Source of the DNA: Gemmatimonadales bacterium
Lineage (GTDB): Bacteria > Gemmatimonadota > Glassbacteria > GWA2-58-10
DNA: 50,286 bases
Assembly: GCA_024278175.1 (NCBI GenBank)
Contig: JAJRTS010000067.1
Coordinates: 1-50,286 of the forward strand
Reading direction: 5' to 3'
Part shown: positions 1-50,286 of the stretch, in pieces
Layout of the letters: each line of letters starts with the position of its first letter
Position numbering within the stretch: the first letter of the stretch is position 1
Position numbers and translations under genes: made by a program
Notes under the pieces: generated by a model
Told to the model about the DNA's origin: nothing
Seen by the model: only the letters and a program-made list of their open reading frames with translations
Databases searched by the model: none

Positions 1-1677
1 GCGGCGGGCTGGAGCGTGCGCTACGACTCCTCCGGCGTGCCGGCCGGGCTGGCCTCGTTCACGGATGCATCCCACGGTGCGGCGCGGTTCGACCTGGCGC
101 GGTCCGCGCTGGTGACCGGCGTGCGCACGTACTGCCTTAAATACTCGATGCGGCTGCGGCTGCGACTCTGGGCCGGTGTGGGGAATGGCGGCGGACGTTG
201 CCTGATCGCCGAGACTGTCGCCGACACGCTGCTGACAGGTGGTGGATGGCAGCAGGTGTTCCTGCCGCTGCCGGTGGTCGTGGACAGCGGGGACACGTTT
301 TACGCCGATATTCGCTACTCCACACCCGGCGTGGCGTTCAACGAGCTGGTTCCTGTCGATACCACCCTGCCGGTGCAAACCGCATCCTACTACAACGTCC
401 GCGAGTACGAAAGCTGGATTTTCGCGCGCCACCCGGTGGCTATCCGCGCCCTGATGATGCTCCCCCGGGATTACGACGGTGAGATTATAGTCAAGCAGCC
501 GCTGGCGATGGTGCGCAGCCGGGAGCTTGTGCTCGAAGATGCGCGGGTAGGTGAGCAGGCCGGCACCGGACTGTGGCTGATAAACAGTGGAACCGCGGAC
601 CTGCTGGCCACCGCCTCGCTGGTGTCCGCCGCCGACAGTGGCCGGTTTTCGCTGGAAGATTCGGCTTGGCAAATTACCTGTGCGGACTCCGTGTGGCTGG
701 GCGTTACATTCACGGCGTCGGCCCCCGGAGTGCATACCGGCCTGCTGGAATTAACCGCTGGAGATTCGATGATAGCCGTACAGCTTACCGCCGTAGCGGG
801 TTCCTTTGAACTGGGCCTGGACGAGAACGGCCACACGGCCACCGGTGGATTTGGCGACAGCACGGCGGCGGGAGCTGTTTTGTTAAGCGCGCCGTGGGCC
901 GGTACGCTAAAGCGGGCGAAGTTTTACGTCAACCAGCCGCGCACCGGGGTCCGGGTGGTGGTTTACGGCCGGGTGGATGAGGACGGCCTGCTCGCCGATT
1001 CGCTGGCCTCATCAGTCGACAGCGTGTTCGCGCAGGGGGGCTGGCATGAGCTGCCGCTGGAGCCCCGGCTGGGTCTGGCCGCGGGAGACAGCCTGGTGCT
1101 GGCGGCCCAGTTCAGCGCTCCGGGTGTTTATCCCTTGTCGATCGACCATCGCGGAGAACCATCCGGGCGCAGTTTTGCCGGAGCGGGAATGACCTCGCCA
1201 CTGGAGAAGCTGAATTTCGACCTCAACATTCGGGCGGTGGTGGCGGCGGCCCGGGCAGAAGTGTACCCGGTATCCGGCCGGCTCAGCGCCGCGGCCGGGG
1301 AAATGGTGGCGGGTGCGCGGATCGTGCTCGCTGGCGAGGGGACTTCTTATCGCACGGTCACGGATTCCACAGGCGGGTTCTCGTTGCGGGCCGTGGCGGC
1401 GGGCAGTTATCGGCTGGAGGCGACGCTGGAGGGATATTCAATATCCGGCCCAGGCACGCTGGAGGTGGCCGGGCAGGTTACCGGCCTGGCGCTTGTGGCC
1501 CGCCGTGGAGGCAGCGGAGACCTGAACGGCGACGGCGAGGCGAACATCTTCGACCTGCTGAGGATGCTGAGCGTTGTCGCTGGAAACAGCCCGCCGGGCA
1601 GCGCCGATGATCTGGACGGTAACGGCCGGGTGGACATCTTCGATCTGCTGGAAATGCTGCGTATCATCCGCCGCTGA
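1..1677 (+). CDS. Secreted multidomain protein, C-terminal part, with dockerin-like tail (5' partial)
   Basis: The reading frame is open to the first base of the window, so the N-terminus and any signal peptide lie outside. The visible part is rich in beta-strand-like Ser/Thr/Gly/Val sequence typical of secreted FCB proteins. Near the end is a carboxypeptidase-regulatory-like (CarboxypepD_reg) beta-sandwich, roughly bases 1260-1500, with the usual TDSTGGFSLRAVAAGSY core. The last ~50 residues hold two calcium-loop motifs, DLNGDGEANIFDLL and DLDGNGRVDIFDLL, each followed by a short helix: the layout of a type I dockerin. Dockerins bind cohesins in cellulosomes, but in non-cellulosomal bacteria similar tails occur on many exported proteins with unknown partners. 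No catalytic domain is visible in this fragment, so substrate and function are unknown. It is followed by a gap of 175 bp and is probably the last gene of its transcript. Confidence 0.8.
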   Translation, partial: AAGWSVRYDSSGVPAGLASFTDASHGAARFDLARSALVTGVRTYCLKYSMRLRLRLWAGVGNGGGRCLIAETVADTLLTGGGWQQVFLPLPVVVDSGDTFYADIRYSTPGVAFNELVPVDTTLPVQTASYYNVREYESWIFARHPVAIRALMMLPRDYDGEIIVKQPLAMVRSRELVLEDARVGEQAGTGLWLINSGTADLLATASLVSAADSGRFSLEDSAWQITCADSVWLGVTFTASAPGVHTGLLELTAGDSMIAVQLTAVAGSFELGLDENGHTATGGFGDSTAAGAVLLSAPWAGTLKRAKFYVNQPRTGVRVVVYGRVDEDGLLADSLASSVDSVFAQGGWHELPLEPRLGLAAGDSLVLAAQFSAPGVYPLSIDHRGEPSGRSFAGAGMTSPLEKLNFDLNIRAVVAAARAEVYPVSGRLSAAAGEMVAGARIVLAGEGTSYRTVTDSTGGFSLRAVAAGSYRLEATLEGYSISGPGTLEVAGQVTGLALVARRGGSGDLNGDGEANIFDLLRMLSVVAGNSPPGSADDLDGNGRVDIFDLLEMLRIIRR

Positions 1678-1699
1678 GACGGCGGAGTGAAAGTCCTGT

Positions 1700-1728
1700 T
1701 TGACAGGGGACGGTTAGCGTTGTACATT
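1700..1728 (+). promoter_or_regulatory. Putative sigma-70-type promoter upstream of the LOG-family gene
   Basis: TTGACA at 1700-1705, a 17-base spacer and TACATT at 1723-1728 form a near-consensus housekeeping promoter. It lies about 125 bases ahead of the LOG-family start codon, in the gap after the secreted-protein gene. Assignment is by consensus match and position only. Confidence 0.5.
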
Positions 1729-1852
1729 ACAGTTGAGGGCGGCCGGGTGAGATGTATGTTGTTGAGGGACAACGGGTTGCTCCTTTGTTTGCTCGAATCA
1801 ATTACCGCCCGCAAACATCGCGGCTATTTCCAGCCAAGGAGCCACTCCTTTT

Positions 1853-2800
1853 ATGCCGCATCAGCAGCGACGACCCGACCGCAAGAATTTCGTACCCCGT
1901 GAGTTTCTTCTTTCTCCGGAAGCTCAGCCTGTCCGCGTGGTGGCCGAGAGCGTTTATCCTTTTTATCTGCGTGCCTGTGAGCGTCGTGGTGACAAGGTTG
2001 AACTCTGTCCGATCCCGGCGCTGGACGACGCTTACATGAACAGTCACGAGGCGCGCTGGGTCAGGATTCTGGCGGAAACCACCTATGCCCAGGTGAAAAT
2101 GAAATCCCTGGGTGTGCACAACACGGTTGTCTTTTTCGGCTCGGCCCAGATTCTTTGCGCCCGGGAGGCCACGGAGCGGCTGAACGAGGCCCGTGAATCC
2201 GGTGAGGCCGGCGCGGTGGTGCGGGCGGAAAAGCTGCTCGAAGTGTCCTCCTTTTACGAGGACGCCCGTCAACTGGCGGCCCGGATTACCTCCTGGGCGC
2301 TGGACAATGGAACGCCGGAATCGCCGCAGCCGTTCGCGGTCTGTACCGGTGGCGGCCCGTCGATTATGGAAGCCGGTAACCGCGGGGCGGCTGATGTGGG
2401 CGGAAAATCGGTGGGGCTCAATATCTACCTGCCCCACGAGCAGGATCCGAATCCGTTTATTTCGCCGGAGTTGAATTTTCAATTTCACTATTTTTTTACG
2501 CGCAAATTCCATTTTCTCTACCGGGCGAAAGCGCTGGTGGTGTTTCCCGGCGGCTACGGCAGCCTGGATGAGCTGTTCGAGATCCTGAACCTGATCAAGA
2601 CCAGGAAAGTTATCAAGCAGGTGAAAGTTATCCTTTACGGCAGCACGTTCTGGAAGAATGTGATCAATTTCGATTACATGATCGAATACGGGACGATCAG
2701 CGCGCAGGACTTGGAGATGCTCAGTTACGCGGACACGGTGGACGATGCCTACGGTAAGCTGACCGCGCACCTGCAACGGTATCTGCGCAGGGAAAAATAG
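1853..2800 (+). CDS. LOG family (lysine decarboxylase-like) Rossmann-fold protein
   Basis: A 315-residue protein with the LOG/TIGR00730 signatures: a glycine-rich loop CTGGGPSIMEAGNRGA around residues 164-179 and the family-defining PGGYGSLDELFE at 232-243, preceded by an Arg-Lys pair near 217. Members hydrolyse nucleoside 5'-monophosphates to base and ribose phosphate; the founding plant enzyme releases active cytokinin, and bacterial members include PpnN-type nucleosidases. At 315 residues it is longer than the ~190-residue minimal LOG; the extra ~90 N-terminal residues resemble the longer bacterial class. An AAGGAG lies about 11 bases before the ATG. A good promoter match lies upstream, and two small unknown genes follow on the same strand with short gaps, so they may be co-transcribed. 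The exact substrate cannot be told from sequence. Confidence 0.85.
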   Translation: MPHQQRRPDRKNFVPREFLLSPEAQPVRVVAESVYPFYLRACERRGDKVELCPIPALDDAYMNSHEARWVRILAETTYAQVKMKSLGVHNTVVFFGSAQILCAREATERLNEARESGEAGAVVRAEKLLEVSSFYEDARQLAARITSWALDNGTPESPQPFAVCTGGGPSIMEAGNRGAADVGGKSVGLNIYLPHEQDPNPFISPELNFQFHYFFTRKFHFLYRAKALVVFPGGYGSLDELFEILNLIKTRKVIKQVKVILYGSTFWKNVINFDYMIEYGTISAQDLEMLSYADTVDDAYGKLTAHLQRYLRREK

Positions 2801-2827
2801 TACAGGGAACCAGAGGGGTGGTTGAGG

Positions 2828-3184
2828 ATGCATTGCAGGCATTATGAAAAGCAAAGCAAGGGTGAGTTCAGGGACGTGCAACTGGAGGGCCTTAACTGCC
2901 AGTTGGCCATGCATTGCCGGCGCAAGGGGATCTGCGTACTTTCGCCGTTCAGCACGCCCGAGCTGGTCAGGAGCGCCGCGGATGGGGCGGACGGGCAGCG
3001 GCGGGACGATGGCAACGCCGAGCTGAAAACTTATTTTGAGATCCTGCGTTTCAAAAATGCCCTGGGTTTCCAGTGGCAGCGCTACGATGATTTTACCGAG
3101 GCGGTTGAAGCCTCCACCAAATACCGCGAGAGCGGACAGCCGAAAGTTGTCCGCCGCGTGGAGTTTTTTCAGCTTCCCGATTGA
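2828..3184 (+). CDS. Small conserved-looking protein of unknown function, Cys-containing N-terminus
   Basis: A 118-residue protein I do not recognise. The N-terminal third has four cysteines (C3, C24, C30, C36 from the ATG) in a basic context, which could bind a metal but do not form a known motif. The rest is charged and probably helical (NAELKTYFEILRFKNALGF). The ATG at 2828 is chosen; an in-frame TTG six bases upstream sits closer to the purine-rich AGAGGGG and is a possible alternative. It lies 27 bases after the LOG-family gene and 4 bases before the next gene, which suggests one operon. No transmembrane or signal sequence is visible. Confidence 0.6.
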   Translation: MHCRHYEKQSKGEFRDVQLEGLNCQLAMHCRRKGICVLSPFSTPELVRSAADGADGQRRDDGNAELKTYFEILRFKNALGFQWQRYDDFTEAVEASTKYRESGQPKVVRRVEFFQLPD

Positions 3185-3188
3185 GGCT

Positions 3189-3461
3189 ATGGGCGAACAC
3201 GATCCCAAAACCGCCATGCTGCTGGCTGAACGGATGGTAGGTTCGTTTTTTACCGGCCTGAGCGAGCAGGAGCGCGCCGCCGTACTGGCAGGCGGAGCCG
3301 GAGCAGGGAACTCTCCGTTGTTATCGATGCTTTCCTATACGTTCGATGTGTACATCGAATGCGTGGAGATGCCCGAGGAGAAGGCCCGCGAGTTTTTCGG
3401 CAAGGCGGTGAAAAAAAAGCTCGAGGAGTTTCGTCGCCCGGCGGCTGAAAGCGACGGTTGA
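3189..3461 (+). CDS. Small hypothetical helical protein
   Basis: A 90-residue protein starting at ATG 3189, four bases after the previous stop codon, with GAGG just upstream. The open frame extends further 5' but that part overlaps the previous gene, so the internal ATG is preferred. Sequence is mostly alpha-helical with a charged C-terminus (EEKAREFFGKAVKKKLEEF). It is not recognisable as a known family. The tight spacing suggests translational coupling to the upstream small gene, and a strong terminator follows about 90 bases later, making it the last gene of the unit. Confidence 0.55.
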   Translation: MGEHDPKTAMLLAERMVGSFFTGLSEQERAAVLAGGAGAGNSPLLSMLSYTFDVYIECVEMPEEKAREFFGKAVKKKLEEFRRPAAESDG

Positions 3462-3553
3462 CTTACATCTTATGCGGCCCGCTATCCTTGCGCTGTGCAT
3501 GCCGCGTGGATTCCGGCTCCGGGACAGGCGGATCGCCGCAGCGCAGTGCCCGA

Positions 3554-3597
3554 CCAAAGCAAAAAACCCGCTAACCTGCCGGGTTTTTTTGCTTTGG
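3554..3597. terminator. Bidirectional intrinsic terminator
   Basis: A long inverted repeat: CCAAAGC, an A tract and CCCG at 3554-3570 pair with CGGG, a T tract and GCTTTGG at 3580-3597. The GC core CCCG/CGGG is flanked by an A run on one side and a T run on the other, so it can end transcripts from either direction. It ends the LOG operon. Confidence 0.85.
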
Positions 3598-3617
3598 CGG
3601 CTGTTGTCTCTGGTGTT

Positions 3618-3650
3618 TAGAGGGGCGTTGAAATAAAACATTCAACGCCC
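3618..3650. repeat. Short dispersed hairpin repeat, copy 1
   Basis: A perfect 10-bp stem, GGGCGTTGAA at 3623-3632 with TTCAACGCCC at 3641-3650, around an 8-base loop. The same block recurs in reverse orientation at about 44895-44926 with one extra loop base, and part of it at 7990-8005. Located in the gene-free stretch after the terminator. It looks like a REP-like extragenic palindrome. Confidence 0.6.
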
Positions 3651-3828
3651 GGAAATATTTCGCTTGGTTGCTTGTCAAGGGCAAGGCAAGCCGTTTCTTT
3701 TGTCGATTTTGCTACTTGTACTATCCCAAGTAAGTTGCGTCGCTCGCGCTGTTTTGGGCTGGCCTGGCTGAAAACGGCCCTTGACAACCGGATGCCCATA
3801 CTTGCGAATATTTCAACATACTTTTAGA

Positions 3829-4053
3829 ATAGTTCTCGAAACAATTGTCCGCTTGATTCTCCTGCGAGGGGCCGTTCCTTGCCTTGTAGGGGCGAACCTT
3901 GTGTTCGCCCGTAAAGAATATAGCAGGTGCACAGATTGACGGGCGAACACAAGGTTCGCCCCTACGGTATTCTACGAACAACGGAAGTTTTTCCGTACCA
4001 TTCTCAGGATTTCCTTTCCCTTGCAAAAAGACCAAACTTTTGCTAACAGCTAT
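3829..4053 (+). mobile_element. MITE-like non-coding element, copy 1 (about 225 bp)
   Basis: A gene-free segment whose reverse complement matches 21993-22222 almost throughout. It begins with ATAG-TTCTCGAAA and ends with an inverted, more degenerate version of the same terminus (CTAT at 4050-4053). Inside is a perfect 27-bp inverted repeat, 3886-3912 with 3939-3965, around a 26-base loop. No open frame resembling a transposase is present, so it would depend on an enzyme encoded elsewhere. The stretch 3650-3828 before it has no gene and no structure I can name. Boundaries are approximate because the right terminus has decayed. Confidence 0.65.
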
Positions 4054-4167
4054 AGTTGGGCCGGAGTCCGGGTTACGTAGTTATGCCAGGTCTTGCGGGA
4101 GATGGCAAGCCGGCCTGTTGACCGGAAGATGCGTTTTGCCGCCCCGCTGCCGCCCCGGCAGCCCCGC

Positions 4168-5361
4168 TCACTTCCCGTAGGCGAAATCCGTAAAGTTTTT
4201 CACGCCCCAGCCCTGGACAGCCAACTGCGGGATCTGATGGTTGTGCAACGTCCGGCCGAAAGCGTGCGAGTTTGGCCCCTGGGCGAATATCGGCACCGGG
4301 TTGGCCGTATGCTTGCCGGTGGTCCAGCCGGCGGTCAGGGTCGATTTTTCCTCGCTGGCGGCGTTGAGCGAAAGCCCCCCGGTCTCATGGTCGGCGGTGA
4401 CAATCACCAGCGTCTCGCCATCGGCCTCGGCGAAATCGAGTACCATCCCGATCACCCCGTCGAAATCCAGCGTTTCGGCAACGTTGTACTTCAGGTTGTT
4501 AGCGTGGCCCGCCCAGTCGATCTGGGAGCCCTCGACCATCAGGAAGAAACCCTTCGGGTTGCGCCCGAGCACGTCCAGGGCGGCCCGGGTCATCTCTTTC
4601 AGGCTCACTTTGCGCTCACCGGCGGGCTTCATGTGGCTGCGGGCGAACAGGCCCACCAGCGACTTGACCTTGCTCAGGTCCAGCGCGCGGAACTCGTCCG
4701 GGTCCATGGTGACAGTGGCGCCGCGCTTGCGCATCCGGGCCATCAGGTCCAGCTCGTCGTCGCGGTAGCTTTCCGGATGGCTGCCGGGCAGGAAATACAT
4801 GTAGCCGCCGCCCAGCAGCACGTCCAGCGGCTCATCGGCCATCTGGCGCGCTATTTCCCAGGCGTTGGCGCGGCTCTTGACGTGACTGGCGAAACAGGCG
4901 GGAGTGGCGTGGGTCACTTCGCAGGCCGCCACCACGCCCGTACTTTTGCCCAGCTCGCGGGCCAGGTCGGCGATAGTCCGCAGGCGCCTGCCTTCGGGGT
5001 CCTCGCCGATCATGCCGTTGAGGGTCTTGACTCCGCTGGCCAGGGCGGTGGCCCCGGCGGCGCTGTCGGTGATCAGTGAGCCGTCGAGCGAAAGGGACAG
5101 GTTCTGGCCGGTTTCCTCCATCCGGTCCATCGCCAGCCCCACACCCCGGCCGAACGCGGCTATCCGGGCGGCGGTCACCTGGGTGAATCCCATCCAGTCG
5201 CCGATGAGCATGATGATGTTTTTCACTTTTTTGACGCCCTCGATAGCCGTGGCGTCGGGGTACTCCTTGAACGTTTTGATCGCCACGGTGTCGTTGTCGT
5301 CGGCGTAGATGGCCAGGGGCAGGCAAAGCAGCAGCGCCAGCAAGGTGGTCCTGAGCTTCAT
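4168..5361 (-). CDS. Exported alkaline phosphatase
   Basis: A 397-residue enzyme with a signal peptide (MKLRTTLLALLLCLPLAIYA, then DD), so it is probably periplasmic. It hydrolyses phosphomonoesters using a phosphoserine intermediate and bound metals. Expected residues are present: Asp55 (GDWMG), Ser100 nucleophile in TDSAAGATA, THATPA at 150-155, Glu278 and Asp282 in VEGSQIDWAGH, His286, Asp324-His325 in ADHETGG and His351 in GKHT. The usual GDGMG reads GDWMG, an uncommon Gly-to-Trp change beside a metal ligand. The start at 5361 is chosen over a longer frame because GGAG lies just upstream and the signal peptide starts there; the longer form would cover the promoter. The promoter overlaps a Fur-box-like palindrome, suggesting iron rather than only phosphate control. 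Length is normal for the short bacterial PhoA class. Confidence 0.92.
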   Translation of the reverse strand: MKLRTTLLALLLCLPLAIYADDNDTVAIKTFKEYPDATAIEGVKKVKNIIMLIGDWMGFTQVTAARIAAFGRGVGLAMDRMEETGQNLSLSLDGSLITDSAAGATALASGVKTLNGMIGEDPEGRRLRTIADLARELGKSTGVVAACEVTHATPACFASHVKSRANAWEIARQMADEPLDVLLGGGYMYFLPGSHPESYRDDELDLMARMRKRGATVTMDPDEFRALDLSKVKSLVGLFARSHMKPAGERKVSLKEMTRAALDVLGRNPKGFFLMVEGSQIDWAGHANNLKYNVAETLDFDGVIGMVLDFAEADGETLVIVTADHETGGLSLNAASEEKSTLTAGWTTGKHTANPVPIFAQGPNSHAFGRTLHNHQIPQLAVQGWGVKNFTDFAYGK

Positions 5362-5448
5362 CGGGAGTCTCCAATAGGTTTGAGGATACGGCTTTGACGG
5401 CACAGGGTTATAATACCTATAGAGTAGCAATAAAAAACCAACGGATTC

Positions 5449-5478
5449 AATATAGGCCATAATGAGAACGATTGTCAA
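5449..5478 (-). promoter_or_regulatory. Putative promoter of the alkaline phosphatase gene
   Basis: Read on the minus strand, TTGACA (5478-5473), an 18-base spacer and TATATT (5454-5449) form a near-consensus promoter, about 90 bases before the ATG at 5361. The spacer is filled by a Fur-box-like palindrome, listed separately. Confidence 0.6.
5463..5477. promoter_or_regulatory. Candidate Fur box overlapping the alkaline phosphatase promoter
   Basis: TGAGAACGATTGTCA is a 7-1-7 inverted repeat matching the Fur consensus TGATAAT-N-ATTATCA at 11 of 14 informative positions. It overlaps the -35 hexamer and spacer, the classic place for Fur repression. No fur gene is in the window, so binding is inferred from the motif and its position. 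Confidence 0.45.
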
Positions 5479-5528
5479 TATTGGCGGACAATGGAAATGG
5501 GTGCGACACACGGCGGGGAGGTCACAAT

Positions 5529-5555
5529 AAAAAACGCGCCGGAACTCCCGGCGCG
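5529..5555 (-). terminator. Intrinsic terminator after the lipoprotein gene
   Basis: CGCGCCGG at 5535-5542 pairs with CCGGCGCG at 5548-5555 around a 5-base loop. On the minus strand the hairpin is followed by a run of T (the A run at 5529-5534), ending the transcript of the lipoprotein gene before the alkaline phosphatase promoter. Confidence 0.8.
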
Positions 5556-5586
5556 CCTTGAAAGTAGAGAATAGAATAAAGACAGT

Positions 5587-6552
5587 TTATTCCACACTGA
5601 AACGGAACTGGTCCACCCGGTCATCGGGCGAGAACTCGTAAATCCAGTGGTTGCCGCCGGCGGTGGGGAAGTAGTCGGTGATTGCCGACCCCCCGGTGGA
5701 ACGGTTTTTCAGGTCGTAACCAGCCAGGGCGCCGGCCGCTTTCTGGCCGAAAGCGGTGATATAGTAGTAGTAGATAATCCCCACGTTGGGCGCCAGGTAG
5801 GATTCTATCCTGCCCTGGCCCTCGTTGGCGACTCCGGTAATTTTAATCACGTCGTCCCAGGTGCCGATAGCCGTGCCGCTCTCTTTCAGGCTGCGCGTGC
5901 CCAGGTACTCTATCCGGTAGGTAAGGATTTCCTGGAACTCGGTGCCCTGTCCCTGGCTGACATTGGTCGGCGGGCCCTGCCAGCTTTTGGTGGTATCGGT
6001 GGGAAAGGCGATATAGGGTTCGGCCAGCAAAGTGGTCATCAGGTCGATGGCGAACCCGCTGAACGGCATCCGGATAGCCAACTGGGTGAACCGGTTGTAG
6101 AGCGTGAACTTTAACGAGCCGGGCGGGTCCTCGCGGGCGCTTTCCCAGTCGAAAGTTTCGCCGATCCTGAGCCAGCCCCCCTCTTTGATCACCTCCGCCG
6201 CCCCGGCGATAGTCGCCAGAGTGGTGCTGCCCTGGTCCGCTCCCCGAAACAGCCAGCCGCGGTTGCTGCGCCAGTCGGGATCGATCCTGAAATTGAGCGA
6301 CAGGCCCGCGCTGGAGCTTGTCATCCGGGATGCGGTCCGCTGGCTGCCGTCGAGTTTGACCAGCTTGAACCCGGAGGCCAGGGTTATCGGCTGGCCGCTG
6401 TCGTTCAGATACAGATCCCACCAGTTTTCCTGCCCGGTGGCATGGCCCGGATCGACTACCGCCCCTCCGCCATCGCTGCCACAACCGGCCATGTATAGCG
6501 CCGCCACGGCCAGTGCGGCCGCCGCCAACAAGTGTTTCCAACTAGAAATCAT
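5587..6552 (-). CDS. Hypothetical lipoprotein
   Basis: A 321-residue protein with a clear lipoprotein signal: a hydrophobic stretch followed by LYMAGC, Cys24 being the likely acylated residue, then a Gly/Asp/Ser linker. Asp does not directly follow the Cys, so outer-membrane sorting is plausible by the E. coli rule, which may not hold here. The mature part is rich in Trp, Tyr and beta-strand-like segments and resembles no family I can name. The C-terminal pattern TAGGNHWIYEFSPDDRVDQF suggests a folded beta domain. It is transcribed toward its own terminator and appears to be a single-gene unit. Confidence 0.75.
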   Translation of the reverse strand: MISSWKHLLAAAALAVAALYMAGCGSDGGGAVVDPGHATGQENWWDLYLNDSGQPITLASGFKLVKLDGSQRTASRMTSSSAGLSLNFRIDPDWRSNRGWLFRGADQGSTTLATIAGAAEVIKEGGWLRIGETFDWESAREDPPGSLKFTLYNRFTQLAIRMPFSGFAIDLMTTLLAEPYIAFPTDTTKSWQGPPTNVSQGQGTEFQEILTYRIEYLGTRSLKESGTAIGTWDDVIKITGVANEGQGRIESYLAPNVGIIYYYYITAFGQKAAGALAGYDLKNRSTGGSAITDYFPTAGGNHWIYEFSPDDRVDQFRFSVE

Positions 6553-6726
6553 CTATACTCCCAATGATGGTTTTCATTATTCGTGCCTGATCCTTCGATC
6601 TCCGCGTCATCACTCAGTCCCTCGACAAGTTCTCATTTAGCCGGGTATACCCCTCCCTCAACGCGGGTTTTACTGCTTGTGGATCGTCACTCCGCCCGGC
6701 AGGGGGATTGCTCGCCGAGCTTTGCT

Positions 6727-6881
6727 GCCGGCTGCTTTGCCGGCCCTTTCGCGCGGGGCGCGAACAGCGATGTTTTTAGCATGGGGGGAGCAGGCCGTTT
6801 TGCCCCGTCGGCGGGTAATCAACAACGGAAACACAGTCCTGTTGTTCACCCGTGCGCCTCCTTGCGGCGATATAAACGCCG
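6727..6881. other. Cluster of four hairpins in a gene-free stretch
   Basis: The ~400-base gap 6553-6948 has no convincing gene but holds successive inverted repeats: GCCGGC/GCCGGC (6727-6744), TTCGCGC/GCGCGAA (6748-6764), CGGGT plus AACAAC with GTTGTT plus ACCCG (6812-6852), and CGGCG/CGCCG (6865-6881). It lies between two minus-strand genes, upstream of the lipoprotein gene. It could be a structured leader, a small RNA or a decayed repeat; the strand is unknown. Confidence 0.35.
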
Positions 6882-6948
6882 AAGCGGCAGGTTCCAACAG
6901 CTATTTTCTCTGCAAAAACCGAGCCTTACCCGTGCGCCGGGCCGACTG

Positions 6949-7839
6949 TCAGAGCCTGTCCTGTAAGGCGAGGAACAGCGCGCGGTAGTACTTCATCACC
7001 CGTAGCGGATCACTGCTGGCAGGGATTTCCGCGCAGCAGTAACCGTTGTAACCGATTCCGTTCAGCAGGCCCAGGAACTTGCGCCAGGGATAGGTTTCCA
7101 CGAACAGGTCGCGCATGTGCACGAAATGGATCGAGTCGGCCACCAGCTTGAAATTGTGCTCCAGGCCTCCGTCTTTCAGGTCGTTTTCGTTACAGTTCCA
7201 GTTGGTATATACGTTACTGCTTTCGCATTGTTCCATGATCGGGTGGAACACGGGGAAGCGGCTGGTGTCGCGGCCGTGGACCTCGACCCTGATCTCCACG
7301 CCCAGATCGGCGGCGGCGTTGCCCACCTCGGTGAGCCCTCCGGCGATCTGCGCGATAGTTTTTTCCCGCGAGATTCCTTCGTCCTCGTGCAGGCGGTTGG
7401 GCCGGACCTTGATCCCATCACAACCCAGATCCGCCGCCAACTGAGCGAATACCTTGCTGCCCTCGATATTTTTCTTCAGCACGGCCGGGTCGGGGCTGTC
7501 GTACTCGAACGCGCTGCCCAGGCTGGCCAGCCGCACCGGCGAGGCCTCGAACATCGCGCGAACCTCTTTGCGCTGCTCTTTGCTCAGGGACACTTCCACA
7601 CCGTGGGCGTGGGTCGTGCGCAACTCCACGGCCTCGAATTTCGCCTCGGTGCAGTTCTCGATAATAGTCGGCACGTTCCACTCGTGGGCCAGCAGGTAGG
7701 TGACCAGCCCCACTTTCGGCCCGCCGTTTTTTGGCTTGTCTGTCCTGGACGTGGAACCATGCAGCTCGTTCAGGCCGGCGGCGGCCACCGCGGCTGGCAG
7801 CGCCGCGCCTAACAATTCACGACGGGTGATCCCTGACAT
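6949..7839 (-). CDS. Tat-exported sugar phosphate isomerase/epimerase-like protein (AP endonuclease 2 TIM barrel)
   Basis: A 296-residue protein beginning with a twin-arginine signal (SGITRRELLGAALPAAVAAAGL), so it is predicted to be exported folded by the Tat system. The remainder is a xylose-isomerase-like TIM barrel: FEAVELRTTHAHG near residue 70, RVEVHGRD near 180 and FVHMRDL near 240 carry the Glu, His and Asp residues that bind metal in this superfamily, and the C-terminal GYNGYCCAEI matches the last metal-site strand. Relatives act on sugars, inositols or hydroxypyruvate, and exported versions are common in Planctomycetes and FCB bacteria, often beside Gfo/Idh/MocA oxidoreductases; one of those is present 9 kb away. 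The exact substrate is unknown. It appears to stand alone. Confidence 0.8.
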   Translation of the reverse strand: MSGITRRELLGAALPAAVAAAGLNELHGSTSRTDKPKNGGPKVGLVTYLLAHEWNVPTIIENCTEAKFEAVELRTTHAHGVEVSLSKEQRKEVRAMFEASPVRLASLGSAFEYDSPDPAVLKKNIEGSKVFAQLAADLGCDGIKVRPNRLHEDEGISREKTIAQIAGGLTEVGNAAADLGVEIRVEVHGRDTSRFPVFHPIMEQCESSNVYTNWNCNENDLKDGGLEHNFKLVADSIHFVHMRDLFVETYPWRKFLGLLNGIGYNGYCCAEIPASSDPLRVMKYYRALFLALQDRL

Positions 7840-7962
7840 ACTTTGCTCCCGGCTGATATGTGGAGTACTGGTTGAGGCATGCGTAGCAGCAGATAAGCAA
7901 TAGGTAATAAACCTATAAAATAAACAAGTTCAACGCAGACCACAAGCAGCGGTTGAGCCGGT

Positions 7963-7983
7963 AAAAAATCCCGCGCGTGCGGG
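7963..7983 (-). terminator. Possible small intrinsic terminator
   Basis: On the minus strand CCCGC-ACGC-GCGGG is followed by ATTTTTTA (A run at 7963-7968). It would end a minus-strand transcript coming from the gene-free stretch 8000-8560, where I see no gene. The stem is only 5 bp. Confidence 0.3.
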
Positions 7984-7985
7984 TG

Positions 7986-8005
7986 CAGGGCCGTTGAATG
8001 TTTTT
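7986..8005 (+). repeat. Dispersed repeat fragment, 20-base match to 44890-44909
   Basis: The block from CAGGGCCGTTG to the following T run is identical over 20 bases at 44890-44909, and related to the hairpin repeat at 3618-3650. Here only one hairpin arm remains. The surrounding gap 7840-8566 holds no gene I can support. Confidence 0.5.
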
Positions 8006-8566
8006 TCAGGCGATCTTTCAGTGCGGGTCATTTCCGGCACGCCGGGCGGGGAGCAACTGTATCTGACTGCCCGCAACCGTGTTGACTTTGAGAATTAAGC
8101 CGGCAGACTTGTTTTCCAGTGCATTATTATTTATAATTACTAATATTATGTCAGCGAGCGGGGTTATCAGCCAGTTGACTGTAATTACGCATATTAACGC
8201 CAGTCTCAGCGGCGGGAGGTCATTTTTCGCACAGGCTGGCCGAGGGTTTCCGGCAATGTTCCGCCGGAGCTTAATCCGGCCTTGCACTCTGAACGTTCCG
8301 GAGTCGGAGAGCGCCGGATGCGGTGGAATCCGATCGGCGGGCAGTGGCCTGTGTGGAGAGAATCCGCGCCGGCAGGGAGCTTTCCGAAAGGGGCTGTGAA
8401 ATCTTAAGGGGCTGGTGAAACTCTGGAATTTTGTCGAGGTGCTAGTTTTAAGGCAGCTTCCAGGCTGGTGATCAGTTGCCCGATTAAATTACGTGAACTG
8501 AACGATTATTGAGAATCCTCAACTTTTTCTTTCCTGCCGGTTGTTATCACGGCGGGCGGAGCAGTG

Positions 8567-8737
8567 GTGGAGCAGGAATATTTCAACATACTTAAGCAGG
8601 AACTGAGTAAGCCGGACCAGGCCGTACCAAAACTCAACTGTGAGGACTGCAAGCGTCCCTGCGGCAAGACCAGGGAAGAAACAGTTGAGTGCCTGGCTAA
8701 CCTGATGACGATTGAGTTTCTGCTGGATCATAGCTGA
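8567..8737 (+). CDS. Small four-cysteine protein, 56 residues
   Basis: An unusual but well-formed small frame: GTG start at 8567 with GGAG five bases upstream (a second GTG lies directly before it), stop at 8735-8737. The protein has the compact motif NCEDCKRPCGKTREETVEC, four cysteines spaced like a small metal or Fe-S binding knuckle, followed by an amphipathic helix (LANLMTIEFLLDHS). Codon use is normal and the composition is protein-like, unlike the rest of this 1.1-kb gap. No family recognised. Eighteen bases near its start (8576-8593) are identical to a non-coding stretch at 3806-3823, which is either coincidence or repeat-related. The flanks have no clear operon partner. Confidence 0.5.
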   Translation: MEQEYFNILKQELSKPDQAVPKLNCEDCKRPCGKTREETVECLANLMTIEFLLDHS

Positions 8738-8983
8738 ACGGGACACATCCCCACACTGAAACAACACCCCCCACCCGTTTGTCTTTCTCGCAATCGTTCC
8801 CCTAAAGGTAATGGCCGCGTAATGCCTGATTCCCGATTCGCCACACAGTTTGCTTGACTGCCGCGTGATGGTTAGCTTATCTTTCTGCCAATGTCACGGG
8901 CCATGGTGTATTCGGCTAAGTAGGTTGAATTTAAAGTGCTTATGCCAGTTTTGATGTTGTCGATTGAGATGGGAACGGAACAG

Positions 8984-10243
8984 ATGTCCTTTTTTTTCTT
9001 ACACGGAATACTCCGGCGCCCGGTCCGGTTTTTCAGGCCGGCGTTTTTCCTGGCCGTGCTGCTGGCCGCCTCCTGCGCCAACGAGTTGCCGATCGAGCCG
9101 GAGGTGAGCGAGTTCAGCGAGGCCGGGATCAAGCTCAGCGTCGAAGCGGCCACGTTCCGGCCAACCGTGCTGGGGCGTTCCGACACGTTCGCTCTGTCGA
9201 TAGAGTATGGCGACACGGTTGACATGGTCCTGCTCCTGTCGCTTGACGACACCAGCCATTTTACGGTTTCCCCCGACAGTTTCACCTTCTCCAAGAAAAA
9301 AAAGACGCTCGACGTTACCCTTACTTATACACCCGCCGGCATCGATCAGGCCGACCTGGGCTACCTTGTGCTGATCACCCATAACCCGCCGGATACTCTT
9401 GCCGGTGCTGTCGATACGCTGGGTGTCGACTCGCTGAGGCTCTCCGGGGCGGGTAGCGGACAATTTCTCGATCTGGAACTGATATTCGTGCGCGGCGGTA
9501 CTTTCAGCATGGGCATCGATTCGGCCGCCGCGTTTAAGGACATGGATAAGCGTGACCAGTGGGGTGAGCACACCGTGGTGCTCAGCGATTTTTTCATCGG
9601 CCGTTACGAGGTCACCAACCTTCAGTATTATGAGTTCTGGACCGAGGTCAAGCCGGACCATACACCCCTGGATTCATCCATAACAGGTAGCTGGCCTCAG
9701 GTGGCGCTGCAACAGCCGAATTTCCCCGTGGTGGGCGTAAATTGGGAGGATGCCACGGCGTTCTGTAGCTGGCTCAGCCTGAGAACCGGCGAGCTCTACA
9801 CGCTGCCCACCGAGGCCCAGTGGCAGTACGCGGCCAGTGGAGGGCAAAACCGGCAGTATCCGTGGTCGCTGGTGGGTGATGAGCCTGCCGATACGCTGGA
9901 CCCGGGGCCGCTGGCCAACACGTTCAAGAGCGGCGACGGGTACACCTTCACGGCCCCGGTCGATGCTTTCAGTGCGGGAGCCAGTGCGTTCGGGCCGCTG
10001 AACATGGCCGGTAATGTCTGGGAGTGGTGTCTCGACTGGTACGATAAAGACTATTACCGCGCCGATTACGAAACCTGGATTGATCCGCAGGGTACGCAGG
10101 TGCCGGATAATTTCGTGTTCAAAATCGTTCGCGGCGGGAGCTGGTTCGAGTCGGTCAGCCAGGCGAGTTGCACCAACAGGGCCGCACTCTCGCCGGAGAA
10201 CGGTGAACTCAACACCGGTTTCAGGGTTGTCAGGCTTCCCTGA
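8984..10243 (+). CDS. SUMF1/formylglycine-generating-enzyme-fold lipoprotein
   Basis: About 419 residues from ATG 8984. The signal ends in the lipobox LLAASC, so it is probably membrane anchored. After a ~130-residue beta-rich region resembling an Ig-like domain comes a SUMF1 domain: FVRGGTFSMG, GRYEVTNLQYYEFW, VVGVNWEDATAFCSWL, YTLPTEAQWQYAASGG, NMAGNVWEWCLDWY, RGGSW and the closing TGFRVVRLP. True formylglycine-generating enzymes use a cysteine pair after the RGGS motif; here that region reads RGGSWFESVSQASC with a single Cys, so sulfatase activation is unlikely and a binding or structural role is more probable. In-frame ATGs at 8936, 8942 and 8969 are alternative starts. A second, shorter SUMF1 lipoprotein is encoded at 45020. 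It is followed after 31 bases by a large secreted protein, possibly its partner. Confidence 0.85.
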   Translation: MSFFFLHGILRRPVRFFRPAFFLAVLLAASCANELPIEPEVSEFSEAGIKLSVEAATFRPTVLGRSDTFALSIEYGDTVDMVLLLSLDDTSHFTVSPDSFTFSKKKKTLDVTLTYTPAGIDQADLGYLVLITHNPPDTLAGAVDTLGVDSLRLSGAGSGQFLDLELIFVRGGTFSMGIDSAAAFKDMDKRDQWGEHTVVLSDFFIGRYEVTNLQYYEFWTEVKPDHTPLDSSITGSWPQVALQQPNFPVVGVNWEDATAFCSWLSLRTGELYTLPTEAQWQYAASGGQNRQYPWSLVGDEPADTLDPGPLANTFKSGDGYTFTAPVDAFSAGASAFGPLNMAGNVWEWCLDWYDKDYYRADYETWIDPQGTQVPDNFVFKIVRGGSWFESVSQASCTNRAALSPENGELNTGFRVVRLP

Positions 10244-10274
10244 ATCCGGCTAACAATAACGCCAACTTAGCGAT

Positions 10275-13200
10275 ATGTTAAAAAACCGATTGAAAATGTC
10301 ACTTGTCGCCCTGGCGCTGACAGTACTGGCGACGCCTGTAATTGCCCAGCGGCCCGTGCCGTTGCCGGTGATGGTCAACCCGGACCCGGCCGGTCGCCAG
10401 ACTCAACCGGTAGTGGTGGCTGATTCCAGGGGTGCGCTGCTTGTCGCCTGGCGCGACAGCTCGGCCGGCGGCCGGAGAATCGTGCTGCAGGGGTTCGACC
10501 GGCTCGGCCATCGCGCCGGACCGGTCGTGCAGGCCGCCGGCCAGTTGTACGACGACGCGTTAAACCCGTCCCTGGCGGCCAATATCAACGGTAGAACGGT
10601 CCTGTGCTGGCAGGAGCGCATCGGGAATGTGAACAGGATCGTGCTGCGCCGCTTCGCCATCGACGCCTCCCCGGCCACAACGGTGCTGCCCCTGGCCGGT
10701 CTGAGAGTGCTCCTGGGTTTCTCGCCATCCGTGGCGATCGACTCGATCGGCAAAGTCGCGCTGGTCTGGGCGGATTTCAGAGGGGAATCGGGCAGCGACA
10801 TATACGCCAACCTGTTCGCTTCCGACGACTCTTCGGGCGTGGCGAACACGGACACGCTGGTTTACGGCTGGACCGGGAACGTGAGGATCAACGAGGCGGG
10901 CGGGGGGAACCAGGACAGCCCGGCGGTGGCGATGGATCACAAGGGCAGGGCTCTTGTCGTATGGCGCGACCTGCGGCCCGACAGCCTCGGGGTTTTCTGC
11001 CGCGCTTTCTCCGAACGGGGAACTGCGCTGGGCTCGTTCCGGCTCGGTGGCCTGGACCCCGCGGAGATCACGCTGCTCGGCGCACCGGTGGTGGCGGCGG
11101 CCGGTTTGAACCCCGATTCCAGTACGTTCATGGTTTCCTGGGTGGAAACCGACACGCGCAACCGCAACAGTCTGATGTTGGCGCGTGTCGATCTGGAGTT
11201 GTTTTACTCTCTCCCTGTAATGATAGTGGACACGCTGTTGTATCCCCAGGTGGTCCGTCAACGGGCAGGGCTCAAGTTTGCCAGGCCGGCCCTGGGGGGT
11301 AACAGGGACGGCGACGTCACACTGGTCTGGTCCGAGCTCGATGGTGAGCTGGACCAGCTTTTCGGCGTGATGTTCAACTCTTCCGGCACGACCCTTCCCC
11401 CGGCCCTGCGGCTCACCTCGCCCGAGCAGGGATTCGGTGCGCCGGCGAGCAATCCCGCGCTGTTCACCGGCAGTAAAGGCTCTTTTACCCTGCTCTGGCA
11501 GGACTCCGGCCGTGGCGACCCGGACATTCGCTTTCAGCGCTACACGAGTACGGGGCAGGTCGAACTGCCTTTGTATCTCTCTCCAGGCTCCGGTAACGGC
11601 GCTAACCGGGCGATTTCTTTTCTCGGCCTGCCCGCTGGTGGCTACCAGATGTTCTGGGAGTACGAACGGGAAAATTTTTCTCCGCTGATATACAGCGCAA
11701 GTTTCGATAACGCGGGTCGCCTGCTGGAAGTCCCCGGCCCGGTCTCTCCCGATGGTTCCCGTCAGCGCAGGCCGGTAACCGCCTCCGGTGAAGACGACTT
11801 GCAACTGCTGGCCTGGGAGGACTCCGATAACCAGGGTTACCGCGTTGTGTATTCGATCAGGCGTCCGGCAACCGCTACGGAGTTCGAGCGCAAGGTGCTC
11901 AGTTCCTCGGCCGGCAGCCATCTGGGTTCCCTGGCCGCGGCTATCGGTCCCGGCGGCATGATCCACATGCTGTGGGAGCGCTGGAGCCAGGGCGCAAGCG
12001 CACCGGATCTGATGTTGGCCCGGTTGGACAGCAGCGGCGCCCCGCTGGGCTCGCAGCTTACCGTGGCCCCGGCGGCCTCGGGCGGCGGACGGCTGGCCTC
12101 GGTGGCGGCGGGGCCGGGGGGGAACCTGATGGTGGCCTGGCGTCAGGGCGGTTTATCCGATAATAACGCAAAAATAGTCGCCAGGGTTTATTCTTCCTCC
12201 GGCAGCGTGGTCCGTAACCGGATCACGGTCAGCCGGGACACGCTGGAGTATATCGGCAGCATCTCCGGCCCCACGCTGGCGGCCAGCACCGCCAGCGGCA
12301 ACTTTCTCGTGCTCTGGCGTGAATTTTACAGCGACCGTAACCTGTTATATTACCGCCTTTACGACGCTGCCGGCGACAGTGTGCAACTGCCCGATGGCCG
12401 ATGGCGCGCCCGGCTGGGGGCCGTTGCCGCGCTGGACGACAACGACCGCTCCTACGGCGGGGCCGCGGTGGCCGTGGACTCGACAGGCGGATTTCTCGTC
12501 CTCTGGTCCGAATCCAACCCCACGGGCTCATCGGGCCTGTTCGGCGCGCGTCTCGATCCGCTGGGAGCGCCGCTGGGAGCGCAGTTCCAGGTTCCCGGCG
12601 TAACGGCGGCGGCCTTGCCGGTTGTCAGCATTCTGGAACAGCAACGGGTGGCGATCGCCTGGCAGGACACGTCCGGCACGCAGCTCAGTTTCCTGGCGGT
12701 GCAATTGCGCTTCTACTCCCTGCTGGGCCAGGTGCTGCTGGCCTCGTCCGGGTACGAGGCGCGGGAGTTGAAAGTCCATGTGGCGGGCGTTGCCCGGGAC
12801 TCGGCGGCCGTGGCCGCCAGCGGCAGCTTCCGTTTCGGCAGCCTGCCGGGCGGGAATTACCGGGTCTGGGTCAGCGCCGGGGGGATTGGACTGCCGGGCA
12901 CCTCGCGGGAAATCGAGCTGGCCTCTTCCGGCCCGCCTGAGGTAAACATGGGCGTGGCCGCGGACCTCAGGGACGCGGGGTCCATGCTGCCCAGGGCCGG
13001 AACGGCGGAACTGGCGCCCAACTCGCCCAACCCGTTCAACCCCTCCACCACGATCAGTTTCAGCGTGGGAGGCGAGCGGTCCCTGCCTGCGCGTCTCGCG
13101 GTTTACGATATCCGTGGCGCGCTGGTGCGCACGCTGCTCGACGAGCTTGTGGAGCCGGGAACCCGCCGCCTGGAGTGGGACGGCCGCGACGGGTATGGCC

Positions 13201-13283
13201 GGCGGTTGTCATCCGGTGTATATTTCCTGCGCCTGAACGCCGGATCGTACTCCGGGGTGCGCAAGATGATACTGCTCAAGTAG
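10275..13283 (+). CDS. Large secreted repeat protein with FlgD-like C-terminal sorting domain
   Basis: A 1002-residue protein with a cleavable signal (LVALALTVLATPVIAQ). Most of it consists of repeated ~50-60-residue blades with the pattern 'VAxDSxGxxLVxWRD', for example AVVVADSRGALLVAWRD, AVAMDHKGRALVVWRD and AVAVDSTGGFLVLWSE, suggesting a beta-propeller-type fold. Then comes a short carboxypeptidase-regulatory-like segment, and the end is the FlgD-like Ig / type IX-like tail: NSPNPFNPSTTISF, then LAVYDIRGALVRTLL, GRRLSSGVYFLRL and a final KMILLK. This tail is common on secreted proteins of FCB bacteria and is thought to route or anchor them. The function of the propeller is unknown; no catalytic motif is visible. 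It starts 31 bases after the SUMF1 lipoprotein and may be co-transcribed with it. Confidence 0.82.
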   Translation: MLKNRLKMSLVALALTVLATPVIAQRPVPLPVMVNPDPAGRQTQPVVVADSRGALLVAWRDSSAGGRRIVLQGFDRLGHRAGPVVQAAGQLYDDALNPSLAANINGRTVLCWQERIGNVNRIVLRRFAIDASPATTVLPLAGLRVLLGFSPSVAIDSIGKVALVWADFRGESGSDIYANLFASDDSSGVANTDTLVYGWTGNVRINEAGGGNQDSPAVAMDHKGRALVVWRDLRPDSLGVFCRAFSERGTALGSFRLGGLDPAEITLLGAPVVAAAGLNPDSSTFMVSWVETDTRNRNSLMLARVDLELFYSLPVMIVDTLLYPQVVRQRAGLKFARPALGGNRDGDVTLVWSELDGELDQLFGVMFNSSGTTLPPALRLTSPEQGFGAPASNPALFTGSKGSFTLLWQDSGRGDPDIRFQRYTSTGQVELPLYLSPGSGNGANRAISFLGLPAGGYQMFWEYERENFSPLIYSASFDNAGRLLEVPGPVSPDGSRQRRPVTASGEDDLQLLAWEDSDNQGYRVVYSIRRPATATEFERKVLSSSAGSHLGSLAAAIGPGGMIHMLWERWSQGASAPDLMLARLDSSGAPLGSQLTVAPAASGGGRLASVAAGPGGNLMVAWRQGGLSDNNAKIVARVYSSSGSVVRNRITVSRDTLEYIGSISGPTLAASTASGNFLVLWREFYSDRNLLYYRLYDAAGDSVQLPDGRWRARLGAVAALDDNDRSYGGAAVAVDSTGGFLVLWSESNPTGSSGLFGARLDPLGAPLGAQFQVPGVTAAALPVVSILEQQRVAIAWQDTSGTQLSFLAVQLRFYSLLGQVLLASSGYEARELKVHVAGVARDSAAVAASGSFRFGSLPGGNYRVWVSAGGIGLPGTSREIELASSGPPEVNMGVAADLRDAGSMLPRAGTAELAPNSPNPFNPSTTISFSVGGERSLPARLAVYDIRGALVRTLLDELVEPGTRRLEWDGRDGYGRRLSSGVYFLRLNAGSYSGVRKMILLK

Positions 13284-13404
13284 CAGTGCTTAAGCTTCCG
13301 GTCCGCATCGAGGGAACGTATATTCAGACCGGGTGCCGTCAGCATTTGTTTTGAGCCGTTTTTGGTTATTCCGCTAAGATAACCGTTTTCATCAGGAGGC
13401 GAAA

Positions 13405-13692
13405 ATGGTCGAGGCCAGTAGTCCGGAAGAACTGCTCGATATTTTAGCAAAGGTTTTAATCAGGTGTTTTTTGATGGGTGTGGTTGTCCTGTTGTTTTGG
13501 GGCGGAATGATCGTCTTTGCCGGAGACCTGGTTTATAATGTGCACAGCAGTTTTTTTCCAATGTCCAGGCAGCAATTCTATGTCATAAGTTATACCGGAG
13601 CATTATTTACCAAAGTTTGTGTTTTCCTGTTTTTTCTGCTGCCGTACATTTCAATAAGACTCGTACAGAGAAAAAACAGGAAGAACAACTGA
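13405..13692 (+). CDS. Small two-helix membrane protein (DUF6868-like)
   Basis: A 95-residue protein with two strongly hydrophobic segments (about residues 20-42 and 62-85) and a basic C-terminus (VQRKNRKNN). A strong AGGAGG precedes the ATG. The layout, including a conserved-looking 'DLVYNVHSSFFPMSRQQF' link between the helices, resembles the small inner-membrane proteins grouped as DUF6868; this is from memory. Function unknown. Slightly AT-richer than its neighbours, as is usual for membrane segments. Confidence 0.65.
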   Translation: MVEASSPEELLDILAKVLIRCFLMGVVVLLFWGGMIVFAGDLVYNVHSSFFPMSRQQFYVISYTGALFTKVCVFLFFLLPYISIRLVQRKNRKNN

Positions 13693-13799
13693 CAAAGAGT
13701 TGCGCGCTACTTGCAGCTTGTTGTCTGGAGTGAGTGCCTGTTGTCCGGCACTCTATGATCCGCTTAACGAATGTAGTTCTATGTCCCGAGGAATTGATA

Positions 13800-15383
13800 A
13801 TGCCTAAAATTCTGATTGCCACCAAGTTGAACCCGGTTGCCGCCGAGTTGCTCAGCGAGGCCGGTCTGGAAGTCGATATCATCCCGGGCCTGAGCGATGA
13901 GGCGCTGGCGGAAAAAATCGCCGGCTACGAGGGCCTGATCGTCCGCAGCGAAAAAGTGACCCGCAAGGTACTCGATGCCGCCGACTGCCTTCAGGCCGTG
14001 GTCCGGGCCGGTACCGGGGTGAACACGATCGATGTTACGTATGCGACGGAGAAAAACGTGCAGGTGATGAACACGCCCGGAGCCAACAGTAACAGCGTGG
14101 CCGAACTGGCGATGGCTTTCATGCTGAGCGCGCTGCGCCGTCTGCCCTACGCCGACGGCTCTGTCAAGGCCGGCCGCTGGGAGAAGGGCAGCCTGATGGG
14201 CAACGAGCTGGGTGGGAAGGTGTTGGGCATCGTGGGCCTGGGCAATATCGGCTCGCTGGTGGCGGCCAAGGCCAGGGGCTTCGGCATGCGGATGATCGGC
14301 TTCGACCCGGTGATCAGCGAAAACCGCGCCGCCGAGATCGGCGTTGAGCTCAGAAGTCTGGAGGATATTTTCTCCGAGGCGGATGTCATCAGCCTGCATG
14401 TTCCGCTCAACGACAAGACCCGCGGGCTTATCGGCGCGGACCTGCTCTCCCGGCTCAGGCAGGGGGCGCTGCTGGTCAATACCGCCCGGGCGGAGACAGT
14501 GGACCGCGACGCGCTGCTCGCCTTTTTGAAAGAGCGCGAGGACGTGCGCCTGGCCACCGACGTGTTCTACGAGGGTGACGTGGAGGGCGAGAAGGACCTG
14601 GCCGGGATCGGGGACCGGCTGGTGGGCAGTCCCCACCTGGGAGCGAGCACCGTGGAGGCCAACTACCGCGCGGCCAGGGCGGCGGGCGAGGGTGTCCGCG
14701 ATTTCCTTGTCAAGCGGATGGTGCGCTACCCGGTCAACAACCTCGAGGTCCCGCCGGACCTTCATCCCCGGTTCCTGGAGCTCACACACCTGATCGGCCA
14801 ACTGGCCTACTACAACCTGGGCGGCGACCAGCCCCACGAGGTGCGGATCACCTGCTACGGTGCGCTGAACCGTCATATCGACGTGCTGACGAGCTACCTG
14901 CTCAAGGGCCTGATGGACATCTACCACAACGAGGTGGTTAACCCCCGCGATGCCGAATCGACCGCGCGCGAGTACGGGATCAACGTGGTCAGGCGCGTAC
15001 CAGACGACAGCAAGGGGTACGGTGAGAGCATCACTATCGACATCCTGAGCAAGAAGCAGGAATACCGCGAAACCAGTATCCGCGGTACGATCACCCAGGA
15101 GGGGGAGTTGAAGATCAAGCGGATCGACAAGTTCCTCAACGTGGACCTGATCCCCAGCGGGCACATGCTGTTCTGCTACCAGCAGGACAGGGTCGGGTTG
15201 ATTAACGAGATCAGCTCCGCTCTTTCCTCGGGCGGGATCAACATTCTCAACATCCGTTTCACCACCGACAAGCAGGGCAACTCGGTGGCCGCTATCCAGA
15301 CAGACAAGGAAGTGGGCAAGCCGATCTACGACAAAATCCGGGCGGCGGTTTCGCCCTATAAGTCGTACGTGATGAACGTTTGA
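13800..15383 (+). CDS. serA: D-3-phosphoglycerate dehydrogenase
   Basis: A 527-residue enzyme catalysing NAD-dependent oxidation of 3-phosphoglycerate to 3-phosphohydroxypyruvate, the first step of serine synthesis. The start is set by GAGG just before ATG 13800, although the frame is open further upstream. Domains in order: substrate-binding half, Rossmann NAD domain (GIVGLGNIGSLVAAKARGFG), catalytic Arg in LVNTARAE, catalytic Glu region and His in GSPHLGASTVEAN, then the ~100-residue intervening allosteric domain and a C-terminal ACT domain (DRVGLINEISSALSSGGINILNI) that commonly binds serine. This is the long, four-domain type found in Bacillus and Mycobacterium. Serine feedback inhibition is plausible from the ACT domain. 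A stand-alone gene with a 58-base gap to the next. Confidence 0.95.
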   Translation: MPKILIATKLNPVAAELLSEAGLEVDIIPGLSDEALAEKIAGYEGLIVRSEKVTRKVLDAADCLQAVVRAGTGVNTIDVTYATEKNVQVMNTPGANSNSVAELAMAFMLSALRRLPYADGSVKAGRWEKGSLMGNELGGKVLGIVGLGNIGSLVAAKARGFGMRMIGFDPVISENRAAEIGVELRSLEDIFSEADVISLHVPLNDKTRGLIGADLLSRLRQGALLVNTARAETVDRDALLAFLKEREDVRLATDVFYEGDVEGEKDLAGIGDRLVGSPHLGASTVEANYRAARAAGEGVRDFLVKRMVRYPVNNLEVPPDLHPRFLELTHLIGQLAYYNLGGDQPHEVRITCYGALNRHIDVLTSYLLKGLMDIYHNEVVNPRDAESTAREYGINVVRRVPDDSKGYGESITIDILSKKQEYRETSIRGTITQEGELKIKRIDKFLNVDLIPSGHMLFCYQQDRVGLINEISSALSSGGINILNIRFTTDKQGNSVAAIQTDKEVGKPIYDKIRAAVSPYKSYVMNV

Positions 15384-15441
15384 CCGAGCATCCGGCCCGG
15401 CGCCGGCAACGGTCTTTTGTCAAGACAGACATGGGCGGAAT

Positions 15442-16155
15442 ATGAGCAGACGAAGCAGAAACAGATCGGGCGGCGGCCAGGAGCGCCGCGACAATGGTTC
15501 CAGGCAGGAGAAACCGGCCGGCAGCGGCAACGGGCAGAAGCAGCGACAGGACCACCGGAAGGGCCGCGACAGCGGCGGACGCAACCCCAACAAGGGCAAC
15601 ACGGTGATTCTGATCGACAGCGACCAGGATTACGTGGAGATGCAGTCCAAGGCGATTGTCAGCTATATTTCAGGCTACAACCCGATGGGTTTTACCGATG
15701 CCGGCCGGGCGATCAGTTACCTGTCCAATCCGCGCAACAAAGGGCGGGTCGGGATGGTGATGCTGAACATGGACGTGGATCAGGAGCAGGGGAATAAGGA
15801 TGTCGAGGAGTTGACCGGCATGCTGAGTTCGGACCTGAATATTCTGCTGGCCCTGGTGGGCGAGTCCAACAGTGCGGGGAAGCTGGAACGGACATTGGCG
15901 GTGGGAGCCAACGGGCTGTTGACAAAGCCGTACACTATCGAGCGTTTTGTCCGCTTCGTCAAGGGAATCCTGCGCAGCGGCCGGAGCACCGCCTGGCAGT
16001 GCGAGAGTTGCGGCAAAATGGTGATCGCCGATCAAATCGACTTGCTGAAGATGAAGCCGATCAAGTGCTCGGACCGTGAATGCGGCTCCAACGAATTGCG
16101 TCAGTTGGAGTTCCCGCCGGAAGCGGTGAGCGCCGATGAGCGAGAGCACCGCTGA
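15442..16155 (+). CDS. Pseudo-receiver protein with Arg/Gly-rich N-terminus and C-terminal zinc ribbon
   Basis: A 237-residue protein with three parts. Residues 1-52 are a basic, Gly/Arg/Gln-rich disordered tail. Residues 53-178 look like a CheY-type receiver: strand VILIDSDQD with acidic D59/D61, and GANGLLTKPY with the conserved Lys162-Pro163. The phosphoacceptor position is Asn109 (MVMLNMD), so normal phosphorylation is unlikely unless Asp111 substitutes. Residues 187-214 hold CX2C (CESC) and CX4C (CSDREC), 18 residues apart, as in a zinc ribbon. This suggests a signalling or nucleic-acid-binding protein that no longer uses phosphate. It follows serA by 58 bases, and a terminator hairpin follows it. 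I do not know a named family with this order. Confidence 0.65.
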   Translation: MSRRSRNRSGGGQERRDNGSRQEKPAGSGNGQKQRQDHRKGRDSGGRNPNKGNTVILIDSDQDYVEMQSKAIVSYISGYNPMGFTDAGRAISYLSNPRNKGRVGMVMLNMDVDQEQGNKDVEELTGMLSSDLNILLALVGESNSAGKLERTLAVGANGLLTKPYTIERFVRFVKGILRSGRSTAWQCESCGKMVIADQIDLLKMKPIKCSDRECGSNELRQLEFPPEAVSADEREHR

Positions 16156-16161
16156 CAAACG

Positions 16162-16188
16162 GGGGCCACGGCATGCAGCCGTGGCCCC
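16162..16188. terminator. Terminator-like hairpin between convergent genes
   Basis: GGGGCCACGGC (16162-16172) pairs perfectly with GCCGTGGCCCC (16178-16188) around ATGCA. It lies between the pseudo-receiver gene and the convergent oxidoreductase gene. The following T-rich run is weak, so efficiency is uncertain. Confidence 0.55.
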
Positions 16189-16236
16189 GTTGTGTATTAA
16201 TTGAAGTGGATTCCTTGCGGCTTGTCGCGAAGCCGA

Positions 16237-17235
16237 TCAGTCGAATTCCGCGCTTCGGCCGGCCAGCACCGCTTCGCCGATTTCGATCGACTGCAGGCAG
16301 TCCTCCAGCGAGGGTGAGGGCTGCTCGCTGCCGCCCACGCACTTAAGGAAATGCTCGTTCTCACCCAGAAACCCCGTTACCTGCAAATTGTCTTGCAGCA
16401 CCGGCGGCCACACCCTGTTGTCCTGGACAAAATGGTCATCGCCGCCCCGGTAGAAAGCGAGCCGTCCGGGGTAGTCCACTGTCCACTCCAGCGGAGCGTC
16501 CAGCATCAGGCACCAGTCGGTCCCGTGCATCGTGTAGCGCTCCACCGGCAGTCCGCTCTCCGGGATAATCGACAGGCGCGCATGAACCCCCGAGCGGAAA
16601 GAAAACTCAACAAAGTAAGAGGGGGCCGCGTTGGTCTTCGCCTGCCATCTGTCGGTTTTGATCGCGGCCACATCGCCCAGCAGGAAGCGCAGCAGGTCTA
16701 TGGAGTGAACGCCGGTGCCCAGGGCAAACTCCTGCTCGGTGCGCCGGTGGCGCAGCATCTCGGCTGTGCAGGCGTGGGCGGGAGAACCTTCCTCGGCCAT
16801 CCTGACGATAATCTCCCTGGCCCGCCGGGCCAGCGGCATAAAGCGGCGGTTGAGCGCCACCACGGCGGGCTTGCCCGCTTTTTGGGCCGCGGCGATAAGC
16901 TCCCGCACCCCGTCGCTGGACTGTGCGGGCGGTTTCTCGAGCAGCACGGGTATGTTGTGGCTGATTACTTCCAGGGCAACCGTTCGCATTGCCGCAGGGG
17001 GAACGAGCACCGCTGCCGCGTCCAGCTTTTCGGCGGCCAGCATCGCGCCGAGATCCGGATAGTGCGCCGCGAAACCGAACCGGCCGGCGGCCTCGGTGGC
17101 CCGCTGAGCGTCGGTGTCGCAGATAGCGGCCAGTTCCAGGCCGGGAAACTGGCTTTTTAGTTTTACCAGCGAGGGGCAATGATAGGTGGTGCTGATGTAC
17201 CCCGCACCGGCTACCGCCAGTCTGATTCTGTCCAT
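16237..17235 (-). CDS. Gfo/Idh/MocA family NAD(P)-dependent oxidoreductase
   Basis: A 332-residue protein: Rossmann motif VAGAGYIS at the N-terminus, CDTD at the end of strand 2, the family EKP signature (LLEKPPA, Lys contacting cofactor and substrate), and GVHSIDLLRFLLGD matching the His-bearing helix of the C-terminal beta-sheet domain. Members oxidise or reduce sugars, inositols and related polyols. It could act with the TIM-barrel isomerase-like protein at 6949-7839, a frequent pairing, but that gene is distant and exported. It is convergent with the pseudo-receiver gene and sits downstream of a small Cys-rich gene on the same strand. Confidence 0.88.
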   Translation of the reverse strand: MDRIRLAVAGAGYISTTYHCPSLVKLKSQFPGLELAAICDTDAQRATEAAGRFGFAAHYPDLGAMLAAEKLDAAAVLVPPAAMRTVALEVISHNIPVLLEKPPAQSSDGVRELIAAAQKAGKPAVVALNRRFMPLARRAREIIVRMAEEGSPAHACTAEMLRHRRTEQEFALGTGVHSIDLLRFLLGDVAAIKTDRWQAKTNAAPSYFVEFSFRSGVHARLSIIPESGLPVERYTMHGTDWCLMLDAPLEWTVDYPGRLAFYRGGDDHFVQDNRVWPPVLQDNLQVTGFLGENEHFLKCVGGSEQPSPSLEDCLQSIEIGEAVLAGRSAEFD

Positions 17236-17309
17236 TCCAGTCTCATTTTCTTAATTGAGCACATTAAAAAAACACGCTGCTGACTCTGGCCGCGGCCGGT
17301 AAACCGGCT

Positions 17310-17504
17310 TCAACCGTTAAACTCAAAATAGTAACTCAGCGAGCGGTTGTAGGTCCGCTCCTGCTCAGCGGTGAAATAACACGCAGGCAGTTCCGCGTTG
17401 CGGCGATGGTACGCCAGGCATTCGCAGCATGTTCCCTTGCGGGGGCAGTGTTTGTAAGTGCAGTTGCACATCGCCATGTTGTCCTTGAAATTATTACACG
17501 CCAT
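17310..17504 (-). CDS. Small Cys-rich protein, DUF6485-like
   Basis: A 64-residue protein starting at ATG 17504, chosen because AGGAG precedes it at the right distance; the open frame continues upstream. Six cysteines fall in CNCTYKHCPRKGTCCECL and a seventh follows in PACYF. The pattern 'CNCTYxxCPRKGxCCECLxYHRxxxELPACYF' matches DUF6485 as I remember it, a family of small presumed metal-binding proteins in anaerobes. Function unknown. It lies 74 bases upstream of the oxidoreductase on the same strand and may be co-transcribed with it. Confidence 0.75.
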   Translation of the reverse strand: MACNNFKDNMAMCNCTYKHCPRKGTCCECLAYHRRNAELPACYFTAEQERTYNRSLSYYFEFNG

Positions 17505-17717
17505 CACTCTCTCTCCTGAAATCACTTTCGGTTGCGGCTGATAAACGGGCAATTGAAACCGGTATTGAATTTAAGCTGTCCGCCCGCCGGGATCAACAGA
17601 AGAGTCTCTTGTGTCACCGCACCTGTCCGCTCGTTTCCTTGCCCGCGGGCAGGAGCGGTGATAGATTTTAGCTCTGATCCGTTGCTGATTAGCTTGCTCC
17701 CACGATAAACGTCCCTC

Positions 17718-17724
17718 AGGAGGT
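17718..17724 (+). promoter_or_regulatory. Strong Shine-Dalgarno sequence fixing a TTG start
   Basis: AGGAGGT lies six bases before TTG 17731. No ATG occurs at a useful distance, so this full-consensus ribosome binding site decides an unusual TTG start for the symporter. Confidence 0.75.
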
Positions 17725-17730
17725 CCGTAA

Positions 17731-19437
17731 TTGGAACACCTTCGTCTCGGCGACTGGACGATGATCGTGATTTACGGCGTTCTGATGATCGTAATCGGCG
17801 TCTACTGCTCACGGTTCGCAAAGGAAAGTGATGACTACTTCGCCGGAGGACGGCGGATTCCCTGGTGGTTGAGCGGTATTTCGAGCTGGATGGGGGCGTT
17901 CAGCGCCTACGTGTTTGTCGGGCTGGCGTCGATGGTCTACCAGGTGGGACTGGCCACGCTGGTGCAGTTGCTCTACGCGATGAGTTTCGCCTGGTTGGTG
18001 GGGGCGGTGCTCTGGGCGGCGCGCTGGAGGATGACCGGGATTATCACCGTGCCGGAGTATATGGAAAAGCGCTTCAACCTGACCGCGCGCCAGGTGTTCG
18101 CCTGGATTGTCACTCCGTTCAAGATCGCGGACGATGGGGTCAAGTGCTACTCCACGGCGCTGATCATGGCCTTCGTTTTCGGGATCCCGGCCTGGATGAG
18201 CATTGTGGGCCTGAGCCTGGTCACGATCCTCTATACGATGATCGGCGGGCTGTGGGCCGTGATGATTACCGACATGGTCCAGTTCGTGATTCTGGGGATG
18301 GTGATCCTGGTGGTCGTGCCGATCGGGATGGCCAAAATCGGCTGGCTCGATGGGCTCCTCTCCGGCGCGCCGGAACACTTTTTCGACATCGTCCATTCCG
18401 CCACTGCGTACGACAATAAATTCACCCTCTGGTATTTCGTGGCAATGTGGGTGATGCACCCGTTTCTCTACAACGGCCATTTCACCCTGGTGCAGCGTTA
18501 CACCACCGTGCCCACTCCCCGCGACGCCCGCAAGAGCGCGTTGACCTCCATGTGGCTGGGGCTGCTGTTCTTCCCGTTGCTGGTGCTGCCGCCGATGATC
18601 AGCAGGGTGCTCTACGGCGATGCGCTGATGGGCAGCACGTCTCTGATGGAGACCAGTTATATCAAGCTCTGTGTTGATCTGCTGCCGGTGGGGATGATCG
18701 GTGTGGTGGTGGTGGCGATCATGGCCGCTACCATGAGCGCCCTGAGCGCCGACTACAACGTCTACGGCGCGGTGCTGACCAACGACCTCTACAGCCGGCT
18801 GATCAATCGTAAGGCCAGCCGGCGGCGGCTGGCCGTGGTGGGACGGCTCAGCACCCTGCTGGTGGGCGCTCTGGCCCTGGGCGTGGCCATGCTGGTGCCG
18901 ATGATGGGCGGGGCGTTCGACGTGATGATGACTATCCTGGGCATGGTCGGCGGGCCGACAACCATTCCGATCCTGCTGGGCCTCTGGATCAGAAAGCCCC
19001 CGGCGGGGGCGGCCGTGGCCGCGGTGGTCAGCGGAGTGGTATTCGGGGCGCTGGCCAGGTGGGTCTGGCAATTCGATTTCGCCTGGTTCGTGATGGGTAA
19101 CATGGCGGTAACCGCGGGGGTGTTTCTGCTCTGGGGCTGGATCAAACCGGTGTCCGGCAAGGCAAAGGAGAAAGTGGACCGCCTGTTCGATTTAGAGCTG
19201 CGCGATTTCAGTGACGACCGGGTGGATTCCGCCGGGGCAGGCGCGGCGCAGGAAAACAGTGAGCGTAAAAATCCATCGCCGTTCGCGATCAGCGGAGTGG
19301 TCCTGGGGATTCTCGGCGTGGCCCTGGGCGTTGTGGGGCTGCTGGCCGGTTCGGCGCGCGCGCTGACGATCGACAGCGGTGTCTCCCTGCTGCTGATCGT
19401 AATTGGGACCCTGATGGTGCGCCGGGGCAGGAGATAA
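17731..19437 (+). CDS. Sodium:solute symporter family (SSS) transporter
   Basis: A 568-residue integral membrane protein with about 13-14 hydrophobic helices. The SSS signature is clear: DDYFAGGRRIPWWLSGISSWMGAFSAY near residues 34-55 and the later GGLWAVMITDMVQFVI helix. Family members import sugars, amino acids, organic acids or nucleosides with Na+; the exact substrate cannot be assigned. The C-terminal ~90 residues add a cytosolic linker and two extra hydrophobic segments. Translation starts at TTG 17731, set by a perfect ribosome binding site. Transcribed divergently from the DUF6485-like gene across a 226-bp gap. A second SSS gene follows, so the two may have related substrates. Confidence 0.9.
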   Translation: MEHLRLGDWTMIVIYGVLMIVIGVYCSRFAKESDDYFAGGRRIPWWLSGISSWMGAFSAYVFVGLASMVYQVGLATLVQLLYAMSFAWLVGAVLWAARWRMTGIITVPEYMEKRFNLTARQVFAWIVTPFKIADDGVKCYSTALIMAFVFGIPAWMSIVGLSLVTILYTMIGGLWAVMITDMVQFVILGMVILVVVPIGMAKIGWLDGLLSGAPEHFFDIVHSATAYDNKFTLWYFVAMWVMHPFLYNGHFTLVQRYTTVPTPRDARKSALTSMWLGLLFFPLLVLPPMISRVLYGDALMGSTSLMETSYIKLCVDLLPVGMIGVVVVAIMAATMSALSADYNVYGAVLTNDLYSRLINRKASRRRLAVVGRLSTLLVGALALGVAMLVPMMGGAFDVMMTILGMVGGPTTIPILLGLWIRKPPAGAAVAAVVSGVVFGALARWVWQFDFAWFVMGNMAVTAGVFLLWGWIKPVSGKAKEKVDRLFDLELRDFSDDRVDSAGAGAAQENSERKNPSPFAISGVVLGILGVALGVVGLLAGSARALTIDSGVSLLLIVIGTLMVRRGRR

Positions 19438-19446
19438 AGGTGAAGG

Positions 19447-19523
<77 letters not shown>

Positions 19524-19617
19524 AAGACAAAGGCGGAATACAGAAGCCAGAATGGGAAATGCGGTAGGCAGCGGGATTTAGCAAATAGCTAATATGGTGC
19601 AACTGTTTTTATTCTGA

Positions 19618-19658
19618 CTTCTGTCTCCTGGTTTTTGACTTTTGACTTCTGTCTCCTG
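19618..19658 (-). repeat. Two inverted copies of the heptamer repeat
   Basis: CTTCTGTCTCCTG occurs at 19618-19630 and again at 19646-19658. It is the reverse complement of two adjacent heptamers of the array at 19447-19523, so a transcript of this gap could fold back on itself. The interval 19438-19740 contains no gene. Confidence 0.75.
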
Positions 19659-19740
19659 ACTTCCCGGCATTACCGCGAAACACGGGAATCAGCACGGTTT
19701 CCCGTTATTTTCCACCCTCAATCTATCCCCCGGAAAAAAC

Positions 19741-21830
19741 ATGCACTGGCTTGATTTTACGGTAATCGGCGTCTACATGCTGGGCGTGGCCGGGATCGGG
19801 CTCTGGACCAGCCGGAAGATTCGCGGCACGGAGGATTTTTTTCTCGGCGGCCGCAGTTTCGGCCGGGTGTTCACCATCTTTCTCCAGTTCGGCACCGGCA
19901 CCAGCAGCGACATGCCGGTCTCTGTCAGCCGCGAGTCGTTCCGCAACGGGATGAGCGGCATCTGGGCCGTGCTGCTCTGGCTGTTCATCACCCCCGTCTA
20001 CTGGATTATCGGCCCCTGGTACCGCCGTCTGCGGATGGTGACTATCGGCGATTTCTTTTCCGAACGGTTCCAGAGCAAATCCCTGGGCGCGGCCTACGCC
20101 GTTTTCAGCGTGTTCTATTTCATGTACTACATCGCCATCGGCCTCACTGCCGTGGGCAAGACTGTCGAGATTATGACGCCCCTGCCGCAAAGCGCCTACA
20201 GCGCCCGGCAGGCGGAAAGCGTGCAGGCCTATGGCCGTTACGCCGGGCTGGAACAGCAGTACGCCTCGGGCCGGGAACTGAGCGATAAACAATCCGCCGA
20301 GTTGGAAAGCTTACGACAAAAAAAGCAGGCAGGTGAGATTCAGAGCCATTTCTCGTATATCGACAGCCGGACAGCGGTGCCGGTGATAGCGTTCGTGATT
20401 CTGCTTTACGCAATGCTGGGCGGGCTGAAAGCGGCGGTGATTACGGATTTTGTCCAGGGCGTGCTGATTATCGTCCTCTCCTTCATCATCATCCCGTTCG
20501 GCCTGCGTCAGGCGGGCTGGTTCAGCGGTCTGCACGAGCGTGTGCCGGAGCACATGTTCAACCTGCTGGGCAGCCCCCAGACCAGCGATTACAGCCTGCT
20601 GTTTGTCATCTCGATCATCCTGGTCAACCTGGTGGGGATCGTGGTCCAGCCGCACATGATCCAGATCTGCGGCTCGGCGCGCGACGAGACTGCGGCCCGG
20701 GTGGGCCTGACCTACGGCAACTACCTCAAGCGGCTCTGCACGATTGGCTGGGCGCTGGTGGGCGTAATCGGGTTCGCCCTCTATGCCCGCGAGGTCTCCG
20801 ATCCCGACATGATCTGGGGCTATGCTACTCTCAAGCTGCTGCCCGTGGGCCTGGTGGGACTGATGATTTCCTCGATGCTGGCGGCGATCATGAGCAGCGC
20901 CGACGCGTTCATGGTCAGCGGCTCGGCCCTGTTCACGATGAATCTCTACCGTCCGTTACGCCCCTCAGCAGCGACCGTCACCTGGTCTGGGTGGGCAGGA
21001 TCACCACCGCCTTTATCATTATTGGCGGCGTGGTGCTCTCGCAGCTTTTTCACAGCGTGATCGAACTGCTCAAATATATCTGGACCCTGCCGGTCATTTT
21101 CGGCGCGGCGTTCTGGCTCAGTATCCTCTGGCGGCGGGTTACTCCGGCGGCGGCCTGGAGTTCGGTGGCGTTTTCCCTGCTGTTTTCGTTCGTGCTGCCG
21201 GTGCTGCTGCCGCTCTCAGATAGCATCGCCACGAGGGAATCGTTGCTGGCCACCACCGCTCCGGCAAGCGTGGAGGTCCGGGTGGGAGCGGACAGCACGG
21301 ATGTGACCGCGGGGCTGGCCGTCAGCGCCGGGGAGTTGATAACCAAGTGGCTGCCGGTGCCGTCCACGCCGGTCTATTTCCAGCAGTTGCGCACGACCCC
21401 GGCAGGAGAGCTTCGCGGCGAGAGCAAGTTCCGCACGGGCGTATGGCTGCTCACACGCCTGGGGTTCGATTTCAGCCGCTCCACCAGGGCCACGCTGGAG
21501 GCGGCCACGTTCCTGATGGACGCTATCCTGCCGTTTATAGTCCTGTTAGCGGTCAGCCTGCTGTCCGCCCCGGTGGCGCGCGGCGCGCTCGACAGGTTCT
21601 ACGCCCGCCTGCTCACCCCCGTGCACGCCGACCTGGAAATCGACCGCCGCCATCTGGAGGCCTCGCTGGCCGATCCCGCCAGCTTGCAAAGCAGGCTCTG
21701 GTTTCCCCGCGGCGGCTGGATGATGCAGAAGCCGGACAGGGCGGATATACTGGGTTTTATCGCCGCCACGCTGGTGGCCGTGGCCATTGTGGGAGTGGTG
21801 TTCCTGGTGGCGGGTATCCGCTGGCCGTAA
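19741..21830 (+). pseudogene. Second sodium:solute symporter gene with a single-base frameshift
   Basis: Two abutting frames together encode one SSS transporter of about 695 residues. The first covers the N-terminal two thirds (DDFF-type motif EDFFLGGRSFGRVFTIFLQF, then GGLKAAVITDFVQGVLII) up to the helix ending ADAFMVSGSALFTMNLYRPLRP. The second frame resumes exactly with LSSDRHLVWVGRITTAFIII, a normal continuation. The switch happens at a run of four C at 20961-20964: one extra C would restore the frame. Both halves look conserved, so this is either a recent mutation or an error in a homopolymer in the assembly. A hydrophilic insertion of about 60 residues (after KTVEIMTPLPQSAY, with QYASGRELSDKQSAELESLR) separates two helices. 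Substrate unknown. Confidence 0.8.
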
Positions 21831-21851
21831 GCTTGTGATTTGAACCTGCTT

Positions 21852-21928
21852 CACAACCTTAAACCGGGACAACCCCCGCCTGCTCTCAAGCAGGCACCCC
21901 TTTGCAATGGGGAAACATCGAGGTTGTG
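21852..21928 (+). other. Branched stem-loop structure downstream of the symporter
   Basis: CACAACCT at 21852-21859 pairs with AGGTTGTG at 21921-21928. Enclosed are GCCTGC/GCAGGC (21878-21895) and CCCC/GGGG (21897-21912). TTTT follows the outer stem. The fold could be an elaborate terminator for the symporter gene or a small structured RNA; the loops contain no motif I recognise. Confidence 0.35.
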
Positions 21929-21992
21929 TTTTAATGAATCACCCGGTAACAGGCGAAAGCAAAAATAAAAATCCGGTTATGAAACAGCCTTT

Positions 21993-22222
21993 ATAGTGTT
22001 TCTCGAAAGTTTTGTCTTTTTGTAAGGGAAAGAAAATCCTGAGAATGGTACGGAAAAGCTTTCGTTGTTCGTAGGATATCGTAGGGGCGAACCTCGTGTT
22101 CGCCCGTAAAGAATACAGCAGGTGCACAGGTTGACGGGCGAACACGAGGTTCGCCCCTACAAGGGAAGGAACAGCCCTTCGAAGAAAAATACTGCGGACA
22201 TTTCTTTCGAGAAACGCTCTAT
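21993..22222 (-). mobile_element. MITE-like non-coding element, copy 2 (about 230 bp, inverted to copy 1)
   Basis: Matches the reverse complement of 3829-4053 along its length. Both ends carry GTTTCTCGAAAG-type terminal inverted repeats (from ATAG at 21993 to CTAT at 22222), better preserved than in copy 1. The internal perfect inverted repeat is 22081-22107 with 22134-22160. No coding capacity. The rest of the gap, 22223-22443, is AT-rich and holds nothing I can name. Confidence 0.7.
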
Positions 22223-22443
22223 GAGACTTTTGAAAAATTGAGTGACTGAATTGTGATGAGGGAGTTTTTTAGCTCACTCATTTTTGTGTATCAAAAGAAA
22301 ATTCAGGGGTTGTTAATTGTAACCACATGATCTGATTAAAGATAGCCCCTTGATAAAAAGTTTTGGGAAAAGAGGGGGGGGTGTGAGGGGGAGATGATCG
22401 GCGGTGGGTCGGTACTGACTGTTGGTAACGGACAGGGGCGGGG

Positions 22444-22995
22444 TCAGGCTTCCACTATCCGCTCCTTGATTTTCACAAATTCACGGTTGTATTCCAACTC
22501 GCCTTCAGCCTGTTTTATCTTGTGCTGCAGTTGTTGTATCTCTGCCTCGTTTTCCACTGCGGCACGGCCCAGTTTGTCCACTTCGTCCTGCAATTCCCGG
22601 GCTTCCGCGCCCACCTCGACCAGTATATCCAGGTTGAGCTTGAGCCTGTTTTTCAGCAGGTTGATTTCCTGCTCGCTTGGTGCGCCCTGATCGATCGCGC
22701 GCTGGATCTCCATCTTTTCTTCTTCAACGGTCTTCAATTTTTTCGCGACCTGAATCAACTCTTCTTTTTTGCTGGCGTGGTAATGCTTGTTGCTGGTGAG
22801 CTGATTCTCGATTTCGTAGAGCACTTTACGCAGGTTGGTCAGTTTCTCACGGCTTTCCTCCAGGCGACGCTGGGCTGACAGGAGTTCCATTTCCTTGCGT
22901 CGTTTGGCCTCTTCCCGTTTCTTCTGAATCAGCAGCCCGAGGAACAGGAGCAGGCAGAGGGCGAGCACTACCATGATTGAGTAATAATACATCAT
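22444..22995 (-). CDS. Membrane-anchored coiled-coil protein
   Basis: A 183-residue protein: one N-terminal transmembrane helix (about residues 6-24, IMVVLALCLLLFLGLLIQ) followed by ~150 residues of heptad-patterned, Lys/Glu-rich sequence, a long coiled coil. No signal cleavage site is evident, so it is probably anchored in the inner membrane with the coil on one side. Not assignable to a named family; length and layout recall small scaffolds or tethering proteins. Upstream on the same strand lies a 53-residue gene, with 230 bp between. Confidence 0.7.
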   Translation of the reverse strand: MMYYYSIMVVLALCLLLFLGLLIQKKREEAKRRKEMELLSAQRRLEESREKLTNLRKVLYEIENQLTSNKHYHASKKEELIQVAKKLKTVEEEKMEIQRAIDQGAPSEQEINLLKNRLKLNLDILVEVGAEARELQDEVDKLGRAAVENEAEIQQLQHKIKQAEGELEYNREFVKIKERIVEA

Positions 22996-23225
22996 CTGGA
23001 GCGTTCCGTGTGAGGCGTTGTTATATTGACAAGTGGGATGGGAGCGTAAACGAAGGCGTGGGCCTTCTTTGTCCAGCTTTTGATATAATACGCGAACCGC
23101 TACTGCAAGTCAAACAAATCTTGACGCAGGCGGCAGTGGTGGGCCAAAGTGGATTCGGGCCAGTTGGTTCTCTCCCGGACTGACTGGGGGCGTTGGACTT
23201 GATAGCAACTGCTGCCGGGCTTTCT

Positions 23226-23387
23226 TCAGAGAACGAAATCGTTGAAAAATTCGCTCTCGTTGAAAGTCGCGGTAATGTCGTCGTCGATCAGCACCATGAT
23301 CTTACCGTTTTTACGCTCCAGCACGGTCACTACTCCGAACTTGGTGTCGATCTTGTCGTCCTTTTTGGCTGTGGTGGTGCGAGGCAT
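23226..23387 (-). CDS. Small acidic/basic protein, 53 residues
   Basis: Starts at ATG 23387 with GGGAGAAG just before it, and ends at TGA 23226. The sequence begins with a Thr/Lys stretch (MPRTTTAKKDDK) and continues as an alternating strand pattern, FGVVTVLERKNGKIMVLIDDD, then TFNESEFFNDFVL. This looks like a small beta-rich domain rather than noise: codon use is normal and the ribosome binding site is good. Not recognised. It lies between the glycosyltransferase and the coiled-coil gene on the same strand, with 200-bp gaps on each side, so it may have its own promoter. Confidence 0.6.
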   Translation of the reverse strand: MPRTTTAKKDDKIDTKFGVVTVLERKNGKIMVLIDDDITATFNESEFFNDFVL

Positions 23388-23590
23388 TGCTTCTCCCTTA
23401 AGACAGGTTGCTTGTCATGGTTGTTAACCGACTGTGCCCTGATATAAGCAATTTGTATGCCAAAACCATATTGGTTGGATGCCGCTCGTAATAGCCTTGT
23501 AATCAGATAGTTACTTAAGGAATGGTATTCGGGTGAAGTAGAAAAGAACAGAAAATTGGTAGGCAATTCCTGCCGTGGGGCCGGCGCGCT

Positions 23591-25252
23591 CTAGCGCGGA
23601 AGCAGCACCAGCGCCAGGCCGTCCTCGCTGCCGGCCAGAGTCGCCCCGTCCACGCCGGCCAGCAGCTCGGCGAGGTGCCTGTCGCGGGTGATCACCGCCG
23701 CCGGCCGCTTTAAAGCGGCCAGCGAGCCGCCCCGCAGGTCCTGCAACTCGTAGTATTCCACTTTGCGATGGGCGTAGAACGGGATCGCGGTTTTACGGTA
23801 ACGGTAGGCGGCCAGCGTGCCGTTGTTACCCAGCCAGTCACAGGCGGCCTCCACCAGTATCTTCTGTGGCTGTTGCCTGTGCAGCGATACCAGCGGCAGT
23901 ACGCCAACAGCGAGGACCAGCGAGAAAAACAACTGGCCCAGTACCGCCGCCCCCAGTGCGCCGCGCAGCCTGCCACCGAGCAGAAACGCCAGCGCGGCCG
24001 CCGGGCCAACCAGCAGCGCGGCGGCGCACCACCCCGGCAGGGCGCCCAGCGGGAACGGCGCGAGGCTTTCGGAGCCGAAAATCAGGAAACCGCCAATGCC
24101 CGCGCTCAGCAGCAAAGTGGCCACAGCCGGAACCCACAGGTTTTTTACCGGTTTGCCGCTGTGGTTTACCCGCAGCCGAAGGTCGTTCAGCCAGGCGGCC
24201 AGCAGCACGGCCAGCGCCGGATAGGCCGGGGTTACGTAAGTCGGCAGTTTGGCCCTGGCGACACTGAAAAATGCGATCACCCCCAGCGCCCACAGCAGCG
24301 GGAACAGGCGGGGATCGCGGATTTCCCGCCGCTGCAAAAGCCCGCTGAGCGCCTCGCGCAACGGGCGGTACACGGCCTGGACGAGGAAAAACGACCAGGG
24401 CAGCACCCCCAACAGCACCACGGGGACGTAATACCAGAAAGGCTCCACGTGCTGGCCGCCCGCAGCCACCTCGCCGGCGAAGCGCTGGATGTTGTGCTTG
24501 ATGATGAATGTGCGGAAAAACTCGAAATCGCTGCGCAGGGTGACCGCCACGTACCACGGCAGCATAAGCGCGCAGAATAACGTGAAACCCGAGAGCCAGG
24601 GTATTGTTCTCAGCTTGCGTAACTCATCTCCGGCCAGCGGGATGTAGGCCGCCGCAATCGCGCCGGGCAGCACCAGCCCCACCGGCCCCTTGGTCAGCAC
24701 GGCCAGGGCCGACGCGCCCCAGGCGGCCAGCAGCCATAGTTTTCCCCTCCGCTTGTCATCGTGATCGATCCCGATGATAAAAAACACCAGTGTGGCCGTG
24801 ATGAACAGGGTCAGGTGCATGTCAGTGAGCGCCATCCGTCCCAGGGCGATAAACTGGAGGCTCACCGCCAGCATTGCACCGGCGGCCAGACCCACTCCGG
24901 GCCCCAGCAGTCGCGTAGCCGCCAGGCAGGTCAGCAGCACGGTCAGCATGGCGGCCAGGGCCGAGGGCAGGCGCGCGCCAAGCTCCCCGACGCCCAGCAG
25001 CTTGTACGCTCCGCCGATCAGCCAGTAGGTCAGCACGGGTTTTTCGAAGCGGTACTCTCCGTTAAAATAGGGCAGCACCCACTCGCCGCTCTCGGTCATC
25101 ACCCGGGCGGTCTCGGCATAACGCGGCTCATCGACATCGAACAACAGGTACCCGCCCAGATTGGGCAGATAAACCAGCGCGCACAGGATGCAGAGCACTG
25201 CGTAGCGTTTACTTGTCAGCAATGTGGCCAGCTTGTCCACGGACGGAGTCAA
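23591..25252 (-). CDS. ArnT-like glycosyltransferase (family 39, PMT_2)
   Basis: A 553-residue polytopic membrane protein with about 12 hydrophobic helices. The first periplasmic loop carries FDVDEPRYAETARVM, the conserved acidic motif of PMT/ArnT enzymes, followed by the family-typical RFEKPVLTYWL. Such enzymes move a sugar from a polyprenyl-phosphate donor onto lipid A or a protein on the periplasmic side. Whether this one adds aminoarabinose or another sugar cannot be told; the usual arn genes are absent. It is divergent from the MsbA-like exporter across 150 bp, in keeping with a role in envelope glycolipid decoration. Confidence 0.87.
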   Translation of the reverse strand: MTPSVDKLATLLTSKRYAVLCILCALVYLPNLGGYLLFDVDEPRYAETARVMTESGEWVLPYFNGEYRFEKPVLTYWLIGGAYKLLGVGELGARLPSALAAMLTVLLTCLAATRLLGPGVGLAAGAMLAVSLQFIALGRMALTDMHLTLFITATLVFFIIGIDHDDKRRGKLWLLAAWGASALAVLTKGPVGLVLPGAIAAAYIPLAGDELRKLRTIPWLSGFTLFCALMLPWYVAVTLRSDFEFFRTFIIKHNIQRFAGEVAAGGQHVEPFWYYVPVVLLGVLPWSFFLVQAVYRPLREALSGLLQRREIRDPRLFPLLWALGVIAFFSVARAKLPTYVTPAYPALAVLLAAWLNDLRLRVNHSGKPVKNLWVPAVATLLLSAGIGGFLIFGSESLAPFPLGALPGWCAAALLVGPAAALAFLLGGRLRGALGAAVLGQLFFSLVLAVGVLPLVSLHRQQPQKILVEAACDWLGNNGTLAAYRYRKTAIPFYAHRKVEYYELQDLRGGSLAALKRPAAVITRDRHLAELLAGVDGATLAGSEDGLALVLLPR

Positions 25253-25333
25253 TCCTCGCTTCCGGTGCGGTTAACGGCAAGTGGTGATGAAAATAGCAGA
25301 TGCCAGTCAGCGGTGTCAATGGCCGCCGTCAGC

Positions 25334-25362
25334 TTGACTTTGGCATCTTCGCCCGGTATATT
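25334..25362 (+). promoter_or_regulatory. Putative promoter of the MsbA-like operon
   Basis: TTGACT at 25334-25339, exactly 17 bases, then TATATT at 25357-25362. It lies 41 bases before the exporter's ATG, in the gap shared with the divergent glycosyltransferase. Confidence 0.6.
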
Positions 25363-25403
25363 CCACCGATTCAGTATGTGTTTAATTTTCAGGGGATTAG
25401 TGG

Positions 25404-27245
25404 ATGAAAGCGTATTTCAGACTGCTGAGTTATCTCAGGCAGTACTGGCTCCGGCTGGTGATGACGGTCTTTTCCGTGCTGGGGTTCGCGGCCCTGGACG
25501 GGGCCACCATGTCGCTGGCGATCCCGCTGCTGGCCGTGCTGTTCGGACGGACAGACCAGGCCGGAGAGGCGCGGGAAAGCTCCGCTGCGCTGCCGGACCC
25601 GGGCGGTGTGATCAGCGCTGTCGAGAGCCGGCTGGACGCCCTTAAGGAGATGATCCTCTCCGGCGGACCGCAACAGGCCCTGCAGCGCATCGTGGTGCTG
25701 ATTATCGTGCTGTTCGTGCTCAAGGCCGCGTTCGATTACCTTCAGCGCTACCTCTCCCGCAGCCTGGAACAACTGGTGGTCCGCGACCTTCGCAACATGA
25801 TGTTCGATCGCCTGAGCGAGCTGTCGCTTTCCTTTTTCCAGCGCAACAAGGCCGGCCAGTTGATCAGTTGCATGAGCCACGACGTCAACAACGTGCGCGC
25901 CGTGCTCACGGACAGCTTTTCCAAGATCCTGCAGTCCACCGGTCTGATCGTGGTCTACCTGGGGATGCTGCTCTGGCTGAGCTGGAAGCTGACCCTGATG
26001 GCTGTCGTGCTGATTCCACCGATGGCGCTGCTGGTGGGTTGGGTGGCCCGCAAACTGCGGCGCAAGAACCGCTGGCTGCAGAACGCCATGGGCGAGATTA
26101 CAGCCGTGTTCCAGGAAGCGGTGAGCGGAATCCGGGTGGTGAAGGCGTTCGGCATGGAGAAGTTCGAGCAGGAGAAATTCCACGGCCAGACCGACGGTTA
26201 TTACAATCAGTACATGCGCACCAACCGTTACGCCTCGCTCAGCAGCCCGCTCACCGAGTCGCTGATGTCGCTGGCCGGAGGGGCGTTCCTGCTCTACGGC
26301 GGCAGCAAGGTGCTGGAGGGCGGGATGAGCGCCGAACACTTTTTCGTGTTCATGGTGGTGGCCCTGCGGGTGATGTCGCCCGTGAAGGCGCTGAGCAATT
26401 TTAACGATATTCTCCAGCAGGGGCTCTCCTCCTGCGACAGGATTTTCCGGATCCTGGACAGTCGGCCTGATGTAACCGACGCGCCCGACGCGCTGCCGGT
26501 CAGCTCGTTCCAGCGCTCTATCCGCTACGAGGACGTCTCGTTCAGCTATCTGCCCGAGACGCCGGTGCTGAGCGATGTCAGCCTGGAGATTCGCAAGGGC
26601 GAGGCGGTGGCGATAGTTGGGCCCAGCGGGGGGGGGAAATCGACCCTGATGGACCTGCTGCCCCGTTTTTACGACACCGGGGGAGGGCGGATCACGCTCG
26701 ACGGGAAGGATATCCGCCGCTACCGGGTAGCCGACCTTCGCGCCCTGGTGGGCATTGTCACCCAGGAGACGATCCTCTTTAACGACACCGTGCGCAACAA
26801 TATCGCCTACGGTCTGACCGATATGCCGTTGGAGAGGATTATCGAGGCGGCCGAGGCCGCCTACGCCCACGAGTTCATCCAGGCGATGGACGAGGGCTAC
26901 GACACCGTGCTGGGGGAGCGCGGTACAAGGCTTTCCGGTGGCCAGCGCCAGCGGATCGCAATCGCCCGGGCTATCCTGAAGAACCCGGACATACTCATAT
27001 TCGACGAGGCCACCAGCGCGCTGGACACCGGGAGCGAACACCTGGTACAGCAGGCGATCGAACACCTGATGCAGGGCCGCACTTCTCTGGTGATCGCCCA
27101 CCGTCTCTCCACGATCCAGTACTGCGACCGGATTGTCGTGATGGACCGGGGACAGATAGTTCAGTGCGGCACGCACACCGAACTGATGGCTTCCGACGGC
27201 CTCTACAGCCGTCTGTACAATCTTCAATTCCAAACAGCAAAGTGA
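25404..27245 (+). CDS. MsbA-like ABC exporter (transmembrane plus ATPase)
   Basis: A 613-residue fused half-transporter. Residues ~1-340 form a six-helix ABC exporter domain; the nucleotide-binding domain follows with Walker A GPSGGGKST (about 406-414), Q-loop VTQETILFND, signature LSGGQRQRIAIARA (about 510), Walker B ILIFDEATSALD (about 530) and switch His in VIAHRLST. Homodimers of this type flip lipid A-core or other lipids across the inner membrane. Assignment to lipid A rather than drug or peptide export rests on context: it leads an operon with a glycosyltransferase and a DUF3108 protein, and Kdo transferase is nearby. The gap to the next gene is only 7 bases. Confidence 0.85.
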   Translation: MKAYFRLLSYLRQYWLRLVMTVFSVLGFAALDGATMSLAIPLLAVLFGRTDQAGEARESSAALPDPGGVISAVESRLDALKEMILSGGPQQALQRIVVLIIVLFVLKAAFDYLQRYLSRSLEQLVVRDLRNMMFDRLSELSLSFFQRNKAGQLISCMSHDVNNVRAVLTDSFSKILQSTGLIVVYLGMLLWLSWKLTLMAVVLIPPMALLVGWVARKLRRKNRWLQNAMGEITAVFQEAVSGIRVVKAFGMEKFEQEKFHGQTDGYYNQYMRTNRYASLSSPLTESLMSLAGGAFLLYGGSKVLEGGMSAEHFFVFMVVALRVMSPVKALSNFNDILQQGLSSCDRIFRILDSRPDVTDAPDALPVSSFQRSIRYEDVSFSYLPETPVLSDVSLEIRKGEAVAIVGPSGGGKSTLMDLLPRFYDTGGGRITLDGKDIRRYRVADLRALVGIVTQETILFNDTVRNNIAYGLTDMPLERIIEAAEAAYAHEFIQAMDEGYDTVLGERGTRLSGGQRQRIAIARAILKNPDILIFDEATSALDTGSEHLVQQAIEHLMQGRTSLVIAHRLSTIQYCDRIVVMDRGQIVQCGTHTELMASDGLYSRLYNLQFQTAK

Positions 27246-27252
27246 ATCAGCC

Positions 27253-28467
27253 GTGAAACCGATGATCTATTTTTATATCCCGGTACGGGACGAACAGGGA
27301 ACAGCCGGGGTGCTGCTCTACCGCCTGATGGAAACGATGCGCGGGGTGGACATGGAGTACGATGTGCACCTGACCCTGGATGGCTGCACCGACGATTCCC
27401 AGCAGGTGGTGGAACCGTATATGAAGAAACTGCCGCTTAAGGTGACCCGCAACGACTCGCGCCTGGGTTACGGGAAATGCCTCCACAAGGCGATCCGCAA
27501 GGTAAACGAGATCAGCCAGAACCCGAAACGCGATTATTTCATGGTTCTGGACGCCGATTTCTCGGTCGATCCGGCTGAAATCAAGGAGATGGCGGCCGGT
27601 ATCGAGCGTAACGTGGTGCTCTACGTGCCGGATCGCCTGAGCATGCCCCGGAACAGGATCGGGCTGGCCAAGCGGTCCGCCAACGCTGTTGCCGCCAGGT
27701 TGCTCCGCGGGCGCGGGGCAAAGTTCCCCGAGCATATCGACCTGCTCTCCACGGTCCGCGCCTGCCGCGTCCAGCACCTTCGCCGTAACTTGCCGCGCAT
27801 GGAGGCGCTGGCCGCTCTGCCGAAAACAGCTCCGCCGGCTGTGAGCGGAGCGCTGCTCTACCTGGCCCTGCAGGACAATTCAAAAAAAACCGAAGTGCTG
27901 GAGATCAGGGAGCAGCGGATGAGCAGGCGCAAAAGCCGGTTCTCGCTTTTTTCCGTGATCAGGCACCTGCTGTTCGGCGCGGCGCTGGAAACAGCGACCG
28001 GCGGGTCCGGGCGCGGGCGCGACGAGAGAGACGGCGGGCGTTCACGTTCCGGTCGCTCCAGGCGGCCCGATGCCCGCCCGGGCAAAAGCGATACGGCCGG
28101 CTCGGGCGCTTCGGGTCAGGAGCGCGGCGGCGGCGGGCGTTCCCGTGGCGGACGTTCACGCAGAGGACGCCGTTCCGGCGGCGCACGCTCGGGCCAGGCA
28201 GGTTCTCAACCGGCTGGGCAGCAGGCGGCAAGGCAGCAGAGCGGCAAGCAGGACGGAGCTGAAAGCCAGCAGGCAGGCAAGCAGAGCGACCGGCAGGATG
28301 GAGCTAAAAGCCAGCAGGCAGGTAAGCAGAGTGATGGAAAAAGCCAGGCGGACGCCAGGCCGGGCACGGGTTCGTCCGGCACCCGCAGCCGCCGCAGACG
28401 CCGCCGTCCGAATAAACGTAGCCAGGGTTCGTCAAACAGGCCACAGGATAAGAGTACGTCTGATTGA
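27253..28467 (+). CDS. Family 2 glycosyltransferase with a long Arg/Gly/Gln-rich tail
   Basis: A 404-residue protein starting at GTG 27253. Residues 1 to about 235 are a GT-A fold: IPVRDEQGTAGVLL for the nucleotide site, LTLDGCTDDS and the DxD-like LDADFS (Asp100, Asp102) that binds metal and nucleotide-sugar. From about residue 250 the sequence becomes low complexity: RGG/RSR clusters, then two 15-residue repeats (QDGAxSQQAGKQSDx, DNA 28248-28337) and an end rich in Arg and Lys. Such a tail is predicted to be disordered and could bind RNA, nucleic acid or anionic lipid. It follows the MsbA-like gene by 7 bases. The donor sugar is unknown. The fusion is odd: RG-rich tails are not usual on cytosolic sugar transferases. 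Confidence 0.78.
   Translation: MKPMIYFYIPVRDEQGTAGVLLYRLMETMRGVDMEYDVHLTLDGCTDDSQQVVEPYMKKLPLKVTRNDSRLGYGKCLHKAIRKVNEISQNPKRDYFMVLDADFSVDPAEIKEMAAGIERNVVLYVPDRLSMPRNRIGLAKRSANAVAARLLRGRGAKFPEHIDLLSTVRACRVQHLRRNLPRMEALAALPKTAPPAVSGALLYLALQDNSKKTEVLEIREQRMSRRKSRFSLFSVIRHLLFGAALETATGGSGRGRDERDGGRSRSGRSRRPDARPGKSDTAGSGASGQERGGGGRSRGGRSRRGRRSGGARSGQAGSQPAGQQAARQQSGKQDGAESQQAGKQSDRQDGAKSQQAGKQSDGKSQADARPGTGSSGTRSRRRRRRPNKRSQGSSNRPQDKSTSD
28248..28337 (+). repeat. In-gene tandem repeat, two 45-base units
   Basis: Units 28248-28292 and 28293-28337 differ at only a few positions and encode 15-residue repeats within the glycosyltransferase tail. The period is a multiple of three, so copy-number change would keep the frame. 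Confidence 0.8.
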
Positions 28468-28526
28468 AACGGCGCCGGAGCAACCTACAATCGGTGGGTA
28501 TGAGTAGTAAGCGCGGGAGGGGTTGG

Positions 28527-29297
28527 ATGATGACGAATTCTAAATTTTTTGTAATTGGCCTGTTTGTGCTGGCGCTCTTGTGGGCTTCAGGCGCGGCGCG
28601 GGCCCAGGAAGCGCCGCGGAAAGTCCCGTACTCCGTGGGCGAGCAGCTCAGGTTCTCGGTCAACTGGACAGTGGGCAATATCGGCACCGCCTGGATGAAC
28701 GTGGCGGCGCTCGATTCGTTCCGCTCCGAGCAGGTGTTCCGCATCGAGGCCGGGGCCAATTCCAACAAGACTATCGACCTGTTCTACCCCGTGCGCGACC
28801 GGTTTGTCACCCTGATCGACACGGAGGAGCTGTTCCCCCACAAGTTTATCAAGCGGCAGAAGGAAGGTAAGCACGAGGAGTACCACGAGTTTCTCTTCCT
28901 CCAGGACGAGCTGATCCGTGTCGATCAGGTCAAGGGAGACACCGCCAAGATAGTCTTTCAGCAGCAGGACGAGTTGTCGATTTTCTACTATTTCCGCACT
29001 CTCGACCTGCAGGTGGGCCGGGGACTGCTGCTGGAAAACTTTGTCGACAAGCAGGGCAACCCGCTCAAGGTGGCCGTGATCCGCACCGAGTGGGTCGAGG
29101 TGCCGGCCGGCCGCTTTTTCTGCTTCGTGGTGGAGCCGTATATCAAGAGCGGCGGCCTGTTCAAGCACAAGGGCAAGCTCCAGATCTGGATCACCAACGA
29201 CAGCAACCGCATTCCGGTCAAGGTGGCCAGCAATCTCGAATTCGGCAGGATCGTGGTCCTGCTCGAAAGCTACAAGCTGGGCAACGACGCCGGTTAA
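28527..29297 (+). CDS. DUF3108 domain-containing exported protein
   Basis: From ATG 28527 the protein is 256 residues with a cleavable signal (FFVIGLFVLALLWASGAARA, then QEAP). The start is set by GGGAGG just upstream; ATG 28500 and TTG 28464 are weaker alternatives. The mature part matches the DUF3108 pattern: YSVGEQLRFSVNWTVGNIGTAWM, then DRFVTLIDTEELFPHKFIKRQKEG, DELSIFYYFRTLDLQVG and a final IWITNDSNRIPVKVASNLEFGRIVVLLES. DUF3108 proteins are periplasmic beta-barrel-like proteins of unknown function, usually found in Gram-negative bacteria near LPS or cell-envelope genes. That fits this operon. It lies 60 bases after the glycosyltransferase. Confidence 0.85.
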   Translation: MMTNSKFFVIGLFVLALLWASGAARAQEAPRKVPYSVGEQLRFSVNWTVGNIGTAWMNVAALDSFRSEQVFRIEAGANSNKTIDLFYPVRDRFVTLIDTEELFPHKFIKRQKEGKHEEYHEFLFLQDELIRVDQVKGDTAKIVFQQQDELSIFYYFRTLDLQVGRGLLLENFVDKQGNPLKVAVIRTEWVEVPAGRFFCFVVEPYIKSGGLFKHKGKLQIWITNDSNRIPVKVASNLEFGRIVVLLESYKLGNDAG

Positions 29298-29320
29298 TCC
29301 GCATTACGAGAGCAAACCGA

Positions 29321-29346
29321 ACGGGCGACATTCCGTGCTCGCCCGT
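29321..29346. other. Short hairpin before the DHS-like gene
   Basis: ACGGGCGA (29321-29328) pairs with TCGCCCGT (29339-29346) around a ten-base loop, in the 69-bp gap between genes. The arms resemble the outer part of the MITE-like hairpin (CGGGCGAA/TTCGCCC), so it may be a decayed relative or coincidence. Confidence 0.35.
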
Positions 29347-29366
29347 CATCCCCTGCGAGGTCAACC

Positions 29367-30323
29367 GTGACCAGCCGCTTCAGCCGTCTCGGGCGCGACA
29401 ATATCCGCACGATCCCGATTTCCACCAGAGAGCACAAGGTCAGTGTAGAGCATTTTTCCGATCCGCGCGCCGCTTCTTTTATCGAACGTCTGCCGGAGCA
29501 GCTTAAAGGCTCCGCTTGGAAAGAATTCTGCGGCTGGGTGGCCGATGCCTTCCGCACGCGCAAACCCGTGGCGCTGATGCTGGGGGCGCACGTGGCCAAG
29601 GTGGGAGTCACCCCGTTTCTGATCGACTGGATCGGCCGGGGGCATATCTCGGCCGTTGCGTTCAACGGGGCCACGGCGATCCACGATCTGGAGATAGCCC
29701 TCTGGGGCGGCACCAGCGAGGACGTGGAGGCGGGCCTGGGTGATGGCTCGTTCGGGATGGTGGACGAAACCCCCGAAGCCTTTGCAGAAGCGCTGGAGAT
29801 CGCCACGGCAGAAGAAATGGGGCTGGGCGAGGCCCTGGGCGTCTTGCTGGAGCGCCGCCAGGCTCCTTACGGGCACTGCAGCATGATCGCCGCCTGCCAC
29901 CAGTGGAAAATCCCGCTCACGGTGCACGTGGCTATCGGCACCGACACGATCCATCAGCACCCGGCCATCAGCGGGGCGGCCCTGGGCGCGGCCTCGATGG
30001 CTGATTTCGAGGTATTTTGCCAACAAATCGCGCTGCTTGAGCCCGGTTCGGTGGTGATGAACATCGGCAGCGCGGTGCTCCTGCCCGAGGTGTTCCTTAA
30101 AGCGCTCACCACCGCCCGCAACCTGGGCCACAAGGCGGAGGGGCTGGTTACCGCCGATTTCAGCATGATCCCCCAGTACCGCCCGGCCGTTAACGTGGTG
30201 GGCCGCCCGGTGCGCAAGGGTGGTGGCAAGGGCTACGCTTTTACCGGGCACCACGAGTTGATGATTCCGCTGCTCTACGATTGTGTGGAGGAGTTGATTA
30301 GGGAGCCGGACGTGCAGGTGTGA
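29367..30323 (+). CDS. Deoxyhypusine synthase-like Rossmann protein of unknown function
   Basis: A 318-residue protein starting at GTG 29367. It has a Rossmann-like nucleotide site (ALMLGAHVAKVGVTPFLIDWIGRG), a conserved-looking block FNGATAIHDLEIALWGGTSE, then GLGDGSFGM, and HxxIxTDTIHQHP further on. The 'NGAxAIHDxE' block and overall layout recall the deoxyhypusine/homospermidine synthase superfamily, but bacteria lack eIF5A and the catalytic Lys of true DHS is not evident to me. Similar uncharacterised proteins, as I recall, sit beside heptose/LPS genes in other bacteria, which fits this operon. Its 3' end overlaps the convergent HhH gene by 26 bases, an overlap that looks like the edge of an insertion. 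Confidence 0.55.
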   Translation: MTSRFSRLGRDNIRTIPISTREHKVSVEHFSDPRAASFIERLPEQLKGSAWKEFCGWVADAFRTRKPVALMLGAHVAKVGVTPFLIDWIGRGHISAVAFNGATAIHDLEIALWGGTSEDVEAGLGDGSFGMVDETPEAFAEALEIATAEEMGLGEALGVLLERRQAPYGHCSMIAACHQWKIPLTVHVAIGTDTIHQHPAISGAALGAASMADFEVFCQQIALLEPGSVVMNIGSAVLLPEVFLKALTTARNLGHKAEGLVTADFSMIPQYRPAVNVVGRPVRKGGGKGYAFTGHHELMIPLLYDCVEELIREPDVQV

Positions 30324-30867
30324 TTATTTTTTTCATTTCATACGAATACTGCCATAAGGCTCTGTCAAAAGTTCTCATATCTACTTTAAGCTTTTTCGAC
30401 ATTTTTCTGCAATGCTTGGTATAAGCCCACCAGAACTGGAAATCGTAATTAACATCTTCCCCAATATTCAATGACCAGAGAGCGCGGAAATCAATGACGG
30501 GATAAGAATTTGGCACACAGATGTGGAGTATTATAGATGCGGTAGGCCAGCCAACCCCATCAAGGAGAGTCAGTGCTTCTATTCTGAACCGTTCGTCAGA
30601 AGCACCAAGAGAAGCAGAAGTTACTTGTCTCACATATGCATCTGTGTTTCTCTCAACAAGATGCTTGGTTTGAGAACCTGATTTCCATATTGAGAATTCC
30701 AGTAAATTTTTTTTAGTCAGGAATCCTCTGTCTTTGATTTTAAGAGTGACATTCTCGATTATCTTATTTTCTAACCTCATTTCTTCTTTATCGCTCGTAT
30801 AGCGATCAGCCCACTTGTGGATTTCTTTTTCCGGAAAACGCAGTTTGAATTCCCATTCTGTTCCCAT
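30298..30867 (-). CDS. Helix-hairpin-helix, DNA glycosylase-like protein (probably acquired)
   Basis: A 189-residue protein starting at ATG 30867. Residues ~98-130 read EALTLLDGVGWPTASIILH then YPVIDFRALW: a helix-hairpin-helix followed by an Asp (Asp126) and Arg in the place where HhH-GPD DNA glycosylases carry their catalytic Asp. The N-terminal half is charged and helical (SDKEEMRLENKIIE). Function is inferred as DNA binding or base excision; no iron-sulfur cysteines are present. Base composition is strikingly lower: counted sample lines are 32-42% GC against 68% in the next gene. The last residues (PARPAP) and the stop are borrowed from the antisense of the DHS-like gene. Only two bases separate its ATG from the preceding stop, so it is likely translated by coupling from the LPS operon. 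Confidence 0.65.
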   Translation of the reverse strand: MGTEWEFKLRFPEKEIHKWADRYTSDKEEMRLENKIIENVTLKIKDRGFLTKKNLLEFSIWKSGSQTKHLVERNTDAYVRQVTSASLGASDERFRIEALTLLDGVGWPTASIILHICVPNSYPVIDFRALWSLNIGEDVNYDFQFWWAYTKHCRKMSKKLKVDMRTFDRALWQYSYEMKKIITPARPAP

Positions 30868-30869
30868 AC

Positions 30870-31625
30870 TCAGTGCCCCCGCCTCCTGAAATGCAAAAAA
30901 GCCTCTATCTTGGCTCGTTCCGAGCGGCTGAGTGTGCCGTCGGAGTCCACGTAGAGGCCGTTGTGCTTTTTGGCCAGGTGCATCGCCAGAATGTTCTTGC
31001 TGCAGAAAGTCTGGGCGAAAAATACGGTCGGCACCTCCGCCGGCACCCAGCACTCCAGCTTAATGTCCGCCGGGGTGCGGTTCTCAAAACAGCGGATCCA
31101 GCCCAGTATCTGGGTCCCGTCGGGGAACAGATCGTAGACCGCGTCGTCGGCGCAGGGTACTCCCCAGAACGCGGCGGGCGGGTTTTTGCAGTGCTCCACT
31201 GCGGTCTTGTCCAGCGGGGAGAGGGCAACGATATCGTCCAGGATCAGCCCCACTTTTTCGCCCAGCGGCAGGGTGCTGTCGCAGACAGGCGTACCGGCCG
31301 GAGTGGTGGCGTCGTTCTGGGTACGGACAAGCTCCACTTCCGGCGCCACGCTTGCAATCAGCTCCCCCAGGAAACGGGCGTTGTCGCACTTGCTGTAGCC
31401 GTCGTCGAACACCACCACCGAGGGCCGTAGCGCCAGCGTGTTGGCCAGAATCCGCTTGATAATGCTGCACGTGTTCTCCGGCAGCAGCCGTCGCGCCTCG
31501 TCCAGGCTCACGCCGGGCCGGCTGTTGTCCAGGTCCACCAATCCCTGGCCCCGGAAGCGTGCCAGTACCTTCTGGGGCGGGCAGCCGATAAAGCCGATTT
31601 TTTTACCGTGCCTGTTCTCAGCCAT
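30870..31625 (-). CDS. Conserved-looking protein of unknown function in the waaA operon
   Basis: A 251-residue protein. The ATG at 31625 overlaps the end of waaA by 8 bases. I do not recognise it. The sequence opens with a strand-loop KKIGFIGCPPQKVLARFRG and has VVVFDDGYSKCDNARFLGEL near residue 75 and LYVDSDGTLSRSERAKIEAFL near the end. The FDDG and VDSDGT blocks, with Asp pairs after hydrophobic strands, suggest a phosphate- or metal-dependent enzyme, but this is only a visual impression. Ten cysteines without a clear motif are scattered through it. Always-overlapping gene order suggests its role is tied to LPS assembly or to the tRNA/sulfur genes upstream. Confidence 0.6.
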   Translation of the reverse strand: MAENRHGKKIGFIGCPPQKVLARFRGQGLVDLDNSRPGVSLDEARRLLPENTCSIIKRILANTLALRPSVVVFDDGYSKCDNARFLGELIASVAPEVELVRTQNDATTPAGTPVCDSTLPLGEKVGLILDDIVALSPLDKTAVEHCKNPPAAFWGVPCADDAVYDLFPDGTQILGWIRCFENRTPADIKLECWVPAEVPTVFFAQTFCSKNILAMHLAKKHNGLYVDSDGTLSRSERAKIEAFLHFRRRGH

Positions 31626-32970
31626 TGTCAACCTCCGGCGCTCCTTCCTGCCGCTGGGGTTGGACCGGTAAAAAATCTGCCAGCGCGCGGATTGTCCGGT
31701 CCGTGGCCCCCAGGTTGGCTTGCACCACCCGCCGGGCACTGTGGCCGCACTTTTTCCTGAACTCCCCGTCCCCGATCAGCCTGCCCGCCCGCTTCGTTAT
31801 TTGCCCGGCGTCCTGTGCGCAGAAAGCGCCGCCCGCCTCGATCATCAGCCTGGCCTCGTAGCTGTTCAGGTGCCGGGGGCCGAAAAGGAGCGGCAGGCCG
31901 AAACACGCCGGCTCCATCGTGTTGTGCACCCCGCTGTCGAAACTGCCGCCGATATAGGCCATGTCCGCGGCGCGGTAGACCGCGGCCAGCGCACCCACCG
32001 TATCGACAATCACCGCGCGGGTGGCGGGGGCCACCTGGATGGATGCGCCCAGCGAGCTGTAAAGCTCGCAGCCCAGGGCGGCCCGGGTGCAGAAATCGGT
32101 CAACTGGCGCAGGTGTTCGTCGGAGGGTTCGTGGGGGGCCAGGATCAGGCGCAGGTTCCCGAAACGTTTGCAGAGCTCTCCCAGCGCGGGCAGCAGCCGC
32201 TGCTGGTCGGCGGGCCAGATGCTGCCCGCGGCAAATATGATCTTCTCGCGCCAGCCGTGGAACGGCCTGACCAGCGGGTCGTTTTCCGTTACCGCCGCGG
32301 CCCGCTCCCAGGTCTGGTCGAAACGGGTGTCGCCGGTTACGACACAGCGCTGCGAGGCTACTCCCAGGCGGACAAAATTATCGGCGTCCTCGCGGCTGAT
32401 TGCGCAGACCCGGCCCAGCAGGGGATAAAAAGCGCGATGAAAGCTGCCGGCCACCCCGCGCAGTCTGCCCGAACCGGGCGAGAGCGTGGCGGCGGTAACA
32501 GCCACCGGAATGCCGCGCCGTGCGGCCTCCCAGACCAGGTTGGGCCAGATGTCAAACTTGGATATCAAAATCAGCCGGGGAGCCAGCGTAGCGAGCAGCC
32601 GGTTCATGTTGGCGCGGGTATCCTCCGGCAGGTAGAACGACAGGTCGGCGTGGCTGCACGAGCGGGCCCGTTTTTCCACCGAGGGCGAAAAATAGGAGAG
32701 GTAAAGCGGAATAGTGCTGTCGGCCTGCCGGATCCGCTGCATCAGCGGCTCGGCCTGAAGGTACTCGCCCACGCTGGATGCGTGCAGCAGGATACCGTGG
32801 TTGCCCCTGCCGCCGGAATGAGCGGCCAGGAAAGACTCAATGCGGGTAAAGCTGGCTTTGCGGCCCGCCAGCCCGACAGAAAGTTTCGGTTTCCACGGCG
32901 CGGACAGCCGGGAGGCTGCCCGCGCAGTCGGCAGGGCGAGGCAGTTATAGACGGTTCGCCAGCAGTTCAT
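31618..32970 (-). CDS. waaA: 3-deoxy-D-manno-octulosonic acid (Kdo) transferase
   Basis: A 450-residue GT-B enzyme that attaches Kdo from CMP-Kdo to lipid IVA, the step that links lipid A to core sugars. The start at 32970 is set by the ATGA overlap with the upstream tusA-like gene; the frame runs further up but lacks a ribosome site. Key blocks: HASSVGEYLQAEPLM with the catalytic-type Glu, PNLVWEAARRGIPVAVTAATLS and the C-terminal YIGGSFDSGVHNTMEPACFGLPLLFGP, which matches the CMP-binding GGSF...HNxxEPA motif (kdtA/waaA). Shows that the organism makes Kdo-containing LPS. In the same overlapping cluster as queH, a tusA-like gene and two genes downstream. Confidence 0.92.
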   Translation of the reverse strand: MNCWRTVYNCLALPTARAASRLSAPWKPKLSVGLAGRKASFTRIESFLAAHSGGRGNHGILLHASSVGEYLQAEPLMQRIRQADSTIPLYLSYFSPSVEKRARSCSHADLSFYLPEDTRANMNRLLATLAPRLILISKFDIWPNLVWEAARRGIPVAVTAATLSPGSGRLRGVAGSFHRAFYPLLGRVCAISREDADNFVRLGVASQRCVVTGDTRFDQTWERAAAVTENDPLVRPFHGWREKIIFAAGSIWPADQQRLLPALGELCKRFGNLRLILAPHEPSDEHLRQLTDFCTRAALGCELYSSLGASIQVAPATRAVIVDTVGALAAVYRAADMAYIGGSFDSGVHNTMEPACFGLPLLFGPRHLNSYEARLMIEAGGAFCAQDAGQITKRAGRLIGDGEFRKKCGHSARRVVQANLGATDRTIRALADFLPVQPQRQEGAPEVDNG

Positions 32971-33221
32971 AAGTCCACATCGTTTTTTTTGACATACAGC
33001 CGCCAGCGGCCGCCGTCGTGGAAACTGCCCAGGAACTCGTGGCCGTAGCCCTGGCACCAGGCGGGAAGGTCGGCCTCGATTCCCCCGTCGTCGCTGATCA
33101 CTTCCAGCACCGCGCCCACCGGCAGGGTTTTCATCTTTTCGGCTGTTTTAACCACCGGGATCGGGCAATAGAGACCGGTGGTGTCCAGTGAATGATCAGC
33201 CTCAACGGGGCCGGTGAGCAT
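32967..33221 (-). CDS. TusA/SirA-like sulfur carrier protein
   Basis: An 84-residue protein with the family signature LDTTGLYCPIPVVKTAEKM, the Cys in CPIP being the persulfide-carrying residue, and the beta-strand GAVLEVISDDGGIEADLPAWC. TusA carries sulfur to thiouridine synthesis in tRNA, and relatives serve other sulfur-relay or redox roles. It overlaps queH by 20 bases and waaA by 4, so all three are translationally linked. Its link to a tRNA-modifying neighbour is suggestive, but TusA-like proteins in operons like this often have unknown partners. Confidence 0.85.
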   Translation of the reverse strand: MLTGPVEADHSLDTTGLYCPIPVVKTAEKMKTLPVGAVLEVISDDGGIEADLPAWCQGYGHEFLGSFHDGGRWRLYVKKNDVDL

Positions 33222-33771
33222 CTTTCCTGGCCTCCCTTTCCTGTCTGCTGAACGAGCAGCCGCAGAAATCCTGGCGGTAGAAATCGTAATCCCTCGCCAG
33301 GGCGCACGTTTTTCGATAGCCGTCTTTTTTCTTGAAATCCGCTTCCAGGAACAGCACCCCCTGGCCGTCGGCCTGGGCGAGATTACCCGCGCGGTTGATC
33401 TGTTCCACGTTCTTGTGCGGGCTGACAGACAGGGTGGTGGCCACCATGTCCGCGCCGACCCTGTCCGCGATCCGGAACGTTTCCTCCAGGCGCAACTGGA
33501 AGCACTCTCCGCATCTCTGGCCGCCCTCGCCCGTATGCTCCAGCGCTCCCACCCGCTCGAAAAAACGCTCCGGGTCGTAGGGGCCCTCGATCAGACTGAG
33601 TTTCAGGGCCTTGCACAGCCGCTTGATTTCCTCCAGCCGTAATCCGTACTCATCAGGGCCGTGGATATTCGGGTTGTAGAAGAAGACAGTCACCCGATAT
33701 TCCCGGCTCAACTTTTCGAGCACGTAAGGGGAGCAGGGGGCGCAGCAGGCATGAAGCAGAAGGTGTTTCAC
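33202..33771 (-). CDS. queH: Epoxyqueuosine reductase QueH
   Basis: A 189-residue enzyme performing the last step of queuosine biosynthesis in tRNA, reduction of epoxyqueuosine. It has the QueH (DUF208) motifs: HACCAPCS near residues 8-15, RCGECFQLRLEETF near 85-100, and the terminal DFCGCSFS, cysteines that bind an Fe-S cluster and a second metal site. It is the non-cobalamin alternative to QueG. First gene of the overlapping queH-tusA-waaA cluster, with a terminator of the upstream rnfB-like gene just before it. Confidence 0.92.
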   Translation of the reverse strand: MKHLLLHACCAPCSPYVLEKLSREYRVTVFFYNPNIHGPDEYGLRLEEIKRLCKALKLSLIEGPYDPERFFERVGALEHTGEGGQRCGECFQLRLEETFRIADRVGADMVATTLSVSPHKNVEQINRAGNLAQADGQGVLFLEADFKKKDGYRKTCALARDYDFYRQDFCGCSFSRQEREARKDAHRPR

Positions 33772-33816
33772 GAGAGCGGTTCCTTCTCCGCGGATGGGGC
33801 GCGGGTCGGTCCAATG

Positions 33817-33852
33817 AAAAAGAGTCGCCCCCGAAACCGTGCGGGCCGACTC
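33817..33852 (-). terminator. Intrinsic terminator after the RnfB-like gene
   Basis: On the minus strand GAGTCGGCCC pairs with GGGGCGACTC (imperfect) and is followed by TTTTT (A run at 33817-33821). It ends the RnfB-like transcript and precedes queH. Confidence 0.75.
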
Positions 33853-33897
33853 TGCCGGATTCTAACTCAAATATATTATCAGCGCAAGACCGCTTAC

Positions 33898-34953
33898 CTA
33901 CTTGGCCTTGGCTTTTGCCTTGGCGTTGGGTTGTTCGGCCTTGCTCCGGCGCTCGTCGCTGTCGTAGCCCAGTGCGCCAACGGCGTGGATCGCGTTGGGA
34001 GGGCAGGCGGAGATACAGACCCCGCAGCCGATACACTTGTCCCAGACTATCTTGTGGCGCTTGCCTTGCTCGCCCTCGATAGCGCCCTTGACCGGGCAGG
34101 CTTTCACGCAATCCGTGCAGCCGTCGCACTTGGTGTCTATCGAGACCTTGCTGCGTACTTTCACCCTGTCGACCAGGCTGCTGGTCGGGCATTTGTGGAC
34201 CGCCACCACCAAGTCGGTGCCCGAGGGGTCGATCTCCGGCAGGTTGCCGTTCATCACAATAGCCCCGCTGGGGGTCACCTTGGCGCACAGGGTGCAGCCG
34301 ATACAGCCGATCTTGCAGACATTCTTGACCGACTTGCCCTTGTCCTGGCTGACACAACCCACGTAAACCTGCTGGGTCACCGGGATCAATCTCATGATCC
34401 CGCGGGGGCAGGCGCGTACGCAGGCGCCGCAGGCGGTGCATTTTTCCTCGTCCACCACCGGCAGGCCGTCCTCGCTCATCGTTATCGCGCCGAAATTACA
34501 CGAGCGCTCGCAGTCGCCGAAACCGAGGCAGCCGTACTGGCAGGCCTTGTGCCCGCCGCCGGTGCGATGAGCGATCTGGCAGCTTTTCACGCCCTCGTAT
34601 TCGTAGCGGTCAATGGCCCTGCTCTTGCCGCCCTGGCATTGCACCACCGCCACCATCGGGGTCACGTCTCCAAGCTCGACTCCCAGCATCCTGGCTATTT
34701 TCTCGGCGGTTTCAGCTCCGCCGGGCCCGCAAGCGGTTATGGGGGCGTCGCCCCGCAGCACACCCTCGGCAAACGCGCTGCAACCTGGATAACCGCAGCC
34801 GCCGCAGTTCGCTCCGGGCAGCAGGTCCGTCAACTCGGCCAGCCGGGGGTCTTTTTTTACCGCGAACTTCTTGCTGGCGAAAGCAAGGCCGCCGCCGAAG
34901 AACAGTCCGAGTAAACCTAAAGTCAAAAGCGACGTTAACAATACGGGATCCAT
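33898..34953 (-). CDS. rnfB: RnfB-like electron transport protein with several iron-sulfur clusters
   Basis: A 351-residue protein: an N-terminal transmembrane helix (LLTSLLTLGLLGLFFGGGLAF), the RnfB-type [4Fe-4S] domain (ANCGGCGYPGCSAFA and a later Cys in PITACGPGG), a further CQYGCLGFGDCERSC block, and paired ferredoxin motifs CTACGACVRACP, IGCTLCAKV, CDGCTDCVKACP and CIGCGVCISACP. The end is a Lys/Ala-rich tail (NAKAKAKAK). RnfB passes electrons in the Na+/H+-pumping ferredoxin:NAD+ oxidoreductase. The other subunits (rnfA, C, D, G, E) are not in the window, so either they lie elsewhere or this is a stand-alone electron carrier. Followed by its own terminator. Confidence 0.85.
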   Translation of the reverse strand: MDPVLLTSLLTLGLLGLFFGGGLAFASKKFAVKKDPRLAELTDLLPGANCGGCGYPGCSAFAEGVLRGDAPITACGPGGAETAEKIARMLGVELGDVTPMVAVVQCQGGKSRAIDRYEYEGVKSCQIAHRTGGGHKACQYGCLGFGDCERSCNFGAITMSEDGLPVVDEEKCTACGACVRACPRGIMRLIPVTQQVYVGCVSQDKGKSVKNVCKIGCIGCTLCAKVTPSGAIVMNGNLPEIDPSGTDLVVAVHKCPTSSLVDRVKVRSKVSIDTKCDGCTDCVKACPVKGAIEGEQGKRHKIVWDKCIGCGVCISACPPNAIHAVGALGYDSDERRSKAEQPNAKAKAKAK

Positions 34954-35247
34954 CGTTTCCCTGCCTGTGATTGATCTATTCCATAGAAAAGTGTTTTCGC
35001 GGGCACGCGGCTAGATTGGTGGCTCCGGCCGCAACCGGCCCGCACAACTATAAGCGGACTATGTCAATATAACGGAACCGTCAGTTGTTTTCTACACTTT
35101 TCTGTTGAAATAGGTCCCCCGGTGGGTCATTTTACAACCTTGGCCTGCGAGCGGGAGTTGGATTGCCTTCAAGGGCGTGGCCCAGCCGGATGACTGTTGC
35201 TATGATGCGCTGAAGAAACTGGAGCGTAAGATAAACGGGAGAACAAT

Positions 35248-36429
35248 GTGGTTGACGATAGATGGCGGTTCGCCAGAGAGGAACTCGAAGAGTTGGATGG
35301 CTTTGGTCTGAAACGCAAGCTGCGGCGTCGCTCCAAAAATCCAGGCGCGGCCGGGCGAGTCATGATCGACAGCCGCGAGCTGATCGACCTGGCCTCCAAC
35401 GACTACCTGGGTATTCATCGCGATCCCCGGCTGGCCCGGGCGATGGCAGATGCCGCCATGCGCTGGGGGGTCGGTTCGACAGCGAGCAGGCTGATCTCCG
35501 GTAATACCGAGCTTCACGAGCAGGCCGAGAGCGATCTGGCCGATTTCCACGCAACGGCCTCGGCGCTCACGTTCAGCTCGGGCTACGCCGCCGGGGTGGG
35601 AGTGCTGCCGGCGCTGGCCTCACGCGGCGATTTCCTCTACCTGGACCGTCTCTGCCACGCCTGCCTCTACGACGGGGCGCGGCTGTCGGGGGCAACCTTG
35701 CGACGGTTTCGCCACAACGACAGCGGTCAGCTGGAAAGCCTGCTGCAAAAAGATAAAAATACGCGGGGTCGCAAGGTGGTGGTTACCGACAGTGTGTTCA
35801 GCATGGACGGCGACCGGGCGCCGCTGGGCGAGCTGGCCGGAATCTGTCGGTGCAGCGGAGCGCTGCTGGTTGCCGATGAGGCCCACGCGGTGGGGGTGCT
35901 GGGTCCGGAGGGACGGGGGCAGGCAGCGGCCGAGGGTCTGGACCTGCGGGAGGATGTCCTGCTGATCGGGACGCTGGGTAAGGCGTTCGGGGTGGCGGGA
36001 GCTTACGTGGCCTGCACCCACGTCATGCGGGACTACCTGATCAACTGCTCACGGTCGTTTATTTTCAGCACGGCCCCGCCGCCGCCCGTGCTGGCCGCTG
36101 TCAGCGTGGCGGTGGGGATTGTCCGCGCGGCTCAGGGCGAGCGCGAACGGCTGCGGAAGTATTCTTCCCGGTTGCGTGAGCGGCTTGACGGGCTTGGCGT
36201 GGATACGCTGAACAGCACGACCCAGATAGTGCCCGCGGTGGTGGGGGGAGCATCCTCGGCGGTAGCGGTAGCCGAAAAACTACGCTCGGCAAAGATATTC
36301 GCGCCGGCGATGAGGCCGCCCACGGTGCCGCCGGGTACCAGCAGGATCAGGTTTTCGCTCAGCGCGGCGCTGGGTGAGGATGATTTTCAGCGGGTTATCG
36401 AGGCGCTCTCCGAAATATTCCCGAGCTGA
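35248..36429 (+). CDS. bioF: 8-amino-7-oxononanoate synthase
   Basis: A 393-residue PLP enzyme condensing pimeloyl-ACP (or -CoA) with alanine in biotin synthesis. The start is GTG 35248 with GGGAG upstream. Features: LASNDYLGIHRD and STASRLISGNTELHEQAE at the N-terminus, ADEAHAVGVLGPEGRG with the PLP-contacting Asp and His, and the PLP Lys245 in GTLGKAFGVAGAYV. KBL/2-amino-3-ketobutyrate ligase is the closest alternative, but the adjacent bioD, bioC and bioH genes settle the role. Convergent with bioD, overlapping it by 43 bases. Confidence 0.9.
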   Translation: MVDDRWRFAREELEELDGFGLKRKLRRRSKNPGAAGRVMIDSRELIDLASNDYLGIHRDPRLARAMADAAMRWGVGSTASRLISGNTELHEQAESDLADFHATASALTFSSGYAAGVGVLPALASRGDFLYLDRLCHACLYDGARLSGATLRRFRHNDSGQLESLLQKDKNTRGRKVVVTDSVFSMDGDRAPLGELAGICRCSGALLVADEAHAVGVLGPEGRGQAAAEGLDLREDVLLIGTLGKAFGVAGAYVACTHVMRDYLINCSRSFIFSTAPPPPVLAAVSVAVGIVRAAQGERERLRKYSSRLRERLDGLGVDTLNSTTQIVPAVVGGASSAVAVAEKLRSAKIFAPAMRPPTVPPGTSRIRFSLSAALGEDDFQRVIEALSEIFPS

Positions 36430-37106
36430 ACAGCAAGTTTGCGCGTGGCCGCCGCGTCCCGGCCGGCTTCCGGAACATACGGCAGCGGCCCGATAACTTC
36501 CACGCCACCGGCCTGGGCGATAAACCGCGCGTTGTCCGCTTCTATCAACCTCTCATTTTCGCTCCCGGACTCCGGCCCGGCGCGGTTGAGGATCAACGCG
36601 GCCACATCAAGCCCGGCCTCGCGGGCCACCCGCAGGGTGAGCAGGCTATGGTTGAGCGTGCCCAGCCCGGCGCGGGCCACGACTAGCAGCGGCAGGCCGA
36701 GACCCACGGCCAGATCCAGCGTGGAGACAGTCCTCGTCAGCGGAACCAACAGGCCGCCCGCGCCCTCCACCAGCAGCAGCTCGTGGCGGCCGGCCAGCTT
36801 GCGGCAGCAGCGTTGGAGATGATCGGGATCGACAGCGGTACGCTCGGCCTCGGCGGCCAGGTGCGGCGAGGCGGGAATGCCTAGGCGGCAGGGGTTCATC
36901 AGGGCCAGCTCGTCCGCGTCCGGTTTGAGGCCGCAGACAGCAAGGCAGTGTTCCAGGTCTCCCGGCTCGCCGGCGGCAACGCCGGTCTGCACCGGCTTGA
37001 CCGGCACGGCGTCTGTCCCGCGGCTTCTGAGCAGGTGGCACAGCGCCGCGGTGATGGCGGTTTTGCCCACGCCGGTGTCTGTTCCAGTGATAAAAAAACC
37101 TTTCAT
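36387..37106 (-). CDS. bioD: Dethiobiotin synthetase
   Basis: A 239-residue ATP-dependent enzyme that closes the ureido ring of dethiobiotin from 7,8-diaminopelargonic acid and CO2. The P-loop FFITGTDTGVGKTAITAAL, the following VKPVQTG and the VEGAGGLLVPL block are all typical. The start at 37106 overlaps the end of bioC by four bases (ATGA), so the frame extending further upstream is not used. Its 3' end overlaps the convergent bioF. No bioA or bioB is visible in the window. Confidence 0.92.
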   Translation of the reverse strand: MKGFFITGTDTGVGKTAITAALCHLLRSRGTDAVPVKPVQTGVAAGEPGDLEHCLAVCGLKPDADELALMNPCRLGIPASPHLAAEAERTAVDPDHLQRCCRKLAGRHELLLVEGAGGLLVPLTRTVSTLDLAVGLGLPLLVVARAGLGTLNHSLLTLRVAREAGLDVAALILNRAGPESGSENERLIEADNARFIAQAGGVEVIGPLPYVPEAGRDAAATRKLAVQLGNISESASITR

Positions 37107-37966
37107 CTCTTCCCCTTGCGGCAGGAGCAGAAGATTACCTCGTAGCTGGCGTACACCCGGCCGTCGGTCGTGAACCGGCGCTCGTAGGTTTCGCTCATCA
37201 GGCTCATCAGCCTGCGCTCGGTTGCGATACTCATCGGCCGGAAATTGGGGTTGTTGGCCCCTCGCGCCTTGAGCGAGTGGATAAAGTGGCTGCAACTGGG
37301 AAAAAACTCGTGCTTGGTGCGGCACTCTGTCGCTATCTGGTCCAGCCCCGCCAGCTTCAGCGCGTCCACCAACTCGGCCTCGCCCGGCAGCGGGGGCCCG
37401 TAGCGTCCGGCCGCCAGCGTGATCCCCATCCGGCCCGCGGCCTCGCGGTAGCTTTCTTTGAGCTCGGCCAGCGTGCCGCGGCCCAGGGTGGCGAACACCA
37501 ACCGTCCTGCCGGGGCCAGTGTCCGGCAAATCCGGGCCAGCGATTCAGCCGGTGAGGCGAACCACTGGAAAGCCGTGCTGCTGGCCACCAGCTCGAAACT
37601 CCCCGGCGCGAACGGCAAGCATTCACCATCGGCCTGAACCAGCCGGACGGTCCTGTGGGCGTCCAGCTCGCGGGTCCGGATCAGCATCCCGCCCGCAATG
37701 TCGATTGCCACCAGCGAGTCCGGGCGGATTCTGTCCAGGAGGAACCCTGTCAGAAACCCGGTCCCGCAACCGATATCCAGCGCGCGGGGTGGTGCTCCGC
37801 CGGGGAAACTCAGCCGCGGAGCGGCCCAGTCGACCAGTTGCCAGGCGATTTCCCGCTGCAGAGCCGCGTGGCTGTCGTAGGTGGAGGCGCTGGAAGAGAA
37901 ATGCAGCGCTAGCAGTTTTTTGTTGATCCGGCCTTGAGTGCCGGTACGCCTGTTGCTCACACCCAC
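37103..37966 (-). CDS. bioC: Malonyl-ACP O-methyltransferase BioC
   Basis: A 287-residue SAM-dependent methyltransferase that methylates malonyl-ACP to start pimelate synthesis. The SAM motif is ALDIGCGTGFLTGFLL, with IDIAGGML after strand 2 and FELVASSTAFQWFASP, a BioC-characteristic W-F segment. N-terminal region NKKLLALHFSSSASTYDSHAALQREIAWQL matches the BioC family pattern. The start is GTG 37966 (a second GTG lies six bases on). Only one base separates it from the bioH stop and its own stop overlaps bioD, so bioH-bioC-bioD form one unit. Confidence 0.9.
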   Translation of the reverse strand: MGVSNRRTGTQGRINKKLLALHFSSSASTYDSHAALQREIAWQLVDWAAPRLSFPGGAPPRALDIGCGTGFLTGFLLDRIRPDSLVAIDIAGGMLIRTRELDAHRTVRLVQADGECLPFAPGSFELVASSTAFQWFASPAESLARICRTLAPAGRLVFATLGRGTLAELKESYREAAGRMGITLAAGRYGPPLPGEAELVDALKLAGLDQIATECRTKHEFFPSCSHFIHSLKARGANNPNFRPMSIATERRLMSLMSETYERRFTTDGRVYASYEVIFCSCRKGKR

Positions 37967-37967
37967 C

Positions 37968-38723
37968 TCACCCTTGCCTCTCTTCGATGAACTCCGCGAT
38001 TAATTTCGCCGTTTCCCCGGCCCTGGTCAGCAGCGGGGCGTGCCCCGTGCGGTCTAGAACGCTAAGGCGGGCGTTGTCCAGAGAGCCTGCCAGCGCGCGC
38101 GCCAGGCTGATGTCGATCACGGCATCGCGCTCACCGTGAACCAGCAGCACCGGGCAGGTTATTTTATTCAGGATGGTTCGAAGGTCGCTATGCAAAAGAT
38201 AACGTAGCCCGTGGGCCAGTTTTTTTGCCGGGATGCCTTGACAATTCTTTCCCCGGCCGTTGATGTAAGCATCGCGCAGGCTCTCTTCCCCGTCCGCGAA
38301 CAGCGCCGCCTGAAACTGCCCCACAACTGCCGCGCTGCCACGGCTCAGGCGATGCAGCATGGTTCGCAGGGTCCTGGGGTCCTGGCCGCCGGGGTTGTCC
38401 GCATCGCGCACGAAACGGGCGCAGCCGGAGATCAGCACCAGGGCCGCCACTCGTTTTCCGGCCGTTGCCGCGGCCTCCAGCGCTGCCATCGCCCCCAACG
38501 ACCAGCCCGCCAGCAGCAACGGTCCGTGTGCTGATTCTTCCTCGATCAGGCCGCGCAGGTATTGAGCGTAGCCGGTGCCCGCATCCGGTCCGGGATTGCG
38601 GTCACCGGCGCCGGGCAGGTCCACAAGCGTCGCGCCCCCGGCCACGCCGGAGGGAAGTTCGGCCAGCAGCGGTGCGAATACCTGTGAGTCGCTGGCCCAG
38701 CCGTGGAGCCAAAACGAACGCAT
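37968..38723 (-). CDS. BioH-type alpha/beta hydrolase (pimeloyl-ACP methyl ester esterase)
   Basis: A 251-residue alpha/beta hydrolase. The nucleophile elbow is AGWSLGAMAALE; a later Asp in HGERDAVIDISLA and His in RTGHAPLLTRAG complete the triad. N-terminal FWLHGWASDSQVF is the oxyanion-hole HG motif. Position beside bioC and bioD makes it the esterase that frees pimeloyl-ACP from its methyl ester; BioH, BioG, BioK and other unrelated esterases can do this, and length and motif here fit the BioH type. Role is inferred from context. Confidence 0.8.
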   Translation of the reverse strand: MRSFWLHGWASDSQVFAPLLAELPSGVAGGATLVDLPGAGDRNPGPDAGTGYAQYLRGLIEEESAHGPLLLAGWSLGAMAALEAAATAGKRVAALVLISGCARFVRDADNPGGQDPRTLRTMLHRLSRGSAAVVGQFQAALFADGEESLRDAYINGRGKNCQGIPAKKLAHGLRYLLHSDLRTILNKITCPVLLVHGERDAVIDISLARALAGSLDNARLSVLDRTGHAPLLTRAGETAKLIAEFIEERQG

Positions 38724-38757
38724 GGGCAGTAAAGTCCTCTCAGCTTGCCACGGTAAG

Positions 38758-38791
38758 AAAACCCCCGGTCAACCTTGACCGGGGGTTTTTT
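38758..38791. terminator. Strong intrinsic terminator, usable in both directions
   Basis: AAAACCCCCGGTCAA pairs with TTGACCGGGGGTTTT around a two-base loop, with an A run on one side and TTTTTT on the other. It separates the DUF2723 gene from the biotin cluster, both on the minus strand. Confidence 0.88.
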
Positions 38792-38858
38792 GCTAACAAA
38801 ACTGTGACACCTTCAATCCGTGGCGGAAGTACAAGCATCCATGGCGTAAAGACAGAAA

Positions 38859-41600
38859 CTACTGCCTGGGTGCAAAAGCCTTGCCGAGGTCGAACTCGCC
38901 GCCGCCGCGATAGATCTCCAACTGGGCTGCAAGCGCGGTATCGCCGGGGAATTTTTCCAGGTATTTTTCCAGCGCCCCGATGGCCTGTTCGCGCAGGTCC
39001 GCCTTGTGAAAGAGCATGAACAGGTTGGCGTATGAGTTGCGGTTGCCGGGATCGAGAGCGATCGACTGGTTTAAGAATTCGGCTGCTGCTTCCAGGTCGT
39101 TGTTGTTCGTAGCCAACTGGGCCAGTTGCTGGTACATCCTGGGTTGCAGGGGCTGGTTGGAAAAGTCGGCGAACGAGTCCAACATTTCCCTGGCCTCCTT
39201 GTACTGACGGTTTTGCGCATAGAGGTTGGCCAGGGCAAAATCCCACTGGTGCGGCTGGCCGAAAAACTTGCGGGCCCAAATATTGGCCTCGATCGCCTTA
39301 TCAAGTTTGCCCTGGCTCTGGTAAGCGCTGCCCAGCCAGGCGTAAGGAGCCGCGAAATGGGAGGCCAACCGCACGTTGGCTTCCTCGCCGCCTTTCTTGT
39401 CGCGGAAAAAAGTTTTATAGGTGTATACTTTATTAAGCAGGCTGTCGGTCCTGGCCACGTTGATAAAGACACCAGCCACGCCCGGAACGGGCTGAAGGTT
39501 GGGGTCGTTTTTGGCCAGCTCGGCCGCCCTGGTCTCGTTGATCCGGTAGACCGCGGCCTCCATCGTCATGAACGGAGTCAGCCCGACGCGGTTGCTCTCC
39601 GGCACGGTAGTGGTGAAATAGAGCGGTCTTTTCCACTTGTTGGTGCGCAGGATATCGAGCAGGACCATGTCCTTGACGTACATGATCGACCCTTCCGGGA
39701 ACTTGAGCTCAATATTGCCCAGCTTGAAGTTTATTTCCTGCGGCAGCCTCATCGGCAGCATCTTGTCAATCTGCTCGTCGCTGTAGCTGATCGGCACCTT
39801 CGGTTCCATGTCGCGCATCTGCTTGATATACCAGGTGGTGTTCAGCAGAGAGAGGTTGACAACCCGGCAGTCCTGGCGCACGTGCTCCACTTCCTGGATG
39901 TACCACAGCGGAAACGTGTCGTTGTCGCCGTTGGTGAAAATTATCCCGCCCTCATCGAGGGAGTTCATGATATTGCGCGCGTACTGGGCCGGGATCAGGT
40001 TTCCGCTGCGGTCCGCGTCGTCGTAATTGGCCACCATCGGCACGAAACACGGCAGCAGGACCACCGCAGCCAGCGCTGCGAACGCGCTGCGTCCCAGCCG
40101 CGCCTTCGCGGTGCCCACGGCCAGCGAACGGCGGATATTGTCCGCGATAGCAGCCAGGCCGATCCCGCTCCAGACGCCGAAGAAGACGAACGAGACGATG
40201 AAGAAATAGTCGCGCTCACGGACCTCGTGCATCGCCTGGGGGAACTCGTTGAACTGGGAGTAGCCGAGCTTGAAATTCATGTAGGTGTTGAGCACGGGGC
40301 CGGTGATCAGGAACACGGCCAGCCAGAACCAGAAGGTCTTGTGCTCGCTGCGCCAGTGACGGTAGGCTCCGTAAAGCCCGATCGGGGTGAACAGCACGGT
40401 GAGCAGGTTGCCGCCGTACTGCCAGCCGAAATACTTGGTGAAAAACGGGATGTTATATTTGAAGTAGAAAACCACGTTTTCCACCAGGTCGTTGACCGAG
40501 GTCATTGCAACTTTATCGCGGATCAGGGTCCAGACCTGGCGGGGCATCACCCCGTAGGCGCTGCCGTACTGCTCACGGCCAATCACCGCCCAGAACGAGG
40601 CCAGGTTGGAGGGGTCGCCCTCGTTGATCGCGGGCGAGAGGTTGGCACGGATCAGCAGGTAGAGGTGCAGGCTGAATCCAAGCAGGAACAGGCCGAGGGC
40701 CATGCCGAAAAAGCCGAGGGATTTTTGGCGGTGGCTCCACCAGGCGCACGCGCCGGTAAGGACCACGCCCAGGAACATCGCCCTGGCGCTGCCAACGTAG
40801 GAGGGCAGGTCGAACAGGACATCCAGCACCGCGCCGAGATGGTTCATGGTTTCGACAAACAGGCCTGGTTGTCCCTCGCCGGCCTCACTGAACCGGCGGA
40901 ACACCAGTCCCAGGTCCAGGCCCTTCATCACCAGCAGGTACACGCCCAGGAACATGCCCACGATCGATACCCAGTAGCGCCAGTGCTTGCGGTCGTGGAG
41001 CAGGGTGTAAATAATCACCGCCGGAGAAACCAGCAGCACGATCAGGTGGTTGGCGATCGAGAGGCTGACGATATAGACCACCAGCAGCAACGTGCGCTGC
41101 ATCCGCTGCCTGTCCAGCGACTGGCCCATGTAAACCATCAGCCAGGCGATCAACATGAACGTGGCGGTGGCCACGGCGTAAACCTCGAACTCGGTGGAGT
41201 TGCTCCAGGTGGTGCGCATGAACGAGGGGATAATGGCGCTGGCGAACGCGCCGCCGTGGACCAGCACGCGGCCGGGCAGCGACTCGGGGTCCTCCAGCCA
41301 GGTGGATATAATCCGCACCACGATCAGGTAGATCAGCAGTGCTCCGGCGGCGCCGCAGAGCACGGAGAGAAAATTAAGCCGCTCGGCCACGCTCAGCGGC
41401 AGCGGGAGTGCCGAAAGCACGCGACCGATAATCACGAACAGCGGAGTGCCCGGCGGATGAGGGATGCCCAGCGTGTAGCTGGCGGCGATGAACTCTCCGG
41501 CGTCCCAGAACGTAACCGTGGGCGCCATCGTGAACAGGTAACCGGCAAACGTGAACAGGAATGTGAGCGCCGCTCCGATCCAGTGTTCTTTTTTATACAT
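38859..41600 (-). CDS. DUF2723 polytopic membrane protein with C-terminal TPR-like domain, paralogue 1
   Basis: A 913-residue protein. N-terminal half: a DUF2723 membrane domain with about 11 hydrophobic helices, starting with the conserved LFTMAPTVTFWDAGEFIAAS and SLGIPHPPGTPLFV-like segment (acidic and His residues in the first loop recall the GT-C fold of protein O-mannosyltransferases). Central region is soluble and rich in aromatic residues (TNGDNDTFPLWYIQEVEHVR is a striking conserved loop). Residues from about 770 to the end are helical repeats (IEANIWARKFFGQPHQWDFALANLYAQNR) resembling TPRs. DUF2723 proteins are typical of FCB bacteria and are suspected to be glycosyltransferases; the substrate is unknown. 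A strong terminator follows. Close paralogue of the next gene upstream. Confidence 0.85.
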   Translation of the reverse strand: MYKKEHWIGAALTFLFTFAGYLFTMAPTVTFWDAGEFIAASYTLGIPHPPGTPLFVIIGRVLSALPLPLSVAERLNFLSVLCGAAGALLIYLIVVRIISTWLEDPESLPGRVLVHGGAFASAIIPSFMRTTWSNSTEFEVYAVATATFMLIAWLMVYMGQSLDRQRMQRTLLLVVYIVSLSIANHLIVLLVSPAVIIYTLLHDRKHWRYWVSIVGMFLGVYLLVMKGLDLGLVFRRFSEAGEGQPGLFVETMNHLGAVLDVLFDLPSYVGSARAMFLGVVLTGACAWWSHRQKSLGFFGMALGLFLLGFSLHLYLLIRANLSPAINEGDPSNLASFWAVIGREQYGSAYGVMPRQVWTLIRDKVAMTSVNDLVENVVFYFKYNIPFFTKYFGWQYGGNLLTVLFTPIGLYGAYRHWRSEHKTFWFWLAVFLITGPVLNTYMNFKLGYSQFNEFPQAMHEVRERDYFFIVSFVFFGVWSGIGLAAIADNIRRSLAVGTAKARLGRSAFAALAAVVLLPCFVPMVANYDDADRSGNLIPAQYARNIMNSLDEGGIIFTNGDNDTFPLWYIQEVEHVRQDCRVVNLSLLNTTWYIKQMRDMEPKVPISYSDEQIDKMLPMRLPQEINFKLGNIELKFPEGSIMYVKDMVLLDILRTNKWKRPLYFTTTVPESNRVGLTPFMTMEAAVYRINETRAAELAKNDPNLQPVPGVAGVFINVARTDSLLNKVYTYKTFFRDKKGGEEANVRLASHFAAPYAWLGSAYQSQGKLDKAIEANIWARKFFGQPHQWDFALANLYAQNRQYKEAREMLDSFADFSNQPLQPRMYQQLAQLATNNNDLEAAAEFLNQSIALDPGNRNSYANLFMLFHKADLREQAIGALEKYLEKFPGDTALAAQLEIYRGGGEFDLGKAFAPRQ

Positions 41601-41726
41601 GTTCCTGGTCTTGTGCTTGAGAATTGGTTTTTACACCGGCCGTACACCGGTGTATATGGGAAAACTGTATATTCAAGCAAACTAATAAGGAACTGTATTT
41701 CAGGCAAGCAGGATACGCCTTCTACT

Positions 41727-44489
41727 TCAGTTACCGGCCCCTAACGCTCGGGGTACGTCGAACGCTCCGCCGCCGCGGTAGCGCTCCAGCTCACCGGCCG
41801 CGGTAGTGTCGGCTGGGAAATGACGCAGGTAGGCTTGCATCAGCCCGACCGCCTCCTCGCGCCGCCCAAGCGCATCGAGCAGGATGAAGGTGTTGGCGTA
41901 GGATTTTCGCGCTGTGGAGTCGATAGCGAGCGCGCCTTGCAGGATTTGCAGCGCGCTTTCGAAGTCGCGTTTGTCGGCGGCCATTTTGGCGATCTGGTAG
42001 TACCTCTGGATAAGCTCGTCGGTGGACATCGTTCCGGCGAGCGAGTCAAAAGTGGCCGCGGCCTCTGAGTAGCGGCCGGCGCGGGCATGGAGGAAGGCGA
42101 TATTGACGCTGTAGCGGTTAGGGTCCATGTAAAAGCGGTTCGCCATTTTCAGCAATTCGATAGCCTGGTCGAGGCGGCCCAATCTTTCCATTGCCATTTC
42201 AAGGCGCAGGGTCGGCCCGGCGAAGCGCTTGACAGTGGCTTTGTTTTCGCTCTCTCCGCTTTCTCCGGGCCGGAAGAACGAAGTGTAATCGTATTTCTCG
42301 GTCAACAGCTCCCAGGAGCGCGATACATTAACACCCGTGCTGTCGCTGGGCAGCAGCACCACGTTGCTGTCGGTGGAGGCCACCTGGGCGGCTTTGCGCC
42401 CGACCACGCGGAACATCAGGCCCTCCAGCACGAAGTACTGGGTAAGCCCGGTGCGGTTGTGCGCGGGAATGGATGTGACGAAATAGAGCGGTCTGCGCCA
42501 GTGGTTGGTGCGGATGATATCGAGTACGGCCAGGTCCTTGACGTATAAAACCGAGCCTTTGGGAAATTCTATTTTCATCTCGCCGAATTTGAACACCCGC
42601 GGTTTGTCCAGCCGGGATGGGCGCAACGAGTCGATTGTCCCGTCGGGCAGGGAGATCGGCACTTTCGGCTCCATGTCGCGCATCTGCTTGTAATACCACG
42701 GCAGGTTGAGCAGGCTCAGGTTGACTATCCGCACGTCGGGGCGCACGCCCTCCACCTCCTGAATATACCACAGCGGAAACGTGTCGTTGTCCCCGTTGGT
42801 GAACAGGATTGCATCGGGCGGCAGGAATTCCAGCACGTTGCGGGCGTAAACCTGGGGGATGTAGTTGCCGCTGCGGTCGGCGTGGCTCCAGTTGAAAGCA
42901 ACGGGCAGCAGCGCGGGCAGGAATATCAGCGAGCAAAGCCCGGCCGCCAGTGAGTTCTTGTTAGCGCGCGCCTGTCCGGCCAGTGCTTTGCGCAGCTTGT
43001 CCACCGCGGCTGCCAGGCCGACAGCCGCCCAAAACGCGAGGCAGGCGAACGAGATGATAAAGAAGTAATCGCGGTCGCGGGGTTCGTGGAGGCGCATGCT
43101 CTGCACCGCAGGGTGCAGTTGCACTTGGGGAAACTGCGAGTAGCCGAATTGAAAGTTCATGTATAAATTAAGAATCGGACCGGTGAGCAAGAACAACGAC
43201 AGCCAGAACCAGAACGATTTGCGCTCGCTGAAAAAGTGTCTGACGGCTCCCGCCACGGCCACCACCAGAAAGGCGGCGGTCAGCCACGGGCCGCCGAACT
43301 GCCAGCCGAGATACTGATTGTAGAACGGAAGGTTATACTTGAAGTAGAACTTGATGTTTTCAACCAGGTCGCCCAGGCCTGCGATTGCCGTTTTGCCGGT
43401 CAGCAACGTCCAGACCTGGCGGGGGAGGATGGCGTAGGAACTGCCGTACTGTTCGCGGCCGATCACTGCCCAGAACGCGCGCAGACTGTCGGGATCGCCC
43501 TCGTTGATCATCGGGTCCAGCGCGGCCCGCAGCGGAAGATAGAGGTGAACGCTGAAGCCCAGCACGAACAGCCCCATCGCGGCGGCGAAAAACGGCAGGG
43601 ATTTCTCCCGCCAGCCCCACCAACCACAGAGCGCGAGCAGCAGCACACCGACAAAAAACGACCCTCCGCTCGCCAGGTGGGCGCCGGGGCTGCGGAGTAC
43701 TTCCAGCAGTCCGCCGAAAATCGCGGCCGTGCTGGCCAGAACTCCCTCGGCCACGGTGGTGTGGTTATGGATACTCGTGGCCAGCGCTCCAAGGTCGAGC
43801 CCTTTGTTGACTGTCAGGTAGGCGCCGACCATCAGACCCAGCACACTGAGCCAGTAGTTGCGATGTTTCCGGTCGTGCAGCACGGTGAAGATCGCCACGC
43901 CGGGGGCGGCCAGCATTACGATCAGATGGTTGGCTATCGAGAGGCTGATAATGTAGACCACCAGCAGCAACGTGCGGCGGTTGCGCTGGAAGTCGTCCGA
44001 GGCGCTCATGTAGAACATCAGCCAGCCCACCAGCAGGACAGTCGCGGTGGCCAGCCCATAGACCTCGAACTCGGTCGTATTGAGCCAGACGGTGCGAAGG
44101 CCGGCAAAAATCGTCCCGGCGCTGAACGCCCCGCCGTGGACCACCAGGCCCTTGAGCGGGCCCTCGTCCGTGGAGCGCTCAAGCAGGTGAGCGGTTATCA
44201 GGTAGAGCAGCCCCGCCGCCACCGCGCCGCTGAGCACGGAGAGCAGGTTCATTTTAAACGCGGTGCTCAGGCCCAACGGCAGCAGGCAAAGCACCCGCCC
44301 CAGCAGCACGAACAGCGGAGTGCCCGGAGCGTGGGGTATCCCCAGCGAGTAGGCGGCTGCCATGAATTCGCCGGCATCCCAGAAAGTGACCGTGGGAGCT
44401 ACCGTGAGCAGGTAGACCACAAGGGAAAACAGCGCGGTTACCAGGGCGCCGATCTTGTGTGCGCTGCGGTATAACGGCTGATTGTTCAT
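41727..44489 (-). CDS. DUF2723 polytopic membrane protein, paralogue 2
   Basis: A 920-residue protein with the same plan as the neighbouring gene: VAPTVTFWDAGEFMAAAYSLGIPHAPGTPLFVLLGRV near residue 35 (shown in part), long polytopic domain, the same TNGDNDTFPLWYIQEVEGVR loop and a C-terminal TPR-like array. The two proteins are alike across their whole length, including DMEPKVPIS and the IRTNxWxRPLYFxT block, so they arose by tandem duplication. Spacing is 126 bp with an unremarkable gap, and both lie on one strand, so co-transcription is likely. Two copies may act on different acceptors or form a heteromer. Confidence 0.85.
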   Translation of the reverse strand: MNNQPLYRSAHKIGALVTALFSLVVYLLTVAPTVTFWDAGEFMAAAYSLGIPHAPGTPLFVLLGRVLCLLPLGLSTAFKMNLLSVLSGAVAAGLLYLITAHLLERSTDEGPLKGLVVHGGAFSAGTIFAGLRTVWLNTTEFEVYGLATATVLLVGWLMFYMSASDDFQRNRRTLLLVVYIISLSIANHLIVMLAAPGVAIFTVLHDRKHRNYWLSVLGLMVGAYLTVNKGLDLGALATSIHNHTTVAEGVLASTAAIFGGLLEVLRSPGAHLASGGSFFVGVLLLALCGWWGWREKSLPFFAAAMGLFVLGFSVHLYLPLRAALDPMINEGDPDSLRAFWAVIGREQYGSSYAILPRQVWTLLTGKTAIAGLGDLVENIKFYFKYNLPFYNQYLGWQFGGPWLTAAFLVVAVAGAVRHFFSERKSFWFWLSLFLLTGPILNLYMNFQFGYSQFPQVQLHPAVQSMRLHEPRDRDYFFIISFACLAFWAAVGLAAAVDKLRKALAGQARANKNSLAAGLCSLIFLPALLPVAFNWSHADRSGNYIPQVYARNVLEFLPPDAILFTNGDNDTFPLWYIQEVEGVRPDVRIVNLSLLNLPWYYKQMRDMEPKVPISLPDGTIDSLRPSRLDKPRVFKFGEMKIEFPKGSVLYVKDLAVLDIIRTNHWRRPLYFVTSIPAHNRTGLTQYFVLEGLMFRVVGRKAAQVASTDSNVVLLPSDSTGVNVSRSWELLTEKYDYTSFFRPGESGESENKATVKRFAGPTLRLEMAMERLGRLDQAIELLKMANRFYMDPNRYSVNIAFLHARAGRYSEAAATFDSLAGTMSTDELIQRYYQIAKMAADKRDFESALQILQGALAIDSTARKSYANTFILLDALGRREEAVGLMQAYLRHFPADTTAAGELERYRGGGAFDVPRALGAGN

Positions 44490-44617
44490 CGCGTCCGCAA
44501 TCGATTAGAGCATGGAAGGCACGGTTTCGGGTTTTGGCATAATTTAACCAGGCAGTGGATAACTGGCAATGATTAGCCCGGCGTGGTCAATAGATTAATT
44601 GCGCCGAAATATTTTTT

Positions 44618-44648
44618 TTGCAACTTCTTGTTGATGCAGTGGTATAAT
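44618..44648 (+). promoter_or_regulatory. Candidate promoter with a perfect -10 hexamer
   Basis: TATAAT at 44643-44648 is preceded by TTGCAA at 44618-44623 with a 19-base spacer, longer than ideal. It would read into the structured region and then the SUMF1/TonB operon, giving a leader of about 365 bases. Confidence 0.4.
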
Positions 44649-44664
44649 CATCGGTAGCGAGGTC

Positions 44665-44855
44665 TGGCCGGTCGGGTTGTAAACCGGCCACCGCTAGCTG
44701 CCGCGGCTGATTTCCGCCTGCCGCCATTGAAGGCGGACCCGGCAGCGGAGCAGAGCTGAAAGAGCCGTGAAGAACCCTGAACGCGCGTTGAAAAACGGTC
44801 GTCGTGGGGGCTGAGTTTCTCAAGGGTCAGCCAGAGGAGTGATTTGCATACTCCT
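44665..44855 (+). other. Series of stem-loops in a long leader region
   Basis: Within the gene-free stretch 44490-45019 lie TGGCCGGT/ACCGGCCA (44665-44690), an outer CTGCCG/CGGCAG (44698-44745) enclosing TCCGCC/GGCGGA, GGCTGA/TCAGCC (44809-44832) and AGGAGT/ACTCCT (44835-44855). They follow the TATAAT element. The order of compact hairpins is more than I would expect by chance and could mark a leader RNA, attenuator or small RNA. No known riboswitch motif is recognised. Confidence 0.35.
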
Positions 44856-44889
44856 GCTCCTGCCAACGAAAAAGTAAAAGTTTTGCTTT

Positions 44890-44926
44890 CAGGGCCGTTG
44901 AATGTTTTTATTTCAACGCCCCTCTA
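44890..44926 (-). repeat. Short dispersed hairpin repeat, copy 2 (reverse of copy 1)
   Basis: CGTTGAA (44896-44902) pairs with TTCAACG (44912-44918), flanked by GGG and CCCC. The segment reads as the reverse complement of 3618-3647 with one added loop base, and its left part is identical to 7986-8005 over 20 bases. Confidence 0.6.
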
Positions 44927-45019
44927 TAAAGAAAAGCATAATGTTAATCACGGGCTGCTTGCGCCGCCGCGTGCGGCCCCGGCGCGCCATTTCAGGGTAA
45001 AAAAACCAAAGGCCTACCG

Positions 45020-45889
45020 TTGAAACTTGCATTCCTCCGGCTGTCGGTGCTTGCCACTCTGGTGATCTGTTCCTGTGGCGAAGAGAGCCCCGACATCTTC
45101 AGCGTGGATATTGTCAGCTATCTAGACGAGGGCCGGGATATCGAGATGGTTTCCCTGCCCGGTGCTACTTACGCCATGGGTAGCGATTTGTTTCCCCCCT
45201 TTGTCATGGAACCATTAGGCCCCGGTGGAGCGCTTGTTGCCGTTTTTAACACCGAGCGCCCGGTCCATGTGGTCACGGTTTCGGGGTTCCTGATCAGCAG
45301 CACGGAAATAACCCACGAGCAGTACCAGGCCGTGATGGGCACCAATCCTTCGCGCTTCAGCGGTGTGGCCAATATGCCGGTGGAAAATCTGAACTGGCGG
45401 GAGGCCGCCGATTTTTGTAACGCGCTCAGTAAAATGATGGGGCTGGCTCCCTGCTATGACCAGGACTACGCCTGCGATTTCAGTGCCAACGGGTTTCGTC
45501 TGCCAACGGAAGCGGAATGGGAATATGCCGCCCGCGGCGGTACTGATCTGGAGTACAGCTTTGGAGATAACCCGACAGGTTTGAGCCGCTCCGGCTGGTT
45601 TGCCGGCAACAGTGAAGGGGGGCCCTCGGCGGTGGCCGGTAAGGAGCCAAACCAGTATGGGCTATACGATATGCACGGCAACGTGAGCGAGTGGTGCCAG
45701 GATCTGTTCGATTTTTACACCTGCGGCGCGCAGGTCGACCCGGTCAATATCGAGACAGGGGCGCTGAGGATCGCACGCGGCGGAAGCTGGGCCAGCACCG
45801 CCACCGAGACCCGCTCGGCGAATCGCGTCCCCTACTTTACGGACAGGCGGATCGGCACTCTTGGTTTCCGGATCGTACGGCGGCCGTAA
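45020..45889 (+). CDS. SUMF1-fold lipoprotein, short form
   Basis: A 289-residue protein starting at TTG 45020. The signal ends in LVICSC, a plausible lipobox, so it is probably lipid anchored. The SUMF1 domain has YAMGSDLFPP, EITHEQYQAVMG, PVENLNWREAADFCNAL, GFRLPTEAEWEYAARGG, YDMHGNVSEWCQDL and RGGSWASTATETRSANR, closing with GTLGFRIVRRP. The Cys pair that makes formylglycine is absent after RGGSW, so it is unlikely to be a formylglycine-generating enzyme. It stands directly before a TonB-dependent receptor gene, and the gap is only a few bases, so a role at the outer membrane with the receptor is likely. Compare the longer SUMF1 lipoprotein at 8984. Confidence 0.85.
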   Translation: MKLAFLRLSVLATLVICSCGEESPDIFSVDIVSYLDEGRDIEMVSLPGATYAMGSDLFPPFVMEPLGPGGALVAVFNTERPVHVVTVSGFLISSTEITHEQYQAVMGTNPSRFSGVANMPVENLNWREAADFCNALSKMMGLAPCYDQDYACDFSANGFRLPTEAEWEYAARGGTDLEYSFGDNPTGLSRSGWFAGNSEGGPSAVAGKEPNQYGLYDMHGNVSEWCQDLFDFYTCGAQVDPVNIETGALRIARGGSWASTATETRSANRVPYFTDRRIGTLGFRIVRRP

Positions 45890-45943
45890 GTGATGAAATG
45901 CAACCGGGCTTTTCTGACCCCATGGCTGGAGAAAGAGTTGTCA

Positions 45944-48442
45944 ATGCAAACGGACCATGAGATGAAAACCAGCAGGCATTCCAAATCCCTGGCCGCACTG
46001 CTCGTTTTGCTGATGACGGGTTTTATGGCGCTTGAGTTGCCGGCCCAGAGTGAGCGTCGGGGACGGCTCGACATCTCCGGCTACGTGCGCGACGAGGAAA
46101 CCGGCGAGGCCCTGCCTTACGCCAATATCGTGATAGTCGGCTCCTCGCAGGGGGCGGCCACCAACCAGGACGGTTATTTCGTGATCGTCAACCCGCCCGC
46201 AGACACCTGCCGGCTGAAGATTACCTATGTCGGTTTCGCCACCAGGGAAATCCTGATCGACACCCGCAAACCCTCCGAGCGCCGCCAGGCTATCCTGCTG
46301 CGCCGCCAGACTATCGAACTGGAGGGGTTGACTGTCGAGAGCGAGATCCCGCCGATCATGGAAGTGATGGGCGAGCCGGGCCAGGTGGCGATAAGCCCGG
46401 CGGAAATAGCCGTGCTGCCCAACATGGGCGAGGTCGATCTGTTCCGCTCTTTTCAACTCATGCCGGGAATCAGCGGGGTCAGCGACGGCTCGTCGGGTCT
46501 GTACGTGCGTGGAGGCACTCCCGACCAGAACCTGATCCTGTTCGACGGGATGACGATCTACCACGTGGACCATTTCTTCGGCCTGTTCAGCGCGTTCAAC
46601 GCCGATGCGGTAAAAGACATCCGGATCTACAAGGGCGGATTCCCCGCGGAGTTCGGCGGACGCATCTCCAGCGTGGTCAACATTACCGGCAAAGCCGGCG
46701 ACGTCTCCGGGGTGCGCTACGGCGGCGGGGTCAACCTGCTCAGCGGCCACGGCATGGTGGAGGGGCCGCTCGGCAAATCCGGTTCGTTCCTGCTCGCGAT
46801 GCGCCGCTCGTATACCGATGTGATCCGTAGCGGCCTCTACGACAAGCTCTTCGATTTCGTCTCCGGTCCGGTCCTCGATACGCCGGCCGACAACCCGTTC
46901 GTGGCCACGGGCACCGAGGAACCGGATTTCTACTTCTACGACATCAACGGCAAGCTCACTTTCAACCCTCGTGGCGATGACGTTTTTTCGCTCAGTTTCT
47001 ATAACGGCCGTGACAACCTGGGGCAGTCCAACGTGCTGGCCGGGGAGAGTTTTGCCTGGAAGGGCGAGGACTACCTGCTCGAGGACCGGCAGGCCAGCCT
47101 GAGTACGAACAAGCGCACGCGCTGGGGCAACCGGGGAGTGAGCGCCAAGTATTCCGGCAAGCTCAGCGACCGCTATTACGCCAGCCTGCTGGTGTCGCAG
47201 ACGCGCTATTTCAGCGACTACACGCTCTCCCGTAATTTCCGCTCCAGCTCGGCGGCCGACAGCCTGTCCTATTTCCGCTCGGCCGCCGGCGCCATGAGCG
47301 AGAACAACGAACTTCGGGATTTTACGGTCGTGTTCGACAACGAGATCCATCCCGCCAGCGGCCACGACCTCAAGGCGGGCGTGGGATTCAGCAAACTGAA
47401 CGCCCATTACTACTCCGTGCTGAACGACACCACCGACCTGCTGCGGCGCAACTCCTCGGCCAGCCTGGCCACGGCCTACCTGCAGGATCTGTGGCATGTC
47501 ACCGACAAGTTCGATTTCACCGCGGGAATACGCGGCTCCTACTACGACCGCACCGGCGAGAACTACGTCGAGCCGAGAGCCTCGGCCGTTTATGCGCTCA
47601 CCGGCTACCTGAGACTCAAGGGCGCCTGGGGCCGCTACCATCAGTTCGTCAACAGGATCACCAACGAGGACGTGCTCGAGGGCAGCCGGGATTTCTGGAT
47701 GCTGGCCGGCGATGATACCGATGTGGGGTACGCCGAGCACTGGATAGCCGGCATGAGCCTGGAGGACAACGAGTATCTGCTCGATGTGGAGGGTTACTAC
47801 AAGGACCTGGGCGGCGTAGTGGAATATACGCGCCGGGCCAGTTACAACCGCGACCTGCTGGAGGGGCTGCGCACGCGGGAGGTCGCGCCGGGCACGGCCT
47901 TTTTTCAGGGTAGCGGCGTGAGCAAGGGAATCGACATCCTGGTCCAGAAAAAGCGCGGCAAGCTCACCGGCTGGATCGGCTACAGCCTCAGCCGGGTGCG
48001 CTACCAGGTCCCCGGTCTCAACGGCGGCAGGCCTTATCCGGCCAGCCACGACAGGACTCACGAGATCAACGTGGTCGGCAAGCTTGCGCTGGGTAAATGG
48101 GATGTCTCGGCCACCTGGGTGTTCGCTTCCGGCAAGGCGTATTCGGCCCCCGAGAGTCAGTATTACCTGCGGCTGCTCGACGATCGCAGTCAGGGCTACA
48201 TCCATATCAGCGACCGTAACGCCCATCGCCTGTCAGACTACCACCGCCTGGACCTGAGCATCTCGCGTAATTTCGAAACATCCGCGTTCGATTACGTGAT
48301 CGGGTTTTCGGTGTTCAACGTTTACGACCGGAACAACTACTGGTATCGCCAGTTCAACCTCGATACGGTTCCAGTGTCGATCAGCGACGTGTCCATGCTG
48401 GGCATGACGCCGACTGTTTACTTCAAAATCTATTCCCGGTAG
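45944..48442 (+). CDS. TonB-dependent outer-membrane receptor with carboxypeptidase-regulatory-like domain
   Basis: About 832 residues from ATG 45944 (ATGs at 45893 and 45962 are also possible). After a signal peptide (SLAALLVLLMTGFMALELPAQ) comes a CarboxypepD_reg-like domain, LDISGYVRDEETGEALPYAN, typical of FCB TonB receptors. The plug follows (GEVDLFRSFQLMPGISGVSDGS, VRGGTPDQNLILFDGM, IYKGGFPAEFGGRISSVV), then a beta-barrel of alternating aromatic strands ending in the aromatic strand MTPTVYFKIYSR. Such receptors import siderophores, vitamins or glycans using TonB energy; no TonB/ExbBD is in the window. The SUMF1 and DUF4249-like lipoproteins on either side suggest a dedicated uptake complex. 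Ligand unknown. Confidence 0.9.
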   Translation: MQTDHEMKTSRHSKSLAALLVLLMTGFMALELPAQSERRGRLDISGYVRDEETGEALPYANIVIVGSSQGAATNQDGYFVIVNPPADTCRLKITYVGFATREILIDTRKPSERRQAILLRRQTIELEGLTVESEIPPIMEVMGEPGQVAISPAEIAVLPNMGEVDLFRSFQLMPGISGVSDGSSGLYVRGGTPDQNLILFDGMTIYHVDHFFGLFSAFNADAVKDIRIYKGGFPAEFGGRISSVVNITGKAGDVSGVRYGGGVNLLSGHGMVEGPLGKSGSFLLAMRRSYTDVIRSGLYDKLFDFVSGPVLDTPADNPFVATGTEEPDFYFYDINGKLTFNPRGDDVFSLSFYNGRDNLGQSNVLAGESFAWKGEDYLLEDRQASLSTNKRTRWGNRGVSAKYSGKLSDRYYASLLVSQTRYFSDYTLSRNFRSSSAADSLSYFRSAAGAMSENNELRDFTVVFDNEIHPASGHDLKAGVGFSKLNAHYYSVLNDTTDLLRRNSSASLATAYLQDLWHVTDKFDFTAGIRGSYYDRTGENYVEPRASAVYALTGYLRLKGAWGRYHQFVNRITNEDVLEGSRDFWMLAGDDTDVGYAEHWIAGMSLEDNEYLLDVEGYYKDLGGVVEYTRRASYNRDLLEGLRTREVAPGTAFFQGSGVSKGIDILVQKKRGKLTGWIGYSLSRVRYQVPGLNGGRPYPASHDRTHEINVVGKLALGKWDVSATWVFASGKAYSAPESQYYLRLLDDRSQGYIHISDRNAHRLSDYHRLDLSISRNFETSAFDYVIGFSVFNVYDRNNYWYRQFNLDTVPVSISDVSMLGMTPTVYFKIYSR

Positions 48443-48451
48443 GCCCGCGAG

Positions 48452-49282
48452 ATGAGATCGACAATAACAACTTGCCTGGCCCTGCTGATTCTGCTCAGTG
48501 GGTGCGAGGGCGCAAAACTGCTGCCGCCGGTCAACGAGCTGGTGGTGGTCAGGGGTTATCTTCAGGCCAATGCATCGTTCAGCGGTTTGAATATCTCCTC
48601 CACGCTCGATCTGGGCAGTCAGGATACGATCGGGCCTCCCGTGAGCGACGCCGTTGTGCGTGTCACCCGCGGCGAGACCTGCTACGAGTTGATCCACTGG
48701 GGCAAAGGTAATTACAGCACCCCCTCAAACCCCTACACCCCCGATTGCCCGGACTGCGGGCTGTTTCTGAACGCGGGCGATACGATCGGGCTGGAGGTGT
48801 TCCATTTCGGCAAGGTGGCCACTGCCAGCACGGTGATTCCGCCGGGGCCGCGAAACCTGTCGCTCTCTTCCTCGCTGGTGGTCGTTCCCCCGGCGGCAGG
48901 GGGAACTCCCCAGGGTGACGCATTCGAGATAAGCTGGGAGCTGGAGGGAGATTACTGGTTTTATCTGGAACTGAGGAATATCGGCAATATGTTTGTGCCG
49001 GTGGCGGGTGGGGATACCCTTATCGGATACGCGCCGCCGGTGAAAACTCAACTTTTCAATACCAGACGCTATATTGTCACCTGGGATCTGCTGCCTTACT
49101 ACGGCCATTACCGGGCCAAGGTGGTGGCCGTAAATCGCGAGTACGTTGAATTGTACCTCACCCGCAACCAGGACAGCCGGGACCTCAACGAGCCGGTGAG
49201 TAATGTCACCAACGGGCTGGGTATTTTTACCGCGGTCAACAGCGACTATGTCGAGCTCGATGTGATAAGCGCGGCCCCCTGA
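48452..49282 (+). CDS. DUF4249-like lipoprotein
   Basis: A 276-residue protein, start at ATG 48452, nine bases after the receptor stop. The signal ends in LILLSGC (lipobox), so it is lipid anchored. Mature sequence has beta-rich SDAVVRVTRGETCYEL and a closing EPVSNVTNGLGIFTAVNSDYVELDV, which matches the C-terminal signature of DUF4249, lipoproteins that follow TonB receptors in Bacteroidetes and act with them as surface-exposed partners. Cysteines in PDCPDCG may form a disulfide. The direct pairing with the upstream receptor supports the assignment. Followed by a convergent DinB gene. Confidence 0.82.
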   Translation: MRSTITTCLALLILLSGCEGAKLLPPVNELVVVRGYLQANASFSGLNISSTLDLGSQDTIGPPVSDAVVRVTRGETCYELIHWGKGNYSTPSNPYTPDCPDCGLFLNAGDTIGLEVFHFGKVATASTVIPPGPRNLSLSSSLVVVPPAAGGTPQGDAFEISWELEGDYWFYLELRNIGNMFVPVAGGDTLIGYAPPVKTQLFNTRRYIVTWDLLPYYGHYRAKVVAVNREYVELYLTRNQDSRDLNEPVSNVTNGLGIFTAVNSDYVELDVISAAP

Positions 49283-49299
49283 GCGCCGGGCGGCTCCGG

Positions 49300-49322
49300 G
49301 CCGGTCCGTCGGCCGGACCGGC
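49300..49322. terminator. Hairpin between convergent genes
   Basis: GCCGGTCCG (49300-49308) pairs with CGGACCGGC (49314-49322) around five bases. It lies between the DUF4249-like gene and the convergent DinB gene. No T run follows on either strand, so termination would be weak or protein-assisted. Confidence 0.4.
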
Positions 49323-49341
49323 ACACCAGCGCAAAAAGAGT

Positions 49342-49818
49342 TTATGCATCCATGTAAGGCATGGCCGGTGTTTTTCCCAGCAGACGGGAATAGACTGTCA
49401 GCGCTCCACGATGGTGGGCGTTGTGGTCGTCGATCGCCGCGAATACCGCCAGCCTGGGTACTCCGGCCATGATCGGGCCGTCGGGGAGGGGTTTGCGCAG
49501 TTCGTCGTCGCTCATGCCGCTCACCGTTTCCTGCGCGCGGGCAATCGCCGCATCCAGCATCGCACGCGCTTCTTTCAGGCTGCTTACCGCCTTGACATCC
49601 GCATGGTGTTTCTCGAAATCCATGTTGAACCCGTTATCACCGAACGCGCCCTCGATAAACCAGTCGATAGTCAGCGCCACGCTGGCTACTTGTTCGGCCA
49701 CCGAGAACATCTCCTCGCGGGGCCGGAAAGCCGAATCCGTCTCCTCCAGGCAAGCCGTGGAGCGTTCGAAAAATTTCCGGCTGGTGTTTAGTTGTTCCAC
49801 TAACTGTTGGCTTAACAT
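49342..49818 (-). CDS. DinB family protein
   Basis: A 158-residue four-helix protein from ATG 49818, which has GGGAGGA just upstream; the frame runs further up without a ribosome site. The metal-binding His in EQVASV..., and the terminal HNAHHRGALTVYSRLLG with its His cluster match the DinB/DUF664 metal-site pattern. DinB proteins include thiol transferases using bacillithiol or mycothiol and stress-related proteins; the substrate is unknown here. Transcribed alone and convergent with the DUF4249-like gene. Confidence 0.85.
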   Translation of the reverse strand: MLSQQLVEQLNTSRKFFERSTACLEETDSAFRPREEMFSVAEQVASVALTIDWFIEGAFGDNGFNMDFEKHHADVKAVSSLKEARAMLDAAIARAQETVSGMSDDELRKPLPDGPIMAGVPRLAVFAAIDDHNAHHRGALTVYSRLLGKTPAMPYMDA

Positions 49819-50286
49819 CCCTGTCCTCCCTGTTTGAAATAAAATATAAAATAATTCATCGATTGCGTCCACTTGTTCGTAATATATTTAATGGGGCAGT
49901 TGGGGTCAACACTCGCCTGTACATCATTTTGTTGACATAATCCGCGCATCGAACGGAACAATGGCCGGTTACCGGCTGCCGGGTGCCGGGTGTCAAATAA
50001 TTAGAGGTTATTTGAAAACCTCTTAGTAATTTGCTGAAGGCAATCGAGTTAGTGGAATCGATATTGGTCGATACCCCGTGAAGCTCAGAGCTTGTTTTTT
50101 TGTGGTGGGGCGGGGTCAGTCCCGGGCCGCATGTCTGAGCCACAGCAAGGGTAGCGTGTAGTTGTCCCGGAGCCATCCGGAGCTGCCGGACGAACCATGG
50201 TCCGGGGTGCGATTCGCTTCCAGCGTGCCAAGCACACGGGAGTGGAGTTTTTACGATGGCACACCGCCCGGATTAAGAAAAACACA
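49819..50286. other. Gene-free window end
   Basis: The last ~470 bases contain no convincing coding frame, RNA gene or repeat that I can support. The first part, to about 49900, is AT-rich and probably holds the promoter of the DinB gene. Confidence 0.5.

Follow-up and report, generated by a model that had tools for sequence, protein, structure and literature searches.

A TonB-dependent transporter capped by a surface lipoprotein has been described in BtuBG and in XusAB, where XusB is reported to hand a siderophore to XusA (PMC13142918). In the SusCD utilisomes, the transporter and its lid lipoprotein are encoded together with an extra surface lipoprotein, and the extra lipoproteins around the SusCD gates are reported to bind substrate (PMC7618045). 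The system closest to the locus described here is BT2172/BT2173, a transporter with a DUF4249 lid, for which co-function of the two proteins has been reported (PMC11003636); the receptor-DUF4249 pair as such is already known as a transporter-lid pair. A separate story is that of lectin-fold display proteins such as TvpA, the Treponema denticola variable protein (2y3c), which is a predicted surface lipoprotein (PMC4891356). In proteins of this type, solvent-exposed variable residues are reported to form the binding site (PMC6328139).

Here we describe a three-gene locus from Candidatus Glassbacteria (hereafter, the family), treated as a class of Gemmatimonadota in a 2024 survey (PMC11596202). 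The whole stretch of DNA analysed (the window, 50,286 nt) is contig C56 of G000, a 4.18 Mb draft genome that is 97% complete. As judged from gene order and phylogeny, the SUMF1-fold lipoprotein encoded in front of the receptor-DUF4249 pair is a putative lineage-specific third part of the unit: the complete trio occurs in one family only, and it is the receptor-DUF4249 pair that is widespread and already described. A search of titles and the beginnings of abstracts, with most subscription papers and bioRxiv preprints outside its scope, returned no report in which a SUMF1 lipoprotein accompanies a TonB receptor-DUF4249 pair. DUF4249 is scarcely named in the portion of the literature covered, despite its spread over many phyla, and no substrate named for it was found there. 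A dedicated third surface protein offers a handle on this problem, in that the ligand of SUMF1 would point to the substrate of the pair, and the trio would join the stories of lectin-fold display proteins and of lid-type nutrient gates.

Organization of the locus

All three genes lie on the forward strand. The first (45020..45889) starts with TTG and encodes a SUMF1/FGE-sulfatase-domain lipoprotein of 289 aa (PF03781, 157.3 bits; cut-off 23.3), the signal of which ends in ...VICSC, with the predicted lipidated cysteine at residue 19 (lipobox ICSC, codon 45074..45076). The second (ORF 45890..48442) encodes a TonB-dependent transporter with an N-terminal CarboxypepD_reg_2 domain (PF13715), a plug (PF07715, 34.9 bits) and a barrel (PF00593, 47.7 bits), all above cut-off; its start is probably the ATG at 45944 or 45962, rather than the GTG at 45890, which would leave a gap of ~54-72 bp behind the SUMF1 gene. 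The third (48452..49282) follows after 9 bp and encodes a DUF4249 lipoprotein (PF14054, 39.0 bits; cut-off 28.5) with a signal ending in ...LLSGC and a lipobox cysteine at residue 18 that is invariant in all 36 aligned rows. The genes, order and coordinates proposed for the trio by an earlier, sequence-only reading are right, apart from small corrections of the starts of SUMF1 (TTG) and of the receptor (ATG). A promoter and terminator scan at the trio gave results near chance, with nothing clearly above it.

The receptor scores far below the SusC/RagA model (40.5 of 368.25 bits), and neither the receptor nor the DUF4249 protein has a sequence match among solved structures. Two beta-sandwich domains are predicted for the latter (pLDDT 88); its structural matches are fibronectin-III, cytokine-receptor and macroglobulin-like domains, the best of which (Z 9.1) is too weak to name a relative. 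Divergent from the trio, positions 38859-44489 of the window hold two related TMEM260-like (O-mannosyltransferase-like) genes in tandem, found at the same place in G001, the genome of a sister species.

Lost active site and fold of the SUMF1 protein

The SUMF1 protein has the fold of formylglycine enzymes (FGE) and lacks their catalytic cysteine pair. In alignments, the two positions, encoded by the end codons of 45794..45811 (forward strand), are occupied by Ser259 and Thr264, so that the loss noted in the sequence-only reading is borne out and FGE activity is excluded. A catalytic pair among the SUMF1 homologues, which would speak against that reading, was looked for and found in none of the 28 motif segments readable from 27 of the 35 related SUMF1 proteins (L080 repeats L062). 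Many relatives retain the second cysteine and none the pair; the loss is therefore general in the group and not special to the gene in the window. Two sequence signatures set the trio copies apart, namely N-x-ERPVH, present in all six, and [VI]DI[VI]...G.DI, which follows the lipidated cysteine in all five copies that are complete at the front; both were read off the trio copies themselves, and neither occurs in any further SUMF1 protein of the comparison, in which L080 again repeats L062.

The best structural match of the SUMF1 model (26 alignment rows, pLDDT 85, pTM 0.85) is TvpA (Z 36.6, rmsd 1.5 over 243 residues, 40% identity). PvdO comes second, and the values for human FGE (Z 27.4, rmsd 1.9, 216 residues) and for the GldK/PorK structure 9mzu (Z 26.9) are lower still. 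With TvpA, the protein shares the fold, the lipoprotein nature and the absence of the FGE cysteine pair in the aligned stretch; it differs in that no retroelement was found here and in that the SUMF1 gene is part of a transporter operon. The protein falls short of every equivalog model, scoring 98.5 of 350 bits for GldK, 62.1 of 500 for PvdO and 49.2 of 360 for EgtB. GldK/PorK of the type IX secretion ring is likewise a SUMF1-fold outer-membrane lipoprotein but belongs to another operon, and with a score this far below the NCBIfam cut-off a GldK-like role in the ring was rejected.

Recurrence of the trio in Glassbacteria

A total of 61 genomes were searched with SUMF1 and with DUF4249, and the matching loci were then fetched. 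The same trio, for which the sequence-only reading had advised looking in related genomes, was found in four of the six family genomes examined (G000, G001, G002 and G003), representing three genera, and its occurrence is restricted to this one family of uncultured bacteria. G004 lacks any receptor of this type. G005 carries only a SUMF1-free pair, but its assembly, like that of G003, is fragmentary and its best SUMF1 match lies at a contig end, so that the absence of the trio is not firm. Synteny blast of the window from position 30000 on and three loci showed that the genes found in common between genera are the three alone, the flanks being unrelated; within the genus, the TMEM260-like neighbours and one further gene are found in common as well. 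Recurrence in four of six genomes with unrelated flanks between genera places the trio beyond chance.

The receptor-DUF4249 pair with and without SUMF1

Each of the four trio-bearing genomes contains a second receptor-DUF4249 pair. A tree of the receptors unites the four that are linked to SUMF1 in one clade (SH-aLRT 99) beside five unlinked ones, and linked and unlinked receptors all fall inside a single Glassbacteria clade. SUMF1 thus distinguishes one clade of the pair from its sister clade, and the pair can in general do without SUMF1, as the sister pair in these genomes shows. The upstream side of the unlinked Glassbacteria pairs is present in four of five genomes, and in all four (L064, L065, L066 and L067) the pair is preceded by a gene for a small secreted Spy/LTXXQ-like protein and not by SUMF1, the LTXXQ likeness resting on sub-threshold Pfam matches of relatives. 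At L066, a sigma-70-family (ECF-like) gene comes next, hinting at stress or metal regulation.

Linked and unlinked receptors are separated by 11 fixed differences, of which the linked clade holds the derived state in five, and no indel or strong set of fixed changes marks a docking site. A docking insert specific to the linked clade was considered and rejected: the only difference of this kind comprises five residues near residue 654, at most of which six of the seven outgroups match the linked clade.

Outside the family, a contig scan with the receptor alignment recovered receptor-DUF4249 pairs in records titled as many different phyla (among the best 80 of 141 relatives); a contig scan with the DUF4249 protein as query gave no matches. 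DUF4249 adjoins the receptor in 73 of 75 loci, a count that excludes seven loci repeating named records as well as the Glassbacteria loci, the two exceptions being L088, at a contig end, and L140. At none of the 75 loci, 66 of which have at least 1 kb of upstream sequence, do the 700 bp upstream contain a SUMF1 gene on the same strand. The position ahead of the receptor is taken by a CBM9-like protein in nine loci, a label that rests on sub-threshold matches, and by a Spy-like protein in six; both models were built from members of the same 75-locus set, and the counts include their own seeds. CBM9-like lipoproteins of ~250-290 aa precede the pair at L087, L092, L097, L100, L122, L131 and L149 (Calditrichota, Electryonea and Neomarinimicrobiota).

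Duplication and divergence of SUMF1

The number of SUMF1 copies beside the pair varies, with two in tandem in G002 and a second copy behind DUF4249 in G001. In the SUMF1 tree, the G001 copies group together and so do those of G002, which therefore points to separate duplications in the two genomes, after which the copies remained intact next to the pair. The 5'-truncated G003 copy stands apart in the best unconstrained tree, and a single clade of all six trio copies is neither shown nor rejected (AU p 0.358). The second G001 copy, the protein of which is 84% identical to the first, carries 105 bases of the upstream region of the first copy (97%). Directly behind it lies a 74-base scar of the receptor gene (L060:6080-6153; 22 codons, 93% identical); the duplicated segment therefore once included the receptor start, and only SUMF1 stayed intact.

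The G001 copies show 47 nonsynonymous and 13 synonymous codon differences (dN/dS 1.05), with far fewer at conserved positions than expected (3 in 89 versus 13.1, p 5e-5; 1 in 43 versus 6.3, p 0.005). The pN/pS ratio is 0.23 in the core (Fisher p 0.03) and 1.40 in the remainder, where the excess over 1 is not significant (Fisher p 0.36) and positive selection is not shown for this copy pair. The second copy thus retains its fold, and the remainder is free to change, possibly under relaxed constraint. The G002 copy pair is older (dN/dS 0.24), and the same residues vary in both copy pairs slightly more often than expected (15 versus 10.1, p 0.048), a weak signal. Between G000 and G001, the dN/dS values of SUMF1 (0.21) and DUF4249 (0.34) both exceed that of the receptor (0.16).

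A candidate three-part import machine

With slightly better than even confidence, we propose that the TonB-dependent transporter, the DUF4249 lid and a dedicated lipoprotein of the FGE/C-type-lectin fold for ligand capture or docking constitute an outer-membrane import machine. The DUF4249 lipoprotein would form a lid over the extracellular mouth of the transporter, and the SUMF1 lipoprotein, presumably located at the cell surface and devoid of formylglycine chemistry, would capture a ligand or dock it next to the lid. By direct contact, SUMF1 might then pass the ligand on to the receptor, a role like that of the surface binding lipoproteins in SusCD utilisomes. By analogy with these systems, SUMF1 most likely serves the import gate as an accessory that captures or docks the ligand. 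The 'surface ligand-binding partner of the receptor' of the sequence-only reading remains the best reading of the protein, because it is not an FGE, is conserved with the receptor and has as its nearest solved relative a surface ligand-display lipoprotein.

Like BT2172/BT2173, the locus encodes a receptor with a CarboxypepD_reg domain and, directly next to it, a DUF4249 lipoprotein, whereas the SUMF1-fold gene in front of the pair is found in one family only. The resemblance to SusCD utilisomes lies in the joint encoding of transporter, lid and extra surface lipoprotein, but the lid here is DUF4249 and not SusD, the unit includes no glycosidase and contact among its parts is putative. XusB and BtuG have other folds, and the BtuBG and XusAB pairs are not known to include a SUMF1 protein.

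The genomic linkage could also reflect co-expression only, with SUMF1 working at the surface independently of the import pair, for instance as an adhesin or a general lectin. Such a protein might well vary in copy number beside the pair and be one of the 10 to 19 SUMF1 domains per family genome, nearly all of which lie away from receptors, and for TvpA-like proteins a part in contacts with other organisms has been proposed (PMC4891356). However, only one receptor clade shows the linkage, which has outlasted a complete change of the flanks, and the linked copies bear signatures of their own, so that we regard independent action as unlikely, though not negligible. It is less probable still that SUMF1 is catalytic and, as an accessory of another FGE-fold type resembling PvdO or EgtB, modifies the ligand before uptake. 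PvdO, which belongs to a siderophore pathway, is indeed the second best structural match (Z 28.4), but the FGE cysteine pair is absent, none of the GldK, PvdO and EgtB equivalog models is reached and the best fit, TvpA, is not known as an enzyme.

The rapid change of the non-core parts of the G001 copies, with the core kept, and the retention of duplicated copies would suit a shield or decoy of the receptor, the change being driven by phages or bacteriocins and import helped only indirectly. Yet the G001 comparison does not demonstrate positive selection, and SUMF1 is not exceptional, diverging between G000 and G001 about as much as DUF4249 (59% and 60-64% identity, respectively); we accord this explanation little credence. 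A hypervariable target of a diversity-generating retroelement, which the closest solved structure, TvpA, is known to be, seems highly improbable, considering that G000, G001 and G002 yield no RVT_1 match and that the window between 44400 and 50286 contains no direct repeats of at least 40 bases; for G000, a retroelement was rejected on these two grounds. The sole RVT_1 match among six genomes searched is at G003:C40:6243-6650 (L159), G003 being also the family genome richest in SUMF1 domains (19).

An extension of the preferred import-machine reading, which we consider doubtful, would treat the receptor and DUF4249 as a core of two parts, joined by a third secreted component that can be exchanged: a Spy/LTXXQ-like protein, a CBM9-like lipoprotein or SUMF1. 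Glassbacteria SUMF1 would then be a retroelement-free counterpart of TvpA with exposed parts diversifying after duplication, a variable lectin scaffold that sets the catch of the import gate.

SUMF1 domains elsewhere

The suggestion that this organism uses the SUMF1 fold as a shared part of its outer membrane is not supported. Of the 11 SUMF1 domains in G000, the trio copy alone has a receptor plug within 5 kb. Across the six family genomes, a comparison by hand of where 78 SUMF1 domains and 105 receptor plugs lie placed just six SUMF1 domains within this distance, all in trio loci, and on these positions SUMF1 was rejected as a general receptor partner.

A second, longer SUMF1 lipoprotein, thought to precede a propeller-type secreted protein, does exist in the window (ORF 8936-10243), where it is distant (28-32% identical) and belongs to another tree branch, but no propeller domain was found in the protein encoded next (10275-13283). 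The latter, directly behind, is a secreted protein of 1002 aa; all that was found in it is a T9SS sorting tail (TIGR04183, 28.5 bits; cut-off 23), besides FlgD_ig/CarboxypepD_reg matches below threshold. On other contigs of G000, one protein has a NapC/NirT-like multiheme cytochrome domain at its N-terminus and a SUMF1 domain behind it (L167:6398-7972, contig C59), and a 1038 aa protein combines several choice-of-anchor D domains with a C-terminal SUMF1 domain (L163:1582-4695, contig C44). SUMF1-like proteins are also encoded on IMG/VR viral contigs (L180-L258), in 386 of 428 pattern-matched stretches, and the C-terminal segments of several of these proteins differ strongly.
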